Assembly (NCBI RefSeq): GCF_005871185.1
Contig: NZ_SWKN01000008.1
Span: forward strand, 1-64,000
DNA length: 64,000 nt
Source of the DNA: Limnobacter alexandrii
GTDB taxonomy: Bacteria > Pseudomonadota > Gammaproteobacteria > Burkholderiales > Burkholderiaceae_B
Direction: 5' to 3'
Positions 1 to 64,000 of the stretch are shown here, one piece after another. The notes beneath the pieces were generated by a model, which was not told where the DNA came from, made no database searches, and was given only the letters and a program-made list of their open reading frames with translations. Each line of letters opens with the position of its first letter. The first letter of the stretch is position 1. Position numbers and translations under genes: made by a program.

Positions 1-108
1 GCGGTCAGACCGCACTCCAGTTTGAACTACCTGACCCCGAATGAGTTCGTGGCAGGATTGCAAAACGATTTATCAACTGAGACCAGAAAGTTAAGTTCTC
101 AGTGGTAG
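1..108 (+). pseudogene. IS3-family transposase OrfB, C-terminal end (partial at window edge)
   Basis: Thirty-five codons in frame 1 end at TAG 106-108 and contain RPHSSLNYLTPNEF, the hallmark tail of the DDE integrase domain of IS3-family OrfB transposases. The catalytic D, D and E residues would lie upstream of the window. It is partial only because the window starts here, so the full gene may be intact; it is typed as a fragment because only the tail can be seen. The stop sits just before the terminal inverted repeat, as usual for these elements. Confidence 0.8.
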
Positions 109-127
109 GAAATTCCCGGGCAGGTCA
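1..127 (+). mobile_element. Right end of an IS3-family insertion sequence
   Basis: The window opens inside an IS3-family element. The frame from base 1 to 108 encodes the end of an OrfB transposase, and bases 108-127 read as the right terminal inverted repeat. Read from the outside inwards the terminus begins TGACCTGCCCGGGAATTTCC, close to the usual IS3-family TGAACCGCCCCGGGAAT type and carrying the expected terminal TGA/TCA. Beyond base 127 the sequence becomes a LysR-like frame on the opposite strand, so the element appears to sit inside that gene. The left end lies outside the window. The IS3 family assignment is firm; the exact subgroup is not visible. Confidence 0.82.
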
Positions 128-441
128 GCATCGCCATTGTCGGCTCTGAGGTTGCCCTTTACCGGAATCTCAAGTTCACCATGGTGACCGAACGCCCAGA
201 AACCCTTGCTCTGAAACGGAGACAGGGTATAGCTCAGGCAGTTGTGGCTGGACAGGTCATACACGCGCCGAGGTGTACCGTGCTTCGCGAGGTAATCCGG
301 CGAGGCACAGATTTTCATGGGGCTATCTCCCAGGCGCCGCGCTCTGAGATCGCTGTCCGCAATATAGCCGACGCGGAAAATCAGGTCCCAGCTGCCATCA
401 AATAATTGTTGAGTTGCACGTGCCGTAGCTCCCGTGCCGTT
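128..441 (-). pseudogene. LysR-family regulator, internal fragment cut by the IS
   Basis: On the minus strand an open frame from 441 down to 128 encodes about 104 residues typical of a LysR substrate-binding domain: FDGSWDLIFRVGYIADSDL, then KICASPDYLAKHG, then GNLRADNGDA. Such proteins usually continue from that last motif for about 100 more residues, but the frame meets the IS end at 127/128. At the 5' side a stop (442-444) precedes the frame and no helix-turn-helix region is present. The fragment has therefore lost its DNA-binding N-terminus and its C-terminus and cannot be a functional regulator. It abuts, head to head, a second LysR remnant on the plus strand. Confidence 0.7.
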
Positions 442-868
442 TTACGTTGTCGCGTCCCCGTCTCTCATAGGCCAAAAGACATCACCTGAATCTTTGGATG
501 CCTTAGCTAAGCTGCCACTTTCAGTCCTGATCGACCGGAAAAATGGCCGCCCTTGGCCTTGGCTATTTGCCGACGGGCAAACGTTCACGCCCAGGCAGCC
601 AGCGCTTATCCGTGATGATCCAGATACGGAATTGGAAGTCATCCTGGCAGGCATGTGTTTTGGCCAAATTCCTGCCTATCTGGCTGAGCCTCATCTGCGG
701 TCAGGAAAGCTGGTTGCTGTTTTGGCTGATCTCGCTCCAGCGCCATGGGAACTGTTCATATACCGCCCACAGCAGGGTCCTGTATCGAAGCGGGGGCGAT
801 TGGTGTACGACCACCTTAAGCAGGCTTTCTCAAACCCCAGGCTATTTCCCCAGGGCCTGGGGAAATAG
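413..868 (+). pseudogene. LysR-family regulator, C-terminal effector-domain remnant
   Basis: The frame begins after a stop at 410-412 and a GTG at 434 could open a 144-residue product. It starts in the middle of a LysR substrate-binding domain (FYVVASPSLIGQ, the ASP-L motif) and runs to a natural-looking end with VILAGMCFGQIPAYLAEPHL and a closing YDHLKQAF segment. The winged helix-turn-helix half is missing. The sequence differs from the minus-strand fragment next to it, so these are pieces of two different regulators joined head to head, probably by a deletion or rearrangement. Expression as an orphan effector domain is possible but unsupported. Confidence 0.65.
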
Positions 869-1050
869 CCAGAGACTCATAGACAACCCTGGTGCGAAGC
901 ACGGCGCGGGCACAGCTGATCCAGAAGTGAGCTGCAAGGGCGTGGAAATATGCATACGTGCCGGAAAATGATAGCGACATATTGACATATTTAGATATTG
1001 CAAATAATATTAACCCACAACCCGTGCGAGAAACCTTAGGAGGTACCCCC

Positions 1051-1227
1051 ATGAAAGATTCCAGCGATACCTACCATGAGATCTCTGCCCATGCCCCCTT
1101 TGGTGGCGATAAGAAATCTGACCCAGGACGGGAAACGCACAACTCAATATTGGAAGCCTACAGGCAAAAGAAGAACATCGCCGTCAGCCTCAACGAAGCA
1201 CCGCTCGGGCTCTTCAGAGCTCGTTGA
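1051..1227 (+). CDS. Small hypothetical protein (58 aa)
   Basis: ATG at 1051 follows a near-perfect Shine-Dalgarno (AGGAGG at 1038-1043, seven bases before the start), the main reason to call it a gene. The product is hydrophilic, with no signal peptide or membrane segment, and ends in LNEAPLGLFRAR. I do not recognise a family. It lies in the decayed part of the island, between LysR remnants and an old-yellow-enzyme relic, so it may be the retained 5' end of a longer gene. The AT-rich upstream region holds a tandem GACATATT repeat (982-997). Confidence 0.45.
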   Translation: MKDSSDTYHEISAHAPFGGDKKSDPGRETHNSILEAYRQKKNIAVSLNEAPLGLFRAR

Positions 1228-1281
1228 TCCATGTTTTTTTGACTTACAGAATCGAATATTTTAGATATGCAGGTAAATGAA

Positions 1282-1344
1282 ATGACACACTCAGAACTTT
1301 TTAAAACCACTCAGCTGGGCCCATACCCGACTTACAAACCCTAA
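1282..1344 (+). pseudogene. Relic of an old-yellow-enzyme (NADH:flavin oxidoreductase) gene, N-terminal codons only
   Basis: A 20-codon frame from ATG 1282 to TAA 1344 (an in-frame ATG at 1267 is also possible) reads MTHSELFKTTQLGP and then breaks off. LF-x-LGP is the typical beginning of old-yellow-enzyme oxidoreductases, where it is followed by a NR(I/V)-MAP stretch that is absent here. It appears to be the start of such a gene truncated after about 15 codons. A perfect hairpin (1354-1380) follows at once. The call rests on a short match and is an inference. Confidence 0.35.
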
Positions 1345-1353
1345 GCGCTCAGA

Positions 1354-1380
1354 GCCACGCCCCATAACTCAGGGCGTGGC
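1354..1380 (+). terminator. Perfect 9-bp hairpin, terminator-like without a T tract
   Basis: GCCACGCCC (1354-1362) pairs perfectly with GGGCGTGGC (1372-1380) across a nine-base loop. It lies between the old-yellow-enzyme relic and the flavin oxidoreductase gene that starts at 1410. No run of T follows on either strand, so factor-independent termination is uncertain; mRNA 5'-leader structure is the alternative. Confidence 0.4.
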
Positions 1381-1409
1381 ACAGCGTTTGCTGACCGAGG
1401 AAGTTAAGC

Positions 1410-2396
1410 ATGTACCAACCGAGTACGATTCCCTACCAAGAGCATAGGGGATTCAAACAGACCTTCAGACAGGGTCATCTAAGCCTTGGGCTGTTCTTTC
1501 CCCTGGAGGCTTTCCAGGGTGACACACCGCGCATGCTGGATCAGGTCGCGCTGGCCAAACGTGCAGAGGCACTAGGTTTTTCGGCACTCTGGTTTCGCGA
1601 CGTCCCGCTCAGGGACCCAAGCTTCGGTGATGTCGGCCAGGTTTTCGATCCTTGGGTGTATCTGGGCTACATCGCAGCCCATACAACAAAAATCGCACTA
1701 GGCACCGCCTCCATCGCCCTTACCTTGCGTAATCCCTTGCACACGGCAAAGGCTGCAGCGAGCATTGATCAGTTGAGCGGAGGTCGTTTGCTCCTGGGAG
1801 TAGCCTCTGGCGATCGTCCTGTTGAGTTTCCCGCATTCAGCGTTGATCCGGAAATGCGTGGAGAGACCTTTCAAGAAAACCTCAATGTGATACGCCAAGC
1901 CCATCGAACACACTTCAAGCCCATTCGCTGGAGTCATGGCGAGTTACTGGGGGCCGATCTCGTTCCCAAACCTACGACTCGGGAAATACCGCTATTCGTA
2001 ACCGGACACAGCCGCCAGTCGCTCGATTGGATCGCGCGTGAAAGCCATGGATGGATCAACTATCCACGTCCGCCAAAAATGCAGCGACTCATCGTGGAAG
2101 ATTGGCGACAGGAAACGGTTAAACAATGTGGCGCTATCTACAAGCCGTTCTTGCAATCGCTGTATATCGACCTGGACGAAAACCCATCCACGCCGCCCTC
2201 TCCTATCCATCTAGGATTCCGACTGGGACGTAACCACCTTCTGGCCTTGCTGGATACACTTCAGGAAATCGGTGTAGATCACGTCATCCTGAACCTCAAG
2301 TATGGTAAACGTCCCGCAGCAGAGGTTATCGAGGAGCTTGGCAAGCATATCGTCCCTAAATTCGGCGGCGCGCAGGTGCCCGATAGTCCTACCTGA
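1410..2396 (+). CDS. LLM-class flavin-dependent oxidoreductase (luciferase-like)
   Basis: The 328-residue product is a bacterial luciferase-like monooxygenase, a TIM-barrel enzyme using FMNH2 or F420. Visible family features are LGLFFPLEAF near the N-terminus, AEALGFSALWFRDVPL (the barrel strand with the conserved LG-ALW), a TTKIALGTASIALTLRNP segment and DQLSGGRLLLGVASGDRP, the conserved phosphate/flavin-binding loop of the superfamily. It resembles the BA3436-type subgroup, whose substrate is unknown. GAGGAAG at 1396-1402 is the ribosome-binding site for ATG 1410. It stands alone on the plus strand, followed by a hairpin and an ArsR-type regulator that may control it. Island cargo. Confidence 0.85.
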   Translation: MYQPSTIPYQEHRGFKQTFRQGHLSLGLFFPLEAFQGDTPRMLDQVALAKRAEALGFSALWFRDVPLRDPSFGDVGQVFDPWVYLGYIAAHTTKIALGTASIALTLRNPLHTAKAAASIDQLSGGRLLLGVASGDRPVEFPAFSVDPEMRGETFQENLNVIRQAHRTHFKPIRWSHGELLGADLVPKPTTREIPLFVTGHSRQSLDWIARESHGWINYPRPPKMQRLIVEDWRQETVKQCGAIYKPFLQSLYIDLDENPSTPPSPIHLGFRLGRNHLLALLDTLQEIGVDHVILNLKYGKRPAAEVIEELGKHIVPKFGGAQVPDSPT

Positions 2397-2420
2397 CAGG
2401 ACACTAGGATTTCAGTCCAA

Positions 2421-2447
2421 GCCTGCCCATCACTGCGAAGGGCAGGC
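2421..2447 (+). terminator. Perfect 8-bp hairpin after the luciferase-like gene
   Basis: GCCTGCCC (2421-2428) pairs with GGGCAGGC (2440-2447) over an eleven-base loop, 25 bases after the stop of the flavin oxidoreductase. There is no T tract, so it may act as a Rho-dependent or weak terminator, or as an mRNA 3'-end stabiliser. Confidence 0.45.
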
Positions 2448-2493
2448 GGGGAGATCATGGCGAAGCCTTGCAATTTGACGCGTGAATCAGGAA

Positions 2494-2507
2494 GATATCC
2501 AGATATC
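2494..2507. promoter_or_regulatory. Possible operator (GATATC-CA-GATATC)
   Basis: Two GATATC hexamers separated by CA form an inverted repeat 23 bases before the ATG of the ArsR-type regulator at 2530. AT-rich dyads just upstream of the regulator's own start are the usual place for ArsR/SmtB autoregulation. Binding is inferred from position only. Confidence 0.3.
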
Positions 2508-2529
2508 GGAAGAATAGGTATAAGAATTA

Positions 2530-2835
2530 ATGACTATTGACGTCAACGAAGCCCTGAAAGCATTGGCGAACCCGATGCGCTTTACTATCCTTAATTGGCT
2601 CAAGGAGCCCAGGACAGCCTTTCCCGAGCAGGAAGTCGACCCAGAAACGGTAGGCGTGTGCGTCAGTATTATCCAAGAGCGCACGGGCCTCTCGCAGTCA
2701 ACGACATCGCTTTATCTCGCCGCTCTACAGCGCGCGCAATTGGTGACATCGCAGCGGATCGGCCCCTGGACCTACTACAAACGCCACGATGAGAATATCG
2801 ACGCCTTTTTAAAGGCGCTGCAAGAAAGAATCTAG
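2530..2835 (+). CDS. ArsR/SmtB-type winged helix-turn-helix regulator
   Basis: The product has 101 residues, the normal size of ArsR-family repressors. It opens with the family signature ALKALANPMRFTILNWL and carries the recognition-helix region TGLSQSTTSLYLAALQRAQL, then a short wing (TSQRIGPWTYYKRH). The usual metal-binding ELCVC motif of the alpha-3 helix is replaced by VCVSIIQERTG, so a metal ligand there is unlikely; cysteine or small-molecule sensing is more plausible. A dyad at 2494-2507 may be its operator. Candidate targets are the flanking flavin oxidoreductase and the dehydrogenase at 3048. Confidence 0.85.
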   Translation: MTIDVNEALKALANPMRFTILNWLKEPRTAFPEQEVDPETVGVCVSIIQERTGLSQSTTSLYLAALQRAQLVTSQRIGPWTYYKRHDENIDAFLKALQERI

Positions 2836-2892
2836 GTATGCAGACCCAGGAAGTCATGGTGCATTCTTCAGCCCTCATCAGGAGGATGCGCC

Positions 2893-2931
2893 ATGGCTAC
2901 AGGTCTTCATACTTTGACAGCCGCCAAGTAA
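2893..2931 (+). pseudogene. Twelve-codon frame with a strong RBS and an early stop (decayed gene start)
   Basis: ATG 2893 is preceded by AGGAGG, an ideal ribosome-binding site, but TAA stops the frame after 12 codons (MATGLHTLTAAK). The same frame continues for 13 codons (YAVVGHYLAPTND) to a second stop. A strong initiation site followed by a protein-like frame with a premature stop suggests the beginning of a gene lost by nonsense mutation and deletion. A deliberate leader peptide before the dehydrogenase at 3048 is the alternative. I see nothing else between 2932 and 3047. Confidence 0.3.
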
Positions 2932-3047
2932 TACGCCGTCGTAGGCCATTATTTAGCGCCAACCAATGACTAAATTTTTGTTACCTTTCGAGTGCCCGGA
3001 TACTTTTCGGATGTACGTCGAGGCCCATTGATAAACGAGGTATCTAT

Positions 3048-4037
3048 ATGGCACGCATTGTCAGAATTCATGAATACGGTGACGCCAGCGTTCTGAAGCT
3101 GGAGGATCTGGAAGTATCGGCACCAGCAGCAAACGAGGTGCAGATTAGTGTTAAAGCTATTGGCTTGAACCGAGCCGAAGTGATGTTCCGCAATCACGCA
3201 TACCTACAAGAAGCGGAGTTCCCCAGCCGCTTAGGCTACGAGGCCGCAGGCATCGTAACGGCAGTTGGTAGCGACGTAACCGAGATCACTATTGGTGACT
3301 CGGTCGCTCTGATCCCACCTTTGGATATTGCTCGCTGGGGCACCTACGGCGAGTTGGCCAATGTACCAGCCCACCTGGTGGTAAAGAGCCCTGAGAACTT
3401 GTCCTTTGAAGAGGCTGCGGCGTCTTGGATGCAGTACGTCACCGCCTGGGGAGCATTGATTGAACAGGCGAAGCTACGGCAGGGCGATTTTGTCATCGTT
3501 ACCGCCGCGTCAAGCAGTGTTGGCTTGGCCGCCTTCCAAATAGCTCGAATGGTCGGCGCCACATCGATTGCGATCACTCGAACTCACGCGAAGAAGCAAG
3601 CCCTGCTTGATGCAGGCGCTGCGCATGTCATCGTCAGCGATGAAGAGGATATCGTCGAGCGTGTTATGACGATAACTGCCGGTCAAGGCGCTCGCGTTGT
3701 ATTTGATCCTGTAGGCGGGCCGTCCTTCGAACCTCTCACGCAGAGCATGGCGCGGGGCGGAATTTTGCTGGTGTACGGCGCACTCAGCTCTGAACCGACA
3801 CCATTTCCACTGTTTACCGTGCTGGGCAAAAGCCTGACTTTGAAGGGTTATCTCTACGCAGAGATTGTGGCCGACCCTGAAGCCCTGGAGAGAGCGAAGG
3901 CTTTTATTCTGCAAGGGTTGAAGTCCGGCGCGTTGCGCCCGATCATCGCAAAGACATTCGCACTTAGCGACATCCAGGATGCCCATCGTTTCCTTGAAGC
4001 CAATCAGCAGATCGGCAAGATCGTGGTAACTGTCTGA
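3048..4037 (+). CDS. Zinc-free medium-chain dehydrogenase, quinone oxidoreductase type
   Basis: The 329-residue protein has the two-domain MDR fold. The N-terminal part (1-125) shows VKAIGLNRAEVMFRNHAY and GYEAAGIVTAVG; the Rossmann domain follows with a VTAASSSVGLAAFQIA nucleotide-binding turn and the late VFDPVGG motif. The catalytic zinc ligands of alcohol dehydrogenases (Cys after GLN, the GHE motif) and the four-cysteine structural lobe are absent, so it belongs with the zinc-independent NADPH quinone/enone reductases rather than alcohol dehydrogenases. It stands alone in the island; the upstream ArsR regulator is a possible controller. Substrate unknown. Confidence 0.85.
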   Translation: MARIVRIHEYGDASVLKLEDLEVSAPAANEVQISVKAIGLNRAEVMFRNHAYLQEAEFPSRLGYEAAGIVTAVGSDVTEITIGDSVALIPPLDIARWGTYGELANVPAHLVVKSPENLSFEEAAASWMQYVTAWGALIEQAKLRQGDFVIVTAASSSVGLAAFQIARMVGATSIAITRTHAKKQALLDAGAAHVIVSDEEDIVERVMTITAGQGARVVFDPVGGPSFEPLTQSMARGGILLVYGALSSEPTPFPLFTVLGKSLTLKGYLYAEIVADPEALERAKAFILQGLKSGALRPIIAKTFALSDIQDAHRFLEANQQIGKIVVTV

Positions 4038-4165
4038 CCAGCAATTATGGGGCTGAGAGCGTAATCCTTCGGCCCCGACTCAAGCCAGCCCTGATGACCG
4101 CTATTGGCCGACTCTGTTGAAAAAGTAGCTGCTCCCCCATGCTGTCGGCAGAATTGCTCTGTCCG

Positions 4166-5143
4166 CTAGCGTGGGGACGGTGAGCCGCCGCGTCGCAACT
4201 CCCTGACACCCCGGCCCAGCTTGCGGCGCAGCAGGGCCCGCAGGGTCGCCCCATCCGAATACCCGACCCGTGTGGCGACCTGGTCGACGCTGGCGTTTCC
4301 GGTGCGCAAGAGATGGACGGCATGCTCCACGCGCAGGTCCTGGAAATACGACAGTGGTGTCTTGCCCAAAACGCTTTGCAGCCGCCGCGCCAAGGTGCGC
4401 TCGCTTGTGCCCGCGGCGCTGGCCGCCTCCGCCAGCGAGAACCCCTGCGCGAGCCGACGTCTGGCCCAGCTCTCGAAGCGCTCCACCATTGGGTCGGCAT
4501 GCGCAAGGTGGTCGGGAATCACGAACTCGGCTTGCGAACTGCGTGCCTCGACCAGCAGATAGCGTGCCACCAGGGCCGCCAGCGCCGGACTGCGCCCCCG
4601 GATGATGTGCAAGGCCAAGTCAACGTGGGCCAAAGCGGCACCCGCGGTAGTGAAGCGTGTCGAGTTCACGATCATGCGTGACTCGTCCAACGTGACGTTC
4701 GGATAGCGCTGCCGAAACATCGGCCCCAGCCACCATGACGTCGTCGCACGATGCCCATCAAGCAGGCCACTCTCTGCAAGTAAGAAACTACCGGAGCAGG
4801 CGGCACCAAGGTGCGCGCCAGCGGTGGACCACAGCTGTAGCGCGGCGACCGCATCGGGCACGTCGGGGCCTGTGAGCCGAGCCGAGAGCGTGTCAGGCAT
4901 CTTGTCACCAAACGCGGGCACGAGCACGACGTCTGGTTCCGGCACACCACGCGCAGTGACCACGGGGACCGTCAAGCCCTGCGCCGTTAGGATGCGACGC
5001 CGCACGCCCACCAGCGTGAGCTCTATGTGCGCGGGAGCCTGTGGCAGCGAGCTCGACATCGCATTGGCCAAGCCCACTGTGTCAGTGAGCGCCGCAAGCC
5101 CCAGATCAAACACGCCATCACAAACAAGGATATGAAGTTTCAT
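4166..5143 (-). CDS. GlxA-family regulator (DJ-1/PfpI domain plus AraC DNA-binding domain)
   Basis: I place the start at ATG 5143 (MKLHILVCDGVFDLGLAAL), where the DJ-1/PfpI-like domain begins; a longer frame to 5194 adds 17 unlikely residues. The domain (about 1-190) keeps the LGAACSGSFLLAESGLLDG elbow with the nucleophile-position cysteine, and THYH-like motifs are replaced by TTSWWLGPMF. The C-terminal 100 residues form a double helix-turn-helix AraC/XylS domain (SLAEAASAAGTSERTLARR, then VATRVGYSDGATLRALLRR). Base composition is noticeably more GC-rich than neighbouring core genes. It is divergent from the ABM monooxygenase at 5258, its most likely target. Confidence 0.88.
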   Translation of the reverse strand: MKLHILVCDGVFDLGLAALTDTVGLANAMSSSLPQAPAHIELTLVGVRRRILTAQGLTVPVVTARGVPEPDVVLVPAFGDKMPDTLSARLTGPDVPDAVAALQLWSTAGAHLGAACSGSFLLAESGLLDGHRATTSWWLGPMFRQRYPNVTLDESRMIVNSTRFTTAGAALAHVDLALHIIRGRSPALAALVARYLLVEARSSQAEFVIPDHLAHADPMVERFESWARRRLAQGFSLAEAASAAGTSERTLARRLQSVLGKTPLSYFQDLRVEHAVHLLRTGNASVDQVATRVGYSDGATLRALLRRKLGRGVRELRRGGSPSPR

Positions 5144-5161
5144 GGCAATAATGATATCAAA

Positions 5162-5194
5162 GTTGTCATTTTTGTCTATATAAATGGTTGTCAT
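5162..5194. promoter_or_regulatory. Direct GTTGTCAT repeats in the glxA-like/ABM intergenic region
   Basis: GTTGTCAT occurs at 5162-5169 and again at 5187-5194, 25 bases apart start to start, in the AT-rich spacer between the divergent GlxA-type regulator and the ABM monooxygenase. AraC-type activators commonly use direct repeats about two helix turns apart, so these are candidate sites for the adjacent regulator. Positional inference only. Confidence 0.35.
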
Positions 5195-5257
5195 GAAGAC
5201 TTAGACTGCAGGCTCGTCGGTGCTTTCACCTAAACCATTTACCCAAAGGATTACAAT

Positions 5258-5560
5258 ATGACCAAGCTCGCCCTGTTTGTTCGCCTCGAAGCCAAACCCG
5301 GCCAGGAGGCTGCGCTTGCCGACTTCCTGGCCAGCGCACTGCCGCTCGCCAACGCCGAATCCGGGACCACTGCCTGGTTTGCATTGAAGTTTGGCCCTTC
5401 GACGTTCGGTGTGTTCGATGCCTTTGCCGATGAGGCAGGTCGCCAGGCACATCTGAACGGCCAGATCGCCGCGGCCTTGATGGCCAACGCCGCGACCTTG
5501 CTCAGTTCTCCGCCCAATATCGAGAAGGTCGAACTGCTTGCAGCCAAACTGCCTGCATGA
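5258..5560 (+). CDS. Antibiotic-biosynthesis-monooxygenase (ABM) fold protein
   Basis: The 100-residue product matches the small dimeric alpha/beta-barrel ABM family: LALFVRLEAKPGQEAALADFL at the N-terminus, the central TTAWFALKFGPSTFGVFDAF strand pair, and an EAGRQAHLNGQIAAAL helix. Family members are cofactor-free monooxygenases or handle reactive quinone-like compounds; substrate not predictable. GGA at 5244-5246 precedes ATG 5258. It is divergent from the GlxA-type regulator. After its TGA the same frame stays open for 22 codons (to 5634) with a protein-like composition but no start, probably the tail of a lost gene. Confidence 0.8.
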   Translation: MTKLALFVRLEAKPGQEAALADFLASALPLANAESGTTAWFALKFGPSTFGVFDAFADEAGRQAHLNGQIAAALMANAATLLSSPPNIEKVELLAAKLPA

Positions 5561-5661
5561 CAACCCGAGGCCGATTTTGACGAATACCTGAAGCAGCCTG
5601 GTTTCCCCAAGCCAAGCCCAGGCATGAGCATGTGATGTTGCCGATCTTTTACAGCCCAGAA

Positions 5662-5690
5662 GCCCCGTAAACAGGGGCCTTTGTTATTTC
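5662..5690 (+). terminator. Probable rho-independent terminator
   Basis: GCCCC (5662-5666) and GGGGC (5674-5678) form a short strong stem with a seven-base loop, followed by CTTTGTTATTT. It would end plus-strand transcription from the ABM gene just inside the island boundary. Confidence 0.55.
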
Positions 5691-5728
5691 GTTGCCGATC
5701 TGATTGCCGATGTGGCAGGTAAAAATCA

Positions 5729-5800
5729 TTCCCGCAAAAAAAATATAGACCCAGTATTCAAGCGGGTCTTGAGGGATTCAAAAAATTGATTTTGCGGGAA
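5729..5800. repeat. Perfect 11-bp inverted repeat next to the island attachment site
   Basis: TTCCCGCAAAA (5729-5739) is repeated exactly in inverted orientation as TTTTGCGGGAA (5790-5800). Between the arms a smaller GACCC/GGGTC dyad can also pair. The structure lies about 45 bp inside the tRNA-Asn att copy, where tyrosine recombinases and excisionases bind arm-type sites. It could equally form a long hairpin. No gene lies between 5635 and the att site. Confidence 0.5.
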
Positions 5801-5844
5801 AATTTGGGTATTAAGTTAATGATTTTAAAGCGTTTAGCCCCGGC

Positions 5845-5889
5845 CTGTTAATCCGCAGGTCCCTGGTTCGAGTCCAGGTCGGGGAGCCA
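5845..5889 (+). repeat. Genomic-island att site: 3' part of tRNA-Asn (GTT) without its 5' half
   Basis: The 45 bases from CTGTTAATCC to GGGGAGCCA correspond to the anticodon loop (GTT at 5847-5849), variable loop, T arm (GGTTCGAGTCC), acceptor 3' strand and encoded CCA of tRNA-Asn. Upstream of 5845 the anticodon 5' stem no longer pairs, and there is no D arm or acceptor 5' strand, so this is not a tRNA gene. A 3'-end duplication starting in the anticodon loop is what integration of an island leaves. Core genes (FKBP, HU) follow on the right, island genes lie on the left; the intact tRNA-Asn and the other junction should lie to the left of the window. Confidence 0.85.
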
Positions 5890-5900
5890 AATAAAAAGTG

Positions 5901-5937
5901 AAAAGCCCTTGCGGTGTAAAACCGAAAGGGCTTTTTT
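5901..5937 (+). terminator. Rho-independent terminator of the original tRNA-Asn locus
   Basis: AAAAGCCCTT pairs with AAGGGCTTTT around a short GC-containing loop and is followed by a T tract (5932-5937). It lies 11 bases after the tRNA-Asn CCA end, so it was probably the terminator of the tRNA gene, and the symmetric A/T flanks let it also serve the FKBP gene coming from the other strand. Confidence 0.75.
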
Positions 5938-5969
5938 CTTGTCTCGAAATTCTTGAAAATTTCAAACCA

Positions 5970-6386
5970 TCAACGCTTAATTTCAAGCAGTTCCACCTTG
6001 AACTTCAACACCGAGTTCGGGGGAATCACCCCGGGAATGCCGCGCGCGCCGTAGGCCGTGTCTGCTGGGCAGGTCAACGTGGCTTTGTCGCCCACCGACA
6101 TGGTACTGACACCTTGCGTCCAGCAGGGAATAACACCGCTTAGTGGGAATGTGGCTGGTGCGCCGCGCTTGTAAGAGCTATCAAACACAGTGCCGTTTGT
6201 TAACGCGCCCTCGTAGTGAACACTCACGGTCGACGTACTTTTTGGCTTTTGTGCACCTGTTGATTTCCCATCAATGGCCACAACAACGCCAGAGGGAAGT
6301 TTGATTTCCTCGGCAGCGGCGGTTGTTGGGAAGAGCAACACGGGTGAGAGAACAGAAATTACAGACCAAATCATTGAATGCTTCAT
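5970..6386 (-). CDS. Periplasmic FKBP-type peptidyl-prolyl cis-trans isomerase
   Basis: From ATG 6386 (one of two close starts, the other at 6395) the product has 138 residues. A signal peptide with a hydrophobic core ends near TTAAAEE, indicating export. The FKBP domain follows: VSVHYEGALTNGTVFDSSY, ATFPLSGVIPCWTQGVSTM, and the closing AYGARGIPGVIPPNSVLKF, all active-site strands in order. It should catalyse proline isomerisation in periplasmic protein folding. Two cysteines (in IPCW and LTCP) are unusual and could form a disulfide. First core gene to the right of the island junction, transcribed towards it. Confidence 0.92.
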   Translation of the reverse strand: MKHSMIWSVISVLSPVLLFPTTAAAEEIKLPSGVVVAIDGKSTGAQKPKSTSTVSVHYEGALTNGTVFDSSYKRGAPATFPLSGVIPCWTQGVSTMSVGDKATLTCPADTAYGARGIPGVIPPNSVLKFKVELLEIKR

Positions 6387-6442
6387 GTTGATCAAATCGC
6401 TATTAGAAGTTGGGTAGATAAGGTTAACGCGTTATTTACACC

Positions 6443-6480
6443 CAAAACAAACCCCCGCAACGTTTTCACGGGCGGGGGCT
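6443..6480 (-). terminator. Rho-independent terminator of the HU gene
   Basis: On the minus strand GCCCCCGC pairs with GCGGGGG across an A/T-rich loop and is followed by TTTGTTTT. It lies about 55 bases after the HU stop codon and points in the direction of HU transcription. Confidence 0.75.
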
Positions 6481-6534
6481 CGTAACCGATACCTGGAAGC
6501 AACGGTTTAAGGCATAAATGATGTGTGTCTTGAT

Positions 6535-6831
6535 TTATTTCTTTTTCTTTGCTGGCTTTGTATTTACTTTGGTCTTCAGACTTTGGCCAGGTGTGAATTT
6601 AGGCACTACAGCTGCTGCAATCTTGATGGTTTCGCCTGTGCGTGGGTTGCGACCCTCACGGGCTGCACGTGCGCCGGTTTGAAATGTACCGAACCCCACC
6701 AAAACAACCTTGTCGCCATTGGCCATTTGCTGACTCACTGTGTCGATGAAGGCATCCAACATTTTGCCAGCAGCGGCCTTGGAGCATTCACTTTTTGCGG
6801 CGATGGCGTCAATCAATTCGGTTTTGTTCAT
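6535..6831 (-). CDS. HU-family DNA-binding protein
   Basis: The 98-residue product is a histone-like HU subunit: MNKTELIDAIAAKSE at the start, the VLVGFGTFQTGARAAREGRNP arm-entry signature, and RTGETIKIAAAVVPKFTPGQ at the tip of the beta arm with the intercalating-proline region. HU is usually about 90 residues; this one carries a short lysine-rich tail (KPAKKKK) that may add non-specific DNA contact. It would act as a homo- or heterodimer that bends and compacts DNA. Single gene, terminated by the hairpin at 6443-6480. Confidence 0.93.
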   Translation of the reverse strand: MNKTELIDAIAAKSECSKAAAGKMLDAFIDTVSQQMANGDKVVLVGFGTFQTGARAAREGRNPRTGETIKIAAAVVPKFTPGQSLKTKVNTKPAKKKK

Positions 6832-6935
6832 TGTTTATAGTTCCAAAGAGTTAATGAGCGTAGCTAACATGCCATGGAAAACCGCATGTAGCAAGGGGGT
6901 TCAGGTTGTTTTCACCTCCCTATGGGCGGTTTATT

Positions 6936-7370
6936 TTATTGTTTACCCGGCCTGAACGGCGGCGCCTTGGGAAACTGAAAAACACCGGGCGGTATTTCCA
7001 CCTCCGGCGCTTTTTCGCTGGTCCACACATGGGCCATGGGTTGGAATTCGAAAGGTGGCCCCAGCCTGTCGGCAGCTACACCCAGCAGGCCAGTCAGTGC
7101 ATCCACCGTGGCATACACAAAATCATTGCAGTGGCTGCATCGGCGGTATTGCTTGGGTTTACCCGAGCCACCTGTCATCTCAATCGCCTTGAATTCGCCT
7201 TGTGCGCAGTGTTCTTCGGCTTTAAAAAAAGCGGCCTTTGCATAGGGCATGCCGCTAATGGTTTGGCAGTCACGGCAATGGCAGATCAGCTGCGCAACCG
7301 GCGCTTGGGTAAAAGTAACGGCCAATTGACCACATTGGCACTGCGCACGGAAAGTGTTGTTTATCATCAT
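6936..7370 (-). CDS. GFA-family zinc protein
   Basis: The 144-residue product has the zinc-binding pattern of the GFA (glutathione-dependent formaldehyde-activating enzyme-like, Mss4 fold) family: CQCG near residue 11, CHCRDCQ near 31 and RRCSHC near 77. Most family members have no proven formaldehyde role, so the reaction is left open. It begins 18 bases after the stop of the SLOG-cyclase gene on the same strand and may be the last gene of that transcription unit, though this kind of enzyme has no known link to such systems. Confidence 0.85.
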   Translation of the reverse strand: MMINNTFRAQCQCGQLAVTFTQAPVAQLICHCRDCQTISGMPYAKAAFFKAEEHCAQGEFKAIEMTGGSGKPKQYRRCSHCNDFVYATVDALTGLLGVAADRLGPPFEFQPMAHVWTSEKAPEVEIPPGVFQFPKAPPFRPGKQ

Positions 7371-7388
7371 GGTTTGGAAGCCTTGGGT

Positions 7389-9251
7389 TTATCGCTCAAA
7401 ATCCAGCACCACTGTGGTGGCATCGCTGTTCTCGGTTCTTCTCAATAAAAACATTCGCATCACGCCGTAGCTTTTGGCGGCCTGCGTTTGGCCCACATAA
7501 TCGCAAGCGAATTCATGTTTGCTGTCAATCGCCAGCACTGCTGCGAAGGTTTCAGTGACGTACACGCAGCCCTCGGGCGTCACGGGTTCAATTCGTGCGG
7601 CGCGGCTAACATGTGCACCCATGGCGGTTTCGCGCAGGGTGATGGGGTCCAGGGTTAAATACACTGGGCCAAGGTGCAAGCCGATTCTCAAGGCCAGTTC
7701 GTCGGGTAAACCAAGTGCGGATCGATCAATGCTCGCCATGCTTTCCTGCATGGCCAGTGCGCATTCGGCAGCGGCGGCAACGTGGTTGAACACGGCGAAT
7801 ATACCATCGCCCCAGGTGTTGATGCTGTGTAGTTGCCGCTGGTGTTGCGCTGTTACTTTGGCCAGTCGCCCCATGATTTGTTCTACAAATGCGGGCAGTG
7901 CGGCATCGCCAAGCTTGCTGAAACCTTTCACGTCTGCAAACAGCATGGCTTTGCTTTCGCGGCCGTGTTGCCTGGTGATGGCGGCTGCTGCGGAAGGTAT
8001 CAAGAGCGGGTTTGCGGGTAGTTCTTCCGTGAAACGGGCTTGCTTGCTGTTCACCAAATACTGGGGCAAGCCGGTCAACTTCCATTGTTGCAGGTCGGCC
8101 TCGGTGCCTGCCTGGCTGCTGCTGGCAATTTGCCCGTCCCACACGCCAATTTGAGCCACGGTGGTATTCAAGTGCCGCGCATTGAGTATGGCCAGGCCCA
8201 TGGCAATTTGGCTGCAATAGGCAAACAGTTGTTCGTCTTGCAGGTAGGCGTCGTCGGTGGCCATTCGCACGCTTCGAGCCGAATTCAGGCAGCGCTCGAA
8301 CCGTGTAGCCCACTGGGGGCCGCACTGTTGCACTGATACTTTTACAAAATCCTCGCGATCAAAAGGCAGCACCACATGAAGGTCTGCGCCGCGTTGAAGC
8401 AAACTTTCTGCAAACAGAATGTCGGCGCCTCCCGCTAATGATCCATAGCCAACCCCCACGTTGTACAAGTCGAGCAATTGTTGGATTTTTTCCTTTACGC
8501 GTGTTTCCTCGTGGTCTGGAAAACGCCCGGCAGGGCTGATCAAGTGCCCGGTGTAGTGAATGACTGTGGGTGGCGTTGTAAAACCAAGGCTGCTGAAATC
8601 ATGCCCCAGGCAGGCGCACAGGCGTTGCAATTGCCGCAGGGTGGAGGCCAGCGAGGTTCGGTTTGAACCAATCAGCAATGTGGTTTGTGGCACAAGTGCG
8701 CGCGCTGCGCCCAGTTGCCCTTGAATGAGCAGTGCTTCAATGCGCGTGGCGTTGACCCAGTATCGCTCGCTTGGGTCGGCCATGTTGTGTTGTTGATTTT
8801 GAAGCTGATCGTGAAGCTGATTTAGCACCACATCAGCCCATTGTGTGGCTTGCTCAAATTTGCCAGAAAACGCGGCACAGGCCGCTGCGTTAATGGCTGG
8901 GTAGTAGGCCTGCGGTGAATGGCTGTGCATGCGCCAAGCTTGCTCGTACAGTTGAAACGCGATTAAAAAACTTGCCTTGGCGGCGTCGCCTTTTTGGGCA
9001 AAACCCATGTCTTTGTGCAGGCGGGCCAGCAGGCATTGCACGTCAAGGTCTTTGCTGTTGGGCAAACCCATTTCAACAAAGCGGGCCATGGCCAATTGCG
9101 AGGCACCTGCATTGGCCAGTGCCAGCAAAGCTCGATGTTGAAGTGCGGTGTTGTCGGCTTGGGTTTGTAGTGCTTGCACTGCTGCATCGTAGGCTTTGAA
9201 AAATTCGCCTTTGCTGATCAGGTCTTTAACCTCTTGCAATGTAGTGCTCAT
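7389..9251 (-). CDS. TPR-SLOG-class III nucleotide cyclase-like protein with atypical active site
   Basis: Domains in order: helical TPR-like repeats (about 1-225), a Rossmann-like SLOG domain (about 229-375, with TGHLISPAGRF and GYGSLAGGADILFAE), and a C-terminal class III cyclase homology domain (about 431-600). Both metal-binding aspartates are present (D440 in FADVKGF, D482 in TWGDGIF). The lysine that reads adenine is N478, the paired aspartate is A546, and the transition-state asparagine is S549 (GAHVSRAARIEP), while R553 is kept. The enzyme may use another nucleotide or be a sensor. There is no membrane segment. Its ATG overlaps the stop of the TIR gene by four bases, so the two are translationally coupled. 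Confidence 0.8.
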   Translation of the reverse strand: MSTTLQEVKDLISKGEFFKAYDAAVQALQTQADNTALQHRALLALANAGASQLAMARFVEMGLPNSKDLDVQCLLARLHKDMGFAQKGDAAKASFLIAFQLYEQAWRMHSHSPQAYYPAINAAACAAFSGKFEQATQWADVVLNQLHDQLQNQQHNMADPSERYWVNATRIEALLIQGQLGAARALVPQTTLLIGSNRTSLASTLRQLQRLCACLGHDFSSLGFTTPPTVIHYTGHLISPAGRFPDHEETRVKEKIQQLLDLYNVGVGYGSLAGGADILFAESLLQRGADLHVVLPFDREDFVKVSVQQCGPQWATRFERCLNSARSVRMATDDAYLQDEQLFAYCSQIAMGLAILNARHLNTTVAQIGVWDGQIASSSQAGTEADLQQWKLTGLPQYLVNSKQARFTEELPANPLLIPSAAAAITRQHGRESKAMLFADVKGFSKLGDAALPAFVEQIMGRLAKVTAQHQRQLHSINTWGDGIFAVFNHVAAAAECALAMQESMASIDRSALGLPDELALRIGLHLGPVYLTLDPITLRETAMGAHVSRAARIEPVTPEGCVYVTETFAAVLAIDSKHEFACDYVGQTQAAKSYGVMRMFLLRRTENSDATTVVLDFER

Positions 9252-12163
9252 GGTTGTTCACCCATGGCCCACCAAATGGCTTGTCCGTTTGCACAACGGG
9301 CCAGCAAGTGGCTGCCTGTGTTGTTCAATGCCAGATCGATGGCCTGGCATTGTGGTGCATCCAGGGTTTTGATTCTTCGCAGTGTGCTGCTTTCCCACAC
9401 ATTGATCGAGCCAATTTCATCGCTGCTGATGAGCAGGTCGGTGGCCGGGTGAGATCGCAGTGCCAGAATTCGACCGCTGTGATTGGACAAGGCGCCCAGC
9501 GTGTTGCCAGTTTGCAAATCGCGAATTCTGTATTTGGCACCAAAGCGGCGATCGGCAATCCAGGGGGCTCCGCTCAGTTCGGTTTGTATGCCAAAGCCAA
9601 AACCGCTTTCATAACCGTCGTTTTCTTGAAATTCAGCCCTGGTGGCAAAGCGTTCAACAGGGGCGCATTGTTCTACATCAAAGGTTTGAATTCGACGGTT
9701 TTCCCAACCGGTGCCGTTGGTGAACAGCATGTCGATGTTGAGCACGGTTTGGTCATCCAGAAAGTAGGCCATGCCATCGTAAAACTGTTCGGTGTGTTCA
9801 AGCTTGCATCGGGTTTTGCCGGTATTCGCATCAAGCAACAGCACGCCTTGTGTACCCACCAGCAACAGGTGTTTTCCGTTCTTCGACACACTCACCGGGC
9901 GAAGGCGATTCAGCTCGGCAAGCCAATCCATGTCAACATTTTGTTTGTAATTCAAGGTGGCTTGCTTGCCCTGGATGGTCCACGCGAACAATTCGCCCTG
10001 GGCGTTCATGGCCCAGGCCCGCCCGCCTGCGGGCGACAAGGCTCCCGCCACCAGTGCGGTGTTGGCATTTGATGGGTCAAGGCCAGGAAGCTGAAGGGCG
10101 GTATTGGCTCCTTCCCAAGGTTGTTGCACCAACTGCCCCTGGGTTTGCAAAGCAAGAAAACCGGATTGATCCGGGGGCAGTGTGGTTGCAATTGCACTGG
10201 TGCGCCCCTGCTGCAATCGTGCTGGAATCGAGAAGCGGTGCAGGGTAACCGTGCCGTTGCCGCCGTGGTTCAGCGACAGCCCCAGAAGGTGCTGCCCACT
10301 GCCGCCCATCGCAAGGATGTTGTCGGACAGGCCGCCCTCAGTGCCCAGCTCAGAGTCCATGCTTGCAATCAGTTGTGCATTGATTGGTGACAGTGAGCGA
10401 TTGAATTCACCGGGTGCAAACAGACGGCTGTCGTCCTGATCAAACACAGGGTGCAAGTCGCCGATAGAGATTGCGCCATTGCGCAATTCATGCAAGTTCT
10501 CTTGCAGGTCTTCCCGAAGGGCCGCAGGGTCTTGTCGAAGTGATTTGCCTTCACTGACCACCACGTCATCGAGCGAAAAGTACAAGATGCGGGCTTCATT
10601 GCTGGGGTCGACTACCGCTAGGCTATGCCCTCGGTTGGACAAAGCCACACCCGATTCATCGGCCACCCACACTTTGCCCAGGGGCTTGAGTTGACCAATG
10701 TCTGGACCCAATTGAAAACCGTGAACTTCTCGCTTCACGCGAATCGCCAGCACGTCGTCCTGATTGCGAAGCACTTGCCGAACCTGCCCTTTGAAGCGAC
10801 CCAGCAAATGGTTGCTGCTTTGTTGGTGAATCCACACTTCGTATTGCCCATTGGCTAGCGGTGGTTTGCGATACAGCAAGTCGCCATTTGAGAAGGCGCG
10901 CAGAAGCTGCACACCATCCATTTTCAGAATGGGTTGTGGCAATACAGTTTGATCCGGCGCCCAGGGATACACCGCGACACCGCTGCTGTGTTGAATCACA
11001 ATTTGCCGGGCGTTTTCCAGCAATGCGATGTGTTCAATCGCGGCTTGGCTTGCAATGCGGGGTGTGTCCTCCAAAGGGTTGGAGGAGGTGCGAATGCTGA
11101 ACTGCGAGGGTGTCCACACTGCATGGTGCTTGCCTGAATCCGAAAGGCTGACTGCGTGGGTTTCGCTGTCGGAAAAACTGGCTGTTTCAAGCGGTTCATT
11201 CCATTGGTCAAGATTGAACAACTGCCCGCCTGAGGAGAAGCTGTGCAGCATGACCCAGTCGCCTTTCACTTCCAGTGATTCAACCTCATAGGCTCTCAGT
11301 TCCTGATTGGTTGACAGTGACTCGGCCTGAAACAGTCGCACTTGCAGGCTGGCCATGGGGTCTTTTTCCAGCCGGGCCGCGTTGGCTTTGGCGGTGTCCA
11401 GCATGCTGGACAAGTCGCCTGCCATGGCCAGTTGGTTCAAGCGGTTGCGAAGCGCTGACCTCGCTTCACCTTCGGCTTGAACATGCTGAATGTAGCCAAA
11501 CGAAGCCGCTGCAATCACGGCCAACAAACTGCCGCCCAGAAAGCCTGCCAGTGTCATGCGCCTGCGGGATTGGGTTTGATCCGACACGGCAATCATCTCG
11601 ATCAAGTCGGCACCCAAAGGTTTGTCCTTCAGGCTCGATTCTTCCAGCATGGCCTGAGCGGATGCCAGGTCTTTTCCGCGAAGCAGGAGGCTGGGGTCCT
11701 TTTTATTGTTCACCCATTGTTGCGCCCGGCTTGTGAGGTCGGTGTGCCGCTTGAGCCATTCTGGGTCCAGGTTGATGCTGCGTTCTATCCAGGCTGCAAC
11801 GGTGTTGGCATTGTCAGTGTCACGATCCAGCTTGAACCATTGATAAGCATTCAAGGCGGCGGGTATTTGGTGTTCTTCGACCCGGCTGTCGATCACAGGC
11901 AACAAGCGTTTGCGCAAACGCTCAGCGCGTTCTACTTCAAACCGACAAGCCAGCGAATCCAGAAAGTGGGGCGTGACCAGCACCACGATGAGTTGCGCCC
12001 TAAGGATGGCGTCTTCAATTTCCTCTTGCCAAAGGCTTGCGTAGTCGAGTGCGTTGGTGTCGACCCAGGCATGAATGTTTTTGCTGGCCAGACTTGTGCT
12101 GATGGCCTGGACCCATTCAGCATCCTCGCGCGCGTACGATATGAAAATTGGAGTGGTGTTCAT
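9248..12163 (-). CDS. TIR domain-transmembrane-beta-propeller (WD40-like) protein
   Basis: The 971-residue protein starts with a TIR domain (FISYAREDAEWV at residue 7, then SLWQEEIEDAI and SLACRFEVERA, with E76 at the position of the catalytic glutamate of NAD-consuming TIR domains). A helical linker (130-200, DPSLLLRGKDLASAQAML) leads to one membrane span at about 203-224. The remaining 750 residues look like beta-propeller repeats; the clearest WD40-like unit is HSGRILALRSHP through INVWESS near the C-terminus. The topology puts TIR and propeller on opposite sides of the membrane. It is the first gene of a coupled pair with the SLOG-cyclase-like protein. NADase activity is inferred, not shown. 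Confidence 0.82.
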   Translation of the reverse strand: MNTTPIFISYAREDAEWVQAISTSLASKNIHAWVDTNALDYASLWQEEIEDAILRAQLIVVLVTPHFLDSLACRFEVERAERLRKRLLPVIDSRVEEHQIPAALNAYQWFKLDRDTDNANTVAAWIERSINLDPEWLKRHTDLTSRAQQWVNNKKDPSLLLRGKDLASAQAMLEESSLKDKPLGADLIEMIAVSDQTQSRRRMTLAGFLGGSLLAVIAAASFGYIQHVQAEGEARSALRNRLNQLAMAGDLSSMLDTAKANAARLEKDPMASLQVRLFQAESLSTNQELRAYEVESLEVKGDWVMLHSFSSGGQLFNLDQWNEPLETASFSDSETHAVSLSDSGKHHAVWTPSQFSIRTSSNPLEDTPRIASQAAIEHIALLENARQIVIQHSSGVAVYPWAPDQTVLPQPILKMDGVQLLRAFSNGDLLYRKPPLANGQYEVWIHQQSSNHLLGRFKGQVRQVLRNQDDVLAIRVKREVHGFQLGPDIGQLKPLGKVWVADESGVALSNRGHSLAVVDPSNEARILYFSLDDVVVSEGKSLRQDPAALREDLQENLHELRNGAISIGDLHPVFDQDDSRLFAPGEFNRSLSPINAQLIASMDSELGTEGGLSDNILAMGGSGQHLLGLSLNHGGNGTVTLHRFSIPARLQQGRTSAIATTLPPDQSGFLALQTQGQLVQQPWEGANTALQLPGLDPSNANTALVAGALSPAGGRAWAMNAQGELFAWTIQGKQATLNYKQNVDMDWLAELNRLRPVSVSKNGKHLLLVGTQGVLLLDANTGKTRCKLEHTEQFYDGMAYFLDDQTVLNIDMLFTNGTGWENRRIQTFDVEQCAPVERFATRAEFQENDGYESGFGFGIQTELSGAPWIADRRFGAKYRIRDLQTGNTLGALSNHSGRILALRSHPATDLLISSDEIGSINVWESSTLRRIKTLDAPQCQAIDLALNNTGSHLLARCANGQAIWWAMGEQP

Positions 12164-12210
12164 ATGGACCGAAGCTTGCGAGAGAAAGTCGATGTGGACA
12201 CAGTGTACCG

Positions 12211-13104
12211 CTATACGAACTGCCTGAATTGTTCAATTGCATAACTGGCCGCAGGCGACGGCGAGCGGCTGCTCAGGTTGACGATTGCAATGCTGCTGTA
12301 CAGCGCCGGAAAGTCGACAGTGTTCAGCTTCACCAGGCTGCCATTGTCCAGCAAGGGTTTGGCTGCAAGTTCAGTGGAGGCCGCAATTGTGTTGGTGCTC
12401 AAGGCCACTTGATGCAACAGGTTGACGTCGTCACATTCCAGTGCAAGTTGAGGCAGGTTGCGGCTGTTTTGCCCCAGCAACTGAGCCAGTCCAGCCTTAA
12501 GCATGTCAGGTAATTTGACAGAGGCTATGCCGTATTCCCAGGCTTCTTCAAACCGGTGGGCTTTGCCAGCCAAAGGGTGCTTGGCATGTGCATACAAATG
12601 TCCGTACTGGCGCATCAGGGGCTGAATGTTCAAATAAGGCGCGGCTTTGAGTTCTCCCGTGTCGGCGACGAAGAAATCAATTTCTTCTTTCAACAACAAA
12701 GCTAACAGGTTTGCCGGGTTGTCAATTTCAGCACGCACTGAAACCTTGGGAAATTCAAGGCGAATTTTCTCAATGGCCTTCCCCGCCAACGTGACTGCTG
12801 GGAAGGGCCCCACGCCAAACACCAGTTCACCCACCTCGCCTTGTTGATAAAGGCCAATGTCGCGCTTCAGCGATTTGGCTTCGAGTACCAGAATTCGAGC
12901 ACGCTGAATCAGAAACTGGCCTGCCGGTGTGGGGCGTATTTCGCCACCCTTGCGCTCGAACAGAACCAGCCCTGTTTGCTTCTCGAGCGCCTGGATGCTT
13001 CGGCTGAAAGCGGGTTGGCTTAGGTGAACCTTTTGCGCTGCTTTGGCGAAGTGGCGCGCTTCGTCGAGCGCCAAAAGATGTTCCAGCTGATGAAGATTGG
13101 TCAC
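12211..13104 (-). CDS. LysR-family transcriptional regulator
   Basis: The 297-residue product is a full-length LysR regulator. The N-terminal helix-turn-helix (ARHFAKAAQKVHLSQPAFSR, then IQALEKQTGLVLFER) is typical, followed by the linker helix and a two-lobed effector domain with VFGVGPFPAV and EIDFFVADTG. It is divergent from the sterol desaturase at 13206, which is its probable target, and upstream of the TIR gene on the same strand with a 47-base gap, so read-through into the TIR unit is possible. The inducer is unknown. Confidence 0.9.
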   Translation of the reverse strand: MTNLHQLEHLLALDEARHFAKAAQKVHLSQPAFSRSIQALEKQTGLVLFERKGGEIRPTPAGQFLIQRARILVLEAKSLKRDIGLYQQGEVGELVFGVGPFPAVTLAGKAIEKIRLEFPKVSVRAEIDNPANLLALLLKEEIDFFVADTGELKAAPYLNIQPLMRQYGHLYAHAKHPLAGKAHRFEEAWEYGIASVKLPDMLKAGLAQLLGQNSRNLPQLALECDDVNLLHQVALSTNTIAASTELAAKPLLDNGSLVKLNTVDFPALYSSIAIVNLSSRSPSPAASYAIEQFRQFV

Positions 13105-13130
13105 TGTGATGCACTGCTTGCATTGAAAGT

Positions 13131-13193
13131 GAATTAATTATGCATTGGACGAATGAAGTCGACAAGCATTACATTGAATACATCGATTAATTC
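13131..13193. promoter_or_regulatory. Inverted GAATTAAT/ATTAATTC repeat between LysR and sterol desaturase genes
   Basis: GAATTAAT at 13131-13138 is matched by ATTAATTC at 13186-13193, with ATTG-rich short repeats in between, all within the 101-base divergent spacer. LysR proteins usually bind such spacers at T-N11-A dyads; I cannot single out one site. Candidate control region for both genes. Confidence 0.35.
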
Positions 13194-13205
13194 CCGAGGC
13201 CGATC

Positions 13206-14081
13206 ATGCAAATTTCGGAATTTCAAAACGTACTGATTTTGATTGCAATTGCAGGCTTTGCCTTGATGGAATTCACCACGCGCCGTTACCAAACCACGGT
13301 GAATGCCACGGCGAACGACACCAAGCTGGAGTTGTTCATGTTCATCAGCCTGGTGGCGGTGACCCAACCCTTGGTTATTTTGATCACACAAAACATAGGC
13401 GAGGCCTGGTTTGTGCAGTGGCAGGGCATTTGGGCTGACTGGCCCTGGTGGGCCATGTTTGGCGTGTTGTTGTTGGGGGATGATTTAACGCAGTACCTGT
13501 GGCACAGGGCTTCGCATTCGCCGTTGTTGTGGCCTTTGCACCGCGCCCACCACTCTGCGCAGTATATGAGTGTGCGCATGACCTTTCGCAACAACTTTTT
13601 TTATTACCTGATGATGCCTGGCTTGTGGATTGCCGGTGCCCTCTTGTTCTTGGGTTTTGGCGGCTGGGTGTATGCCAGTTACCTAACCTTGAAGCTGACC
13701 ATCATTCTGGGGGCACATTGTTCCTGGCGTTGGGACGAACCACTTTACAAAATCAAGGCCTTGCACCCGGTGATGTGGGTGGTAGAGCGCACCATTTCAA
13801 CACCCGCCACACACTGGGCTCACCATGCGCTCACCAACAAAGATGGCATTGGAAACTACACCGGCAACTTCGGCAACATGCTTTTTTTGTGGGACGTTAT
13901 TTTTGGAACAGCTCACATTACCCGCAAGTACCCTGAACACATTGGTTTGATGGATGACCGTATTCACGGTCAGGAGCACTGGGCTCATCAAATGTTCTAT
14001 CCACTTGCCCATTCCAAACGGGCCGATTCGGCCCTGCGGTTTGGTGGCACTATTTACGATGAAAACAAGAATCCAAACTAA
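13206..14081 (+). CDS. Sterol desaturase / fatty acid hydroxylase family membrane protein
   Basis: The 291-residue protein has several membrane spans (about 8-25, 50-68, 82-100, 140-170) and the di-iron histidine clusters of the FA_hydroxylase superfamily: YLWHRASH, LHRAHHS and THWAHH in order. Such enzymes hydroxylate or desaturate lipids or sterols with O2 at the membrane surface. It follows a divergent LysR regulator and overlaps the end of a convergent TetR gene by four bases. The neighbouring SDR and MpaB-type oxygenase suggest a lipid or steroid context, but the substrate is unknown. Confidence 0.9.
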   Translation: MQISEFQNVLILIAIAGFALMEFTTRRYQTTVNATANDTKLELFMFISLVAVTQPLVILITQNIGEAWFVQWQGIWADWPWWAMFGVLLLGDDLTQYLWHRASHSPLLWPLHRAHHSAQYMSVRMTFRNNFFYYLMMPGLWIAGALLFLGFGGWVYASYLTLKLTIILGAHCSWRWDEPLYKIKALHPVMWVVERTISTPATHWAHHALTNKDGIGNYTGNFGNMLFLWDVIFGTAHITRKYPEHIGLMDDRIHGQEHWAHQMFYPLAHSKRADSALRFGGTIYDENKNPN

Positions 14082-14668
14082 GCATTCAGGTAGCTGACCA
14101 CCATTTCCACCAATTCAATTTCCAGCTCCTCGTCTGTGATGAAAGGGCTGGGTTCACTGATGGCACGGATCATGGTGAACACAATTGCGTTGGCAATGAT
14201 GAAGCTTCGAATTTGAAGCCGTTCAGGATTGTTGCTCAGCGGGTTCTTCAGCAAGTACATCCGCATGAAGTCCAACAGGGTGTCTTGCAACAGCCGAACC
14301 ACATTCTGGGTGGGCAGGCGATACCAGTTGCGCACCAGCTCAATAGCCAGGCCATCGTCAGCACGCAAAAATGACATGCCGAAATGCACCGACCGTTGCA
14401 CCATGTCGCGAAGGTCGGTGGTTTTCTCCAGCACCAGTTTGTTCAAGCCTTCACGAAGATTCAGTGTGACCATATCGAGCAGAGCCTCGATAAGGTCTTC
14501 TCGCGAATCGAAGTACTGATACAACGAGCCCACACTGACCCCGGCCAGTTCGGCCACATGGTGCGTGGTGAACTTGTCCATGCCTTGTTCCCGAATGGAC
14601 TGGGCAGTGGCCTCAACCAGCCGTGCAACCAGTTCCTTGGAACGTTGCTGCTGCGGAATTTTGCGCAT
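14078..14668 (-). CDS. TetR/AcrR-family transcriptional regulator
   Basis: The 196-residue product has the TetR helix-turn-helix at 25-60 (FTTHHVAELAGVSVGSLYQYF) followed by an all-helical ligand domain. It lies five bases after the stop of the SDR gene on the same strand and is probably co-transcribed with it; it may repress the SDR promoter. The stop overlaps the convergent sterol desaturase gene by four bases. Confidence 0.9.
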   Translation of the reverse strand: MRKIPQQQRSKELVARLVEATAQSIREQGMDKFTTHHVAELAGVSVGSLYQYFDSREDLIEALLDMVTLNLREGLNKLVLEKTTDLRDMVQRSVHFGMSFLRADDGLAIELVRNWYRLPTQNVVRLLQDTLLDFMRMYLLKNPLSNNPERLQIRSFIIANAIVFTMIRAISEPSPFITDEELEIELVEMVVSYLNA

Positions 14669-14673
14669 GGGCT

Positions 14674-15504
14674 TTAGAACTTGCCGATGTAAAAGTCTCG
14701 TTGAATTTCATCCGCACGCGCCGGGTTGTTGGCGTATTGCGTGAAATCCGATACCCCGGTTTCGCGCAGTACTTCTTCATCCAGCCAGCTGACCTTGGCA
14801 GCAAAGCGATCGCGCTGATTGATCAATTCATATGCAGCGTCGGCCATTACCTCGGGCTTGCGCGACACATTCAAACCTTCTTCGCCGCTGAACATGCCCA
14901 CTGCCGCAGTGGCAATCAAGGTGGCAGGCCACAGGGTTTTAACCGCAATGCCTTTGGCTTTCACTTCCTGCTGAAAACCCATGCTGAGCAAGGTCATGGA
15001 ATACTTGGTGCTGGTGTAGGGGATAAATGCACCCAGCCAGCCTTCGTCCAGGTTTAATGGTGGGCACAAATTCAGCACGCTGCCCTTGCTGGCTTGCAGG
15101 TAGGGCAGGCATTCGCGCATGGTAATTAAAGGTGCACGGGTGTTCAGCGCGTGCATCAGGTCGAATTTTTTGGTCTCGGTAATGCCAAGTTGGGTAATGC
15201 CCAAAAACCCGGCGTTGTTCACCAGCAAATCAATGCCACCAAACTGCTGCACCGTGGCTTGAATTGCACGTTTGGTTTGTTCCTCGTCGCGCACATCGGT
15301 GGCCACTGGCAGTGCTTTACCACCAGCTTCAATCACTTCCTGCGCAACTGAGTGAATGGTGCCGGGCAGCTTGGGGTTGGGTGTGTCTGATTTGGCTGCA
15401 ATCGTAATATTGGCGCCTTCGCGCGCCAATCGCAAAATGATTTCCCGCCCAATGCCACGGCTGCCGCCGGTGATGAATACGGTTTTATTCGACCAGCTTC
15501 CCAT
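14674..15504 (-). CDS. Short-chain dehydrogenase/reductase (HSDL2-like)
   Basis: The 276-residue product is a classical SDR: TGGSRGIGREI for cofactor binding (residues 11-21), an NNAGFLG motif near 92, and the YTSTKYSMTLLS stretch with the catalytic Tyr-x-x-x-Lys. The overall pattern (AKSDTPNPKLPGTIHSVAQE, long C-terminal extension) resembles hydroxysteroid dehydrogenase-like protein 2, whose natural substrate is uncertain but lipid-like. It is the first gene of an SDR-TetR pair. Cofactor preference for NADP is suggested by the basic loop after the first strand. Confidence 0.9.
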   Translation of the reverse strand: MGSWSNKTVFITGGSRGIGREIILRLAREGANITIAAKSDTPNPKLPGTIHSVAQEVIEAGGKALPVATDVRDEEQTKRAIQATVQQFGGIDLLVNNAGFLGITQLGITETKKFDLMHALNTRAPLITMRECLPYLQASKGSVLNLCPPLNLDEGWLGAFIPYTSTKYSMTLLSMGFQQEVKAKGIAVKTLWPATLIATAAVGMFSGEEGLNVSRKPEVMADAAYELINQRDRFAAKVSWLDEEVLRETGVSDFTQYANNPARADEIQRDFYIGKF

Positions 15505-15563
15505 AATGCCCCTGTTTTTTAATTCAAACGGTCGTTCAGTTTAATACGACTTTTTGTTCGTAT

Positions 15564-16793
15564 TCAACTCGCATTGACGGAAACGGGTGGCACGGCCTGT
15601 TGAACTTGCCTTTGTTGAAGTTCGGCCACCGCAATTTCTTGTGATTTACGGCCTTGGCGAACATGCCATTTGGCCAGGCCTGGCGTGCATCGGCCCAACA
15701 CATGCAGGGCAGCCCTTGCGGGCACAGCCAATAAGGCAATGAAGGGACCAAAGGGAGCGCGTAGCCGCAATTTGCGGAACATGCGCGGGCCCAGCAAATA
15801 CCACGATGAACTCAAGTGTTTTTGATGGGCATAAGCCCTGCGCAGGTTTTGAAAATTGTTGTAGCCTCGGCTAAGCGGCTCACCTGCCAGTGCGGTGGCC
15901 AGGCGGTGGGTAGATTCATCGGGTGGGGAGTGGGTGAACAAAAACCGCCGCAACTGAATGAGCGCCTGTGCCTCGGTGTCAACCAGCCATTCTTCTTTCA
16001 CGCCCATTTGCCAGCCGATCAACTTCCACAGTTGCATGACTGCTTTTGAATTGCGAGGTGTGACCACAATGCCCATTTTGCGAAGACCCAGCAACATGAC
16101 GGCACTGAAGCCCAGGTAAGTGGCGGCCATGTCCACCTGGTTAATCGGAAGCCCCCATTGTGTGGCATCCCATTGCGAACTGTGCTGCAACTGCCTGCGC
16201 ACCAGTGCATGCATCCATCGAACGCGCAGCGTGGACATGGCACCCGGGCCCCCTGCATGGTTGGCGTGGGGGTTGACCACTTTCAGCCACCATTGCGCTG
16301 TGCTGGCCAGCCGGGGGGCTGCGCCTTTTTCCAGTTCGCCGGTCAGTATCAGGGTTTTGTTGAAAGCCACCATCAAGTAGCCGCCCATCAAGGCCATGTC
16401 GCGCAGCACATCGGTGGCAGCGCGCCCGGTGCTGTGAATGAATTGCACGCCTTCCTCGATCAAGGCCCAGTCTGCCCAGTCCGGGTTGGTGCAGGTGAAC
16501 TGCAACAAGGTTTGAAGTGCATCACTGCCCTGACAGGCCAGTGGATTGTTCAACTGCAGGGCTTGGTGAAATTCCCGCCAATCGGGGCGGTCTGGCGACG
16601 CTTTGATTCGCGCCTCAATGTATTGGTCCATCACAGGGTCACCTTCAAACAAACCTTTGTGCAAATCAAGGTACTGTTGCTGGCTTGGGGCAAATTGCCC
16701 ACCCAGCAGCTGTTTGATGGGCCAGGGTGTGCGCACCTGGGTCAGTTCAAATGGCCGAAGCCGGCTGGGATGAGGATGCGCAGAGGTGGTCAT
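15564..16793 (-). CDS. MpaB-type oxygenase (DUF2236 family)
   Basis: The 409-residue protein fits the latex-clearing/MpaB haem oxygenase family: FIHSTGRAATDVLRDMALMGGYL carries the DUF2236 R-D pattern near residues 130-155, and a VRWMHALVRR segment follows where the family has a conserved R-x-x-x-H. There is no clear signal peptide. Family members oxidise hydrophobic substrates, including rubber and a mycophenolic acid precursor; the present substrate is unknown. The start at 16793 is preceded immediately by a perfect hairpin and lacks a visible Shine-Dalgarno. It lies downstream of the FkbM-fusion gene. Confidence 0.85.
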   Translation of the reverse strand: MTTSAHPHPSRLRPFELTQVRTPWPIKQLLGGQFAPSQQQYLDLHKGLFEGDPVMDQYIEARIKASPDRPDWREFHQALQLNNPLACQGSDALQTLLQFTCTNPDWADWALIEEGVQFIHSTGRAATDVLRDMALMGGYLMVAFNKTLILTGELEKGAAPRLASTAQWWLKVVNPHANHAGGPGAMSTLRVRWMHALVRRQLQHSSQWDATQWGLPINQVDMAATYLGFSAVMLLGLRKMGIVVTPRNSKAVMQLWKLIGWQMGVKEEWLVDTEAQALIQLRRFLFTHSPPDESTHRLATALAGEPLSRGYNNFQNLRRAYAHQKHLSSSWYLLGPRMFRKLRLRAPFGPFIALLAVPARAALHVLGRCTPGLAKWHVRQGRKSQEIAVAELQQRQVQQAVPPVSVNAS

Positions 16794-16797
16794 GTGG

Positions 16798-16844
16798 CTG
16801 AGGCATGCTGTGACGATGCCTCAGACTAAAGCGAATTTTTAGTC
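16798..16844 (-). promoter_or_regulatory. Tandem hairpins in front of the MpaB-type gene
   Basis: CTGAGGCAT (16798-16806) and ATGCCTCAG (16816-16824) form a perfect nine-base stem; immediately beside it GACTAAA pairs with TTTAGTC (16824-16843). On the minus strand both lie between the FkbM-fusion stop and the MpaB-type start, the first only four bases before the ATG. No T tract follows, so a translation-control or processing element is as likely as a terminator. Confidence 0.45.
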
Positions 16845-16848
16845 GCAT

Positions 16849-18972
16849 TCAAGTCGCGTTTTGAAACCAGCGTTTGTTCATGGCGATCATGTCGAATTCA
16901 TAGCGATAAAACACATAGCCCTGTGCAAACAAATCCTGCTCAAGTGCCTGTAGTTCTGCGGCGCTCAGGTTCACAATTTCCAGGTTGATGATGCTTGGTT
17001 TGAACTTCGAGAAATCGAGTTGCTTGAATACGGTGTAGTCGTAGCCTTCGGTGTCGATCTGGAATACATCGATCTGGCTTAGGTGGTTGCGTTCAATCAA
17101 GGCCATCAAGGGCATGCATTGCACGTTTTCAATGGTGACATATTGCTGATAATTCTTCAGCTTGGTGTCGCTGAAGGTGGACATGCCTTTGAGCCAGTCG
17201 GGCAGTTTGTGTTTCACAATGACCTCGGGCGCAATGCGATACAGCGGCCTGGTTTCCACCTGCTCTGTAATGGCCACGTTTTCGAATGCCAGCCCGGTGC
17301 AGCCCTGGTAGTTGTTGCGTGTGCGTTCCAGCATGTCGGGCAGGGGCTCAACCAACACGCCGTGCCAGCCAAAGTTGCGAATGAAGGGGTGAATGGGATC
17401 GTAGCTGACGCCGTCCATCGCACCCACTTGCACGAATTGAACTGGCTTTTTTTGCTGACTAATGGCCCAGAAAGCATCGTTGGGGTTGGAGTAGGGCAGC
17501 TGCCCGTGGCGCTGTTGCAATTCGCGTTTGTAATCCGCATATGCACCAGCGGCATGCTTCTGGTTGGTGACCACCCAGGTCAGCGCGAGTTCGCCGTGAT
17601 TCACATCCATCAATCGATCGGGGGCCGTGCTGCCAAACCGAATTCCCCAATTGTGTTTGTACGCTTCATGGTGACATGCCGACAAAGCAATTTGATCGAG
17701 AAACCAAAGTGATTTGCCCTTGTGCAAATTGTCGTCAATGAAAGCCACCACCTGGGAAATGTAACGCTGTGCGGCGGGCGTGTTGTTCAGATACACCAAG
17801 CCAGCTGCAACCTGTTCCCAAAACGGTGCTGCCTTGGGTTGGCAAACAATTACATCATTGTTGTTGGCCAATTCGCCCAGGGTGGAAGCCCAGGGCTTGC
17901 GCCACAGGGCATCGGCATCAATCAGAATGATGGGTGCGTTTAAATGCGCGAGCAGGGCCTTGCTGGCTGCAAAACGACGGGTTGCAAACTCCACCACCTT
18001 GGTGGGCGACTTCAAATCGATTGTTTCTTGGGTGGCTGTAATTTCAAGTTGCGGATACTTTGCAGCCAAATCGTGCACGCCCTGCACAACGCTGGCGTTG
18101 GGTGTGTACAGGTGAAAATGAACCAGCAAATCGGCCTGGTTGTGTTCAAGCACCGAGTAAACCAGGGCCAGTGCATGTTCATAGAAGTATTTGTCGTCGC
18201 AGGCAATCAGAACAGTGGGTTTGGTGCGCTGTGTTTTTGCTGGTTCGATAAGCCATGCATAAGGGAATGCCGCTTCGGTGTGCACAGGCGGCGTGGCCAG
18301 GCTTGCAAAATCAACGGGTTCATCCGGCAGGGCACCCAGTTTGTACATGCAGGCCATGCTGAGAAGTTTGATCAGCGAATTGCTTTGATGTGCGCCTGAA
18401 TCTACCAGCTTCAACAGGTAGGGTAGTGCTTCTTCGTAACGTTCTTCCATGGCATAAACCATGGCCACAATTTGTTGCAGGTGCGGCGAAGTGTCGACCA
18501 CCTTTTCGTTTTTGCGCACCAAGGCCATGGCTTCATCAATTTCGCCAATGCGATACAAAATCTGAATGGCGTTGATCAGGTACTTCACGCTGGGTACTTT
18601 TTGCAGTACACGCATCAATCCATCGCGAATGCCTTTTTTGTACGCGGCGGGCATGGGTGTTTGAATGCCGTTGCGATGCTTGTCCATGGACAAATGCGAT
18701 TGCGCAATCAGCATGACCATTTGTTTCAGTGCCAGGTCTTTCGCCGCTGGCAAACCCGATTGCACGGTGTGAAGGGTTTCAGCACACAACACAGGGTCGC
18801 AGGCATTGGTGTCGATCAGGGAAATCAATGTTTCTTTCGGTATTTTTCCAAACTCATCAAAGAAATAGGTTTTCACCAGACTGTCGCGATAGTACTGGTG
18901 CATTTCCTGGCTGCGTTTGAATTCCGTCACGAGGGGCTCCTGTGGCCTTTGGGGTTGAAACAATTCAAGCAA
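16849..18972 (-). CDS. TPR-glycosyltransferase-like-FkbM methyltransferase fusion
   Basis: The 707-residue product is a fusion. Residues about 40-230 are helical repeats of TPR type. Residues about 250-480 resemble a nucleotide-sugar glycosyltransferase of the GT-A kind, with an LVHFHLYTP strand and the metal-binding-like ILIDADALWRKPW (DAD). Residues about 495-700 are an FkbM methyltransferase: FVQVGAMDGVSYDP (SAM loop), VLVEPLPDM, and IDVFQIDTEGYDYTVFK. Together they suggest modification of a surface or flagellar glycan. No signal peptide. Its separate transcription before MpaB is unclear because two hairpins lie between them. Confidence 0.82.
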   Translation of the reverse strand: MLELFQPQRPQEPLVTEFKRSQEMHQYYRDSLVKTYFFDEFGKIPKETLISLIDTNACDPVLCAETLHTVQSGLPAAKDLALKQMVMLIAQSHLSMDKHRNGIQTPMPAAYKKGIRDGLMRVLQKVPSVKYLINAIQILYRIGEIDEAMALVRKNEKVVDTSPHLQQIVAMVYAMEERYEEALPYLLKLVDSGAHQSNSLIKLLSMACMYKLGALPDEPVDFASLATPPVHTEAAFPYAWLIEPAKTQRTKPTVLIACDDKYFYEHALALVYSVLEHNQADLLVHFHLYTPNASVVQGVHDLAAKYPQLEITATQETIDLKSPTKVVEFATRRFAASKALLAHLNAPIILIDADALWRKPWASTLGELANNNDVIVCQPKAAPFWEQVAAGLVYLNNTPAAQRYISQVVAFIDDNLHKGKSLWFLDQIALSACHHEAYKHNWGIRFGSTAPDRLMDVNHGELALTWVVTNQKHAAGAYADYKRELQQRHGQLPYSNPNDAFWAISQQKKPVQFVQVGAMDGVSYDPIHPFIRNFGWHGVLVEPLPDMLERTRNNYQGCTGLAFENVAITEQVETRPLYRIAPEVIVKHKLPDWLKGMSTFSDTKLKNYQQYVTIENVQCMPLMALIERNHLSQIDVFQIDTEGYDYTVFKQLDFSKFKPSIINLEIVNLSAAELQALEQDLFAQGYVFYRYEFDMIAMNKRWFQNAT

Positions 18973-19035
18973 AAGGATAACCGCAGGGTAGCCGCACTGA
19001 AAACCGGAGAAAAGGGGGAATGTTGGGTCAGTGCG

Positions 19036-19275
19036 CTAGTTCAGCAGTTGAGCTGTGATGCGACGTGCAATCGGCGCTAGCATGTAGATCGCCGGTACCG
19101 CAGCCACGTAGCCGATCAGGTATGTTTTCCCCCAAGTGGTCAGAAAATTATGACTGAAGCCGAAATTGCTGGCGGTGGTGACAAAAGTAACAATACCCAC
19201 CATGAGAAATCCCATGATGATTGCAAAAACAAGCTGGAACAATTTTCCGGGTTGGGTTTGGGGCACGGCGTTCAT
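19036..19275 (-). CDS. DUF2798-family small membrane protein
   Basis: The 79-residue product has two membrane segments (about 12-33 and 48-68) and the family pattern LFQLVFAIIMGFLMVGIVTF with a WGKTYLIGYVAAVPA second span. Proteins of this family have no established function. It lies alone on the minus strand, back to back with an unrelated plus-strand gene. Confidence 0.8.
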   Translation of the reverse strand: MNAVPQTQPGKLFQLVFAIIMGFLMVGIVTFVTTASNFGFSHNFLTTWGKTYLIGYVAAVPAIYMLAPIARRITAQLLN

Positions 19276-19318
19276 GGTGTGGCTGAATCGATTTTGGATT
19301 CGGGAATTTTAGCGGCAA

Positions 19319-19834
19319 TTGTGGGTTGTTACCCTCAGGGTAAACACCCTCACATTGATTGGGCGTTTGGCTTTTTTATTGGGTTTAGTGTTTATGGTAT
19401 TTCGCGTTGCCCCGGAAAATCGGCATGCGGCGGTGTTTAACACCAGCAGGCATGTGTTGGTGGATGCGTCGGGAGCGGGGCAGGGGCGCTACTGCATGGC
19501 AGCGGTGTGTATGGAGAACGGCGAAGTGCTGCATTTGTACAGTGCACCCTGTGAAGCATTCAGCTCAGTGCTGGCCGAGCAGGAGAGCATTGAATGGGCC
19601 TTGGGGCTGTGGTCCAATGCCTTGATTTGGAATGACTGCATACCCGCGATTGAAGCGGTGTTAAGCCAGCAACCCGCATTGGCCGGGCGATTGTATTGGC
19701 CCACACCCCGCATGCGAAAGCCCTTTCACGACATGGCACACCTTTTGTCGGTGAAAGCGCGGGGTTTTTCTGAACCGAGGCAATGGATTGTTGAAAACTC
19801 AGGCAACTTCATTGCTTTGGGCGTTGCTGAATAG
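19319..19834 (+). CDS. Hypothetical membrane-anchored protein with a possible RNase H-like fold
   Basis: The frame opens at TTG 19319; in-frame TTG or ATG codons further in are alternatives, and no clear ribosome-binding site decides. A hydrophobic segment (about 10-30, IGRLAFLLGLVFMVF) should anchor it. After it come HVLVDASGAGQG, EQESIEWALGLW, LIWNDC and HDMAHLLSVKA, spaced like the Asp, Glu, Asp and final Asp of RNase H-type domains (compare the true RNase HI at 46963). I do not recognise a family; the fold is an inference from this acidic pattern. It ends just before the convergent AidB-like gene. Confidence 0.6.
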   Translation: MWVVTLRVNTLTLIGRLAFLLGLVFMVFRVAPENRHAAVFNTSRHVLVDASGAGQGRYCMAAVCMENGEVLHLYSAPCEAFSSVLAEQESIEWALGLWSNALIWNDCIPAIEAVLSQQPALAGRLYWPTPRMRKPFHDMAHLLSVKARGFSEPRQWIVENSGNFIALGVAE

Positions 19835-19861
19835 CGTGTTCAATCCACCAAAGCTTGAAGC

Positions 19862-21583
19862 TTAAGTTTTCACCACGCCCGGGTCGGCCCGCTCAATAAT
19901 TGCTTTCACATTCATGCCTTTGGGCAAGGCGCCATAATTGTGATGGCCCTGCGCTGCCAGGCGGCTTGCACAGAAAGCTTCGCTAACCGCAGCCGGTGCA
20001 TGGCGTACCAACAAGGATGCTTCAAAGGCCAGGGCCATTTGATCCACCATGGTGCGCGCGCTGTACTGCAAGCCATGCAGGTCAGCCGGGTTCAGTTGCA
20101 TGAATTGTTTGTTCAGTCCGTCCAGGTATTGATCCAGAATTGAATTGCCACCACGCGCCTTGTTCAATTCCGCATTGAAGGCCATCAGCACCGCGGGTGT
20201 TTTGCCAATGGCACGAAGTACATCAAGGCACTGCACATTGCCGCTGCCTTCCCAAATCGGGTTGATGACGCTTTCACGGAACAGGCGCGGGTAAATCGAA
20301 TTTTCCATCACGCCGTTGCCGCCAATGCATTCCATAATTTCATAGCTGTGCTGGGGTGCGCGTTTGCAAATCCAGTACTTGCCCACCGCAGTGGCCAGCC
20401 GGGCCAGTTGGGCTTCGTGTTCATCGCTGTCTTTCATGTCCAGTGCGCGCGCCATTCGCATTGAAAAGGCCATGGCACCTTCGTACTCCAGTTGCAAATC
20501 GGCCAACACGTTTTGCATCAGGGGTTGGTCGATCAACTTGGCACCAAACGCGGCACGCTGTTTGCAGTGGTGAATGGCATTGGCCAGGCCAGCGCGCATC
20601 AAGCCCGCCGATGCGCCCATGCAATCAAAACGGGTCAGGCTGACCATTTCAATGATCGTGGGCACGCCACGCCCTTCATCGCCAATCAACCAACCCTGTG
20701 CACCGCGAAATTCCACTTCGCTGGATGCATTGGATTTGTTGCCCATTTTGTCTTTCAGACGAATCACATTCAAAGCGTTTTTGGTGCCATCGGGCAGCCA
20801 GCGTGGCACGGCAAAGCACGACACGCCTGCGGCCGTTTGCGCAAGAATCAAAAACACATCGCACATGGGGGCTGACAAAAACCATTTGTGGCCCACCAGC
20901 GAATACAGTTGCCCAGCGCCCGGCTGATTCACCGGTGTGGCCAGGGTGCTGTTGGCTCGCACATCCGAGCCACCCTGTTTTTCAGTCATGCCCATGCCCA
21001 CGGTGATGGACTGTTTTTCATCAATCGGCAGATTGCGTGGGTCATAGCCACGGTTCAAAATTTTCGATTCAAAAATTGCAGCCACTTCGGGTTGCAGGCG
21101 AAAGCTGGGTACCGATGCAAAAGTCATGGTGACAGGGCAACCATGGCCAGCCTCCACCTGGCTTTGCATGAATGCCTTGGCACCACGCACCACATGCGCG
21201 CCCTCACGCGGGTGGGTCCACGGCTGGCTGTGCAGTCCTTCTTCCAGCGCCGATTTCATCAACTCATGGTAAGCGCCGTGGTAGCGCACGGCATCAACCC
21301 GGTTGCCGAAGCGATCGTGGGTGTCTAACTCCGGTGTGTATTTGTTCGCCAGAAAACCCAGCTCAAGGTAGCCAGGTTGGCCACATTTTTCGCCAAACGC
21401 AGCAATCTCGCTCACGCCCCAGGCTCCACCTTCTCGCTTCACACCTTCCAACAGTGCGGCATCGGTTGTAAACAGGTTGTAGCTGTGCAATTCACTGGCC
21501 ACGTTGTGTACTTGGTGGGTTTCACCCACGATTGGGCTGGCTTGTAATTCTTTGGCGGTTTTCATGGCATTCATCCCTGTCAT
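19862..21583 (-). CDS. AidB-like acyl-CoA dehydrogenase family protein
   Basis: The 573-residue flavoprotein is much longer than an ordinary acyl-CoA dehydrogenase (about 380) and matches the AidB branch: MGMTEKQGGSDVRAN for the flavin region, FSAP-like WFLSAPMCDVFLILAQT, a LKDKMGNKSNASSEVEF stretch, and MECIGGNGVMENSIYPRL near the C-terminus. AidB is an alkylation-response protein that binds DNA in E. coli; here the local context is lipid metabolism, so an isovaleryl- or long-chain acyl-CoA dehydrogenase role is equally possible. ATG 21583 is used; in-frame ATGs at 21574 and 21565 are close alternatives. Confidence 0.88.
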   Translation of the reverse strand: MTGMNAMKTAKELQASPIVGETHQVHNVASELHSYNLFTTDAALLEGVKREGGAWGVSEIAAFGEKCGQPGYLELGFLANKYTPELDTHDRFGNRVDAVRYHGAYHELMKSALEEGLHSQPWTHPREGAHVVRGAKAFMQSQVEAGHGCPVTMTFASVPSFRLQPEVAAIFESKILNRGYDPRNLPIDEKQSITVGMGMTEKQGGSDVRANSTLATPVNQPGAGQLYSLVGHKWFLSAPMCDVFLILAQTAAGVSCFAVPRWLPDGTKNALNVIRLKDKMGNKSNASSEVEFRGAQGWLIGDEGRGVPTIIEMVSLTRFDCMGASAGLMRAGLANAIHHCKQRAAFGAKLIDQPLMQNVLADLQLEYEGAMAFSMRMARALDMKDSDEHEAQLARLATAVGKYWICKRAPQHSYEIMECIGGNGVMENSIYPRLFRESVINPIWEGSGNVQCLDVLRAIGKTPAVLMAFNAELNKARGGNSILDQYLDGLNKQFMQLNPADLHGLQYSARTMVDQMALAFEASLLVRHAPAAVSEAFCASRLAAQGHHNYGALPKGMNVKAIIERADPGVVKT

Positions 21584-21727
21584 TCTTGGTGTATGCCCTA
21601 ATAATTACTCAAAAGTGGCAATAATGCAAATAGATGTAATTAGTTGAATTGCTCTTCGCCTACTTTGTGCTGGTTTTTTGTACAGCGCTATGGTAGAACA
21701 AAGGTGTGCTCACCACGGAGAAACACC

Positions 21728-22051
21728 ATGGCAACAACGCATCAAGTTGAAATTGATTTGAACACCCTTGTGATGTTGGTCAATGAAGTTGCCAAGGAGG
21801 ACCCGCTGGATTACGGGGACCTGGCTGTGGACGAAATGGCCTTGCGCCATTCTTGCTGCCTGGGGGCGTTGAACATTCTCCAAAATGCGGCCATGTTCAA
21901 GGCCGAAGATCTCATTTATGTGCTGCTCAGCTCCATGGCGAAACTGATTGAGGAAAATGTGCTGCTGCATGCCCAGAACGTGGAGCGGGGTGAGCAAATA
22001 CGCAGTGAACTGGTGGTTCAAATACTGGACCGCGCCAAGCAAGGGCGCTGA
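21728..22051 (+). CDS. Hypothetical cytoplasmic protein (107 aa)
   Basis: ATG 21728 is chosen because ACGGAGAA lies just before it; the longer open frame to 21644 has no such site. The product is acidic and helical (VEIDLNTLVMLVNEVAKEDP, AVDEMALRHSCCLGALNILQ) without signal or membrane segments. A double cysteine at SCCLG stands out. I do not recognise the family. The YjfB-like gene follows, but with its own promoter. Confidence 0.6.
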   Translation: MATTHQVEIDLNTLVMLVNEVAKEDPLDYGDLAVDEMALRHSCCLGALNILQNAAMFKAEDLIYVLLSSMAKLIEENVLLHAQNVERGEQIRSELVVQILDRAKQGR

Positions 22052-22072
22052 CCGGCTGGTTCGATAAATCAC

Positions 22073-22099
22073 TCAAGTTTCTGAATGGACTGCCGTTAT
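22073..22099 (+). promoter_or_regulatory. Flagellar sigma-28 (FliA) type promoter
   Basis: TCAAGTTT (22073-22080), then eleven bases, then GCCGTTAT (22092-22099). This is close to the FliA consensus TAAAGTTT-N11-GCCGATAA with exact spacing. It lies 27 bases before the start of the YjfB-like motility gene, so the expected transcript start is only about 20 bases from the ATG. Confidence 0.7.
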
Positions 22100-22125
22100 C
22101 TGAGTTACAGATACGGAGAAAAACA

Positions 22126-22329
22126 ATGGATGTTTCCCCCGCAGCCATGGTGAATGCCACGGTACAAATGCAGCAAGCGCAATCGATTCAACAGGGTCAA
22201 ATTGCGGTGTTCAAGAAAACCATGGACATTGCCGAGTCGTCGGTGGCGCAGCTCATTCAGTCGATTCCCCAGCCACCACCTTTGGCCACCAGCGGCAATT
22301 TGGGTACTCGCCTGAACGTTTACGCTTGA
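22126..22329 (+). CDS. YjfB-like putative motility protein
   Basis: The 67-residue product matches the small YjfB family: MDVSPAAMVNATVQMQQAQS, a helical KKTMDIAESSVAQLIQSIP centre with the DI-x-SS-x-x-L pattern, and a proline-rich end followed by LGTRLNVYA. The family is linked to flagellar motility but its role is unknown. GGAGAA precedes ATG 22126. A good sigma-28 promoter at 22073-22099 supports expression with late flagellar genes, although no flagellar gene is nearby. Confidence 0.85.
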   Translation: MDVSPAAMVNATVQMQQAQSIQQGQIAVFKKTMDIAESSVAQLIQSIPQPPPLATSGNLGTRLNVYA

Positions 22330-22348
22330 GGTTTTTTGGCGAGAAGCC

Positions 22349-22954
22349 TTAGGCTTTGGTGGCCAGCATCAAAAAGCTTTGTTTTGCAGCTTGTTCCAGT
22401 TGTTTGCGGCTAAGGCTTGGGTCGTTGTCCTGGGCCAGCTGTGAAACCAGCCCATGGATTTGAACCACAATCATTGCAGCCCGCAGCTTGCATTCCGCCT
22501 TGCTGATCTTCGGCTCCAGGCCATAAATCAATTTAAAAATCTCTTTTCGTTCCCGGGCGTACACCGCCTCGACCAAACGCGCTGCAAACGGCAAGCGGTT
22601 TGACAGGGCATAAATTTCGGCCAACACACCGAAGGTCTCGGGCCTGCGAATTTCAATCAAAATCAAATCAATAATGGTTTTGAATCGCTCAAGCTGGCTT
22701 TTGTCGCTCATCGCGTTCATCACTTGGGCTACTGCAGCTTGGTAATTGTCCATCACATAACTCAGCAAGGCTTCCACCAGCGCTTCTTTGTTGGTGTAGT
22801 AATGCTGCACAGTGCTCAAGGAGATACCCAGCTGCGTGGCCACACCGCGCATGCTCAAGCCGGCATAGCCTTCGCTGGCCAGTATGGCTTGTGCGGTGCG
22901 CAATATTTCCTGCGATCGAATTTGACCTTTGTCAGTGGTGGCGTGTGTGCTCAT
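22349..22954 (-). CDS. TetR-family transcriptional regulator
   Basis: The 201-residue product has the TetR helix-turn-helix at about 27-62 (YAGLSMRGVATQLGISLSTV, then QHYYTNKEALVEALL) and a helical ligand domain. It is divergent from the acyl-CoA dehydrogenase at 23071 and the spacer holds two copies of a dyad-containing repeat (22998-23048). The natural reading is a repressor of that dehydrogenase relieved by an acyl-CoA. Confidence 0.9.
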   Translation of the reverse strand: MSTHATTDKGQIRSQEILRTAQAILASEGYAGLSMRGVATQLGISLSTVQHYYTNKEALVEALLSYVMDNYQAAVAQVMNAMSDKSQLERFKTIIDLILIEIRRPETFGVLAEIYALSNRLPFAARLVEAVYARERKEIFKLIYGLEPKISKAECKLRAAMIVVQIHGLVSQLAQDNDPSLSRKQLEQAAKQSFLMLATKA

Positions 22955-22997
22955 GGGCGTTACTTTAACTCAGATAGTGCACCGAATATTGACAAAT

Positions 22998-23048
22998 CGG
23001 TCACCTGACCTATAATCATTTCACTGCAACCGGTCGGTTGACCTATAA
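22998..23048. promoter_or_regulatory. Two repeated candidate TetR operators
   Basis: CGGTCACCTGACCTATAA (22998-23015) recurs as CGGTCGGTTGACCTATAA (23031-23048), 15 of 18 bases alike, 33 bases or about three helix turns apart. The first holds the dyad GGTCA-CC-TGACC; the second is preceded by CAACC and forms CAACC-GGTC-GGTTG (23028-23041). Both lie between the divergent TetR and acyl-CoA dehydrogenase genes. Confidence 0.55.
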
Positions 23049-23070
23049 CTTTGAGAGTGTGAAGAGACAA

Positions 23071-24213
23071 ATGAGATACCCCAAGCCCAGCTGGATGAAT
23101 TCAGACCTAGAACTGTACCGCACGAACATTCGCCGTTTCGTTGAAACCGAGATCAAACCCAACCAACACAAGTGGGCCGAGCAGCAGCACGTAGACCGTG
23201 AACTGTGGACCAAGGCTGGTGAAATGGGCTTGTTGTCTGCGGACATTCCCGAAGAATACGGCGGTGCGGGCGGCGACTTCACGCACATGGCTGTGTTGTT
23301 TGAAGAACTGGCGTACAGCGGCGACCGTTCCTTCGGTGTGCATGTGCATGCGATTGCAGCGCAGTACATTTTGAACCACGGCACTGAAGATCAGAAAAAG
23401 TACTTTCTGCCCAAAATGGCCAGCGGCGAGATGATTGGTGCAATCGCCATGAGTGAGCCCGGTGCAGGTTCAGACTTGCAGGGTATTCGCACCACTGCCG
23501 TGAAAGACGGCAACCACTACGTAGTCAACGGTTCCAAGATTTTCATCTCCAATGGTTACCTGGCCGATGTGATTATCCTGGTGGTGAAAACAGACCCCAA
23601 CGCCGGCGCCAAGGGCACCACCCTGTTGTTGCTTGAGACCAAGAAAGCGGAAGGCTTCAAGGTGGGACGCATTCTTGAGAAGCTTGGCCAAAAAGGGCAA
23701 GACACTTGCGAGTTGTTCTTTGACAATGTGCGCATTCCAACCCAAAACGTATTGGGCGCCGAGGGCATGGGCTTTATGCAGCTGATGGTAGAGCTGCCAT
23801 ACGAACGCCTGATGCTGGGCGTGGGTGCCATGGCCGCCATTGAAATGGCCATTGAAATTACCCTGGAATACACCAAAGAGCGCAAGGCTTTTGGCAAAAC
23901 CATTTTTGAGTTCCAGAACACCCGATTCAAAATGGCTGAACTGAAATCGCAAGCAGTGGTGGCCCGCGCATTCATTGACAGCTCCATTGAAAAGCTGGTG
24001 GCGGGCAAGCTGGATGCAGCCACGGCATCCATTGCCAAACTGCATTTGAGCGAGCTGGAGTGCAAGGTCATTGATGAATGCCTGCAGTTCTTCGGCGGTT
24101 ATGGTTACATGATGGAATACCCGATTGCGCAAATGTATGCGGATGCCCGTGTGCAGCGTATTTACGGGGGTTCCAGCGAGATCATGAAGGAAATTATCGC
24201 CCGCTCTTTGTAA
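23071..24213 (+). CDS. Acyl-CoA dehydrogenase
   Basis: From ATG 23071 the enzyme has 380 residues, the family's normal length; a longer frame to 23038 would run through the operator repeat and is unlikely. Features include IGAIAMSEPGAGSDLQGIRT (flavin and substrate contact), ERKAFGKTIFEFQNTRFKMA, and LQFFGGYGYMMEYPIAQMYA followed by RVQRIYGGSSEIMK. The catalytic-base position near the end is occupied by the YGG-S-EI segment typical of short- or medium-chain enzymes. It removes two hydrogens from an acyl-CoA, passing electrons to ETF. Probably controlled by the divergent TetR protein. Confidence 0.93.
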   Translation: MRYPKPSWMNSDLELYRTNIRRFVETEIKPNQHKWAEQQHVDRELWTKAGEMGLLSADIPEEYGGAGGDFTHMAVLFEELAYSGDRSFGVHVHAIAAQYILNHGTEDQKKYFLPKMASGEMIGAIAMSEPGAGSDLQGIRTTAVKDGNHYVVNGSKIFISNGYLADVIILVVKTDPNAGAKGTTLLLLETKKAEGFKVGRILEKLGQKGQDTCELFFDNVRIPTQNVLGAEGMGFMQLMVELPYERLMLGVGAMAAIEMAIEITLEYTKERKAFGKTIFEFQNTRFKMAELKSQAVVARAFIDSSIEKLVAGKLDAATASIAKLHLSELECKVIDECLQFFGGYGYMMEYPIAQMYADARVQRIYGGSSEIMKEIIARSL

Positions 24214-24231
24214 CAAATCTTCGCTGTAGAT

Positions 24232-24259
24232 AAACCCGCCTTTGGGCGGGTTTTTTTTT
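24232..24259 (+). terminator. Rho-independent terminator of the acyl-CoA dehydrogenase
   Basis: AAACCCGCC pairs with GGGCGGGTTT around a three-base loop and runs into nine T residues, 19 bases after the stop. In the rest of the gap up to the MCP start (24260-24522) I see no gene; the chemotaxis operon promoter must lie there, but I could not identify one with confidence. Confidence 0.9.
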
Positions 24260-24522
24260 GTTTGTGCTCCCCCGCAAGTAGGGGGATCCCCCTTTTTCAG
24301 ACACCATTTTTCGTCCGTTCCTGCCGACAATTCTTTCATGGCATTGAGCTAGCCCATTGGGGTGGTTCAATTCTCTCTTGGCCAGATCACACGGTATCTC
24401 TTCGGTTCCCGGATCACGCAGTTGACCAACGGTTGCCTTCATGACGCACAACCGACCCTTTCATCTGGGCGATTTGTGACGCAAAAGCCATTGCAAGAAC
24501 ACTTCTATTTGTGGGAACTCAA

Positions 24523-26142
24523 ATGAAATTGACGCTGAAAAAATTACTCCTGACCGCATTCGTGGTCACCTCGATTCTTACTGCCGCTGTGGGCGGTCTT
24601 GGTTTGTACAACATGAGCCAGATCAATGACGCATCGCGTGCGATTTACGACCGCGAGTTGATGGGACTTTCCTACATCAAGGACGCAGGAATTCACCGCG
24701 CTGCCGCTGCGCGTGACTGGCGAACCATCCTGATTGCAAAAGATGAAGAAGCGCGCAAGAAAGCCCGTGCTGGCCTGGAAGGGCGTTTTACAAAACTGGA
24801 AGAAGTGATTGAAAAGGCAGACCCGCTTTTCATCTCGCCAGAGGGGCGTGAGCTGATCAAGCAGGTTCGCGAGAAGCACAAGAACTGGTTGAGCGCCACC
24901 CGTGCCTTGGCCGACGCCGCTGAAAAAGAACCTTTCTTGACGCTGCCTGCAGAATTTATGGCAACCTGGAAATTACAGGGTCAGCATGCGAAAGAAACCG
25001 ATGAGTTGTTTGATCTGCTCACCGAGAACAAGGAAGAAAATGCGCTGAAGACTGTGGGATTCATTGACAGCCTTTATGAGTCTTCAAAATGGACTCTGAC
25101 TGTGTTTGTGTTGTTTGCCTTTGCGGCAGGTGTGTCATTGGGCTTTTTGATTACCCGCAGTGTGATGCGACAAATCGGCGGAGAGCCTTCCTATGCAGGT
25201 GATTTGGTCAAACGCATCGCCGAGGGTGACATGACAGTGGACATTCAACTGGCCAAAGGCGACACCACCAGCTTGCTTCACGACATGAAGAAAATGACTG
25301 AACGCCTGGCTGGTGTAGTTACCGAAGTACGCGCCAGCTGCGACAGCCTAGCCACCGCAAGCGAGCAGGTCAGTGCCACTTCCGGCAACTTGTCCAATGC
25401 AACCAGCGAGCAGGCCGCCAGTGTTGAAGAAACCACTGCATCGATTGAGCAAATCAGTTCATCGATTACCCAGAACTCGGACAACTCGCGTGTTACTTCC
25501 GATATTTCGACCAAGGCCGCGCGTGATGCAGAAGAAGGTGGCAAAGCCGTTGCAAGTACCGTTGAAGCCATGCGCAGCATTGCCGACAAGGTCATGATTA
25601 TTGACGACATTGCCTACCAAACCAACTTGTTGGCCTTGAACGCGGCCATTGAAGCGGCCCGTGCAGGCGAGCATGGCAAAGGTTTTGCCGTGGTGGCCAC
25701 TGAAGTACGCAAGCTGGCCGAGCGCAGTCAGGAAGCGGCCCAGGAAATTGGGAAGTTGGCCGAGTCGAGCGTGGATGTTGCCGAGAAAGCAGGTACTTTG
25801 CTGAACAAAATTGTGCCGGACATCAAACGCACCAGCGATTTGGTTCAGGAAATTACTGCGGCCAGCGATGAGCAGAAATCCGCAGGTCAGCAAATCAGCC
25901 TGTCGATGACTCAACTCAGCCAGATTACCCAGCAAAACGCCAGTGCCAGTGAAGAATTGGCAGCCACTGCTGAGGAAATGAATGACCACGCAGCGCAATT
26001 GCAAAACCTGGTTGCCTTCTTCAAAACGAACAGCCAGCAAATGAGTCGCCTGAATAAGCAAGGCAAGTCCACGCGACCTGCGCACAAGGGCAATTCCTCA
26101 AATGCAGTTGCAAAAGCTGATGATGAATTTGGCGAGTTTTAA
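24523..26142 (+). CDS. Methyl-accepting chemotaxis protein, membrane type
   Basis: From ATG 24523 the product has 539 residues. A first span (about 8-30) and a second (about 190-210) enclose a four-helix-bundle type periplasmic sensor ([19 protein letters not shown]). A HAMP region follows ([20 protein letters not shown]), then a long coiled coil with the signalling hairpin [20 protein letters not shown] and [20 protein letters not shown]. The C-terminal tail has no NWETF-type pentapeptide for CheR docking. It heads the operon MCP-MCP-CheY-STAS-CheA-CheW, and senses an unknown ligand. The frame has a start at GTG 24511 as well, but ATG is preferred. Confidence 0.93.
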
Positions 26143-26169
26143 GACGCAGGCAACTGCCCGGAGACGGTC

Positions 26170-27234
26170 ATGAACTTCATGAAAAAATGGTTTGCGAGTC
26201 GCGGTAAGTTGAGTGCAGATTCTGCGGAGTCAAGGCTTGCTGCAACTTCCGAGGCCCATGCGAAAGCACAGGCCTTGATTGAAACAAGTGAGCTGGACCT
26301 CAGGGAACTGGCTGAGCGATGGGCGCCCACATTGTGTTCGCAGTTGAGCACAGCCAATGGCCAAATGGAACAAGGTGTGGTGAAGTTGACTTCGGCTTTC
26401 TCATCGATTCACGAGCGCTTGAATGAAACCATGAGCCTGGCCACTGAAGCTGTGGGCATTATCGGCCAGGCCGGCGGAGCAGATCAAAGTTTGATCAAGC
26501 AGTCGCAGTCCAGCCTGGAGGCCATGCAGCAAAAGATCCGCCAGGCTTTCCTCGAGAAATCGGAGTTGATGGAAGAGGTGAAAGGCTTTATTGCCTCCAC
26601 CGAGGAACTCAGCAAAATGGCTTCAGCGGTGGAAGACCTTGCTGCCAAAACCAATTTGTTGGCCTTGAATGCAGCCATTGAAGCTGCTCGTGCCGGTGAA
26701 GAAGGGCGTGGGTTCTCCGTGGTGGCCGATGAAGTAAGGAAGCTTTCAAATCAGTCTGCGCAAACCGGGCAACAAATTCGTACCCGCATTCAACAAATTG
26801 CGGTTGCAGCAAGAAAAGCCAGTGAAGGTGCCATTCGCATGGAGGTTTCGGATCAGGCTTTGCTTTCTGATTCAGACCAAACCTTCAAGCAGGTTATCGA
26901 ACAGTTTGAGTCGGTCACTCGCCCTTTGCAAAGCGCAAGCGATGGCATTGTCAAAAACACCGGCTTGGTCAGCAATGAACTTGGCGCCGCAATTGTTCAC
27001 TTTCAGTTTCAAGACCGCGTCAGCCAGATTATTGGCCATGTCGACCACAGCTTGAAGCAATTCGGTGAGCAATGTACCACCGGGCTTGATGCAATTTCCG
27101 TTGGCGAGTTGATGCACACGCTTGAGAGTGGTTACACCATGGCCGAAGAGCGCCAGAACCACGGCAGTGGCGCTTCAAACAAAGCGTCCCAGCCGTCCGG
27201 AAAAACAGACAGTGATGAACTGACTTTTTTCTGA
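26170..27234 (+). CDS. Soluble MCP-like chemoreceptor
   Basis: The 354-residue protein has no membrane span. It keeps the receptor hairpin ([20 protein letters not shown], then [20 protein letters not shown]) but has a short coiled coil and a C-terminal part ([21 protein letters not shown]) resembling that of cytosolic receptors that bind helper proteins. The N-terminal 90 residues are helical with no recognised sensor. It could report internal state or shape the cytoplasmic array. It starts 27 bases after the membrane receptor and precedes cheY. Confidence 0.85.
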
Positions 27235-27250
27235 ATCAGGAGAAATGAAC

Positions 27251-27616
27251 ATGAGTAAAACAGTATTGGTAGTTGATGATTCCACTTCACTGCGACAGGT
27301 GGTGGGCATGACCTTGAAGTCTCAAGGGTTTGAAGTGATTGAAGGTTGCGATGGCAAAGACGCATTGACCAAGCTGGACGGGCGCAAGGTGCATTTGATT
27401 GTGAGCGACCTGAACATGCCAAACATGGATGGTTTGAGCTTTGTGCGGGAAGTTAAAAAGATGCCCGATTACAAGTTTGTGCCCATCATCATGCTGACCA
27501 CTGAGACCGACGACACGCTGAAAGCCCAAGGGCAGGCTGCAGGTTTGAAAGCGTGGATGGTGAAACCATTCAAGCCCGAGCAAATGCTGGCCGCTGTCAA
27601 CAAGCTGGTGGCTTGA
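27251..27616 (+). CDS. cheY: CheY-like single-domain response regulator
   Basis: ATG 27251 is preferred over ATG 27245 because AGGAG at 27238-27242 is eight bases before it. The product is a bare receiver domain (about 121 residues): VVDDS near the N-terminus for metal binding, the phosphoacceptor aspartate in IVSDLNMPNMDG (D53), the TTE of MLTTETDD and the lysine of MVKPFKPEQ. It should take phosphate from the CheA encoded two genes on and signal to the motor or another output. Confidence 0.9.
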   Translation: MSKTVLVVDDSTSLRQVVGMTLKSQGFEVIEGCDGKDALTKLDGRKVHLIVSDLNMPNMDGLSFVREVKKMPDYKFVPIIMLTTETDDTLKAQGQAAGLKAWMVKPFKPEQMLAAVNKLVA

Positions 27617-27643
27617 CCGCCACACGCCACAGGAGGGCGAAAC

Positions 27644-27952
27644 ATGGAACAGACTATCACCGGGCAAGCGCAGGTATTGCACTTCAGTGCATTCACGATT
27701 GCACAGGCCAGCAGCAACCTGAACCTGATCTCCGTTGCACTTGAAACGGCAGAAACGTTGTTGCTTGATCTTTCTGCATGTGAGGAAGTGGATACCGCCG
27801 GGCTTCAGTTGCTTGCTGCAATTCGGCTCGATCCGATGTATCAGAACAGAGTGAACTGGACAGGGTGCAACGCGGAGTTTCAGGCCAAGGCCGAGCGACT
27901 TGGTTTGAGCGATTTGTTGGCACCTGCCAAGCGAGGTTTAAATGAGTACTGA
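27644..27952 (+). CDS. STAS-domain protein (anti-sigma-antagonist/MlaB-like)
   Basis: The 102-residue product is a single STAS domain: LLLDLSACEEVDTAGLQLLA carries the core, with the usual serine of D-S-S/G replaced by threonine (VDTAG), so phosphorylation control is possible but not certain. STAS proteins inside chemotaxis operons occur in several proteobacteria and are thought to couple to kinases or to position clusters. GGAGG precedes ATG 27644. Its end overlaps cheA by 11 bases, so translation is coupled. Confidence 0.82.
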   Translation: MEQTITGQAQVLHFSAFTIAQASSNLNLISVALETAETLLLDLSACEEVDTAGLQLLAAIRLDPMYQNRVNWTGCNAEFQAKAERLGLSDLLAPAKRGLNEY

Positions 27953-29921
27953 AATTGATCTTGATTCCATCAAGAGTGTGTTTTACACCGAGGCTTACCA
28001 GTTGTTGGCTGATGTAGAAAATCTGATTCTTCAGTTGGAGAAAAGTCCTGAAGACCTGGAATTGCTGAATGCTGCGTTTCGCGCCATTCACACCATCAAA
28101 GGCAGCGCAGGCGTATTTGGTTTTGCAAACATCACCCACTTTGTTCACGATCTTGAAACCGTGTTGGACCGTGTGCGAAATCAGGAACTTCAATTTGATT
28201 CTGCCTTGGGCAATCTGGTGTTGGCCTGTTGCGATCAAATTCATTCCCTGGTTGCAAGTTTGGAAAGCGGTGTAGACACAAACGATCTGGATGAGAAAAG
28301 CATTGCTGAACAATCCGCGCTGACCCGACAGTTGAAGGCGTACTTGCTGAATGAGGCGACAAGCCCCGTGGCAACCGGATTGCGCGCGTGGCTGATTCAG
28401 GTGGAACTGGGTGTTGACACATTTCGCGATGGTTTTGACCCACATTCCATTTTTAACTACCTTGCAAAGTCGGGGCAGTTCAAATCCATGGAGCCCCAGT
28501 TACAGCACATTCCCAAAGTAAGCGAGTTTGATCCGGAAACCTGCTTTCTGGGTTTCAATGCCCAGTATGAAACTGTGCAATCGGAGGCAGACATTCTGGA
28601 TGCCTTCGAGTTTTTGCCGGAAGAGTGCAGGGTGTCAGTAACGCCCATGAATGCGGAATGTACCGTGCCTGCAGTTGCCGCGCCGGTTGCGTCAGTCGGC
28701 ACAGAAGCCAAGGCAGTGGCCAAGAAAGTGCCAGCCAAGGCAGCAACATCCACCATTCGGGTGCAGTCGGACAAACTCGATGCACTCATTAACCTGGTGG
28801 GTGAATTGGTAATTGCCAATGCCGGAACGGTTGAACAGGCCAGAAAGGCACAAAATTTTGCGCTGCTGGAAGCCACCTGTGCAGTGGGTGCCTTGATCGA
28901 AGAAATTCGGGATGGCGCCTTGGGTTTGCGCATGGTTGAAATAGGCGAATGCTTTCAGCGTTTTCAACGTGTGGTACGCGATACCGCACAGGCTTTGGGC
29001 AAGGATGTGGACCTGATTATTCAGGGCGAGGAAACCGAGCTGGACAAATCAGTGGTTGAAAAAATTAGCGACCCCTTGATGCACCTGGTGCGCAATGCCA
29101 TGGACCATGGCCTTGAAACACCCGACGAACGTTTGAAGGCAGGCAAGCGGGACAAAGCCACATTGACACTCAATGCTTACCACGACGGTGGGCACATTGT
29201 GATCGAGGTCCGTGACAACGGACGTGGTTTGGTGCACGAGAAAATTCGTGCCAAAGCGATCGAGAAGGGCATTGTATCGGCCACTCAAACGCTCACTGAA
29301 TCTGACATCAACATGCTGATTTTTGCGCCTGGTTTCTCAACCGCAGCGGCAGTCACCGACATTTCTGGCCGTGGCGTTGGCATGGATGTGGTCAAGCGAA
29401 ACATTGAAGCCCTGCGTGGCACGGTGAATGTTCGATCCACAGAAGGAGTTGGCACCACATTTGAAATTCGCCTGCCACTCACTCTGGCTATTATTGATGG
29501 TTTTCAGATTGCCGTGGGGCAAAGTGTGTATGTGATTCCGCTGGCCTATGTGCGCGAATGCGTAGAACTGACTGGCCAGGGCAGCAACAGTGATGCCGTG
29601 GATTTGAGCTACGACCTGCGCGGCGAATATTTGCCCTGCATACGTTTGCGCAAGGTATTTGGAGAAACAAGCGAGAAGCCCAAGCGCGAGAACATCATCG
29701 TGGTGAGCCACGGCGGAATGAAAGTGGGCATCGTTGCAGACCGCCTGTTGGGTGAATCCCAAACTGTGATCAAACCCTTGGGTGGTCTGTTTGAAGGCAA
29801 CCCGGCCGTGAGTGGCGGCACGATTATGGGCAACGGCGAAGTGGCACTGATTGTTGACATTCCGAAACTGGTGGGTGAAGTGGGGCAGTCCATTACCCGT
29901 AGTTTCATGGTTCAAAACTGA
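27942..29921 (+). CDS. cheA: Chemotaxis histidine kinase CheA
   Basis: The 659-residue protein has an N-terminal HPt domain with the phosphorylated histidine H50 (FRAIHTIKGSAG), a P2-like linker domain (about 140-235), a dimerisation helix (STIRVQSDKLDALINLVGEL), the HATPase module (LVRNAMDHGLETPDER as N box, VEVRDNGRGL-like G1, DISGRGVGMDVVKRNIEAL as G2), and a CheW-like regulatory domain at the C-terminus (GFQIAVGQSVYVIPLAYVRE). Length and order fit canonical CheA. It joins the receptors through CheW and drives CheY. No cheR, cheB or cheD lies in the operon. Confidence 0.95.
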   Translation: MSTEIDLDSIKSVFYTEAYQLLADVENLILQLEKSPEDLELLNAAFRAIHTIKGSAGVFGFANITHFVHDLETVLDRVRNQELQFDSALGNLVLACCDQIHSLVASLESGVDTNDLDEKSIAEQSALTRQLKAYLLNEATSPVATGLRAWLIQVELGVDTFRDGFDPHSIFNYLAKSGQFKSMEPQLQHIPKVSEFDPETCFLGFNAQYETVQSEADILDAFEFLPEECRVSVTPMNAECTVPAVAAPVASVGTEAKAVAKKVPAKAATSTIRVQSDKLDALINLVGELVIANAGTVEQARKAQNFALLEATCAVGALIEEIRDGALGLRMVEIGECFQRFQRVVRDTAQALGKDVDLIIQGEETELDKSVVEKISDPLMHLVRNAMDHGLETPDERLKAGKRDKATLTLNAYHDGGHIVIEVRDNGRGLVHEKIRAKAIEKGIVSATQTLTESDINMLIFAPGFSTAAAVTDISGRGVGMDVVKRNIEALRGTVNVRSTEGVGTTFEIRLPLTLAIIDGFQIAVGQSVYVIPLAYVRECVELTGQGSNSDAVDLSYDLRGEYLPCIRLRKVFGETSEKPKRENIIVVSHGGMKVGIVADRLLGESQTVIKPLGGLFEGNPAVSGGTIMGNGEVALIVDIPKLVGEVGQSITRSFMVQN

Positions 29922-29939
29922 ATTTGAGGGAATTTTGAA

Positions 29940-30446
29940 ATGAATGCTGAAATCAAGCAGTACCTGACTTTTCAGGTGAATCAACAAAAGCTGGGCGTTG
30001 AAATTTTGCGCGTCAAGGAAATTATTGAACATGGCAACATTACCCTGGTGCCCATGATGCAGGCTTGTATCAGTGGCGTCATCAACCTTCGAGGTGCAGT
30101 GGTCCCTGTCATCGACTTGTCCTCACGGTTTGGTCAGGGAAAAACCGCAGTGAACCGTCGCACCTGTATCGTGATTCTTGAATCAAGTGTTCAAGATGAG
30201 TCTCAGGTGATCGGTTTTATGGTCGATGCGGTGAATGCGGTGGTTGACGTGTCCAGCGATTCAGTGAATCCGCCTCCGCAGTTTGGTTCAGGTGTAAATA
30301 CCGATTTTCTCAAAGGTGTTGGTCGAGTCGGTGAAGAGTTTGTGCTACTTTTGAATGTAGAGCGCTTGATGGACTTTAATATCGATCAGGACGCATTAAC
30401 GCAGGCATCGGCCGCTATTGAAGAAGAAGCAAGCGCCAGCGCCTGA
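29940..30446 (+). CDS. cheW: Chemotaxis coupling protein CheW
   Basis: The 168-residue product is a CheW scaffold: YLTFQVNQQKLGVEILRVKE at the N-terminus, SGVINLRGAVVPVIDLSSRFG in the middle and VGEEFVLLLNVERLM near the end, the classic conserved segments. It links receptors and CheA. It is the last gene of the chemotaxis cluster and follows cheA by 18 bases. Confidence 0.94.
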   Translation: MNAEIKQYLTFQVNQQKLGVEILRVKEIIEHGNITLVPMMQACISGVINLRGAVVPVIDLSSRFGQGKTAVNRRTCIVILESSVQDESQVIGFMVDAVNAVVDVSSDSVNPPPQFGSGVNTDFLKGVGRVGEEFVLLLNVERLMDFNIDQDALTQASAAIEEEASASA

Positions 30447-30467
30447 ATATTTTTTGGGAAATTCTAG

Positions 30468-31160
30468 ATGATCCGATACGCGGCTTGTGCCTTGATGGTG
30501 TGCATGAACATTCATTCGGCACAGGCCGGGCGTCCCATTGAAACTGACGATGCGTCGGTGACCGCACACAGAACCTGCCAACTTGATTTCTGGACAGAAA
30601 CTGCCCTTGAAGTTCGACAAGACAATTTCAATGGAGGCTTCAATTTCCTGGGCAACAGCGAATTCAGTCTTGGGCTTGTCGCTGTTCATGGCAATCAGGA
30701 AGATCAATCCCTGGTTGCGCTTGGTTACAAACACATTCTTCAAGATTTCACTGAAAACTCAACGGGATTTGGCTTGGCGGCCAGTCGGGAATGGGGGCGC
30801 TTGAAATTCAATGATGAATCGTCGCAGGAAACGCTGCTTACAACCATTGCCTCGGTGCCCCTGCATGGCACCGATTTGCTGCTTCACTTGAATTTGGGTT
30901 ACTTGCAATACAGCGACCAAACCCAAAGCGACAACAGTGTCTTCAAAGCGGCAGCACTGGATTATTCCTTCAATGAGCGGGTCGGGTTTTCTGTTGAAAC
31001 CTATTCAGGTGTGAATGACAGTTTAAGTTGGCGCGTCGGTGCCCGTTACACCCTCATTCCCGATTTTCTGCAAGTGGATGCCAGCTACGGCAGCGACTAT
31101 GGCACTTTTCAAGAGGTCAGGGCCTTCACGATTGGTTTCGGAATTACGCCGGGTTTTTGA
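30468..31160 (+). CDS. Secreted outer-membrane beta-barrel-like protein (MetA-type transporter family)
   Basis: The 230-residue protein begins with a signal peptide ending near HSAQA-GRP. The mature part starts RPIETDDASVT and alternates short amphipathic strands with turns, ending in a phenylalanine (GITPGF), which is typical of outer-membrane barrels. The RP-x-x-TDDA start resembles the family named after phenol/meta pathway proteins, whose transport role is not proven. It starts 21 bases after cheW and may belong to the same transcript, which would be odd for this family. Confidence 0.72.
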   Translation: MIRYAACALMVCMNIHSAQAGRPIETDDASVTAHRTCQLDFWTETALEVRQDNFNGGFNFLGNSEFSLGLVAVHGNQEDQSLVALGYKHILQDFTENSTGFGLAASREWGRLKFNDESSQETLLTTIASVPLHGTDLLLHLNLGYLQYSDQTQSDNSVFKAAALDYSFNERVGFSVETYSGVNDSLSWRVGARYTLIPDFLQVDASYGSDYGTFQEVRAFTIGFGITPGF

Positions 31161-31165
31161 ATCAC

Positions 31166-31975
31166 TTAAATATTTTTCACCACCATCAGTGCCGCCACAA
31201 TGATGCACATCACGCCAAATGCTTTTTTCAATTGCGCACTTGGCATTTTGTTTGAAATCAAGCGCCCGCCCAACATACCGCACAAGGCGGCGGCAGCAAA
31301 AGTGATGCCAATTTCATAATTGAAAGCCCCTGCACTGGCACTGTTCAATACCCCAAAGGTGGACACAATCGCAATTACTGCCAGGGAAGTGACAGTGACC
31401 GATTGAACGCTTAAGTTGGTAAATCGCTGCAAGGTGGGCACCAGCACAAAGCCGCCACCCACGCCCAGCAAGCCTGATAAAAAGCCCGCGACCGCACCCG
31501 AGAAAACAAGTGCGCGCGCACAAGGCCAGGTCCAGATAAACCGCCCGGTTTCAGGGCTGCGTATACAGGGGCATTTGCTTTTTTCAGCATCGGGTGGCGC
31601 ATCAATCACATTCATTTCTGAATTGGCTGCGCCCCGAAACGCATTGAAAGCCACCCACAGCAATACCACGGAGAAAGCCAGTCCCAGTGCCTTGGTGTCC
31701 ACCTGCTGGGCAAGCCAAAAACCCACAGGGGAGAGGAGCAAGCCCACAAAACCCATCAATGCGGCTGCTTTGTAGCGCACCTCACCTGCACGCAAACCCA
31801 GCACCGCACCCAGCGTGGCAGCAAGGCCCACGGCCAGCAAACCAATGGGTGATACCTCTTGCACTGGCAGCCCGGTTGTAAACACGAGAAGGGGAACAGC
31901 CAGCACGCCACCACCAGCGCCAGTCAGCGCCATGACCAAGCCCACCAACAAACCCAAAGCCAGCGTACCAATCAT
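31166..31975 (-). CDS. TauE/SafE-family sulfite/sulfonate exporter
   Basis: I choose ATG 31975 (MIGTLALGLLVGLVMALTG), where the first membrane span begins; the open frame continues upstream to 32068 through the region shared with the divergent gene's control site. The 269-residue product has about eight spans, with the two family repeats visible as GAGGGVLAVPLL and GVGGGFVLVPTL. It should export sulfite, sulfoacetate or a similar sulfur oxyanion. Divergent from the persulfide dioxygenase gene, which makes sulfite, so the pair fits sulfide detoxification. Confidence 0.88.
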   Translation of the reverse strand: MIGTLALGLLVGLVMALTGAGGGVLAVPLLVFTTGLPVQEVSPIGLLAVGLAATLGAVLGLRAGEVRYKAAALMGFVGLLLSPVGFWLAQQVDTKALGLAFSVVLLWVAFNAFRGAANSEMNVIDAPPDAEKSKCPCIRSPETGRFIWTWPCARALVFSGAVAGFLSGLLGVGGGFVLVPTLQRFTNLSVQSVTVTSLAVIAIVSTFGVLNSASAGAFNYEIGITFAAAALCGMLGGRLISNKMPSAQLKKAFGVMCIIVAALMVVKNI

Positions 31976-32087
31976 GAAAATGCCTGCTTCAAAATTATTC
32001 CCTTTGCGAATTGCACGATGCAACATTGTGCCTTGCCCGGCTCTCGCGCCACGTTTCTTGCAGCGCAAACATGCAAGAGAGTCTATT

Positions 32088-32107
32088 ATATGCGTTGTTG
32101 CGCATAT
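32088..32107. promoter_or_regulatory. Palindromic operator between the sulfur genes
   Basis: ATATGCG (32088-32094) and CGCATAT (32101-32107) form a perfect seven-base dyad around TTGTTG, overlapping a TATTAT (32084-32089) that could be the -10 box of the persulfide dioxygenase. Similar gene pairs are controlled by sulfide- or persulfide-sensing ArsR-type repressors (BigR/SqrR); a site for such a protein is the simplest reading. No such regulator lies next to it. Confidence 0.55.
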
Positions 32108-32128
32108 GTAGAGGATTGGGGTTAAAAG

Positions 32129-32878
32129 ATGATTTTCAAACAGCTTTTTGAACCGGTATCCAGCACATACACCTACCTGCTGGGCTGCGAGGAAACAGGG
32201 CAGGCCGTGTTGATTGACCCGGTGGTGTCTGTGATGGACCGAGATCTTGCGATTTTGAACGAGCTCGGTTTAAAACTCGCCTACACCTTGGACACCCATA
32301 TTCATGCGGATCACATTACTGCGGCGCTTGAATTGAAAAACAAAGTGGGTAGCAAAATTGCGGCCCCGGCGTTTGATCGCTTGCCATGCACAGACCATGC
32401 AATAGAGGAAGGAAAACCATTTGTTGTGGGCGGTGTGCAAATTGAACCCCTACACACGCCCGGTCACACCGACGGTCACTTTTCCTATCGCTTGGGTGAA
32501 CGTGTATTTACAGGGGATGCCTTGCTGATTGATGGTTGCGGTCGAACCGATTTTCAAAATGGCGATGCCCCCACTTTGTACAAAAGCGTGAAAGAGAAAC
32601 TGTTCAGCTTGCCCGAAGAGACTTTGGTGTACCCGGGGCATGATTATCAAAACCGCCGGGTTTCCTCAATTGGGCAAGAGAAAAGCCGAAATCCTCGTTT
32701 GGGCGATGAAAAAAGTCTTCAAGAGTTTATTGAAATCATGCATAAACTGAATTTGCCTTATCCGAAGTTCATTGATTATGCGGTGCCTGGCAATCGTTTG
32801 TGTGGCGTGTGTCCAAGCCATTTGCCCGAGGAGCTTGAAAAATATTGTCAACAGATTACAGAAAGTAAACAAGGTTGA
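32129..32878 (+). CDS. Persulfide dioxygenase (ETHE1-like metallo-beta-lactamase fold)
   Basis: The 249-residue protein is an MBL-fold enzyme of the ETHE1 branch: LDTHIHADH metal motif, LHTPGHTDGHFSY, VFTGDALLIDGCGRTDFQ and VYPGHDYQNR, all in the usual positions. These non-haem iron enzymes oxidise glutathione persulfide to sulfite and glutathione. The C-terminal CGVCPSHLPEELE adds two cysteines. A divergent TauE/SafE exporter can remove the sulfite. A palindrome at 32088-32107 probably controls both. Confidence 0.9.
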   Translation: MIFKQLFEPVSSTYTYLLGCEETGQAVLIDPVVSVMDRDLAILNELGLKLAYTLDTHIHADHITAALELKNKVGSKIAAPAFDRLPCTDHAIEEGKPFVVGGVQIEPLHTPGHTDGHFSYRLGERVFTGDALLIDGCGRTDFQNGDAPTLYKSVKEKLFSLPEETLVYPGHDYQNRRVSSIGQEKSRNPRLGDEKSLQEFIEIMHKLNLPYPKFIDYAVPGNRLCGVCPSHLPEELEKYCQQITESKQG

Positions 32879-32965
32879 ATCTATGATTGTGTTGTTCAGT
32901 GCCTGGTGTTTTTGTAGTGAATAACCTTGTATGCTCTTGTTTTGCACTTTGGTTTTTCACATCGA

Positions 32966-33559
32966 ATGTTATTGAATCACGAATCAAGCCAACTCGTTTT
33001 AATTGATTATCAAGAAAAGCTGATGCCGGCCATACACCAGGCCGACGAGGTTTACAAAAATGCCTTGATACTGGCCACACTGGCCAAAAAGCTGCGCGTG
33101 CCGGTGTTTGGTACCGAGCATGTGCCCGACAAAATAGGTCCGTTTATTCCTGCCTTGGGTGCATTTTGTAAAGCAACAATGCGCAAAACCCACTTCAGTG
33201 CTTGCCCTGAAGGTTTGATTGATTTATTGACCAGCAAAGCACCTGCAGGCAACGCTCGCAGTTTGCCCAAACATTTGCAAAAGAATACCCAGGAATCAGA
33301 GCGCCCCAGTATTGTAATTGCGGGTGTTGAGGCCCATGTGTGTCTGCTTCAAACTGCACTCGATTTGCTGAATGAAGAAATGGAAGTGTGGGTGGTAACC
33401 GATGCTTGCGGCTCGAGAACAGATAGAAACCGTGATGCCGCGTTTGATCGCTTGGCTGGTAATGGTGCTGAATTGGTGACTACCGAAATGGTGGTATTTG
33501 AATGGCTGGAAAGTGCGGAAAATGAGCATTTTAAATTTGCACTTGACCTTATTAAGTAA
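32966..33559 (+). CDS. Isochorismatase-like cysteine hydrolase
   Basis: From ATG 32966 (MLLNHESSQLVLIDYQEKL) the product has 197 residues; a TTG-started extension to 32927 is less likely. The catalytic Asp (LIDYQ), Lys (AMRKTHFSAC region) and Cys (GVEAHVCLLQTALDLL) of the family are present in order. Members include nicotinamidases and hydrolases of unknown substrate. It follows the persulfide dioxygenase by about 90 bases on the same strand, without evident functional link. Confidence 0.85.
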   Translation: MLLNHESSQLVLIDYQEKLMPAIHQADEVYKNALILATLAKKLRVPVFGTEHVPDKIGPFIPALGAFCKATMRKTHFSACPEGLIDLLTSKAPAGNARSLPKHLQKNTQESERPSIVIAGVEAHVCLLQTALDLLNEEMEVWVVTDACGSRTDRNRDAAFDRLAGNGAELVTTEMVVFEWLESAENEHFKFALDLIK

Positions 33560-33576
33560 TCAATTTAATTTCACGT

Positions 33577-33605
33577 TTGTGATTAATAATAAATTTAATT
33601 ACAAT
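33577..33605 (+). promoter_or_regulatory. Sigma-70 promoter of the H-NS family gene
   Basis: TTGTGA (33577-33582), a 17-base spacer, and TACAAT (33600-33605) make a near-consensus promoter 35 bases before the ATG at 33640. The flanks are strongly AT-rich, the kind of region H-NS proteins bind, so autoregulation is plausible. Confidence 0.65.
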
Positions 33606-33639
33606 CGGGCTTGTTAATAAACTTCTTTAAAAAGAAAAA

Positions 33640-33969
33640 ATGAAAAAACTAAACCTATCTGCTTTAAGTGCTTCTGAACTTCAACAATTGAAATCAGACA
33701 TTGAAAAAGAATTGAATGAACGCAGTTCCAAATTGCAAGCCATTGAAGAAGTCAAGAAACTTGCTGCTTCAAAGGGTTTGAAACTTGAAGAATTGTTTGC
33801 TGAATTGGGTGGCGCAAAACCCAAGGGCAAGCGTGAACTGGGACCCGCGCCTGTGCGTTTCCGTCACCCCCAGGATTCCTCATTAACTTGGTCTGGTCGC
33901 GGCAAGCGCCCAAACTGGATGAAAGAAGCCATGGCCAAGGGCATGACAGAAGACCAAATGCGTGTGTAA
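33640..33969 (+). CDS. H-NS-family nucleoid protein
   Basis: The 109-residue product has an N-terminal coiled-coil oligomerisation region (LSASELQQLKSDIEKELNER) and the C-terminal H-NS DNA-binding motif in TWSGRGKRPNWMKEAMAKG, with the RGKRP hook that enters the minor groove. Betaproteobacterial H-NS/BpH3-type proteins have this size. It silences AT-rich, often acquired, DNA. A strong promoter precedes it and a terminator follows. Confidence 0.92.
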   Translation: MKKLNLSALSASELQQLKSDIEKELNERSSKLQAIEEVKKLAASKGLKLEELFAELGGAKPKGKRELGPAPVRFRHPQDSSLTWSGRGKRPNWMKEAMAKGMTEDQMRV

Positions 33970-33983
33970 TGTCCACGTCAAAT

Positions 33984-34018
33984 AAAAAAAGCCGCTGGTG
34001 AAAATCAGCGGCTTTTTT
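33984..34018. terminator. Bidirectional rho-independent terminator
   Basis: GCCGCTG pairs with CAGCGGC across an eight-base loop; seven A residues precede it and six T residues follow, so it can end both the H-NS gene from the left and metZ from the right. Confidence 0.9.
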
Positions 34019-34035
34019 GTTTCACGCTTGCCTGA

Positions 34036-35250
34036 TTACCCACCCAAGCCGCGCATCAGGTCTTTCTTCAAGTCGGCAACATCCTCAAGGCCAATCGCCA
34101 AACGAATCAAACCTTGCTTGATACCGGCAGCTTCACGCGCTTCCGGGCTAAGCCTTCCGTGCGTGGTAGTGCCCGGGTGAGTAATCGTGGTGCGAGTGTC
34201 ACCCAGGTTGGCAGTAATCGACATCAACTGGCTGCTGTCAATTACCTGCCATGCTTTGGCGCGTGCATCGTCTTCATTCGCTGCTTTCACCTCGAACGAC
34301 ACAATGGCACCGCCTGTTTTTTGCTGCTTCATCGCCAATTTATGCTGCGGGTGGCTTTTCAGCCCCGGGTAGTACACCTTACTTACCGCAGGGTGTGCTT
34401 CCAGCCAGGTGGCTATTTCAAGTGCAGCAGCCGATTGCGCCAGCATGCGAATGTTCAATGTTTCCAGCCCTTTGAACAGCACCCAGGCGTTGAACGCCGA
34501 CAGCGTTGGGCCGGCAGTGCGCAGCACAGGCAGAATTTTGTCTTTCAACAAGTCTTTGGGGCCGCAAATGGCTCCGCCCAGCACACGGCCTTGGCCATCG
34601 AGGTATTTGGTGGCGGAATGAATAATAATTTCCGTACCAAAATCGACTGGCTTTTGCAGGGCAGGGGTGCAGAAGCAGTTGTCCACCACGTTGTAAATGC
34701 CGTGCTTTTTGGCCAAGTCGCTCAGCGCCCTCATGTCCAGAATCTCAGTAAGCGGATTCGAAGGCGTCTCGCTGTAAAACAGCTTGGTGTTTGGCTTGAT
34801 CGCCTTTTCCCAGGCCTCAATGCTGGTGCCATCCACAAACGTAGTTTCAATACCGAAGCGCGACAGAATGTTCACGAACAACTGCACGGTGGCACCAAAC
34901 AAGGCTTTGGACGCAATGATGTGGTCGCCCGCATTCAACAAGCCCATGCAGGCCGTGGTAATGGCTGCCATGCCGCTGGATGTGGCCAGGCAGTATTCCG
35001 TGTCTTCCAGCACGGCCAGGCGTTGTTCAAACATTTGCACGCTGGGGTTGGTAAAGCGCGCGTAGACATTGCCCTCTTCGGTGCCAGCAAAACGTGCGGC
35101 AGCCTGTGCTGCGTTGTCGAACACAAAGCTGGATGTCAAAAACATCGCCTCAGAATGTTCACCAAATTCAGTGCGGTGGCTGCCCGCACGAATGGCCTGG
35201 GTGGCTGTGCCCCAGTCGGCGGGGTTCGCCTTGGGTTTCTTGTTGCTCAT
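34036..35250 (-). CDS. metZ: O-succinylhomoserine sulfhydrylase
   Basis: The 404-residue PLP enzyme is a Cys/Met-metabolism transsulfuration-type protein: [20 protein letters not shown], the [11 protein letters not shown] strand, and [16 protein letters not shown] containing the PLP lysine. The opening [21 protein letters not shown] is typical of MetZ, which makes homocysteine directly from O-succinylhomoserine and sulfide. Its start overlaps gltX by four bases, so the two genes are co-translated. Confidence 0.93.
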
Positions 35251-36668
35251 GATTGCAATCCTTGCGCAATTCGAGTTTGTACAGTTTGCTTGCCCAGCAA
35301 GTTCATTACCTTGTCAATTGAAGGCGTTTGCGTAATGCCCGTCAACATCAAACGCAGTGGCATGGCCAGTTTTGGCATTTTCAAGCCGTGGTTTTTAATG
35401 GTGGCTTTCACCAAACCATTGAGCGCTTCCACATTCCAGTCCACGCTGTTCAGGCCGTCATTGAATTCAGCCAAAGCGGCACGCACACCTGCTTCTTCCA
35501 GCATGGGCGCCAGTTCCTCTGCGCTCACATGTGGCACTTTATAAAACAGTGCCGCTTCGTCACGCAGTTGCACCAAGGTGGAAGCGCGCTCCAGCACCAC
35601 ATCCAACACATCGGCCAGTTTCGGGCCTTCAAATGCATTCACACCGTCTTGTTCCAAGCGTGTTTGCAAATCAGAAAGCAAGACCTCTTTCGGCGCCTGT
35701 TTCATGTAATGGGCATTCACCCATTTCAGCTTTTCCGGATCAAACTGTGCGGCCGATTTAGATAGGTTCGAAGAATCAAACCATTCAACCAACTGCTCAC
35801 GGCTGAACAATTCGTCATCGCCATGGCTCCAGCCCAAGCGAGCCAGGTAATTGATCATGGCATCTGGCAAAAAGCCTTCTTCGTGGTACTGCACCACACT
35901 GACCGCGCCATGGCGCTTGGACAGTTTTTCGCCGTCATGTCCCAATATCATCGGCAGGTGTCCGTAAATTGGCTGCTCACCACCCAACGCCTTCAAAATA
36001 TTGATTTGGCGCGGTGTGTTGTTGATGTGGTCATCGCCACGAATCACGTGGGTAATCTTCATTTCCCAGTCATCCACCACCACACAGAAGTTGTAGGTGG
36101 GTGTGCCGTCCTGGCGGGCGATAATCAAATCGTCCATTTCCTCGTTGTTGATGGAAATGGGACCTTTCACCAAATCGTCCCAGCTCACAGCGCCGCTCAG
36201 CGGGTTTTTGAAGCGCACCACGGGCTTGATGCCCTCGGGTGGCGCGGGCAATACCTTGCCAGCCTCGGGGCGCCAAGTGCCGTCATAACGAATACGTTGG
36301 CCACTTTCCCGTTGCTTTTCACGCATTTGATTCAGTTCGTCTTGCGTACAGTAGCAAAGGTAGGCATCGCCTTTTTCAAGCAGTTTGTCGATCATGGCCC
36401 GGTAACGGTCCATGCGTTGCATTTGGAAAAAAGGGCCTTCGTCGTAATCCAGGTTCAACCAGGCCATGCCGTCCATGATGGCTTGAACAGCTTCAGGCGT
36501 AGACCGCTCAACATCGGTGTCTTCCACGCGAAGAATGAACTGCCCTTTGTGGTGGCGGGCAAAAGCCCAGCTGTACAAAGCGGTTCTGGCGCCCCCCAAG
36601 TGCAAATAGCCTGTTGGGCTGGGTGCAAAACGGGTGCGAACTGTTTGATTTTGGCGATCTGTTGACAT
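35247..36668 (-). CDS. gltX: Glutamate-tRNA ligase
   Basis: The 473-residue class I synthetase has the HIGH-equivalent in [19 protein letters not shown], the KLSKRHGA signature (KMSKS equivalent), and the anticodon-binding helical C-terminus. Length is standard. It charges tRNA-Glu and also supplies Glu-tRNA for tetrapyrrole synthesis in this lineage. It is first in a gltX-metZ unit; a divergent DUF882 gene lies 58 bases upstream across an AT-rich spacer. Confidence 0.96.
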
Positions 36669-36726
36669 GGATTAGTGACTTTTTTTCAAAGAACTCATAT
36701 TATAAGTTCAAGTAAATTCTTAAGTT

Positions 36727-37368
36727 ATGGCAATGCACACATTCGACCGGCGATCATTTCTAAAAACGATTAGCACTTTGGCCGTCATTGGCTCGGTGGA
36801 CACATTCCTGAATCGCGGTGTTCTGGCCGCGGGTTCCGATCTGGTTCCACCTCCCGATCTGTTCGATCCGGGACTGGTTGACCTTACCTTTTGGCTGCAA
36901 CCGCGCACCCTTGAAATGGTACGCCCACAATCGGGCGAGCGCTTGAACATAACCTACTGGAAAGACGGACATCTTAACCCAATCGCCTATGAGCAGATTT
37001 GTGGTTTGCTTCGAGACGTGCAAGCAAATCAGGTTTTCCGCATGGACACGCAAATTATCGACACCTTGTGGGCTGCGCAGGCTTTTGTGCGTCGATACGG
37101 CTTTGTGGCGCCAGTTGAAATTACCTCGGGTTATCGCAGCCCGAAAACCAATGCCCGCTTGATCGAGCAAGGTTTGCCCGCTGCCCGCAATTCTTTGCAC
37201 CTGAAAGGGCAGGCTGTTGATTTCCGTTTGCCCGGCCTGCACCCCAAGGTACTGGGTGAGCTGGTTGAAGGTTTCCGTGCTGGTGGCGTGGGCTTCTACT
37301 TCCGTGTGGGTGCAAAAGGTGGCTGGATTCACGCCGACACTGGTCCGGAGCGTGTTTGGCGTGGTTAA
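36727..37368 (+). CDS. DUF882/peptidase M15A-type exported protein (YcbK-like)
   Basis: The 213-residue product has a twin-arginine-type signal (DRRSFLKTISTLAVIGSV). The mature part keeps the M15 zinc-peptidase pattern: TSGYRSPKTNARL, SLHLKGQAVDFRLPG and the closing GGWIHADTG, giving the H-x(n)-D and final H-x-D ligands. It is likely a murein amidase- or carboxypeptidase-like enzyme exported folded. Divergent from gltX, followed by the peptide ABC operon. Confidence 0.88.
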   Translation: MAMHTFDRRSFLKTISTLAVIGSVDTFLNRGVLAAGSDLVPPPDLFDPGLVDLTFWLQPRTLEMVRPQSGERLNITYWKDGHLNPIAYEQICGLLRDVQANQVFRMDTQIIDTLWAAQAFVRRYGFVAPVEITSGYRSPKTNARLIEQGLPAARNSLHLKGQAVDFRLPGLHPKVLGELVEGFRAGGVGFYFRVGAKGGWIHADTGPERVWRG

Positions 37369-37407
37369 ATAAGCCATCTAAAAAAACAACAGTGCGAGGG
37401 TGGTTTT

Positions 37408-39705
37408 TTGGCAGTTCTCCAGCGTTTCGCAAAAGCAGTTCAGTGGGGTGGTGGTTTTGTTGTGGCTGTGGCTTTGGGGCTTTCCCTGGCTGCGTGTAGC
37501 AAAGCACCCAACAATCCCTATGTTGAAACGGCTGCCGACCAAGAACTCGACACCCTCTACACCGCCTTCACTGCCCGTCCCAAGCACCTTGACCCTGCCC
37601 AGTCCTACACGTCCGACGAAGCAGAATTCACCTACCAAATTTACGAGCCGCTGTTTCAGTACCATTACCTGAAGCGCCCCTACCAGCTTGAGCCCTTGGC
37701 CGCCGTAGCCATGCCCACCCCGGTGTATCTGGACGAGGCTGGCAATGTGTTGCCCGACGATGCGCCCCTGGATGCCGTTAAAACCAGTGTTTACACCATT
37801 CAATTAAAGCCGGGCATTCAATACCAGCCGCACCCCGCTTTTGCCAAAGACGCCCAAGGCAATTTTTTGTACCACCAACTTGGCGACGAAGCCCGCAATT
37901 ACAGCAGCCCCTTGCAGTTTGAGCAGCAGGGCACACGCGAATTGACTGCACATGACTATGTGTACGAAATCAAGCGGCTGGCCAGCTCGCGAATTGTGTC
38001 GCCAATTTTGGGGCACATGGGCGATTACGTGGTCGGTTTGGGCGAATTGTCCAAAACCCTGCAAGAGCACGACAAGGCACTGAAAGAAAAAATCCAGAAA
38101 GAAGCCGGCAACGCTTTCCCGCCAGCCACCGCAGATTTGCCGTGGCTTGATTTGCGCCAATTCGATTTGCCGGGTGCCAAAGCCCTCGATGATCACACGC
38201 TTGAAATTCGCGTAAACGGCAAATACCCGCAGTTTATTTACTGGTTGGCCATGCCGTTTTTTGCCCCCATTCCATGGGAGGCCGATGCGTTTTACAGCCA
38301 AAAAGGGTTCATAGAAAACAACCTGGTATTGGATTGGTGGCCCGTGGGCACCGGCGCCTACATGTTGACCGAGAACGACCCGAATTCCCGCATGGTGTTG
38401 TCGCGCAACCCCAACCACCGGGGTGAACCTTACCCGTCTGAAGGTGAGCCCGGGGATGAAGAGAAGGGTTTGCTGGCCGATGCTGGCAAAACCATGCCTT
38501 TCATTGACCGCGTGGTGTTCACACGCGAGAAAGAGGGCATTCCGTACTGGAACAAGTTTTTACAAGGCTATTACGACACTTCGGGGGTTAGTGCCGACAC
38601 TTTCGACCAAGCCATTCGCGCCAGCGCTGACGGCGATGCAGCCCTCACCCCGGAAATGGCTGAGAAAGGCATTCGACTTGAAACCTCGCTGTCGACCAGC
38701 ATGTTTTACTTGGGCTTCAATTGGCTAGACCCTGTCGTGGGGCCAGGCAATTCCGCCAAAGATGCAGAGCGCGCCAAGTTGCTTCGTCAAGCCATTGCAA
38801 TTGCCATGGACTGGGAAGAGTTTTCCCAAATTTTCACGAATGGCCGCGCCGTGCCCGCCCATGGCCCAGTGCCTCCGGGCCTGTTTGGTTACGAGGAAGG
38901 CGAGGCGGGTTACAACACGCAGGTGTACAACATTGTGGATGGAAAGCCAGTGCGCAAGCCAGTTGAAGATGCACTGGCCTTGCTGAAGCAAGCGGGTTAT
39001 GACAATGGCATTGACCCCAAAACCGGCCAACCCTTGACCTTGGCACTGGACACCACAGGTGGTGGCCCAGGCGACAAAGCCCGCTTCGATTGGTACCGAA
39101 AGCAATTTGCGAAATTGAACATTCAACTGGACATTCGGGCCACTGACTGGAATCGTTTTCAGGAAAAAATTCGCAAAGGCAATGCGCAAATTTTCTTCCT
39201 TGGCTGGAATGCGGATTACCCCGATCCGGAAAACTTTTTGTTCCTGCTGTACGGCCCGAACAGCCGTGCGAAAACGGCTGGTGAAAATGCCTCGAACTAT
39301 TCCAATGCACAGTACGACGCCATGTTTGAACGCATGAAAACCATGCCGAACAACGAGGAACGCGCTGAAATTATTTCGCAAATGACCGACCTTGTTCAAG
39401 ACGATGTGCCCTGGTTGTTTGCATTTGTGCCGCAGCAGTTTGGTTTGATTCACGAGTGGTACGGCAACGTGAAACCCAACGACCTGGCCCGCAACAGCAT
39501 CAAATACAAAACAATCGACACCGCCAAACGCGATGCTGCCCGAAAGGAATGGAATCAGCCTGAGTGGTGGCCAATCCCCGTGTTGCTGATTGCACTGGTC
39601 CTGTTCATTTGGCCAGCCTGGGCAGCCTGGAAGCGCCGAGAACAAGCCATGGGGCTGCGTGAAGACCTTGCCACCTTGGCACACCACAAAGGGGGCGAAC
39701 GCTGA
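37408..39705 (+). CDS. Extracellular solute-binding lipoprotein of a peptide-type ABC importer
   Basis: TTG 37408 after GAGGGTGG is the likely start. A lipoprotein signal ends at LSLAAC (C30). The long SBP-5 family domain follows (LDPAQSYTSDEAEFTYQIYE near 70, the VKTSVYTIQLKPGIQYQP strand, then LDTTGGGPGDKARFDWYRK). At 765 residues it exceeds usual SBP-5 proteins and ends with a C-terminal hydrophobic span (about 720-745, WPIPVLLIALVLFIWPAWAA), an unusual second anchor. It delivers a peptide or similar ligand to the permeases downstream. The stop overlaps the next gene by one base. Confidence 0.88.
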   Translation: MAVLQRFAKAVQWGGGFVVAVALGLSLAACSKAPNNPYVETAADQELDTLYTAFTARPKHLDPAQSYTSDEAEFTYQIYEPLFQYHYLKRPYQLEPLAAVAMPTPVYLDEAGNVLPDDAPLDAVKTSVYTIQLKPGIQYQPHPAFAKDAQGNFLYHQLGDEARNYSSPLQFEQQGTRELTAHDYVYEIKRLASSRIVSPILGHMGDYVVGLGELSKTLQEHDKALKEKIQKEAGNAFPPATADLPWLDLRQFDLPGAKALDDHTLEIRVNGKYPQFIYWLAMPFFAPIPWEADAFYSQKGFIENNLVLDWWPVGTGAYMLTENDPNSRMVLSRNPNHRGEPYPSEGEPGDEEKGLLADAGKTMPFIDRVVFTREKEGIPYWNKFLQGYYDTSGVSADTFDQAIRASADGDAALTPEMAEKGIRLETSLSTSMFYLGFNWLDPVVGPGNSAKDAERAKLLRQAIAIAMDWEEFSQIFTNGRAVPAHGPVPPGLFGYEEGEAGYNTQVYNIVDGKPVRKPVEDALALLKQAGYDNGIDPKTGQPLTLALDTTGGGPGDKARFDWYRKQFAKLNIQLDIRATDWNRFQEKIRKGNAQIFFLGWNADYPDPENFLFLLYGPNSRAKTAGENASNYSNAQYDAMFERMKTMPNNEERAEIISQMTDLVQDDVPWLFAFVPQQFGLIHEWYGNVKPNDLARNSIKYKTIDTAKRDAARKEWNQPEWWPIPVLLIALVLFIWPAWAAWKRREQAMGLREDLATLAHHKGGER

Positions 39706-40682
39706 TGGGCAACTATTTGCTTCGCCGTGTGCTGTACGGCTTGTTGGTGTTGTTGGGCGTGAACCTGATCACCTTTGTGCTGTTTTTCCAGGTCAACAGC
39801 CCTGATGACATGGCACGCATGGCATTGGGTGGCAAGCGGGTAGCGCAAGAATCGGTGGATCAATGGAAGCGTGAAAAAGGCTACGACTTGCCCCTGCTGG
39901 TCAACAGCGAAGCCGAGGGCGCAGGCAAGTTAACCGAAACAATTTTCTTTCAAAAGTCGGTGCCCATGTTTGTGGGTGAATTTGGAAGTTCTGACGATGG
40001 CCGCAACATTGCCAATGAAATAGCAAAACGCGCCGGGCCCAGTCTGGCTTTGGCAGTACCCGTGTTCATTCTCGGTTTGTTCCTCAACATTGTGTTGTCC
40101 TTGTTGCTGACTTTTTTCCGAGGCACTTATCTGGATTTGACTGGCGTGGTGTTGTGTGTGCTGGCCATGTCCATTTCCGGCCTGTTTTACATCATTGGCG
40201 GGCAGTACCTGTTTTCCAAAACGCTGGCGCTGGTGCCCATTTCCGGATACGACGCAGGCGTGGATGCCTGGCGGTTTTTGATTCTGCCAGTCCTCATCGG
40301 TGTGGTCAGTGGTTTGGGTGGCGGCACACGTTGGTACCGCACTATTTTTCTCGAAGAAATCAACAAGGACTACGTGCGCACCGCACGTGCCAAGGGCTTG
40401 TCTGAAGTGCAAGTGCTCGGGCGCCATGTATTGCGCAACGGCTTGATTCCAATTCTCACAGGTTCCGTCACAGTCATTCCTCTTTTGTTCATGGGCTCAC
40501 TGATTTCGGAGTCCTTCTTTGGCATTCCCGGCTTGGGCAGTTACACCATCGAGGCCATTCAATCGCAAGACTTTGCGATTGTGCGCGCCATGGTGTTCAT
40601 TGGTTCCGTGCTTTATCTGGTGGGTTTGATTTTGACTGACATTGCTTACACCATCGCGGACCCTCGGGTTCGTTTGGCTTAA
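39705..40682 (+). CDS. ABC importer permease 1
   Basis: The 325-residue protein has about six spans: MGNYLLRRVLYGLLVLLGVNL at the start, then SLALAVPVFILGLFLNIVLS and others. The cytoplasmic EAA loop is EEINKDYVRTARAKGLSEVQ, with the conserved A-x-x-x-G that docks on the ATPase. It resembles the DppB/YejB group. A large periplasmic insert (about 60-115) is present. It starts at the TGATG junction with the binding-protein gene. Confidence 0.92.
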   Translation: MGNYLLRRVLYGLLVLLGVNLITFVLFFQVNSPDDMARMALGGKRVAQESVDQWKREKGYDLPLLVNSEAEGAGKLTETIFFQKSVPMFVGEFGSSDDGRNIANEIAKRAGPSLALAVPVFILGLFLNIVLSLLLTFFRGTYLDLTGVVLCVLAMSISGLFYIIGGQYLFSKTLALVPISGYDAGVDAWRFLILPVLIGVVSGLGGGTRWYRTIFLEEINKDYVRTARAKGLSEVQVLGRHVLRNGLIPILTGSVTVIPLLFMGSLISESFFGIPGLGSYTIEAIQSQDFAIVRAMVFIGSVLYLVGLILTDIAYTIADPRVRLA

Positions 40683-40695
40683 GGAGAGCAGGTCG

Positions 40696-42093
40696 ATGAT
40701 GCCTACTTTCTTGCTCACTGATGTGTTGATCTGGCTGCTGGTATTTGGCGTGCTGGCCTATGCTCGCAGTGTGGTTAAAAGTCCGCTTTCCCGTGCCTCT
40801 TGGGGCTTGGTGTTTCAATCGAAAATTGCCAGCGCAAGCCTGGTGGTGTTGCTGTTGGCAGTGGTCATCACTTTGCTCGACAGTATTCACCTTCGCCTGA
40901 ATGCCGAGCAGCAAAGCCGTTATGCCAGCCCGATTATTTCTGTGCTGGATGTGGCCTTGGGCCCATTGGCCTATGAGCGTGAAAAATCCTATTCCGCGCC
41001 TTTGGCCACCCGTGCACTGAGCAAGGAAACCATGGAAGTGGATGGCAAGCCGGTGCGCGATTACGCCCGTTTGCAGTTTGGTGGTGCGCACTTGCAAGAT
41101 GAAAGCCTGAAAGGGCAAGACCTGTTGAAGCGTGCTTACCAAGGTGCGCTGGGCGGTGCCGTGTTGTGGGCTTTTTTCCTGGCAGCGCTGTGGACTATTC
41201 GCCGGGCCATGGCCGATGCTGAACATCAAAATACCATCAGCGTGTTCACAGGCAGCGGGGCCTATCAGGCAGTGGTGTGGACCTTGTTTGTGCTGTGTAT
41301 TCTGGGTGGCGTGCTGTGGAAGTGGGCCGAGGCCTACCATGTGTTGGGTACCGACAAGGTGGGTGTGGATGTGCTCTACATCGCTCTTAAAGGCCTGCGC
41401 ACAGCCATGCTGATCGGTTTGCTTACCACCTTGCTCACTTTGCCCGTGGGCATTGCAATGGGCTTGGCCGCCGGGTACTTCCGGGGTTGGGTGGATGATG
41501 TCATTCAATACATCTACACCACCCTGAATTCAATTCCATCCGTGCTGCTGATTGCCGCAACGGTATTGATGTTGCAGGTTGCACTGGATGCCAACCCCGA
41601 GGCGTTCGCGTCCTCGGTTGAAAAAGCAGACCTGCGCCTGTTCTTCCTGTGTGCCATTTTGGGGCTGACCAGTTGGACAGGGCTTGCACGACTAATTCGC
41701 GGCGAAGTACTTAAAATGCGCGAGCAAGACTACATTCTGGCAGCAAGGGCAAGTGGTGTGTCCAGTGCAAAAATTCTGTTCTCGCATTTATTGCCCAATT
41801 TGATGCACCTAATTTTGATTGCCATGGTGATGGACTTTTCCGGCTTGGTGCTGGCCGAAGCTGTGCTCAGTTACGTAGGTGTGGGCGTGGACCCCAGCAC
41901 CTTCAGTTACGGCACCATGATTAATGCGGCACGTCTTGAACTAAGCCGCGAGCCCATTGTGTGGTGGAGCCTGGTGGCCGCTTTCGTATTCATGCTGTTG
42001 TTGGTGCTTTCGGCCAACCTGTTTGCCGATGCAGTACGCGATGCCTTCGATCCCCGCGCGCGTCAGTTGAAACAATCTTTGGTGAGGGTGTAA
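40696..42093 (+). CDS. ABC importer permease 2 with enlarged N-terminal region
   Basis: ATG 40696, preceded by AAGGAGAG, gives 465 residues, much more than the usual 300 of DppC/YejE permeases. The added part is an N-terminal unit with two or three extra spans (about 5-25, 50-72, 155-175) and a periplasmic loop. The core follows (LRTAMLIGLLTTLLTLPVGI), with the EAA loop in EVLKMREQDYILAARASGVS. It pairs with permease 1 to form the channel. Confidence 0.9.
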   Translation: MMPTFLLTDVLIWLLVFGVLAYARSVVKSPLSRASWGLVFQSKIASASLVVLLLAVVITLLDSIHLRLNAEQQSRYASPIISVLDVALGPLAYEREKSYSAPLATRALSKETMEVDGKPVRDYARLQFGGAHLQDESLKGQDLLKRAYQGALGGAVLWAFFLAALWTIRRAMADAEHQNTISVFTGSGAYQAVVWTLFVLCILGGVLWKWAEAYHVLGTDKVGVDVLYIALKGLRTAMLIGLLTTLLTLPVGIAMGLAAGYFRGWVDDVIQYIYTTLNSIPSVLLIAATVLMLQVALDANPEAFASSVEKADLRLFFLCAILGLTSWTGLARLIRGEVLKMREQDYILAARASGVSSAKILFSHLLPNLMHLILIAMVMDFSGLVLAEAVLSYVGVGVDPSTFSYGTMINAARLELSREPIVWWSLVAAFVFMLLLVLSANLFADAVRDAFDPRARQLKQSLVRV

Positions 42094-42097
42094 GCGT

Positions 42098-43942
42098 ATG
42101 AGTTTGCTCAACATCCACGGACTTACAACCCGCCTGGCCAGCGAAGCCGGTTGGGTGCATGCGCTCGACGATATTTCACTGGCCATTGAAAAAGGCCAAA
42201 CCTTTGCCTTGGTGGGCGAGTCGGGTTGTGGCAAGTCCATGACAGCCCTGAGTATTGCTCGACTGTTGCCAGACAGTGGCGCAATTGTGGCCGGACAAGT
42301 GAGGTTAAACGAGAGTAGTGCAGGTGCAAATTCAAACAGCACCGATGTGTTGCGCATCAGCGAAACCGCCATGCGCACCTTGCGCGGCAAGCGCATTGCC
42401 ATGATTTTCCAAGAGCCGGGCACCAGCCTGAACCCGGTGATGACTGTGGGTGATCAGCTGACCGAAATCATTTGCCTGCACACAGGCGTCAGCAAAGCAC
42501 AGGCTTTGAAAGAGGCCGAGGAATGGCTTGCCCGGGTTGGTATTCCTGAGCCGCAAAAACGCTTGCAACAGTATCCCTTTGAAATGTCGGGTGGGCAAAA
42601 ACAGCGGGTCATGATTGCCATGGCCTTGAGCGTGAAGCCCGATCTGTTGATTGCCGACGAGCCAACTACGGCACTGGATGTGTCCATTCAGGCCCAAGTG
42701 CTCGACTTATTGAAAACCCTGCAACGCGAGCAGGGCATGGCCATGTTGCTGATTACGCACGACTTGGCGATCGTGAAACAAATGGCCGACACGGTGGGGC
42801 TGATGTACGCCGGCCAACTGGTTGAAAAAGCCAGCACTGCCGAGTTTTTTGCTGCACCCCGTCACCCTTACGCACATGCCTTGGTCAAGTCGCTACCTAG
42901 CCAGGCCCAGCGTGGGCAGGCTTTGTATGCATTAGAGGGGCGAGTTCCCTCGCTGGTCAATCCAAAGCCGGGCTGTCGCTTCGCTGCCCGCTGCATGCAT
43001 GCTCAGGAAAATTGCAGCCAAAGCACGCCGCAACTGCTCGCAGCCACTCAAACCCATGCGGTGCGTTGTTTCTACCACGCCGATTTGTCTTTCACAAAGC
43101 CAGGCACAGGCAGCACCAACTTTGGCAGTGCTCATTTTTCAGGAACCAGCGCCAGGGCGGTGTTGCAAACCGTGTCCCTGTCGGTCGCCTATCCTGAAAA
43201 AGGTGGTTTGCTGCGCAAACACTTCAAACCTGTCCTGAACAAGCTCGACCTCACCTTGCTGCAAGGCCGCACTGTGGCTTTGGTGGGCGAATCCGGGTCG
43301 GGCAAAACAACAGCGGCTCGTGCCTTGTTGGGCCTGTTGGGCAGCAATGCAAAAGTGGGGGGCGATGTGTTGATGGAAAGCCGCCCGCTGAGCCAGTGGG
43401 CCGAGCGTGGCCCCCAAGGCTGGCGCTCGAAAATTCAATTTGTGTTCCAGGACCCCTTTGCCTCGCTGAACCCGCGCCATCGAATCGCTGAAATTCTGGA
43501 AGAACCTTTGCTTAGTTTGCGTCCCGATCTGGATGCGGCAGCTCGAAAGGCGCGAGTGCTCAAGGTGATCGACCAGGTCAGCATGCCCGAAGAAGCCTTG
43601 GCCCGTTTTCCACATGAATTCTCGGGTGGGCAGCGCCAGCGCATTGCAATTGCGCGCGCTCTGGTTTCAGAACCCAAAATTTTGATTTGTGATGAACCCA
43701 CTTCCGCACTGGATGTATCGGTTCAGGCGCAAATCTTGAATTTGCTAAAACGCTTGCAAACCGAAACTGGCGTGGCCATGCTGTTCATTACGCACAACCT
43801 GGCGGTGGTTCAGTATTTGGCTGATGAGGTGGTGGTGCTAAGGCATGGTGAGGTGGTTGAGCGGGGTTCGGCAGAGCAGTTGTTTGCCAACCCGCAACAT
43901 GCCTACACCCGCCAGCTTATCGATGCTGCGCCCGTGCTGTAA
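42098..43942 (+). CDS. Dual-ATPase ABC subunit (YejF/DppDF fusion type)
   Basis: The 614-residue protein holds two complete ABC ATPase domains. First: Walker A VGESGCGKSMTAL, signature EMSGGQKQRVMI, Walker B LLIADEPTTALDV. Second: Walker A VGESGSGKTTAARA, signature FSGGQRQRIAIARAL, Walker B ILICDEPTSALDV. Each is followed by an oligopeptide-transporter C-terminal segment; the first contains a four-cysteine-like GCRFAARCMHAQENC. One polypeptide thus powers the whole importer. Last gene of the four-gene operon. Confidence 0.95.
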   Translation: MSLLNIHGLTTRLASEAGWVHALDDISLAIEKGQTFALVGESGCGKSMTALSIARLLPDSGAIVAGQVRLNESSAGANSNSTDVLRISETAMRTLRGKRIAMIFQEPGTSLNPVMTVGDQLTEIICLHTGVSKAQALKEAEEWLARVGIPEPQKRLQQYPFEMSGGQKQRVMIAMALSVKPDLLIADEPTTALDVSIQAQVLDLLKTLQREQGMAMLLITHDLAIVKQMADTVGLMYAGQLVEKASTAEFFAAPRHPYAHALVKSLPSQAQRGQALYALEGRVPSLVNPKPGCRFAARCMHAQENCSQSTPQLLAATQTHAVRCFYHADLSFTKPGTGSTNFGSAHFSGTSARAVLQTVSLSVAYPEKGGLLRKHFKPVLNKLDLTLLQGRTVALVGESGSGKTTAARALLGLLGSNAKVGGDVLMESRPLSQWAERGPQGWRSKIQFVFQDPFASLNPRHRIAEILEEPLLSLRPDLDAAARKARVLKVIDQVSMPEEALARFPHEFSGGQRQRIAIARALVSEPKILICDEPTSALDVSVQAQILNLLKRLQTETGVAMLFITHNLAVVQYLADEVVVLRHGEVVERGSAEQLFANPQHAYTRQLIDAAPVL

Positions 43943-43949
43943 AACCGTA

Positions 43950-45242
43950 TCAGGATTCCCAACTGCCCGGTTTTGGCGTGTGAGGAATGCTCAATTTCAT
44001 GCCGGGCTTGATCAGCTTTTTTTTGCCCAATCCATTTTGCTGTTGCAAGGCCTTTACGCTTACATCAAACCGCTGGGCAATTTCTCCCAAGGTGTCACCC
44101 TTTTTCACGGTGTAGCTGCGTTGGGGTTTTGGCGGCTTGTACTGTTTCAGGCTGGCCTGAATTTTTGCAGTGTACTCAACAGGCACCAGCAGTGTATTGC
44201 TGTGGGCCGCGTACAAAACAGGCTGGTTCAAGCCGGGGTTCAGTTTGCGAATCAACTCAAGTTCGACACCGGCCAGTCGTGCAATCTCTCGAAGGTCAAC
44301 ATCCGAGCTGCGTTTGATTTCTGCAAAGTAAGGTTTGTTTGGAAACTTCGGCAAGGTGGTTCCGAAGCGTTCCGGGCTTTGGATCAGGTTTTTAAGCGCC
44401 TGCAGTTTTGGAATGTAGTGTCGTGTTTCAAGGGGTAACTCAAGGTTGTCCAGCGTCGGCTCCAGGCCTGCCTCTTGGGCTTTTTTAATTGCCCGCAGTA
44501 TCGAACCCTCTCCCCAGTTGTACGAAAGCAAGGCCAGGTGCCAGTCGCCGTGCATGTCGTACAGATAAGTGAGGTAGTCCAGCGCAGCGCGGGTAGACGC
44601 CACTAGGTCACGACGCTCATCCACCCACTTGTTTTGTTTCAAATCAAACTGACGTCCCGTGCTCGGAATAAACTGCCACAAACCCTCGGCCGCCGATGGG
44701 GAACGTGCGTGTGGGTTGAACTGGCTTTCGATGAAAGGCAGCAAAGCGAGTTCCGAGGGCATGCCACGCTTCGCGCATTCCTGGGCAATGAAATAAATGT
44801 AGGGCTCCGAACGCAACAACATGGTGTTGACCATGCGTTTGTTTTTGATGAGGGCACGTTCCCGAACCTTTACGGCCTGCGTTTCAAGGTCAGGTATCGA
44901 AAAGCCTTTCCGAATGTCGGCCCACACATCACCCGGTTCCTCGGCAAAGTCCAGTGTGATCAGGTCCAGCGGGCCGGACATCTTTAATTCAAGGCCCGGG
45001 TTGGGGGCCACCAGGCCGAACAGTTGAACTTCCTCGTTGTCAGCGTTGAATGCAATTTCGGCTTGTTGCGCATTGGCCAAGGCCAAGCCGGGCCCAGCGA
45101 CAACACCCGCCAGAATGGCAAGCGTTGCCTTGAAACGACCGACAGTGGCCGTTTTGGCAGAAGGCTTGATTCCATTTTTGAACGAGTCGGATTTCAAAGA
45201 GCTTGGGTGCCGGGCAGGGCAAAGAGCGAGACGAAAGTGCAT
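43950..45242 (-). CDS. mltD: Membrane-bound-type lytic transglycosylase with one LysM domain
   Basis: ATG 45242 is used; a TTG to 45269 adds nine residues. The 430-residue product has an N-terminal hydrophobic export segment (ATLAILAGVVAGPGLALANA), a Slt-type lysozyme-like domain (LALLPFIESQFNPHA with the catalytic Glu, AAEGLWQFIPSTGRQFDL, LLSYNWGEGSI), and one C-terminal LysM (YTVKKGDTLGEIAQRFDVS). E. coli MltD has two LysM domains and a lipobox; neither is seen here. It sits beside gloB as in E. coli, which supports the name. It cleaves murein glycan strands. Confidence 0.85.
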   Translation of the reverse strand: MHFRLALCPARHPSSLKSDSFKNGIKPSAKTATVGRFKATLAILAGVVAGPGLALANAQQAEIAFNADNEEVQLFGLVAPNPGLELKMSGPLDLITLDFAEEPGDVWADIRKGFSIPDLETQAVKVRERALIKNKRMVNTMLLRSEPYIYFIAQECAKRGMPSELALLPFIESQFNPHARSPSAAEGLWQFIPSTGRQFDLKQNKWVDERRDLVASTRAALDYLTYLYDMHGDWHLALLSYNWGEGSILRAIKKAQEAGLEPTLDNLELPLETRHYIPKLQALKNLIQSPERFGTTLPKFPNKPYFAEIKRSSDVDLREIARLAGVELELIRKLNPGLNQPVLYAAHSNTLLVPVEYTAKIQASLKQYKPPKPQRSYTVKKGDTLGEIAQRFDVSVKALQQQNGLGKKKLIKPGMKLSIPHTPKPGSWES

Positions 45243-45361
45243 CCTATGTTGAAGTTTTGTGTAGGTCAATCGAGAGTTGACCCACGCCCCAGCCCGGGTG
45301 ATACCACTTGAATTATTTCAAATAAGTGTGAATGTGAAAAATTGTTAACTGATTATTGCAA

Positions 45362-46135
45362 TCAGAATTTGTCTTTGGCCTCACGTATTTGTTTGAATTC
45401 AATGGGGTTTGCTGCATTCATAAACAAATTGCTGAGCCGCTCGACACCCAGCGTTGTCGGAATAGTGCTTAAGCCTTGTTCCCGGATTCTGCGTACTTCA
45501 ATTTCCCGGGCTTCAATATTTTTGGAGCCGGGTGAATAAGCCCGCGCGAACCGCAAATTGGATTCGGTGTACTCGTGCGCACAGTAAACGCGGGTGTTTG
45601 CAGCAAATTGATTGAGTTTTTGAAGTGATTCGAACATTTGCTGAGGGCTGCCCTCGAACAAGCGCCCGCAGCCACCGGAAAACAGTGTGTCGCCTGGAAA
45701 CATCCACACCTCGTCGCTCTTCATGGTGTCTTTAAGCTCGATCACGTAGGCGATGTGGTCCAGGGTATGGCCCGGTACTTCCAGAACTTTTGCGACCAGG
45801 CAGTGCACATCCACAGTGTCGCCCTCCCGGACTGGGCGATTGATTTGTGCAACCCGTCCGCTGCCCGGGCCATAGACCGGCAGGTCTTTGCCTGCTTTGC
45901 TCAACAGCGCATCAATTCCCCCCACGTGGTCCATGTGGTGATGGGTGATCAAAATACCGCTAAGATGATAGCCATGGGCATCCAGAAAATCCTGAACCGA
46001 ATTGGCACAACCCGGGTCTACCACCATGCAGGCTTTGCTGGGTTCATGCACGATCGCCCACAGGTAGTTGTCCTGAAAGGCCGGGATACCATAGACCGAC
46101 CAATTCGAAACTTGAGAAGACTTGAATGATTCCAT
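45362..46135 (-). CDS. gloB: Hydroxyacylglutathione hydrolase (glyoxalase II)
   Basis: ATG 46135 gives 257 residues (MESFKSSQVSNWSVYGIPAF), the family's usual length. The MBL fold has THHHMDHVGG, VPGHTLDHIAYV, FPGDTLFSGGCGRLFEG and CAHEYTESNLRFA, all binuclear-metal ligands of glyoxalase II, and ends with the C-terminal helical domain. It hydrolyses S-lactoylglutathione to lactate and glutathione. Its start overlaps the divergent methyltransferase start region by ten bases if that gene begins at 46126. Confidence 0.93.
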   Translation of the reverse strand: MESFKSSQVSNWSVYGIPAFQDNYLWAIVHEPSKACMVVDPGCANSVQDFLDAHGYHLSGILITHHHMDHVGGIDALLSKAGKDLPVYGPGSGRVAQINRPVREGDTVDVHCLVAKVLEVPGHTLDHIAYVIELKDTMKSDEVWMFPGDTLFSGGCGRLFEGSPQQMFESLQKLNQFAANTRVYCAHEYTESNLRFARAYSPGSKNIEAREIEVRRIREQGLSTIPTTLGVERLSNLFMNAANPIEFKQIREAKDKF

Positions 46136-46944
46136 CTGAACCCCTGAACGACTTGAGTACACAACAAGCCCAAATGTTAGCACTCGATGCCTGGCTGAAC
46201 ACGCCAGCGGGCCGGTACTTCACAAGCCGTGAGCAGGCCTGGATCGATTCAGTGGTGCCCGACCTGTTTGGTTTTCGGGCCGTGCAATTGGGCACCCGGC
46301 TGGTCGATGGCTTGAAAGAAAGCCGCATACCCCACAGGGCTTATGTGCAGCAGGGTTTGGTGGCCAGCAAACCCGATGGGGTGGAAGTGATTACGCCCGA
46401 TTGTTTTGCCGAGTTTGAAGAATTGCCTTTCGAGAGCCAATCGCTCGACATGATCGTGCTGCCTCATGTACTTGAATTTTCCGAAGACCCGCACCAATTG
46501 CTGCGAGAAGTTGAGCGGGTATTAATGCCGGAAGGGCGGGTGGTGATCACTGGTTTTAACCCCATGTCGTTGTGGGGCTTGCGGCATGCCGCCCTGAAAC
46601 GCTGGGCGCCTGTGTGGCCGAAAGGTTGTGAGCCCATTCATTTAAGCCGCCTGAAAGACTGGTTGAAGCTGCTTTCCTGTGAACCCGAGTTTGGCCGTTT
46701 TGGCTGCTACCGTTTCCCGGCCTTCACCGAAAGTGGCTTAAGCCGCATGGGATTCATGGAGCATGCAGGTGATCGCTGGTGGCCGGTGTGTGGTGCCGTG
46801 TATTTTGTATGTGCGGTAAAAAGGGTGCGTGGCATGCGGCTGATCGGCCCGGCATTCAAAGACAAAAAAGTATCTTCACGCCAACTGAAACCCATGGCCA
46901 ATAAGGCGCTGAATAAAACACCTACAATAGGCGACCGAGGATAA
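46126..46944 (+). CDS. SAM-dependent methyltransferase (YafS-like)
   Basis: The 272-residue product belongs to the class I methyltransferases: LDMIVLPHVLEFSEDPHQLL and VLMPEGRVVITGFNPMSLWG are motif regions after the acidic loop. The position between gloB and rnhA matches E. coli yafS, a putative methyltransferase, which is why it is compared with it. ATG 46126 overlaps the gloB start; ATG 46174 (MLALDAWLNTPAGRYFTSRE) fits the family's usual beginning better. Substrate unknown. Confidence 0.85.
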   Translation: MIPSEPLNDLSTQQAQMLALDAWLNTPAGRYFTSREQAWIDSVVPDLFGFRAVQLGTRLVDGLKESRIPHRAYVQQGLVASKPDGVEVITPDCFAEFEELPFESQSLDMIVLPHVLEFSEDPHQLLREVERVLMPEGRVVITGFNPMSLWGLRHAALKRWAPVWPKGCEPIHLSRLKDWLKLLSCEPEFGRFGCYRFPAFTESGLSRMGFMEHAGDRWWPVCGAVYFVCAVKRVRGMRLIGPAFKDKKVSSRQLKPMANKALNKTPTIGDRG

Positions 46945-46962
46945 GGCCAACAGGACTGAATT

Positions 46963-47418
46963 GTGAGTGAACAAAGAATTGCCAGCGTCGTGATGTATGC
47001 CGACGGGGCGTGCAAAGGCAACCCGGGGCCAGGTGGCTGGGGTGTGTTTTTGCAATCGGGTGACCATGCCAAAGAATTGTGCGGCGGTGAATTGAACACC
47101 ACCAACAATCGCATGGAATTGACGGCTGTCATTGAAGGTTTGAATGCCCTGAAAAAACGTTGCAGCATCGACGTGTACACCGATTCGCAGTACGTGCGTA
47201 AAGGAGTATTGGAGTGGATGCCCAAGTGGAAAATGAATGGCTGGAAAACCTCGGACAAAAAGCCGGTGAAAAATGCCGACTTGTGGCAAATCCTGGATGA
47301 AGCCAGCTTGCGTCATTTGGTGCGCTGGCACTGGGTGAAAGGCCATTCCGGCAACCCCGGCAACGAGAAGGCAGATGCCTTGGCAAACCTGGGCGTAGAA
47401 AAGGCGATGAAACAATGA
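46963..47418 (+). CDS. rnhA: Ribonuclease HI
   Basis: GTG 46963 opens a 151-residue RNase HI. The four catalytic carboxylates are visible: [15 protein letters not shown] (D), [13 protein letters not shown] (E), VYTDSQYV (D) and [12 protein letters not shown] (D), with the handle region [11 protein letters not shown] and the [11 protein letters not shown] histidine. It removes RNA from RNA-DNA hybrids. It overlaps dnaQ by four bases, the usual rnhA-dnaQ arrangement. Confidence 0.95.
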
Positions 47419-48137
47419 GATATGTAGTTCTGGATACGGAAACAACTGGCCTGGAAGTTCGGCAAGGCCACCGCATTATCGAAATTGGTTGTATTGAGGT
47501 GAATGGACGGCAGGTAACGGATCACCATTTTCATCAATACATCAACCCCGAGCGCGAGGTGGATGAAGGCGCTTTTCAGGTGCATGGTATTTCCGATGAG
47601 ATGCTGGCTGACAAGCCCAAGTTCAAGCAAATTGCCAAAGATTTTCTCGATTTTGTGCAAGGCAGTACCCTGATCATTCACAACGCGGCATTCGACATCG
47701 GGTTTCTGGATGGCGAACTTGAACGCCTTGGTATGGGCAAGATGGCCGATTACGTCGACGGCGTAATCGACTCCCTGGGCATGGCGCGTGAAATGTTTCC
47801 AGGCAAACGCAACAACCTGGATGCACTTTGCGACCGCTTGGGTGTGAACAATGCGCACCGTCAATTGCACGGCGCCTTGCTTGACTCGCAAATTCTGGCC
47901 GAGGTTTATTTGGCCATGACACGCGGGCAGGACAGCCTGGTGATCGACCTGAATGCACAACATGATGATGACGGCGTGGAGCGAATCAAACTCAGTGCGC
48001 TGAATTTGCCCGAACCAGAGCCGACTGAAGAAGAATTGGCCCTGCACCAAGCCTATTTGGCAGACATCGAGAAAGCGGCCAAGGGGCCAAGCGTGTGGAG
48101 CACGATCAGCCAGACCACGGACGAACAAGCAGCTTAA
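47415..48137 (+). CDS. dnaQ: DNA polymerase III epsilon subunit (3'-5' proofreading exonuclease)
   Basis: The 240-residue product has the DEDDh exonuclease motifs: VLDTETTGL (ExoI), [13 protein letters not shown] (ExoII), and [20 protein letters not shown] (ExoIII with the catalytic histidine). A C-terminal tail ([15 protein letters not shown]) should bind the alpha subunit. It overlaps rnhA at ATGA and is co-translated. Confidence 0.95.
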
Positions 48138-48149
48138 GGGAGGTACGCC

Positions 48150-50447
48150 ATGAAAAAGGCGATTGCATGGGGCGTAGGCATTGTGGTGGGGGTGCCTATT
48201 GTGTTGGCAGCCACTGCAGCAATCTTGGTGAATACCATTGACCAGCAAGCCTTGCTGAACAAGGCCAGTGCGGTGGTCAAGGAAAAGCAGCAACGCGACC
48301 TCGCCTTCACTGGTCCTGTGCAGCTCAAGTGGTTTCCTTCCATTGGTGCCGACCTCAACGGTGTCACGCTCTCTGAATTTCAAAGCACAGATCAATTCCT
48401 GAAAGCTGACAAAGTCAGTATTTCACTGGCTTTGCTGCCCTTGCTCAGTTCTGAAGTGGTGGTCGATGCGGTTCAAGCCAGCGGTGTGACCGTGAACGTG
48501 GTGAAAAATGCGGATGGCAAGTTCAACTTCGATGATTTGAGCAATCCCGAGAAAAAAGACGAACCCCAAGCCGAGCCTGAACCAACTCAGCAAGCCGGTG
48601 AGCAGGCACTGAATTTCTCGGTGGATTCGATCGCGCTTGAAAACCTGAATGTGAGCTACCAGGACAAGCAGGGCGGGTTGGAAGCTTCGCTGAACAATTT
48701 TGCGGTGCAAAGCGGCCGGATTGAACCGGGCGTGCCCACTGACATCGCACTGAAAGGCAATGTGAAAGCCAACAAGCCACAAGCCGATTTGAATATTGAT
48801 TTGAACACCCGCCTGGAGTTTGGCTTGGGTGAAAACCTGTATGCCAATTTTGAAAACCTTAAATTTGCTGTGTTGGGGCAACTGGATCAACAGCAAGCCG
48901 ATGTGAATGTGCAGGCGAGCACGCTGAATGTGAACCCGAATACCTTGGAAGTGAAGGCCCAGGCTTTGGATGCCAAGGCCAAAGGGCAATTGCCCGGTGT
49001 GGGTGCTTTCGATGTCAGTTTGAATTCGCCCTCGCTTGAACTGAGCGAAACAGTCGCTCGAGGTGAAGCATTCAATTTCAAGGCAGATTTAAAGCAAGCC
49101 ACACGCAGCATCAATGCCACGCTCGATTTAACCGGGCTGCAGGGAAATTTAAAACAAGCTGTATCGGCCGCCTTGAACACCACGGTGAATTTGGTGGAGG
49201 GCGAGCGTACCGTGAACTTGAAGCTGGCCAGCCCCATGAGCCTGAACATGAAAAGCCAGTTGATCGAGTTGGCTGCATTGAGCGGGCAACTGAATGTGAA
49301 AGACCCTGCCTTGCCTAAAAAAGAGGCCAGCATGCCCTTGGCAGGAAGACTGTCAGTCAACAACACCGAGAAAACCGCCGAGCTGGATTTGAATTCGAAA
49401 TTTGAAGCCACCAGTTTCGATTTGAAGGCAGCGGTAAAAGATTTCGCCAAGCCCGCAATTACTGCAGTGCTGAATGCGGACAAGCTCGACATTGATGCAT
49501 TGCTGCCACCCAAAAAAGCGGCGGATGCCAACAGTGCGGGCAAGCCTGCGGAAACCGCCAAGGACACGCCAGTTGACCTCAGCCCGCTGCGTAGCCTGAA
49601 TTTGGATGTGACCGCCAATATTGGTGAATTGAAGGTGTCCAATCTTCAGGCTCAGCAAGTGAAAACCAAAGCAGTTGCGCGCGGCGGCAAGCTGACCATT
49701 TCGCCGCTGGATGCACAGCTTTATGGCGGCTCAACCAAGGGTGTGATCACTGCCGATGCAAACACCCAAACCGTGACCGTGAACCAGAACATGACCGGTG
49801 TTCAGGTTCAGCCTGTGATCAAGGCGTTGCTGGACAAAGACATGGTTGAAGGCAAGGGCAATGTGGGCATCAATATTCGCACCACCGGCAATACCGTGAA
49901 CCAGATGAAAGCCGCGCTGGATGGCAAGGTGTCTGTCAGTTTGCAAGACGGTGCGATCAAAGGCATTAACCTTGCCGAGAAATTCAGAAATGCCAAATCG
50001 TTGTTGACTTCGGGGTCCAACGCCACCGAGAAAACAGACACCACCAAAAAAACCGATTTCAGTTCACTGGCAGTGAGTTTCGACATTGCCAATGGTGTAG
50101 CCACATCCAACGATTTGAATGTCATGGCGCCTTTGTTCCGAATTGGAGGTGCCGGGCAAGTGAACCTGGTCAAAAACAGTCTTGATTACCTGGCCAAAGC
50201 CTCGGTGGTCGCAACCAGCACAGGCCAGGACGGCAAAACGCTTGATTCTGGTTTGAATGGTGTGACTGTGCCAGTTCGTTTGTATGGCCCGTTCACAGGC
50301 GTGCAATGGGAGTTGCAATTCAAGGAACTTGCCAAGGAAGCCGCCAAGGCCAAATTGCAACCCAAAATAGATGAGAAAAAAGAAGAGTTGAAGGGCAAAG
50401 CCGAGGAAAAAGTTAAAGACGCTTTGAAAGGCTTTCTGAATCGCTAA
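48150..50447 (+). CDS. AsmA-family protein
   Basis: The 765-residue product has one N-terminal span (about 4-27, AIAWGVGIVVGVPIVLAATA) and a long periplasmic region of amphipathic beta strands. The AsmA start (VKEKQQRDLAFTGPVQLKWF) and C-terminal AsmA unit (SVSLQDGAIKGINLAEKFRN) are clear. A charged helical tail (KIDEKKEELKGKAEEKVKDA) closes it. AsmA-like proteins are thought to move phospholipids between membranes. GGGAGG precedes ATG 48150, 12 bases after dnaQ. Confidence 0.9.
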   Translation: MKKAIAWGVGIVVGVPIVLAATAAILVNTIDQQALLNKASAVVKEKQQRDLAFTGPVQLKWFPSIGADLNGVTLSEFQSTDQFLKADKVSISLALLPLLSSEVVVDAVQASGVTVNVVKNADGKFNFDDLSNPEKKDEPQAEPEPTQQAGEQALNFSVDSIALENLNVSYQDKQGGLEASLNNFAVQSGRIEPGVPTDIALKGNVKANKPQADLNIDLNTRLEFGLGENLYANFENLKFAVLGQLDQQQADVNVQASTLNVNPNTLEVKAQALDAKAKGQLPGVGAFDVSLNSPSLELSETVARGEAFNFKADLKQATRSINATLDLTGLQGNLKQAVSAALNTTVNLVEGERTVNLKLASPMSLNMKSQLIELAALSGQLNVKDPALPKKEASMPLAGRLSVNNTEKTAELDLNSKFEATSFDLKAAVKDFAKPAITAVLNADKLDIDALLPPKKAADANSAGKPAETAKDTPVDLSPLRSLNLDVTANIGELKVSNLQAQQVKTKAVARGGKLTISPLDAQLYGGSTKGVITADANTQTVTVNQNMTGVQVQPVIKALLDKDMVEGKGNVGINIRTTGNTVNQMKAALDGKVSVSLQDGAIKGINLAEKFRNAKSLLTSGSNATEKTDTTKKTDFSSLAVSFDIANGVATSNDLNVMAPLFRIGGAGQVNLVKNSLDYLAKASVVATSTGQDGKTLDSGLNGVTVPVRLYGPFTGVQWELQFKELAKEAAKAKLQPKIDEKKEELKGKAEEKVKDALKGFLNR

Positions 50448-50467
50448 AAGGGGCCCCATGGGGGTAG

Positions 50468-52267
50468 GTGCTTTGCAGGTCAATAGTTTGTTACCATCAA
50501 GGCAAATTATTCTTACCACGGTGCCCCTTGTCCGAACCTGCTGACTTGCCAGTCATTGAGCTAAGTTATGCCATCGAGCTTTTGTCGAAAAAGCTCGAAA
50601 TTCAGCCCACTGAAGCTGAACAATTAATTCGACTTGCAAGACTGGTTCGATTGCCCCGTGGTGACACCCTGTTCGAACAAGGCGACGCCAGTCTGCATTT
50701 TTACCTTTTGTTACAAGGCCAGCTGAAAGGGCAGCGTTTTCGTCCCGACGGTTTTCAAGACCTGACCCTTTCTTTTTTCCCCGGTGAAATGATTGGTGAG
50801 CTGGGTTTTTTTGACCAGGCGCCACGCACGCTTACCATTTCTGCCCGTCGAGACAGTGTTTTGCTTGAAATTGACCAAGCTGCCCTGGAGCAGTTTGGTG
50901 AGTTCAGTCGCTCGGTGTATCACCACCTGATCCGAATGCTCGTTTCCCGGTTCAAGCGTGAATTGGGCTACAGCGGCCCCTTGAAGCAACACCAATTCAT
51001 TTTGTTTCAGTCTTTTGTTCGCCCTGATGGGTTCAACACCCAAGCCATTGAAGGTTTTCAGTCGGCCATGGCCCGGCATTGCGAGTTGCGTCGCTGGAAG
51101 CAGCTCAGTGACGTAACACCGTCTGCTTCGGTCAGTGCCAAAGACTGGGTGGTTGAAATGATCGAGACGGAACCCATGGAGGCATTGGACGACCGTTTGA
51201 TCGAAGAACTCGATTGCATGGTGGTAATGCTGTGTGCAAGCACTCTGAATGATTCACGCAGTTGCGAATTGTTGAAAGCCCAGTTGAAGTGTGCCGACGA
51301 CGATTTGCCTGTGTGGTTTGTGCTGGTTCACGAAGCTGCCTGGGTTGAGCAGTCGGTGGTTGAGCGCATACGCAGCAATTTTGGCAGTGGATTCAAGCTG
51401 TTGCATGTGCGGCGTGGTTACCATTCAGACAACGCACGCGTTGCACGGCATATTCTGGGTCTTACCTTGGGTTTGGTGCTGGGCGGTGGTGGTGCCCGTG
51501 GATTCGCGCATGCCGGTTTTTTTCAGGCGCTTGAAGAGGCGGGGGTGATTGTTGATTCTGTGGGCGGAACCTCCATGGGTGCGCTGGTCGGTGCGCTGAT
51601 TTCCTCGGGGCGCTCGGCCGCAGAGGTCAGCAAGGCGCTGGCCATCAGTTTCAAGAAAGGTTTGCCATTCAAACTGACGGATTACTGGATTCCCAAACAT
51701 GGTTTTGTCAAAAGCAAAGCAGTTGACGAGGTATACCGCAATGCGTTTGGAGACCTGTTGATTGAAGATCAGCCCATTCCATTTTTCGCCATCAGCTGCA
51801 ATTTGACCACGGGCAACCAGTTTTTGTTTGAGCAAGGCCCTTTGTGGAAGGCTGTGCGCGCCAGCACCTCCATTCCTGTGTTCTTTGAGCCTTTCATGGC
51901 CGGCAGGCATGTGATGGTAGATGGCGCACTGGTCAACAATGTGCCGGTCGACTGCATGCGGGCCCGGGGTGCGCGACGAATTTTGACCGTGGATGTGGGG
52001 CTTGAGGAAGACATCACCGCCCACATGGCTGCCGAAGGCAATGCGCAAATGCCCACCATGATGAAATCGCTGATGCGTGTGATCGAATTGGGGGGTATCG
52101 AGAAATCAAGACAAGCCAAAGTCATCAGTGATCTGTATGTTCAACCCCCCATTGAACAGATCGGCTTGATGGAGTTTGAGCGCAGAGAAGAGATCGTTGC
52201 CTTGGGTTACGAGGCTGGGCGTAAGGCAATTCCGGATATACTGGGTTTGCTTCACAAAACTACATAA
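50468..52267 (+). CDS. Cyclic-nucleotide-binding patatin-like phospholipase
   Basis: The frame opens at GTG 50468 (599 residues), but TTG 50528 just before SEPADLPVIELSY may be the true start; no ribosome-binding site decides. Residues about 45-165 form a CAP-type cNMP domain with GEMIGELGFFDQAPRTLTIS, where the GE and R-T of the phosphate cassette are kept. The patatin domain (about 330-540) has GLVLGGGGARGFAHAG for the oxyanion hole, GTSMGAL with the nucleophilic serine and MVDGALVNNVP with the catalytic aspartate. Lipase activity may therefore be gated by cAMP or cGMP. A cNMP phosphodiesterase follows. Confidence 0.9.
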   Translation: MLCRSIVCYHQGKLFLPRCPLSEPADLPVIELSYAIELLSKKLEIQPTEAEQLIRLARLVRLPRGDTLFEQGDASLHFYLLLQGQLKGQRFRPDGFQDLTLSFFPGEMIGELGFFDQAPRTLTISARRDSVLLEIDQAALEQFGEFSRSVYHHLIRMLVSRFKRELGYSGPLKQHQFILFQSFVRPDGFNTQAIEGFQSAMARHCELRRWKQLSDVTPSASVSAKDWVVEMIETEPMEALDDRLIEELDCMVVMLCASTLNDSRSCELLKAQLKCADDDLPVWFVLVHEAAWVEQSVVERIRSNFGSGFKLLHVRRGYHSDNARVARHILGLTLGLVLGGGGARGFAHAGFFQALEEAGVIVDSVGGTSMGALVGALISSGRSAAEVSKALAISFKKGLPFKLTDYWIPKHGFVKSKAVDEVYRNAFGDLLIEDQPIPFFAISCNLTTGNQFLFEQGPLWKAVRASTSIPVFFEPFMAGRHVMVDGALVNNVPVDCMRARGARRILTVDVGLEEDITAHMAAEGNAQMPTMMKSLMRVIELGGIEKSRQAKVISDLYVQPPIEQIGLMEFERREEIVALGYEAGRKAIPDILGLLHKTT

Positions 52268-52297
52268 CAACGCAGTCGTCATTTTTACGAGGCTTTG

Positions 52298-53077
52298 ATG
52301 CAAAAACACTCTACCGTAGAGGTGTTGGGTTGCAGCGGCAGTATCGGTATTCCCGGACAAGGAACAACAAGCTTCCTGATCGACAGCGACATTTTGATCG
52401 ACGCGGGCACTGGCCTGTGCGAGCTTGATTTTGCCCGTCTTGAGCGAATTGAGCATGTCTTCATCACACATTCCCATCTTGATCACATCTGTGGCCTGCC
52501 TTTCCTGATAGATACGGTGGGTGTTGGCCGTGAACGCCCTTTGAAGGTGTACGCCACCCCCCCCACAATCAAGGCCTTGCGGCAACATATTTTCAATGAG
52601 GAAATATGGCCTGACTTTACAAAAATTCCGAATGCAGAAAACCCGGTACTGGAGTATGTTGAAATACAGCCGGAAGAAGAACTGGTGTTCGGTGAGCGCA
52701 GAATTACCACTGTTGAGGTGGATCATACGGTACCTGCCGTGGGCGTTTTCCTGACAACTCCCACTGGTGGGTGGTGCTTCTCTGGAGATACGCACCAAAC
52801 AGACCGGTTATTCACCCTTATCAACCAGACAAAAAAGGTGGATTATTTCTTTATTGAGGCTGCTTTTCCTGACAAGGAGAAATGGCTTGCAGATTTGGCC
52901 AAGCATTTGTGCCCAAGTTTGTTGTTTGGTGAGCTTCAAAAATTAAACGCAGCATGTGAAATCTGGATCAGTCACCTGAAACCCAGAGAGCACGACCAGA
53001 TTCAAAAAGAGTTACAGCAGTATCCGGGAACCCAGCCGCTGCGCATTCTATCGGCCGGAATGATTTTTAACATTTAA
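52298..53077 (+). CDS. Class II cyclic-nucleotide phosphodiesterase-like MBL-fold protein
   Basis: ATG 52298 gives 259 residues. The MBL motif VFITHSHLDHICGLPFLID, the VYATPPTIKALRQHIFNEEI stretch with IWPDFTKIP, and WCFSGDTHQTDR match the class II 3',5'-cyclic-nucleotide phosphodiesterases (PF02112 type) found in yeast PDE1 and bacteria. It should hydrolyse cAMP and/or cGMP. It sits between a cNMP-binding lipase and the TPS genes, with an adenylate cyclase further on, so it is a plausible off switch for a local signal. Confidence 0.82.
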   Translation: MQKHSTVEVLGCSGSIGIPGQGTTSFLIDSDILIDAGTGLCELDFARLERIEHVFITHSHLDHICGLPFLIDTVGVGRERPLKVYATPPTIKALRQHIFNEEIWPDFTKIPNAENPVLEYVEIQPEEELVFGERRITTVEVDHTVPAVGVFLTTPTGGWCFSGDTHQTDRLFTLINQTKKVDYFFIEAAFPDKEKWLADLAKHLCPSLLFGELQKLNAACEIWISHLKPREHDQIQKELQQYPGTQPLRILSAGMIFNI

Positions 53078-53095
53078 CGGTTACACAACATTTCT

Positions 53096-54736
53096 ATGAC
53101 ATTCAAACTTTCCGCAGTCGCCTGTGCAGTGGTGCTGTTGGTCAATTCGCATTTGCAATTTGCGCATGCGCAAACTTCGCCTGACAGTGCGCCCGGTTCC
53201 CAGTCCAACAGCGACCCATATCAAGAACCCAGCTTTGCCGTGTCCGGGTTTGAAGTAGTGGGGCCAGAACTGGTTCCGCGCGAGCAGGTAATGGCTGTGC
53301 TCAGCGGCTTCTCGGGACGGGAAATAACTTTTTCCGATTTGCGGGCCGCAACCGTTGCGGTAGAGCAGTTGCATGCCGAGGCAGGTTACGAAGTTGTACG
53401 CGTGTTGATTCCGGAACAGGAAATCAATCCTGGCGAGAAACTCAAGCTGCAAATTGTGGACGCCCGGCTTGATGTGGTCACTGTGGCGGGTAACGACTAC
53501 TTCACCTCAGAATCCATTCAAGAAAGTTTGGTGGTGTTGCAGCCTGGTGCCTTGATCAACACCGTGGACATGGACAAAAACCTGCGATTGATCAACGACA
53601 ACCCGGCAAAAATTGTTCGCGTACGCCTGGAGCCCAGCGACAAACCCGGCTTGGTGGATGCAAAGGTACAGGTGTCCGATCAAAATCCCTTGGCAGCCTA
53701 TTTGACTCTCGACAACTCAGGCACCAATGCGACGGGTGACTTCCGCATGGGCCTTGCCCTGCAACACAACAATGCATTCAACAAAGGCCACATGGCCTCG
53801 TTTCAATATGTCACTTCTCCGGGCCGTTGGTCCGATGTTGAAGTGTTCGGCTTGAATTACAAAGTACCCTTTTATGGTTTGAACTCATTGCTGGAAATGG
53901 CTTATAGCGATTCCAACGTCGATGCAGGAAACTTGAGTGTGGGGTCCAGTTCTGTGTCGGTGGCAGGTGCCGGTACCACGGCGGCTATTCGTTGGGTGAA
54001 GCTGTTGGACCGCTTGGCCGGTTTTGACGCAAGGCTCACGTTTTCCCATGAAATCAAGGAATTTGTAAGTCAGGTACAACTCAACGGTTTTGGCCCCAGT
54101 TTGGTGCCGGAACTGGAAAGCAGGCCGGTGGGCGTGTCTTATTCCATGACCGAGGCGCTGGACTCCCGCCAGCGGGCATTTCAAATTGGCTACTTCAAAA
54201 ATTATGTAACTGGTGGTAACAATTCCACCGCGCAGTACCAAATGACCAACCCGGCCGCAGAGGCCAATTTCGATGTGATTCGGGCCAACGCCAGTTGGTC
54301 TGAACAGGTCATGCCCGGCTGGCGCTTGACTGCACAGCTGGATGCGCAGCACACCGATTACTCATTGATTCCCGGTGAGCAGTTTGGCGCGGGTGGCGTT
54401 TATTCCGTACGTGGTTTCGAGGAGCGTGTCATTTCTGCAGACCGGGGTACACGGCAGTCGCTCGAGTTGATGGGTCCGAATGTCAGCAAAACTTTCGGCA
54501 CATTGTTCGAACGTTTACAGTTTGTGGGCTTTGTGGATGCGGCGCAGTTGAAATTCAACAACCCGGTTTTTGGTTCGCCTGTTGAACCACATTTGATGTC
54601 CTACGGTGTGGGCGCGCGTTTCGCTTTCTCCCCCAAACACCAGTTTCGAGTTGACATAGCCAAGGTTGTGTCAGGCGTGCCTATTCAACCGCATGGTGAT
54701 GTGATGTTGCACGTCACTTTTGCCACTTCCCTGTAA
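53096..54736 (+). CDS. TpsB-type outer-membrane transporter (ShlB/FhaC family)
   Basis: The 546-residue protein has a signal peptide (AVACAVVLLVNSHLQFAHA), two POTRA domains (about 45-190; FAVSGFEVVGPELVPREQV begins the first), and a 16-strand barrel ending with a terminal aromatic-free LHVTFATSL. Loop L6 carries VYSVRGFEER, the conserved VRGY-like motif. The LDNSGTNATGDFRMG start of the barrel is typical. It exports the adjacent TpsA protein in two-partner secretion. TpsA follows by 11 bases. Confidence 0.92.
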   Translation: MTFKLSAVACAVVLLVNSHLQFAHAQTSPDSAPGSQSNSDPYQEPSFAVSGFEVVGPELVPREQVMAVLSGFSGREITFSDLRAATVAVEQLHAEAGYEVVRVLIPEQEINPGEKLKLQIVDARLDVVTVAGNDYFTSESIQESLVVLQPGALINTVDMDKNLRLINDNPAKIVRVRLEPSDKPGLVDAKVQVSDQNPLAAYLTLDNSGTNATGDFRMGLALQHNNAFNKGHMASFQYVTSPGRWSDVEVFGLNYKVPFYGLNSLLEMAYSDSNVDAGNLSVGSSSVSVAGAGTTAAIRWVKLLDRLAGFDARLTFSHEIKEFVSQVQLNGFGPSLVPELESRPVGVSYSMTEALDSRQRAFQIGYFKNYVTGGNNSTAQYQMTNPAAEANFDVIRANASWSEQVMPGWRLTAQLDAQHTDYSLIPGEQFGAGGVYSVRGFEERVISADRGTRQSLELMGPNVSKTFGTLFERLQFVGFVDAAQLKFNNPVFGSPVEPHLMSYGVGARFAFSPKHQFRVDIAKVVSGVPIQPHGDVMLHVTFATSL

Positions 54737-54747
54737 GGAAAGACACC

Positions 54748-57700
54748 ATGAAATCCAATCGTCTTTCAAGCCCCCGTTTGAATACCCAGTTTCGTCGCAA
54801 GGCCGTGGCTTTGGGCGTGGCCATGGCCATTGCCAGTTCAGCGTATGCCAACCCCACCGGCATGTCGGTGGTTGCAGGGCAGGCCACCGCGCAAACCATT
54901 GGCAACCTGATGCAGATTACCAATACGCCAGGTGCCATTCTGAATTGGCAGCAGTTCAACATTGATGTGGGGCAAACCACGCAATTTATTCAGCAAAATG
55001 CAGCCAGCCAGGTATTCAACCGCGTTACGGGCGGCGATGTGTCACAAATTCTTGGCACCCTTCAAAGCAACGGGCAAGTGTTTTTGATCAACCCGGCCGG
55101 CGTGTTTTTTGGCCAGGGTGCCGTGGTCGACACAGCAGGCTTTTTGGCCAGTACCTTGGCCGCGTCCAACACCGATTTGTTGAATGGGCATTTGAAATTC
55201 AGCGATTCCACTGGCACAGCGGGTGGCATTGTGAACCAAGGTAGTTTGACGACACACTCGGGCGGCTCTATTGTTTTGTTGGCCCCCAGCATTGAAAACA
55301 GCGGCATTATTCATGCCGAGGGCGAGGTGCTTTTGGCTGCAGGCCACAGCGTCACGATTGTGGACATGCGGCACCCCACTATCGGCCTGACTGTTGCTGC
55401 CAAAGACGGCGACAAAGCTGTGAACCTTGGTCAAATCATCAGCAAAAATGCATCCCTGTTTTCGCATTTGGTGAAAAACAGTGGTGTGGTTGAAGCCACG
55501 GGTGCACAGGTGGGCGAGGGTGGTGTTGTTCGTTTCATCGCTCAGGGCGATGCATTGATAGGCGGGCAGGTTCTCGCTGAAAGCGCGCAGGGTAAAGGTG
55601 GTGAAATTGACATTACTGGCGAACGCGTGGCGGTGCTGAGCGGTGCCCGAATTTCTGCGGATGGCGCCACAGGTGGCGGTACCGTGCATGTGGGTGGTGG
55701 CTGGAAAGGGCAAGACGCCAGCCTGGCCAATGCGCAACAAACCGTGGTGCAGGCCAATGCCCAAATTTCTGCCAACGCCACAGCCAATGGCAATGGCGGT
55801 GAAGTGGTGGTGTGGGCTGATGGGCACACAGCTGTAGATTCTGAAGTGCAGGCCAAGGGCGGTGCTTTGGGTGGCAATGGTGGTCGTGTAGAAACCTCAG
55901 GCAAGCAAAGCCTGGCAGTCAGTGTGGCTGCGAATACATCGGCAGCCAATGGTGAGGCAGGGCAGTGGTTGATCGACCCAGCTAACCTGACAATTGTGGA
56001 TCAAATTCCGCAGGGTGGATTCGACCTTGAACAAAGCCAGCAAAGTCCATTTTTCTCCACAGACGACATCAACTCAACCTTCTCTCCCACTGAATCATTT
56101 TTGCTCAACAGCACGGTGGTGGCGGGTTTGGAGAACAATGGTTTTGTGCAAATTTACACATCCGGTACACAACCCGGAGACGGTAATCTGACCATCTCAG
56201 CCCCGATTCTGATCGATGAGAATTTTACGCAGAGTTCGGGAATCAACCCTTTGCTGTTTCTTGAGGCCAAAGGCGAGATCAATATCGATGCAGCGGTGGG
56301 TTTGAATCCCGGTCAGCTGGCGTTTGATGGCTTTGATTTGAACTTAAGCTACGACATTGCCAAACCGGTTTACATCGATGCCCCGCTTTTTTTGGGAAAT
56401 TCCGGCAGTTTGATTTTGTCGCCCTATGATGTGGGTACTGCCATGCCCACCAACACACCGGGACAGTTGCCACTTGATGGGGTGAACTTGCTTTCCGGCA
56501 TGAACAACACCGGTTCAAGCGGCCCCTTGTTACTGAATCAAATTACGACAACAAGTGCCATCGCCACCGATCCCATGACCGAACAAAATTTGAATGTCGG
56601 GCCTGGAAAAACAATCAAACTGAATGTTCTGGGCGCAAATCTTCAGGTCAATCAACTGAGTTTGTTCGGCATCGAGACCACGCCTCTCACCGACATTCGG
56701 GTTGGGGTCGACAATTTCGATCTGCCGTCTCCAATTCAAGGCAATCTTCAGTACAACCAGTTAGATGCCAACAACCTGACCGTGGATGCTGGCAGCACGG
56801 TGTCTACATTCACCCTATTTGATCCCGAAGTGTCATTTGATTTGAATCCAAGCACCAACTTGAATCAATTGACCTCTAGCGGCAATGTGAACTTCAACGG
56901 TGGCTTTAACCAAATTGCTGAAATTGATACCAATTCAGGTACCCTGAATTTCCTGAGCAGCGAGGGCAGCAGCAGTTCACCTTTCGGTTTCTATCAAATT
57001 GGCGATATTGATGCTGGCACGGGAACTACCATTAATTTGGTGGGATCCAGCCTGTCCTACCAAAAGGCGGTGCTGAATGGAACCTTCAATGTGATGCCTG
57101 GCGAATTTGGTTCTTCTGCCTCATTGAATGCGATTGACACTGATCTGAATGGAAGTATCAATTTTGCCCCGGGTTTTGCTAATGCAAGTTTTCAGGCGCT
57201 CGGTATGGGCGCCAATTCACGAATCAATCTGTCGGCGGGTTCCTATCTTGAGTTGGGAAGGGCATTCGCATCGTCCTCATCGGGTGTAACACCAACCGTT
57301 CCACCCAAGCAGCAAGGCGCTTACATTTCCAGCACACAAGGCCAATTTGTTGCCCAACAGGGTGCACGCATCGTCATGAACGGGGCTGCCTCGGATGACT
57401 TTTTCTTCTCAGAGCCTCCCCTCCAAACTGCAAGTTTTCCAGGTTTCCCATCGGGTGGTGCAATTGTAGACATCACGGGTCTGGATGGTCGCCTGGACGC
57501 GCCGGTCACAATTGAAGTCAATGGTTTCCTGAATTCCATTCAAACCGGTACCGAGAATTTTGACTTCAATTCTGAAAGTGGTCTGGAAACACCCATCAAC
57601 ACCCTGGTGATTGAATCAGCCAACATTCAGGTGAATGCAGGTGGTGAAGGAAGTTCACTGAGAATTGGTGAAGTTCAGTTTTCCGAGACGCTGAACTCTG

Positions 57701-60006
57701 ATTTTGAGGCAGTGGTGGATCTTGATTTCAATGGGTCGTTAACTGTGAACTCAGGCAGTGTTCGCCTTGAGGGCAAGAATGTCTCAACCACGGACGGTAA
57801 TCTGACCGTAAATGGCCCCAGCGCCTTGATTGAATTGTCTGGTGACTTCACCTCGGCTGATTTGTTCAATGTGAACCGCACAAACGGTGGTCTATTGGCT
57901 GCGGAAGGTTTGTGGGACAACAGTGCGGTTAACGCCGCCAATGCGGCAACGTCTGCACCATTGAGCAAAGGCGATATTCTGGTCGGTGACGACCTGGCGG
58001 TTACGGGTGGCTTGCTCACCAGTGCAGGCACTGCCAATTCAATCAATATTGCGCCAGATGGCTTCCTTGAACTTCGCAACACTGAAGTAAGCTCAACCAT
58101 CAATGTATCGCCCACCGCTGGCGTTTTACTGGCAACTCAAGACGAAAATGGTGCACCAGTAACGCCGGCAGTACTGAATGGTGCCAACATCAACATGGGT
58201 GGCGATTCCTTCCTTATTGTAGAAACAGATGCAGCAGGTGTGGCCAACTTGAATGGCACAGCCACAATCAGCTCGGGCACACAGGGCAATCTGATTCTTG
58301 CCGGTCGCCGGGCTTACGACCCCATGGCGGTGGACTCAATTCCTGATTCCATGACCCTGAATGTCGGCAGTGGAATCACGCTCAATGTGACGGGTGACGC
58401 AGCCAGCTTGCCCGAGGCACTCCAGTTTTACTATGCTCAACCGGGCGCAGTTCAGCCAGCCAGCAGACCAGTTTTTCTGGTGGGTCAATTAACGCCAGAG
58501 GTAGTGGCGATTGCAGAGTATGAGGATTTCGACGGATTCTCAACACCTGTCACCACAGTGCTTTCTGGCTTTGCCAATCCGTCTTTTGTGATCGACGGTA
58601 CAGCCGATTCGCAGACCAGTGGGCTGACCTGTTCAGTGTCTGATTTCTGCGTGAAGTTTGATGTAAGTCAGGCTGTGAACTATTCAGGGCTGGTAATGAC
58701 CTCACTGGGAGAACCAGCGCCAACCCTGGCCAACAGCGGAGTTGCCTTTGCCCCCGGTGCCGATCTCAGTGGTTTGCGCTACGCATTCCAAAGCATTGAC
58801 GAGATCCGGTTCATGATGGGTTTGAACATCGTGAACATTGCTGATCTTCAAAGTGGTCGCCGCATTGTCAACGGTGCTTCTTCTACTGTGCGCTTGGGGC
58901 CCAATCAGGCCAACGAGACAATCGCCAACAACATTGAAAACAATGGTTTGGTTGAACTGCAAGGCAACTACACCTTCAGTGGTTTGCTCACTGGCACGGG
59001 TACGCTGAGCAACAGCGGTAACTTGGTACTCACCAACAACACGGGTAGCCTGATCCAGAACAACATCATGAACAGTGGCTCCATCAGCAACACTGGTGCG
59101 TATGTTCTCAACGGCCTGGCCTCATCTGGCACAGCAGGCTTTTTCAACAGCGGCAGCTTGACTTTCAATGTGGGCCAGTTCTCCTTCGGTAGCGGAGGCT
59201 ATGTTCAGACCGCAGGCAATCTTAATGTGCAACCCGGCGCAGTCCTGAACGGCAATGTGAATATCAACGGCGGTGCCTTGCGCGGGTTTGCCAGCATCAA
59301 CGGCAACTTGAATGCACAAGGCGGTCGAATTGTTCCTGGCGCGTCTCCAGGTTTGATGACGGTGAGCGGTGATTTGAATCTGGATGCGAACAGCATTATC
59401 GACATTGAAATTGCCGGTAACGGAGGCGTGCAGGGCACTGATTTCGACTGCATCATTGTGCAAGGCAATGCCAACCTGGCGGGGCAGCTGAATTTGATCG
59501 ATATTTCCGAGGGCACTTTGACCGTTGGAGGACAGTACGCCTTCCTCGAAGCCAACACCATCAACGGTGCTTTCGCCGGTGTAGCAAGTTCACCAGCCAG
59601 CTCGGCCTACACATTTTCTTCCCCAGCGGTGGCCAACGCCCTGAATGCGCAGCAAGCGCCGATTCAGCAAATGAGCACATCCACGGTTGCTTTAAGCTCA
59701 CCGCCACCTGTCATGCCAGAACCAACCTCACCCACCAGCCCGACTACCCTGACTCAAACCACAGGTACTTCGGGCTCAACTGTCGGGCAGAACTTGAACC
59801 AGGCTTTCACGCCCACTTCGACGTCTACGTCCACAACTTCGACCAGGTCCAGTGGCGCCACCACCACGACCACTCAACAGGAAAAGCAGGCTGTGACAAC
59901 AGCGAATCAAAGCACGGGCGGAACAACATTCTCCCAGCAGTCCAATGACATTGAGTTGAAAACCACGCAAAGTAATCCACAGCGTGCTTCGGCGGTGTGC
60001 AAATGA
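54748..60006 (+). CDS. TpsA two-partner secretion exoprotein (filamentous haemagglutinin type)
   Basis: The 1752-residue protein has a long signal-peptide region (to about residue 36, with VALGVAMAIASSAYAN) and the TPS domain (about 37-260): ILNWQQFNIDVGQTTQF and GQVFLINPAGVFFGQGA are its hallmark. Then comes a beta-helix of glycine/asparagine-rich repeats (GGNGGRVETSGKQSL, GQWLIDPANLTI). Near the C-terminus a PEP/T-rich, Ser/Thr-rich low-complexity tail (TSTSTSTTSTRSSG) precedes a final AVCK with one cysteine. Cys also occurs at GLTCSVSDFCV. It should be a surface or secreted adhesin threaded by TpsB; the ligand is unknown. Confidence 0.93.
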   Translation: MKSNRLSSPRLNTQFRRKAVALGVAMAIASSAYANPTGMSVVAGQATAQTIGNLMQITNTPGAILNWQQFNIDVGQTTQFIQQNAASQVFNRVTGGDVSQILGTLQSNGQVFLINPAGVFFGQGAVVDTAGFLASTLAASNTDLLNGHLKFSDSTGTAGGIVNQGSLTTHSGGSIVLLAPSIENSGIIHAEGEVLLAAGHSVTIVDMRHPTIGLTVAAKDGDKAVNLGQIISKNASLFSHLVKNSGVVEATGAQVGEGGVVRFIAQGDALIGGQVLAESAQGKGGEIDITGERVAVLSGARISADGATGGGTVHVGGGWKGQDASLANAQQTVVQANAQISANATANGNGGEVVVWADGHTAVDSEVQAKGGALGGNGGRVETSGKQSLAVSVAANTSAANGEAGQWLIDPANLTIVDQIPQGGFDLEQSQQSPFFSTDDINSTFSPTESFLLNSTVVAGLENNGFVQIYTSGTQPGDGNLTISAPILIDENFTQSSGINPLLFLEAKGEINIDAAVGLNPGQLAFDGFDLNLSYDIAKPVYIDAPLFLGNSGSLILSPYDVGTAMPTNTPGQLPLDGVNLLSGMNNTGSSGPLLLNQITTTSAIATDPMTEQNLNVGPGKTIKLNVLGANLQVNQLSLFGIETTPLTDIRVGVDNFDLPSPIQGNLQYNQLDANNLTVDAGSTVSTFTLFDPEVSFDLNPSTNLNQLTSSGNVNFNGGFNQIAEIDTNSGTLNFLSSEGSSSSPFGFYQIGDIDAGTGTTINLVGSSLSYQKAVLNGTFNVMPGEFGSSASLNAIDTDLNGSINFAPGFANASFQALGMGANSRINLSAGSYLELGRAFASSSSGVTPTVPPKQQGAYISSTQGQFVAQQGARIVMNGAASDDFFFSEPPLQTASFPGFPSGGAIVDITGLDGRLDAPVTIEVNGFLNSIQTGTENFDFNSESGLETPINTLVIESANIQVNAGGEGSSLRIGEVQFSETLNSDFEAVVDLDFNGSLTVNSGSVRLEGKNVSTTDGNLTVNGPSALIELSGDFTSADLFNVNRTNGGLLAAEGLWDNSAVNAANAATSAPLSKGDILVGDDLAVTGGLLTSAGTANSINIAPDGFLELRNTEVSSTINVSPTAGVLLATQDENGAPVTPAVLNGANINMGGDSFLIVETDAAGVANLNGTATISSGTQGNLILAGRRAYDPMAVDSIPDSMTLNVGSGITLNVTGDAASLPEALQFYYAQPGAVQPASRPVFLVGQLTPEVVAIAEYEDFDGFSTPVTTVLSGFANPSFVIDGTADSQTSGLTCSVSDFCVKFDVSQAVNYSGLVMTSLGEPAPTLANSGVAFAPGADLSGLRYAFQSIDEIRFMMGLNIVNIADLQSGRRIVNGASSTVRLGPNQANETIANNIENNGLVELQGNYTFSGLLTGTGTLSNSGNLVLTNNTGSLIQNNIMNSGSISNTGAYVLNGLASSGTAGFFNSGSLTFNVGQFSFGSGGYVQTAGNLNVQPGAVLNGNVNINGGALRGFASINGNLNAQGGRIVPGASPGLMTVSGDLNLDANSIIDIEIAGNGGVQGTDFDCIIVQGNANLAGQLNLIDISEGTLTVGGQYAFLEANTINGAFAGVASSPASSAYTFSSPAVANALNAQQAPIQQMSTSTVALSSPPPVMPEPTSPTSPTTLTQTTGTSGSTVGQNLNQAFTPTSTSTSTTSTRSSGATTTTTQQEKQAVTTANQSTGGTTFSQQSNDIELKTTQSNPQRASAVCK

Positions 60007-60017
60007 GGACCCACAAC

Positions 60018-61472
60018 ATGCATCAATTATTGGCCCTTGGACTTTTCGCCTTTGCAATAACAGGCAGCCACACCGCATTGGCCCAAAATATTCAATCCAA
60101 AGACCTGGCACCTGCGGGTGCTGCGTCATCAAGTCAAGCAGCCAAGGCGGTTGTTGGTACCATCAAAGTAGTCACTGGCCTGGTCAATTTGCAAACTGCC
60201 GAGGGCAAAAACAAATTTGCCAGTGCGGGTACCAAGTTGAACGTGGGCGATGTCATCAACACCCAGGCAAAAAGCACCACGGTGCTGGAGTTTATAGACA
60301 CCACGCAGGTGGCACTGCGCCCAAACACGCGCTTTGTGGTTGAAAATTATGAGTACCAACCCGAGCAACCGATTGCCGACAAAGCTGAATTCAAACTGGT
60401 CAAAGGTGGCTTGCGTACCCTGACCGGTTTAATTGGCAAACGTGGCAGTGCCGATGCATTTGCGCTGAAAAGTGAAACAGCCACCATTGGTATCCGTGGC
60501 ACCGATTTCTCCGCTCGAATTTGCAAAGGCAATGAGTGTAATCGTTTGGCCAAAGGCGAGGCTGAAAAAGCCACAGCAACAAATACCTCCACAGCAGATG
60601 TTGCAGGGCGAGTCTCTCAATTGACTGGTGAATCGTTTGCTGTGTCTGCGGAAGGCAAACGCCGTGCTTTGCAAAAGGGCTCGGCTGTGTTTGCCGGGGA
60701 AACCGTCGATGTGTCTGAAGGGGGTTATGCGGTGCTCAGCATGGCTGACTCCACTCGCCTCACTTTGCCGGGCGGAAGCTCCATGCAAGTGGCTGCCTAT
60801 CGTTACGCGCCTGCATCACCACAAACCTCAGTGGCTTCGTTCAAGTTACTGAAAGGGGCTGTGCGTGCAGTAACTGGGGCAATTGCCAAAGCCGAACCCA
60901 ACAACGTGAAGTTTTTCACTGAAACCGCCACAGTGGGTATTCGGGGTACAGCGGTGGATATCGCGTGTACCTCGGTTTCCGGTGGTTTGGTGGTCTGCTC
61001 CGGCGGTGCGAACCTGACGGTTGAGCTGCGAAACGGACAAATCGTGGTGACCTCCGCAGGCGTGAACTCAATCATCGATGCCGGGCAATCTGCGGTCATT
61101 CCAGCAGGTGGCGTGAACATTCAGGTGATTAATTCTCTGACAAACGTATTGGGCAATGTACCCAATGCAGGGCCTTTACCTGAAACAACACCAGCGAATT
61201 TCGAAACGCTGTCGTCTACACCGGTTCAGTCACTGACTCAGGGCAGCGGTTCTTCCGATGAAGGTTCCCAGTTGTTTGTCGCTGTGAACGACGGCACCAT
61301 TGTGATCAGTAACTCCAATCAGGCGCCGCTCGAGGTGAACCGGGGTGAAGGTGCATTTGTTCAAACTCAAAGCAATTTGCCGCCGCAATTGTTGACAGCT
61401 CCGCCCGATGTGATTGTTCAAGACATTACGCTGTCTGCCCCGCCATTCTCGGCGCCCCAGTGTGCGCCCTGA
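60018..61472 (+). CDS. Secreted protein with two FecR-like domains
   Basis: Three in-frame starts exist (59997, 60003, 60018); GAGGA at 60005-60009 favours ATG 60018, giving 484 residues. A signal peptide (LLALGLFAFAITGSHTALAQ) is followed by two tandem FecR-type modules: VNLQTAEGKNKFASAGTKLN to SETATIGIRGTDFS (about 40-170), and ALQKGSAVFAGETVDVSEGG to TETATVGIRGTAVD (about 205-320). The near-identical ATIGIRGT/ATVGIRGT ends show duplication. The C-terminus is proline-rich, ends QCAP. Such proteins often partner CHASE2 cyclases. The cyclase gene follows by 13 bases. Confidence 0.85.
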   Translation: MHQLLALGLFAFAITGSHTALAQNIQSKDLAPAGAASSSQAAKAVVGTIKVVTGLVNLQTAEGKNKFASAGTKLNVGDVINTQAKSTTVLEFIDTTQVALRPNTRFVVENYEYQPEQPIADKAEFKLVKGGLRTLTGLIGKRGSADAFALKSETATIGIRGTDFSARICKGNECNRLAKGEAEKATATNTSTADVAGRVSQLTGESFAVSAEGKRRALQKGSAVFAGETVDVSEGGYAVLSMADSTRLTLPGGSSMQVAAYRYAPASPQTSVASFKLLKGAVRAVTGAIAKAEPNNVKFFTETATVGIRGTAVDIACTSVSGGLVVCSGGANLTVELRNGQIVVTSAGVNSIIDAGQSAVIPAGGVNIQVINSLTNVLGNVPNAGPLPETTPANFETLSSTPVQSLTQGSGSSDEGSQLFVAVNDGTIVISNSNQAPLEVNRGEGAFVQTQSNLPPQLLTAPPDVIVQDITLSAPPFSAPQCAP

Positions 61473-61485
61473 TGGTAGGTAAGGC

Positions 61486-63750
61486 ATGAGCAAATTGATC
61501 AAGTCCTGGCGAAAAATCGCCGGCAAGGCATTTCGAATCGGTGTGGGTTTTTCGTTCACGGCAGTGGCCCTGTTGCATGTGCTGGGCTTCGCGCCCAGCG
61601 AAGTGGTGAAGCGCCTTGATTATCTTATCTACGATGTAAGGCTTCGGGCAGAGGCACAGCTGCCCGAGCTTGACCCGCGCATCGTGATTGTCGACATTGA
61701 TGAACAAAGCTTGAGCGAAGTGGGGCGTTGGCCATGGTCTCGAGATGTGGTGGCCAAACTGATTGTTGAGCTGACCGACAGGTTGGGTGCTGCATCCGTC
61801 GGTTTCGATATTGTGTTTGCCGAGCCACAGCAAAGTGATGCGCTTCTGGCCTTGGACACCATTATTGAAAACAAGCCAGCGCTTAGCAATCAGCTTCAGC
61901 AATTGCGATCAGGAATACAGGCGCGATTTGATCGAGATGCCCAATTGGCCGACATACTGGCTGACCGGCCCGTGGTATTGGGGTATTACCTGAATCAGGA
62001 TGCAACTGCGCTATCTGGCGCTTTGCCGCCTGCCTTGTTCAAGAAAAGCCAGTTGGGAGATTTAACCCTGGACAGCACCAGCTGGCAGGGCTATGGCGGC
62101 AATATTCCCGTGCTTCAGAAAAATGCAGAGGGTGGTTACTTCAACCCGATTGTGGACGAGGACGGCACAGTTCGTTCCATTCCGCTGCTCGCTCAATTCA
62201 ACGATGCCTATTATCAAAGTTTTGCGCTGGGCACACTGCGGCGGGCCTTGGGCAATCCACAAGTGATACCTGTGTTTCCGGAAGGTGTACCCGATGACTA
62301 CGGCGCAGTTGAATTAATTGCATTGAGGTCTCCAGATGTCGAGTTGGACATTCCCGTTGAACGCGGCTTGCTAACCCGAGTTCATTTCCGGGCCAAGGGC
62401 GGTCCCAAGGCGGGCGGCTACCGTTATGTCTCAGCGGCCGACGTACTTGCCGGCACATTGAAGCCCGAAGACATTGAAGGTCGAATCGTGCTGATTGGCA
62501 CCACGGCACCAGGCCTGCTCGATTTGCGAAGCACGCCCGTGAACCCGGCCTATCCCGGTGTGGAAGTGCATGCCAATGTAATCAGCGGAATGCTCGACAG
62601 CATTTACAAACTTCGGCCCGAGTATTCGCAGGGCTTGCTGTTTATTACAGTGTTGGCCGTGGGTTTTGTGCTGAGTGTGATGATGCCCATTCTTAGCGCC
62701 ACCTGGTCGCTGTTGGTTGCACTTGCCGTGCTGGTGGCCAGCATCGCGATCAATTCTTTGTTGTACTTTCAGGCTGGTCTGGTGTTGCCCGTGGCGGTGG
62801 TGTTGTTGCTGGTGCTTGCCATATTCATGTTCGACGTTGCCTATGGATATCTGGCCGAGTCGCGCAGCAAGCGGCAGATGGTGGATTTGTTCGGAGAGTA
62901 TGTCGCCCCGGAACTGGTGTCTGAAATGGCCGCCGACCCCACACGCTATTCCATGGAAGGTGACAGCCGTGAACTCACGGTGCTGTTTTCCGATGTGCGT
63001 GGTTTCACCACCATTTCCGAATCACTCAAGCCCAATGAATTGCGCGAGTACATCAATGAATACCTCACGGTGATGTCCGAGATCATTCGCTCTCACCGTG
63101 GCACGCTGGACAAGTACATTGGTGATGCCATCATGGCCTTTTGGGGGGCACCCATTGCCGATGCCGAACATGCTGAGTTGGCCACCAAAGCAGCCATTGC
63201 CATGCAGGAAGAAGCTGTGCGTTTGAATGAGCGGCTTTTGGCGCGAAATTGGCCAACGCTGGCCATCGGGGTGGGTGTGAATACCGGGCAAATGCGCGTG
63301 GGCGACATGGGCTCTAAAATTCGCCGTGCTTACACCGTGATGGGCGACGCTGTGAACCTGGGTTCTCGCCTGGAAGGCATCACCAAAACTTATGGTGTGG
63401 GCGTTATCGTGGGTCCACAAACCAAAGCCGCTGTGCCAGGCATGCTGTTTCAAGAATTGGATGCCGTGAAAGTGAAGGGAAAGAACGAGCCGGTTTCAAT
63501 TTATGCGCCTTTGGGCGAGCGCACCGCACTGAACCAAGCCAGCCTCGATCAGCTGGAACAATGGAACGCATTTCTCACTGCGTTTCGCGCCCAGAAATGG
63601 CAGTTGGCGCGTGAACAATTGGCTGGATTGCAGGGCAGCGCTGTGACCAACGCTACCTTGCATACCCTCTACGAAAACCGCATCGAGTATTTTGAGTTGA
63701 ACCCCCCACCTGAAAACTGGGACGGCGTTACCCAGTTTGATACGAAGTAA
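61486..63750 (+). CDS. CHASE2-domain adenylate cyclase
   Basis: The 754-residue protein has an N-terminal span (about 17-36), a periplasmic CHASE2 sensor (about 45-370: DPRIVIVDIDEQSLSEVGRW, RPVVLGYYLNQ), three spans (about 375-460), and a class III cyclase domain (about 495-690). Catalytic residues are all in place: D503 (FSDVRGF), K543 and D547 (DKYIGDAIMAFW), D621 and N624 (VMGDAVNLGSR), consistent with ATP specificity and cAMP formation. The last 60 residues are helical. It follows the FecR-domain protein, which may signal to CHASE2 in the periplasm. Confidence 0.93.
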   Translation: MSKLIKSWRKIAGKAFRIGVGFSFTAVALLHVLGFAPSEVVKRLDYLIYDVRLRAEAQLPELDPRIVIVDIDEQSLSEVGRWPWSRDVVAKLIVELTDRLGAASVGFDIVFAEPQQSDALLALDTIIENKPALSNQLQQLRSGIQARFDRDAQLADILADRPVVLGYYLNQDATALSGALPPALFKKSQLGDLTLDSTSWQGYGGNIPVLQKNAEGGYFNPIVDEDGTVRSIPLLAQFNDAYYQSFALGTLRRALGNPQVIPVFPEGVPDDYGAVELIALRSPDVELDIPVERGLLTRVHFRAKGGPKAGGYRYVSAADVLAGTLKPEDIEGRIVLIGTTAPGLLDLRSTPVNPAYPGVEVHANVISGMLDSIYKLRPEYSQGLLFITVLAVGFVLSVMMPILSATWSLLVALAVLVASIAINSLLYFQAGLVLPVAVVLLLVLAIFMFDVAYGYLAESRSKRQMVDLFGEYVAPELVSEMAADPTRYSMEGDSRELTVLFSDVRGFTTISESLKPNELREYINEYLTVMSEIIRSHRGTLDKYIGDAIMAFWGAPIADAEHAELATKAAIAMQEEAVRLNERLLARNWPTLAIGVGVNTGQMRVGDMGSKIRRAYTVMGDAVNLGSRLEGITKTYGVGVIVGPQTKAAVPGMLFQELDAVKVKGKNEPVSIYAPLGERTALNQASLDQLEQWNAFLTAFRAQKWQLAREQLAGLQGSAVTNATLHTLYENRIEYFELNPPPENWDGVTQFDTK

Positions 63751-63780
63751 AACGAACCGATTCAAGCCAACCTGGTCGGC

Positions 63781-64000
63781 TTAGATCAGTTCGTTTTGCT
63801 GGTTCAAATACACCTCGGGTGAAATCCGGAATGCCGCGCCAGTAGGGCAGGCACGAACACACGCCGGGCCACCTTCTTTGCCGTGGCACAGGTCACACTT
63901 GTACGCTTTCTTGATCGAGTTTGCATCGTACTTGGCTGGGCGTTCACCCAAAGGGCCACCCGCGCCAAACAGCAGCCAAGACAACAAGCCGGTTTTTCTG
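63781..64000 (-). CDS. 4Fe-4S ferredoxin-type protein, C-terminal part (runs off the window)
   Basis: The minus-strand frame enters from beyond base 64000 and ends at 63781. It has a cysteine motif YKCDLCHGKEGGPACVRAC followed by PTGAA, the C-x2-C-x(8)-C-x3-C-P pattern of bacterial 4Fe-4S ferredoxin domains with a longer insert. At the N-terminal side a hydrophobic-looking LLSWLLFGAGGPLG segment is seen. It is the end of a larger redox protein; the parent family cannot be told. It is convergent with the adenylate cyclase gene. Confidence 0.75.
   Translation of the reverse strand, partial: RKTGLLSWLLFGAGGPLGERPAKYDANSIKKAYKCDLCHGKEGGPACVRACPTGAAFRISPEVYLNQQNELI

Follow-up and report, generated by a model that had tools for sequence, protein, structure and literature searches.

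We identified, in a 64,000-nucleotide stretch of the Limnobacter alexandrii genome (the window), two overlapping genes that may form a membrane-bound signalling module (Table 1), in which a TIR protein with a predicted membrane span is paired with a cytosolic protein combining TPR, SLOG-like and class III nucleotidyl cyclase domains. Our tentative reading is a Thoeris-like relay from TIR to SLOG that ends in a cyclase, and it is based on the gene pairing, the domain content, the catalytic-type residues, purifying selection and the recurrence of TIR or nSTAND1 genes next to relatives of gene 2. In this reading the module would probably serve in a conflict or stress response. What the earlier note on this DNA had observed was confirmed; it had proposed that a membrane sensor relays to a partner handling nucleotides, and the domain anatomy fits a coupling of this kind.

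Table 1. Features of the locus and their positions in the window
Feature	Position	Strand	Basis or remark
Gene 1, 971 aa: TIR_2, helical linker, one predicted membrane span, degenerate WD40-type propeller	9248..12163	-	
Gene 2, 620 aa: TPR-S region, YpsA-like SLOG Rossmann domain (indirect assignment), class III nucleotidyl cyclase	7389..9251	-	
ATGA start/stop overlap of gene 1 and gene 2	9248..9251	-	sequence
Codon of E76, TIR catalytic-type Glu	11936..11938	-	computed from ORF start 12163
Codon of D440, first metal-binding Asp	7932..7934	-	computed from ORF start 9251
Codon of D482, second metal-binding Asp	7806..7808	-	computed from ORF start 9251
LysR-type regulator, conserved flank, outside the module	12211..13104	-	present without the full pair in same-genus genomes
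GFA-family gene, conserved flank, outside the module	6936..7370	-	present without the full pair in same-genus genomes

Organisation and conservation of the gene pair

Both genes are on the minus strand and share an ATGA between stop and start codon, which confirmed the overlap claimed in the earlier note; in two related loci (L036 and L037) the stop codon of the TIR gene overlaps the first aligned gene 2 residue by the same four bases. Such an overlap makes translational coupling of gene 1 and gene 2 likely. Scans for promoters (2 found versus 2.6 expected) and terminators (14 found versus 10.0 expected, sd 2.9) were uninformative. In three same-genus pairs, both genes were under purifying selection with a similar dS (0.8–1.1), and dN/dS was 0.09–0.10 for gene 1 and 0.13–0.14 for gene 2. 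By domain, dN/dS in gene 1 was 0.05–0.13 for the TIR domain, 0.03–0.07 for the linker between TIR and membrane, and 0.10–0.11 for the propeller, with the TIR value below that of the propeller in only two of the three comparisons; in gene 2 it was 0.14–0.15 for TPR, 0.12–0.14 for SLOG and 0.05–0.09 for the cyclase.

Gene 1 joins a TIR domain to a degenerate propeller through a predicted membrane span

The TIR domain with E76, as reported before, was recovered by Pfam as TIR_2 at residues 6–117 (3.9e-20, above the curated cut-off), and the catalytic-type Glu is kept in 27/27 aligned TIR domains, in an alignment that omits five weaker TIR ORFs (L061, L063, L093, L108 and L110). A helical linker (residues ~126–203) is followed by a single membrane span predicted from hydropathy (residues 205–223), and the side N-terminal of the span is more positively charged, which would place the TIR domain in the cytoplasm with the propeller outside. 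The propeller region (about residues 300–966) is of a degenerate WD40 type, with the best WD40 match at 1.3e-5 and all such Pfam matches under the curated cut-off. Two proteins of similar layout (L049 and L085) have strong WD40 matches. The structure model of gene 1 (pLDDT 49) is too poor for placing propeller blades, and Foldseek still finds WD-repeat proteins with it, at low TM-scores. Comparison with PHROGs gave one weak match for gene 1 (3.6e-4) and none for gene 2.

Gene 2 combines TPR-S, a SLOG-like region and a class III cyclase

For gene 2, TPR and cyclase domains had been described together with a SLOG-like domain; the first two scored above their Pfam cut-offs, and the SLOG evidence is indirect. 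The TPR-S family (PF20308) covers residues ~1–222 (1.2e-11; 45.5 bits versus a curated cut-off of 27.6), and was matched by 45/45 family members scanned at E up to 1, with MAP3K_TRAF_bd matches in 37/45 (best 1.6e-13). Through these matches the TPR-S region is related to the central regulatory region of ASK1 (MAP3K5), which differs in having a kinase as output where gene 2 has a cyclase. A PDB search with the TPR profile matched ASK1 chains at 6e-5, with designed TPR chains scoring better and kinesin light chains similarly; kinship with ASK1 on the basis of this profile was rejected, the ASK1 score not being above that of generic TPR matches.

The SLOG region (residues ~226–405) had no Pfam match in the window protein, and its sequence profile matched nothing in the PDB at E up to 10. 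In a homologue (L010) there is a YAcAr match of 1.8e-4, which falls short of the cut-off, and Foldseek links the region to a DprA-like protein and to YspA-type SLOG proteins; when the YAcAr route was followed in 60 genomes, 4/60 matched, none over the cut-off. When the gene 2 model was aligned with VIA, mainly residues 427–607 were covered, so the missing SLOG rows there are uninformative. Through the homologue match and Foldseek, the middle domain is tentatively and indirectly assigned as a YpsA-like SLOG domain. Three of its residues are near-constant in the family (D277 in 69/72, E282 in 68/72 and R317 in 70/74).

The class III cyclase domain (Pfam, residues 430–606, 3.2e-13, above the curated cut-off) is modelled at pLDDT 92, with the fold and both metal-binding Asp residues of class III nucleotidyl cyclases, and the 50 structure matches listed for the gene 2 model are general class III cyclases. 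PADLOC, which was run on the pair and the GFA gene, matched gene 2 with PycC models only (best 7.6e-7, over the cyclase domain alone). D440, D482 and R553, the last of which we take to be the transition-state Arg position of class III cyclases, are present in 77/77 untruncated family rows. Two further positions are more variable: the usual transition-state Asn position, at which gene 2 of the window has Ser, is S in 37, T in 18, N in 12 and other residues in 10 of the 77 rows, and the base-selecting position four residues before D482 (N478 here) is N in 46, D in 17, A in 6, E in 5 and R in 3; these presumably correspond to the transition-state Asn and base-selecting Lys/Glu of mammalian cyclases. 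A CHASE2-class III cyclase elsewhere in the window (61486–63750, plus strand) served as comparator and has K at the base-selecting and N at the transition-state position. In EaPycC the residue four before the second metal Asp, equivalent to N478 of gene 2, is an Arg, R142 (PMC11224242). The gene 2 cyclase departs from the usual Asn and Lys/Glu, and may therefore be weak, with little basal activity, altered in its choice of base, or regulatory. T542, seven positions before that of the transition-state Asn, was considered as a specificity argument and rejected, since the CHASE2 cyclase of the window also has Thr there.

TIR and nSTAND1 genes recur next to gene 2 relatives

A scan of genome contigs yielded 98 gene 2 relatives; we retained the 80 best loci and called TIR ORFs around them with our own profile. 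A TIR ORF was found within 1.5 kb of the gene 2 relative in 22/80 loci (23 ORFs in 219.9 kb), with 3 more in 201.8 kb at 1.5–3 kb and 1 in 233.1 kb at 3–5 kb; the density was 10.5 per 100 kb within 1.5 kb versus 0.2 at 5–10 kb (1 ORF in 480.5 kb). As a control, other class III cyclases were examined at 20 loci for about 1.5 kb on each side (68 kb), and no TIR ORF was present. Judged by record titles, the relatives paired with TIR span five phyla, and on a 74-row tree built by a quick method the TIR label required 11 changes, at least 7 of them forced by starred branches. Pfam detected TIR_2 above cut-off in L045, L046, L054, L056, L060, L063, L085, L089, L059, L061, L066, L073 and L104; for L043, L049 and L053 only WD40 was among the Pfam matches listed, and the calls for L036, L037, L047, L050, L094 and L108 are those of our profile.

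An nSTAND1 gene was present within 1.5 kb in 8/80 loci, all of which lie outside the TIR set, and nSTAND1 genes were also found farther out (1 locus at 1.5–3 kb, 1 at 3–5 kb and 2 at 5–10 kb). Either TIR or nSTAND1 was found in 25/61 loci with 1.5 kb or more of sequence on each side, or 25/48 when the Gallionellaceae-type clade was left aside; in that clade (18 rows, by our own assignment) neither was found within 1.5 kb in any row (0/18). TIR was absent within 1.5 kb in 58/80 loci, some being contig ends, and as the loci were picked by likeness to gene 2, close relatives are counted more than once. The conserved pairing that had been proposed therefore holds for 22/80 relatives in five phyla, which is only part of the family. 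The recurrent TIR and STAND-type neighbours suggest a two-part signalling module, possibly with a role in defence.

A span was predicted in 19/23 of the nearby TIR ORFs, the exceptions being those of L054, L094, L104 and the short ORF of L108. The tails of the TIR ORFs differ: WD40 in L043, L049, L053, L085 and L089, a weakly propeller-like tail in L059, TPR in L061, L063, L066 and L073, and other or unscanned tails in the remainder. Seven of the eight nSTAND1 neighbours were examined for spans, each having one between residues 677 and 769, and the N-terminal part resembles DUF4062 below cut-off in the three that were examined (L100 1.8e-4, L048 3.6e-4, L042 0.068). Long N-terminal extensions of gene 2 relatives contain a RyR domain in 5/6 scanned (L089, L091, L093, L098 and L105), with no Pfam match for the cyclase domain at 0.1 in L089 and L098. 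Single relatives adjoin genes for NUDIX (L106), HD (L093), a cNMP-binding ABC protein (L098) and a Cys-loop channel-like protein (L091).

The pair occupies a variable slot within the genus

Full-length gene 2 was present in 3/16 same-genus genomes (G000, G006 and G013), and G001 has decayed pieces of it. Gene 1, searched in 10/16 genomes, was found in G000 and G006 and is also present in G013, and it adjoins full-length gene 2 in 3/3 genomes; L037 is a contig of G006 (Limnobacter sp. MED105) and L036 a contig of G013. The flanking LysR gene (E <= 1e-60) was present in 10/16 genomes, 7 of these without the full pair, and the GFA gene (E <= 1e-20) in 9/16, 6 of these without the full pair. In G012 the site is empty, with a gap of ~160 bp between LysR and GFA and neither pair gene inside, and in G013 another gene stands between GFA and the pair. 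The earlier note had suggested that a GFA gene may be co-transcribed; because of the empty site and its occurrence in genomes without the full pair, we rejected GFA as a component and consider it a flank outside the module.

The LysR-GFA interval (L119, L120, L121, L122 and L123) is a variable slot in the genus, being empty, holding the pair or holding other genes, which were named by reading the sequences, without a family search: a hydrolase-like gene in G005 and G007, a small membrane protein in G008, and a Fic-like gene with others in G001.

Relation to known systems

Effector domains described for ThsA, the SLOG protein of Thoeris, are SIR2 and Macro, neither of which was found in gene 2, where a Pfam search with E up to 1 recovered cyclase and TPR-type families only. 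The pair resembles Thoeris in that a TIR protein with a catalytic-type Glu adjoins a protein with an indirectly assigned SLOG domain, linked here to the YspA/YpsA-like group, and differs in that the TIR of gene 1 is predicted to be membrane-anchored with a propeller, and in that the SLOG of gene 2 is joined to TPR-S and a class III cyclase. In Thoeris, the cADPR isomer produced by ThsB acts via the SLOG domain of ThsA (PMC10022894), and the YpsA-like SLOG clade is said to include cADPR sensors (PMC9503650). The best PADLOC matches of gene 1 were TIR effector models (e.g. SAVED_TIR, 2.6e-9), with ThsB models at 1.4e-5 or weaker only. With Pycsar, the pair shares a class III cyclase beside a TIR protein, and among PADLOC models PycC comes closest to gene 2. 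Unlike in Pycsar, TPR-S and SLOG form one protein with the cyclase, and gene 1 has no cNMP_binding match at E up to 1 (Pfam), whereas PycTIR carries an N-terminal CNBD (PMC11224242). With no match to a ThsA effector domain in gene 2, and no CNBD match or PycTM-type effector, the pair does not qualify as Thoeris or Pycsar, and it may work like these systems without belonging to either.

No description of a membrane TIR and TPR-SLOG-cyclase pair turned up in the literature searched, and the architecture may have been listed before. The Aravind group has reportedly placed TPR-S, SLOG and nucleotidyl cyclase proteins in a nucleotide-centred conflict network, with which the pair shares its domain vocabulary, as do the RyR-fused and nSTAND1-linked forms among the relatives. 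Pfam scans of 12 other proteins of the window gave none that reads to us as a defence family. A search of 50,697 phage records gave no match, and IMG/VR gave two matches only, of 26–28% and in the cyclase domain; a phage origin was rejected on these grounds. Among plasmids, 9 records matched gene 2 and 4 matched gene 1, and in no record did a single place cover more than 80% of the query.

Possible mechanism and alternatives

In the relay that we tentatively favour, the TIR domain would lie in the cytoplasm with the propeller across the membrane, as the charges around the span suggest, and sensing of a trigger would lead the TIR domain to cleave NAD into an ADP-ribose-type messenger. This messenger would bind the YpsA-like SLOG domain of gene 2, as happens with ThsA in Thoeris, and the TPR-S region could dock the two proteins or sense a further signal. 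SLOG binding would then switch on the class III cyclase, which has the required fold and metal residues, to produce a putative cyclic mononucleotide as output. In some relatives, a membrane-anchored nSTAND1 protein is the neighbour instead of TIR. Also counted for the relay were the TIR-free control loci, the changes of the TIR label on the tree, the spans predicted in 19/23 near TIR ORFs, the link of the SLOG region to YspA-type SLOG proteins, the cADPR sensors said to belong to the YpsA-like clade, the signalling of ThsB to the ThsA SLOG domain, and the single relatives that adjoin NUDIX, HD or cNMP-binding genes; counted against it were the 58/80 loci without a near TIR, the choice of loci by likeness to gene 2, the indirect SLOG assignment, the S and N substitutions in the cyclase, the nSTAND1 genes also found farther off, the Gallionellaceae-type clade and the phage records without relatives. 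A more specific version is doubtful: a two-messenger relay in which the NAD-derived messenger of a transmembrane TIR acts through SLOG on a class III cyclase whose base selectivity has changed, the second messenger possibly being a non-canonical cyclic nucleotide, and in which TIR and nSTAND1 membrane proteins are interchangeable inputs to one cyclase hub across bacterial phyla. If the relay were true, the TIR-to-SLOG and cyclase logics of nucleotide signalling would be joined in one module, and the TIR domain would belong to a membrane protein of receptor-like character, reminiscent of the layout of Toll-like receptors. The TIR and nSTAND1 neighbours around one cyclase family also provide a testable handle on an uncharacterised, widespread protein.

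Several other explanations were weighed. Ordinary envelope or environmental signalling, with the propeller sensing an outside ligand and the cyclase making cAMP or cGMP for gene regulation without any conflict role, would suit the absence from phage records (and the two distant IMG/VR matches) as well as the gene 2 clade that has no TIR or nSTAND1 neighbours and in several loci adjoins a RadA-like gene (named by reading). We consider it unlikely: the recurrent TIR and nSTAND1 neighbours, the patchy presence in 3/16 genomes and the variable slot fit conflict genes better, and the base-selecting residue is unlike that of the canonical cyclase in the same window. The order of events might also be reversed as in Pycsar or CBASS, such that the TPR-SLOG-cyclase protein senses, its cyclic nucleotide activates the TIR protein directly or via another protein, and NAD depletion kills or arrests the cell. 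PycC as best PADLOC match of the cyclase, the TIR effector models matched by gene 1 and the NAD-depleting TIR effectors known from Pycsar (PMC11224242) argue for this order, which is about as unlikely given that gene 1 lacks the cyclic-nucleotide-binding match expected from PycTIR, and that a membrane TIR with an outer propeller would be more receptor-like than a soluble effector.

A scaffold similar to the ASK1 signalosome is quite improbable. TIR and TPR-S would assemble there, with neither TIR nor SLOG being enzymatic or ligand-gated, and clustering alone would activate the dimeric cyclase; the MAP3K_TRAF_bd matches and the ASK1 chains among the TPR profile hits (no better than generic TPR) are consistent with it, but scaffolding alone needs neither the TIR Glu kept in all aligned domains nor the near-constant D277, E282 and R317 of SLOG. 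Finally, four genes on the same strand with short gaps could suggest that the pair, the GFA enzyme and the LysR regulator form a metabolic operon, which is highly improbable, being already contradicted by the empty site of G012 and by LysR and GFA genes in genomes without the full pair.

Other gene arrangements

Among the Gallionellaceae-type loci, the TPR-SLOG-cyclase gene is next to a RadA-like gene in L077, L079, L086, L101 and L111 and next to a transporter-like gene in L067 and L070 (names by reading), as if it were a core gene there. On a Tolypothrix plasmid (L034, NZ_CP063798.1, 5857–9599), a truncated cyclase relative of 144 aa is followed by a TIR-WD40 gene, and on a Priestia plasmid (L035, NZ_CP128553.1, 3118–11327) a Pycsar effector-family gene, a cyclase, a small RyR-domain gene and an annotated TIR gene lie within ~8 kb. 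Proteins in L011 (10–2085) and L027 (1243–3279) have a TIR-like N-terminus (TIR_2 about 0.08), TPR-S and a SLOG-like end, and no cyclase. In the cyanobacterial locus L089 (5284–11830), a triple-TIR WD40 gene is divergent from a RyR-TPR-S gene, the end of which aligns with the SLOG-cyclase part of gene 2. In Paraburkholderia and Caballeronia (L106, 8532–12253; L032, 5797–8951), a protein of 462–463 aa with a lipoprotein-like start is encoded by a gene overlapping the cyclase gene by 4 bases; the L032 copy is without a Pfam match, and the NUDIX gene is next in L106. In the window itself, a two-partner secretion exoprotein of 1752 aa (54748–60006, plus strand), which contains a TPS secretion domain, is encoded near the CHASE2 cyclase.
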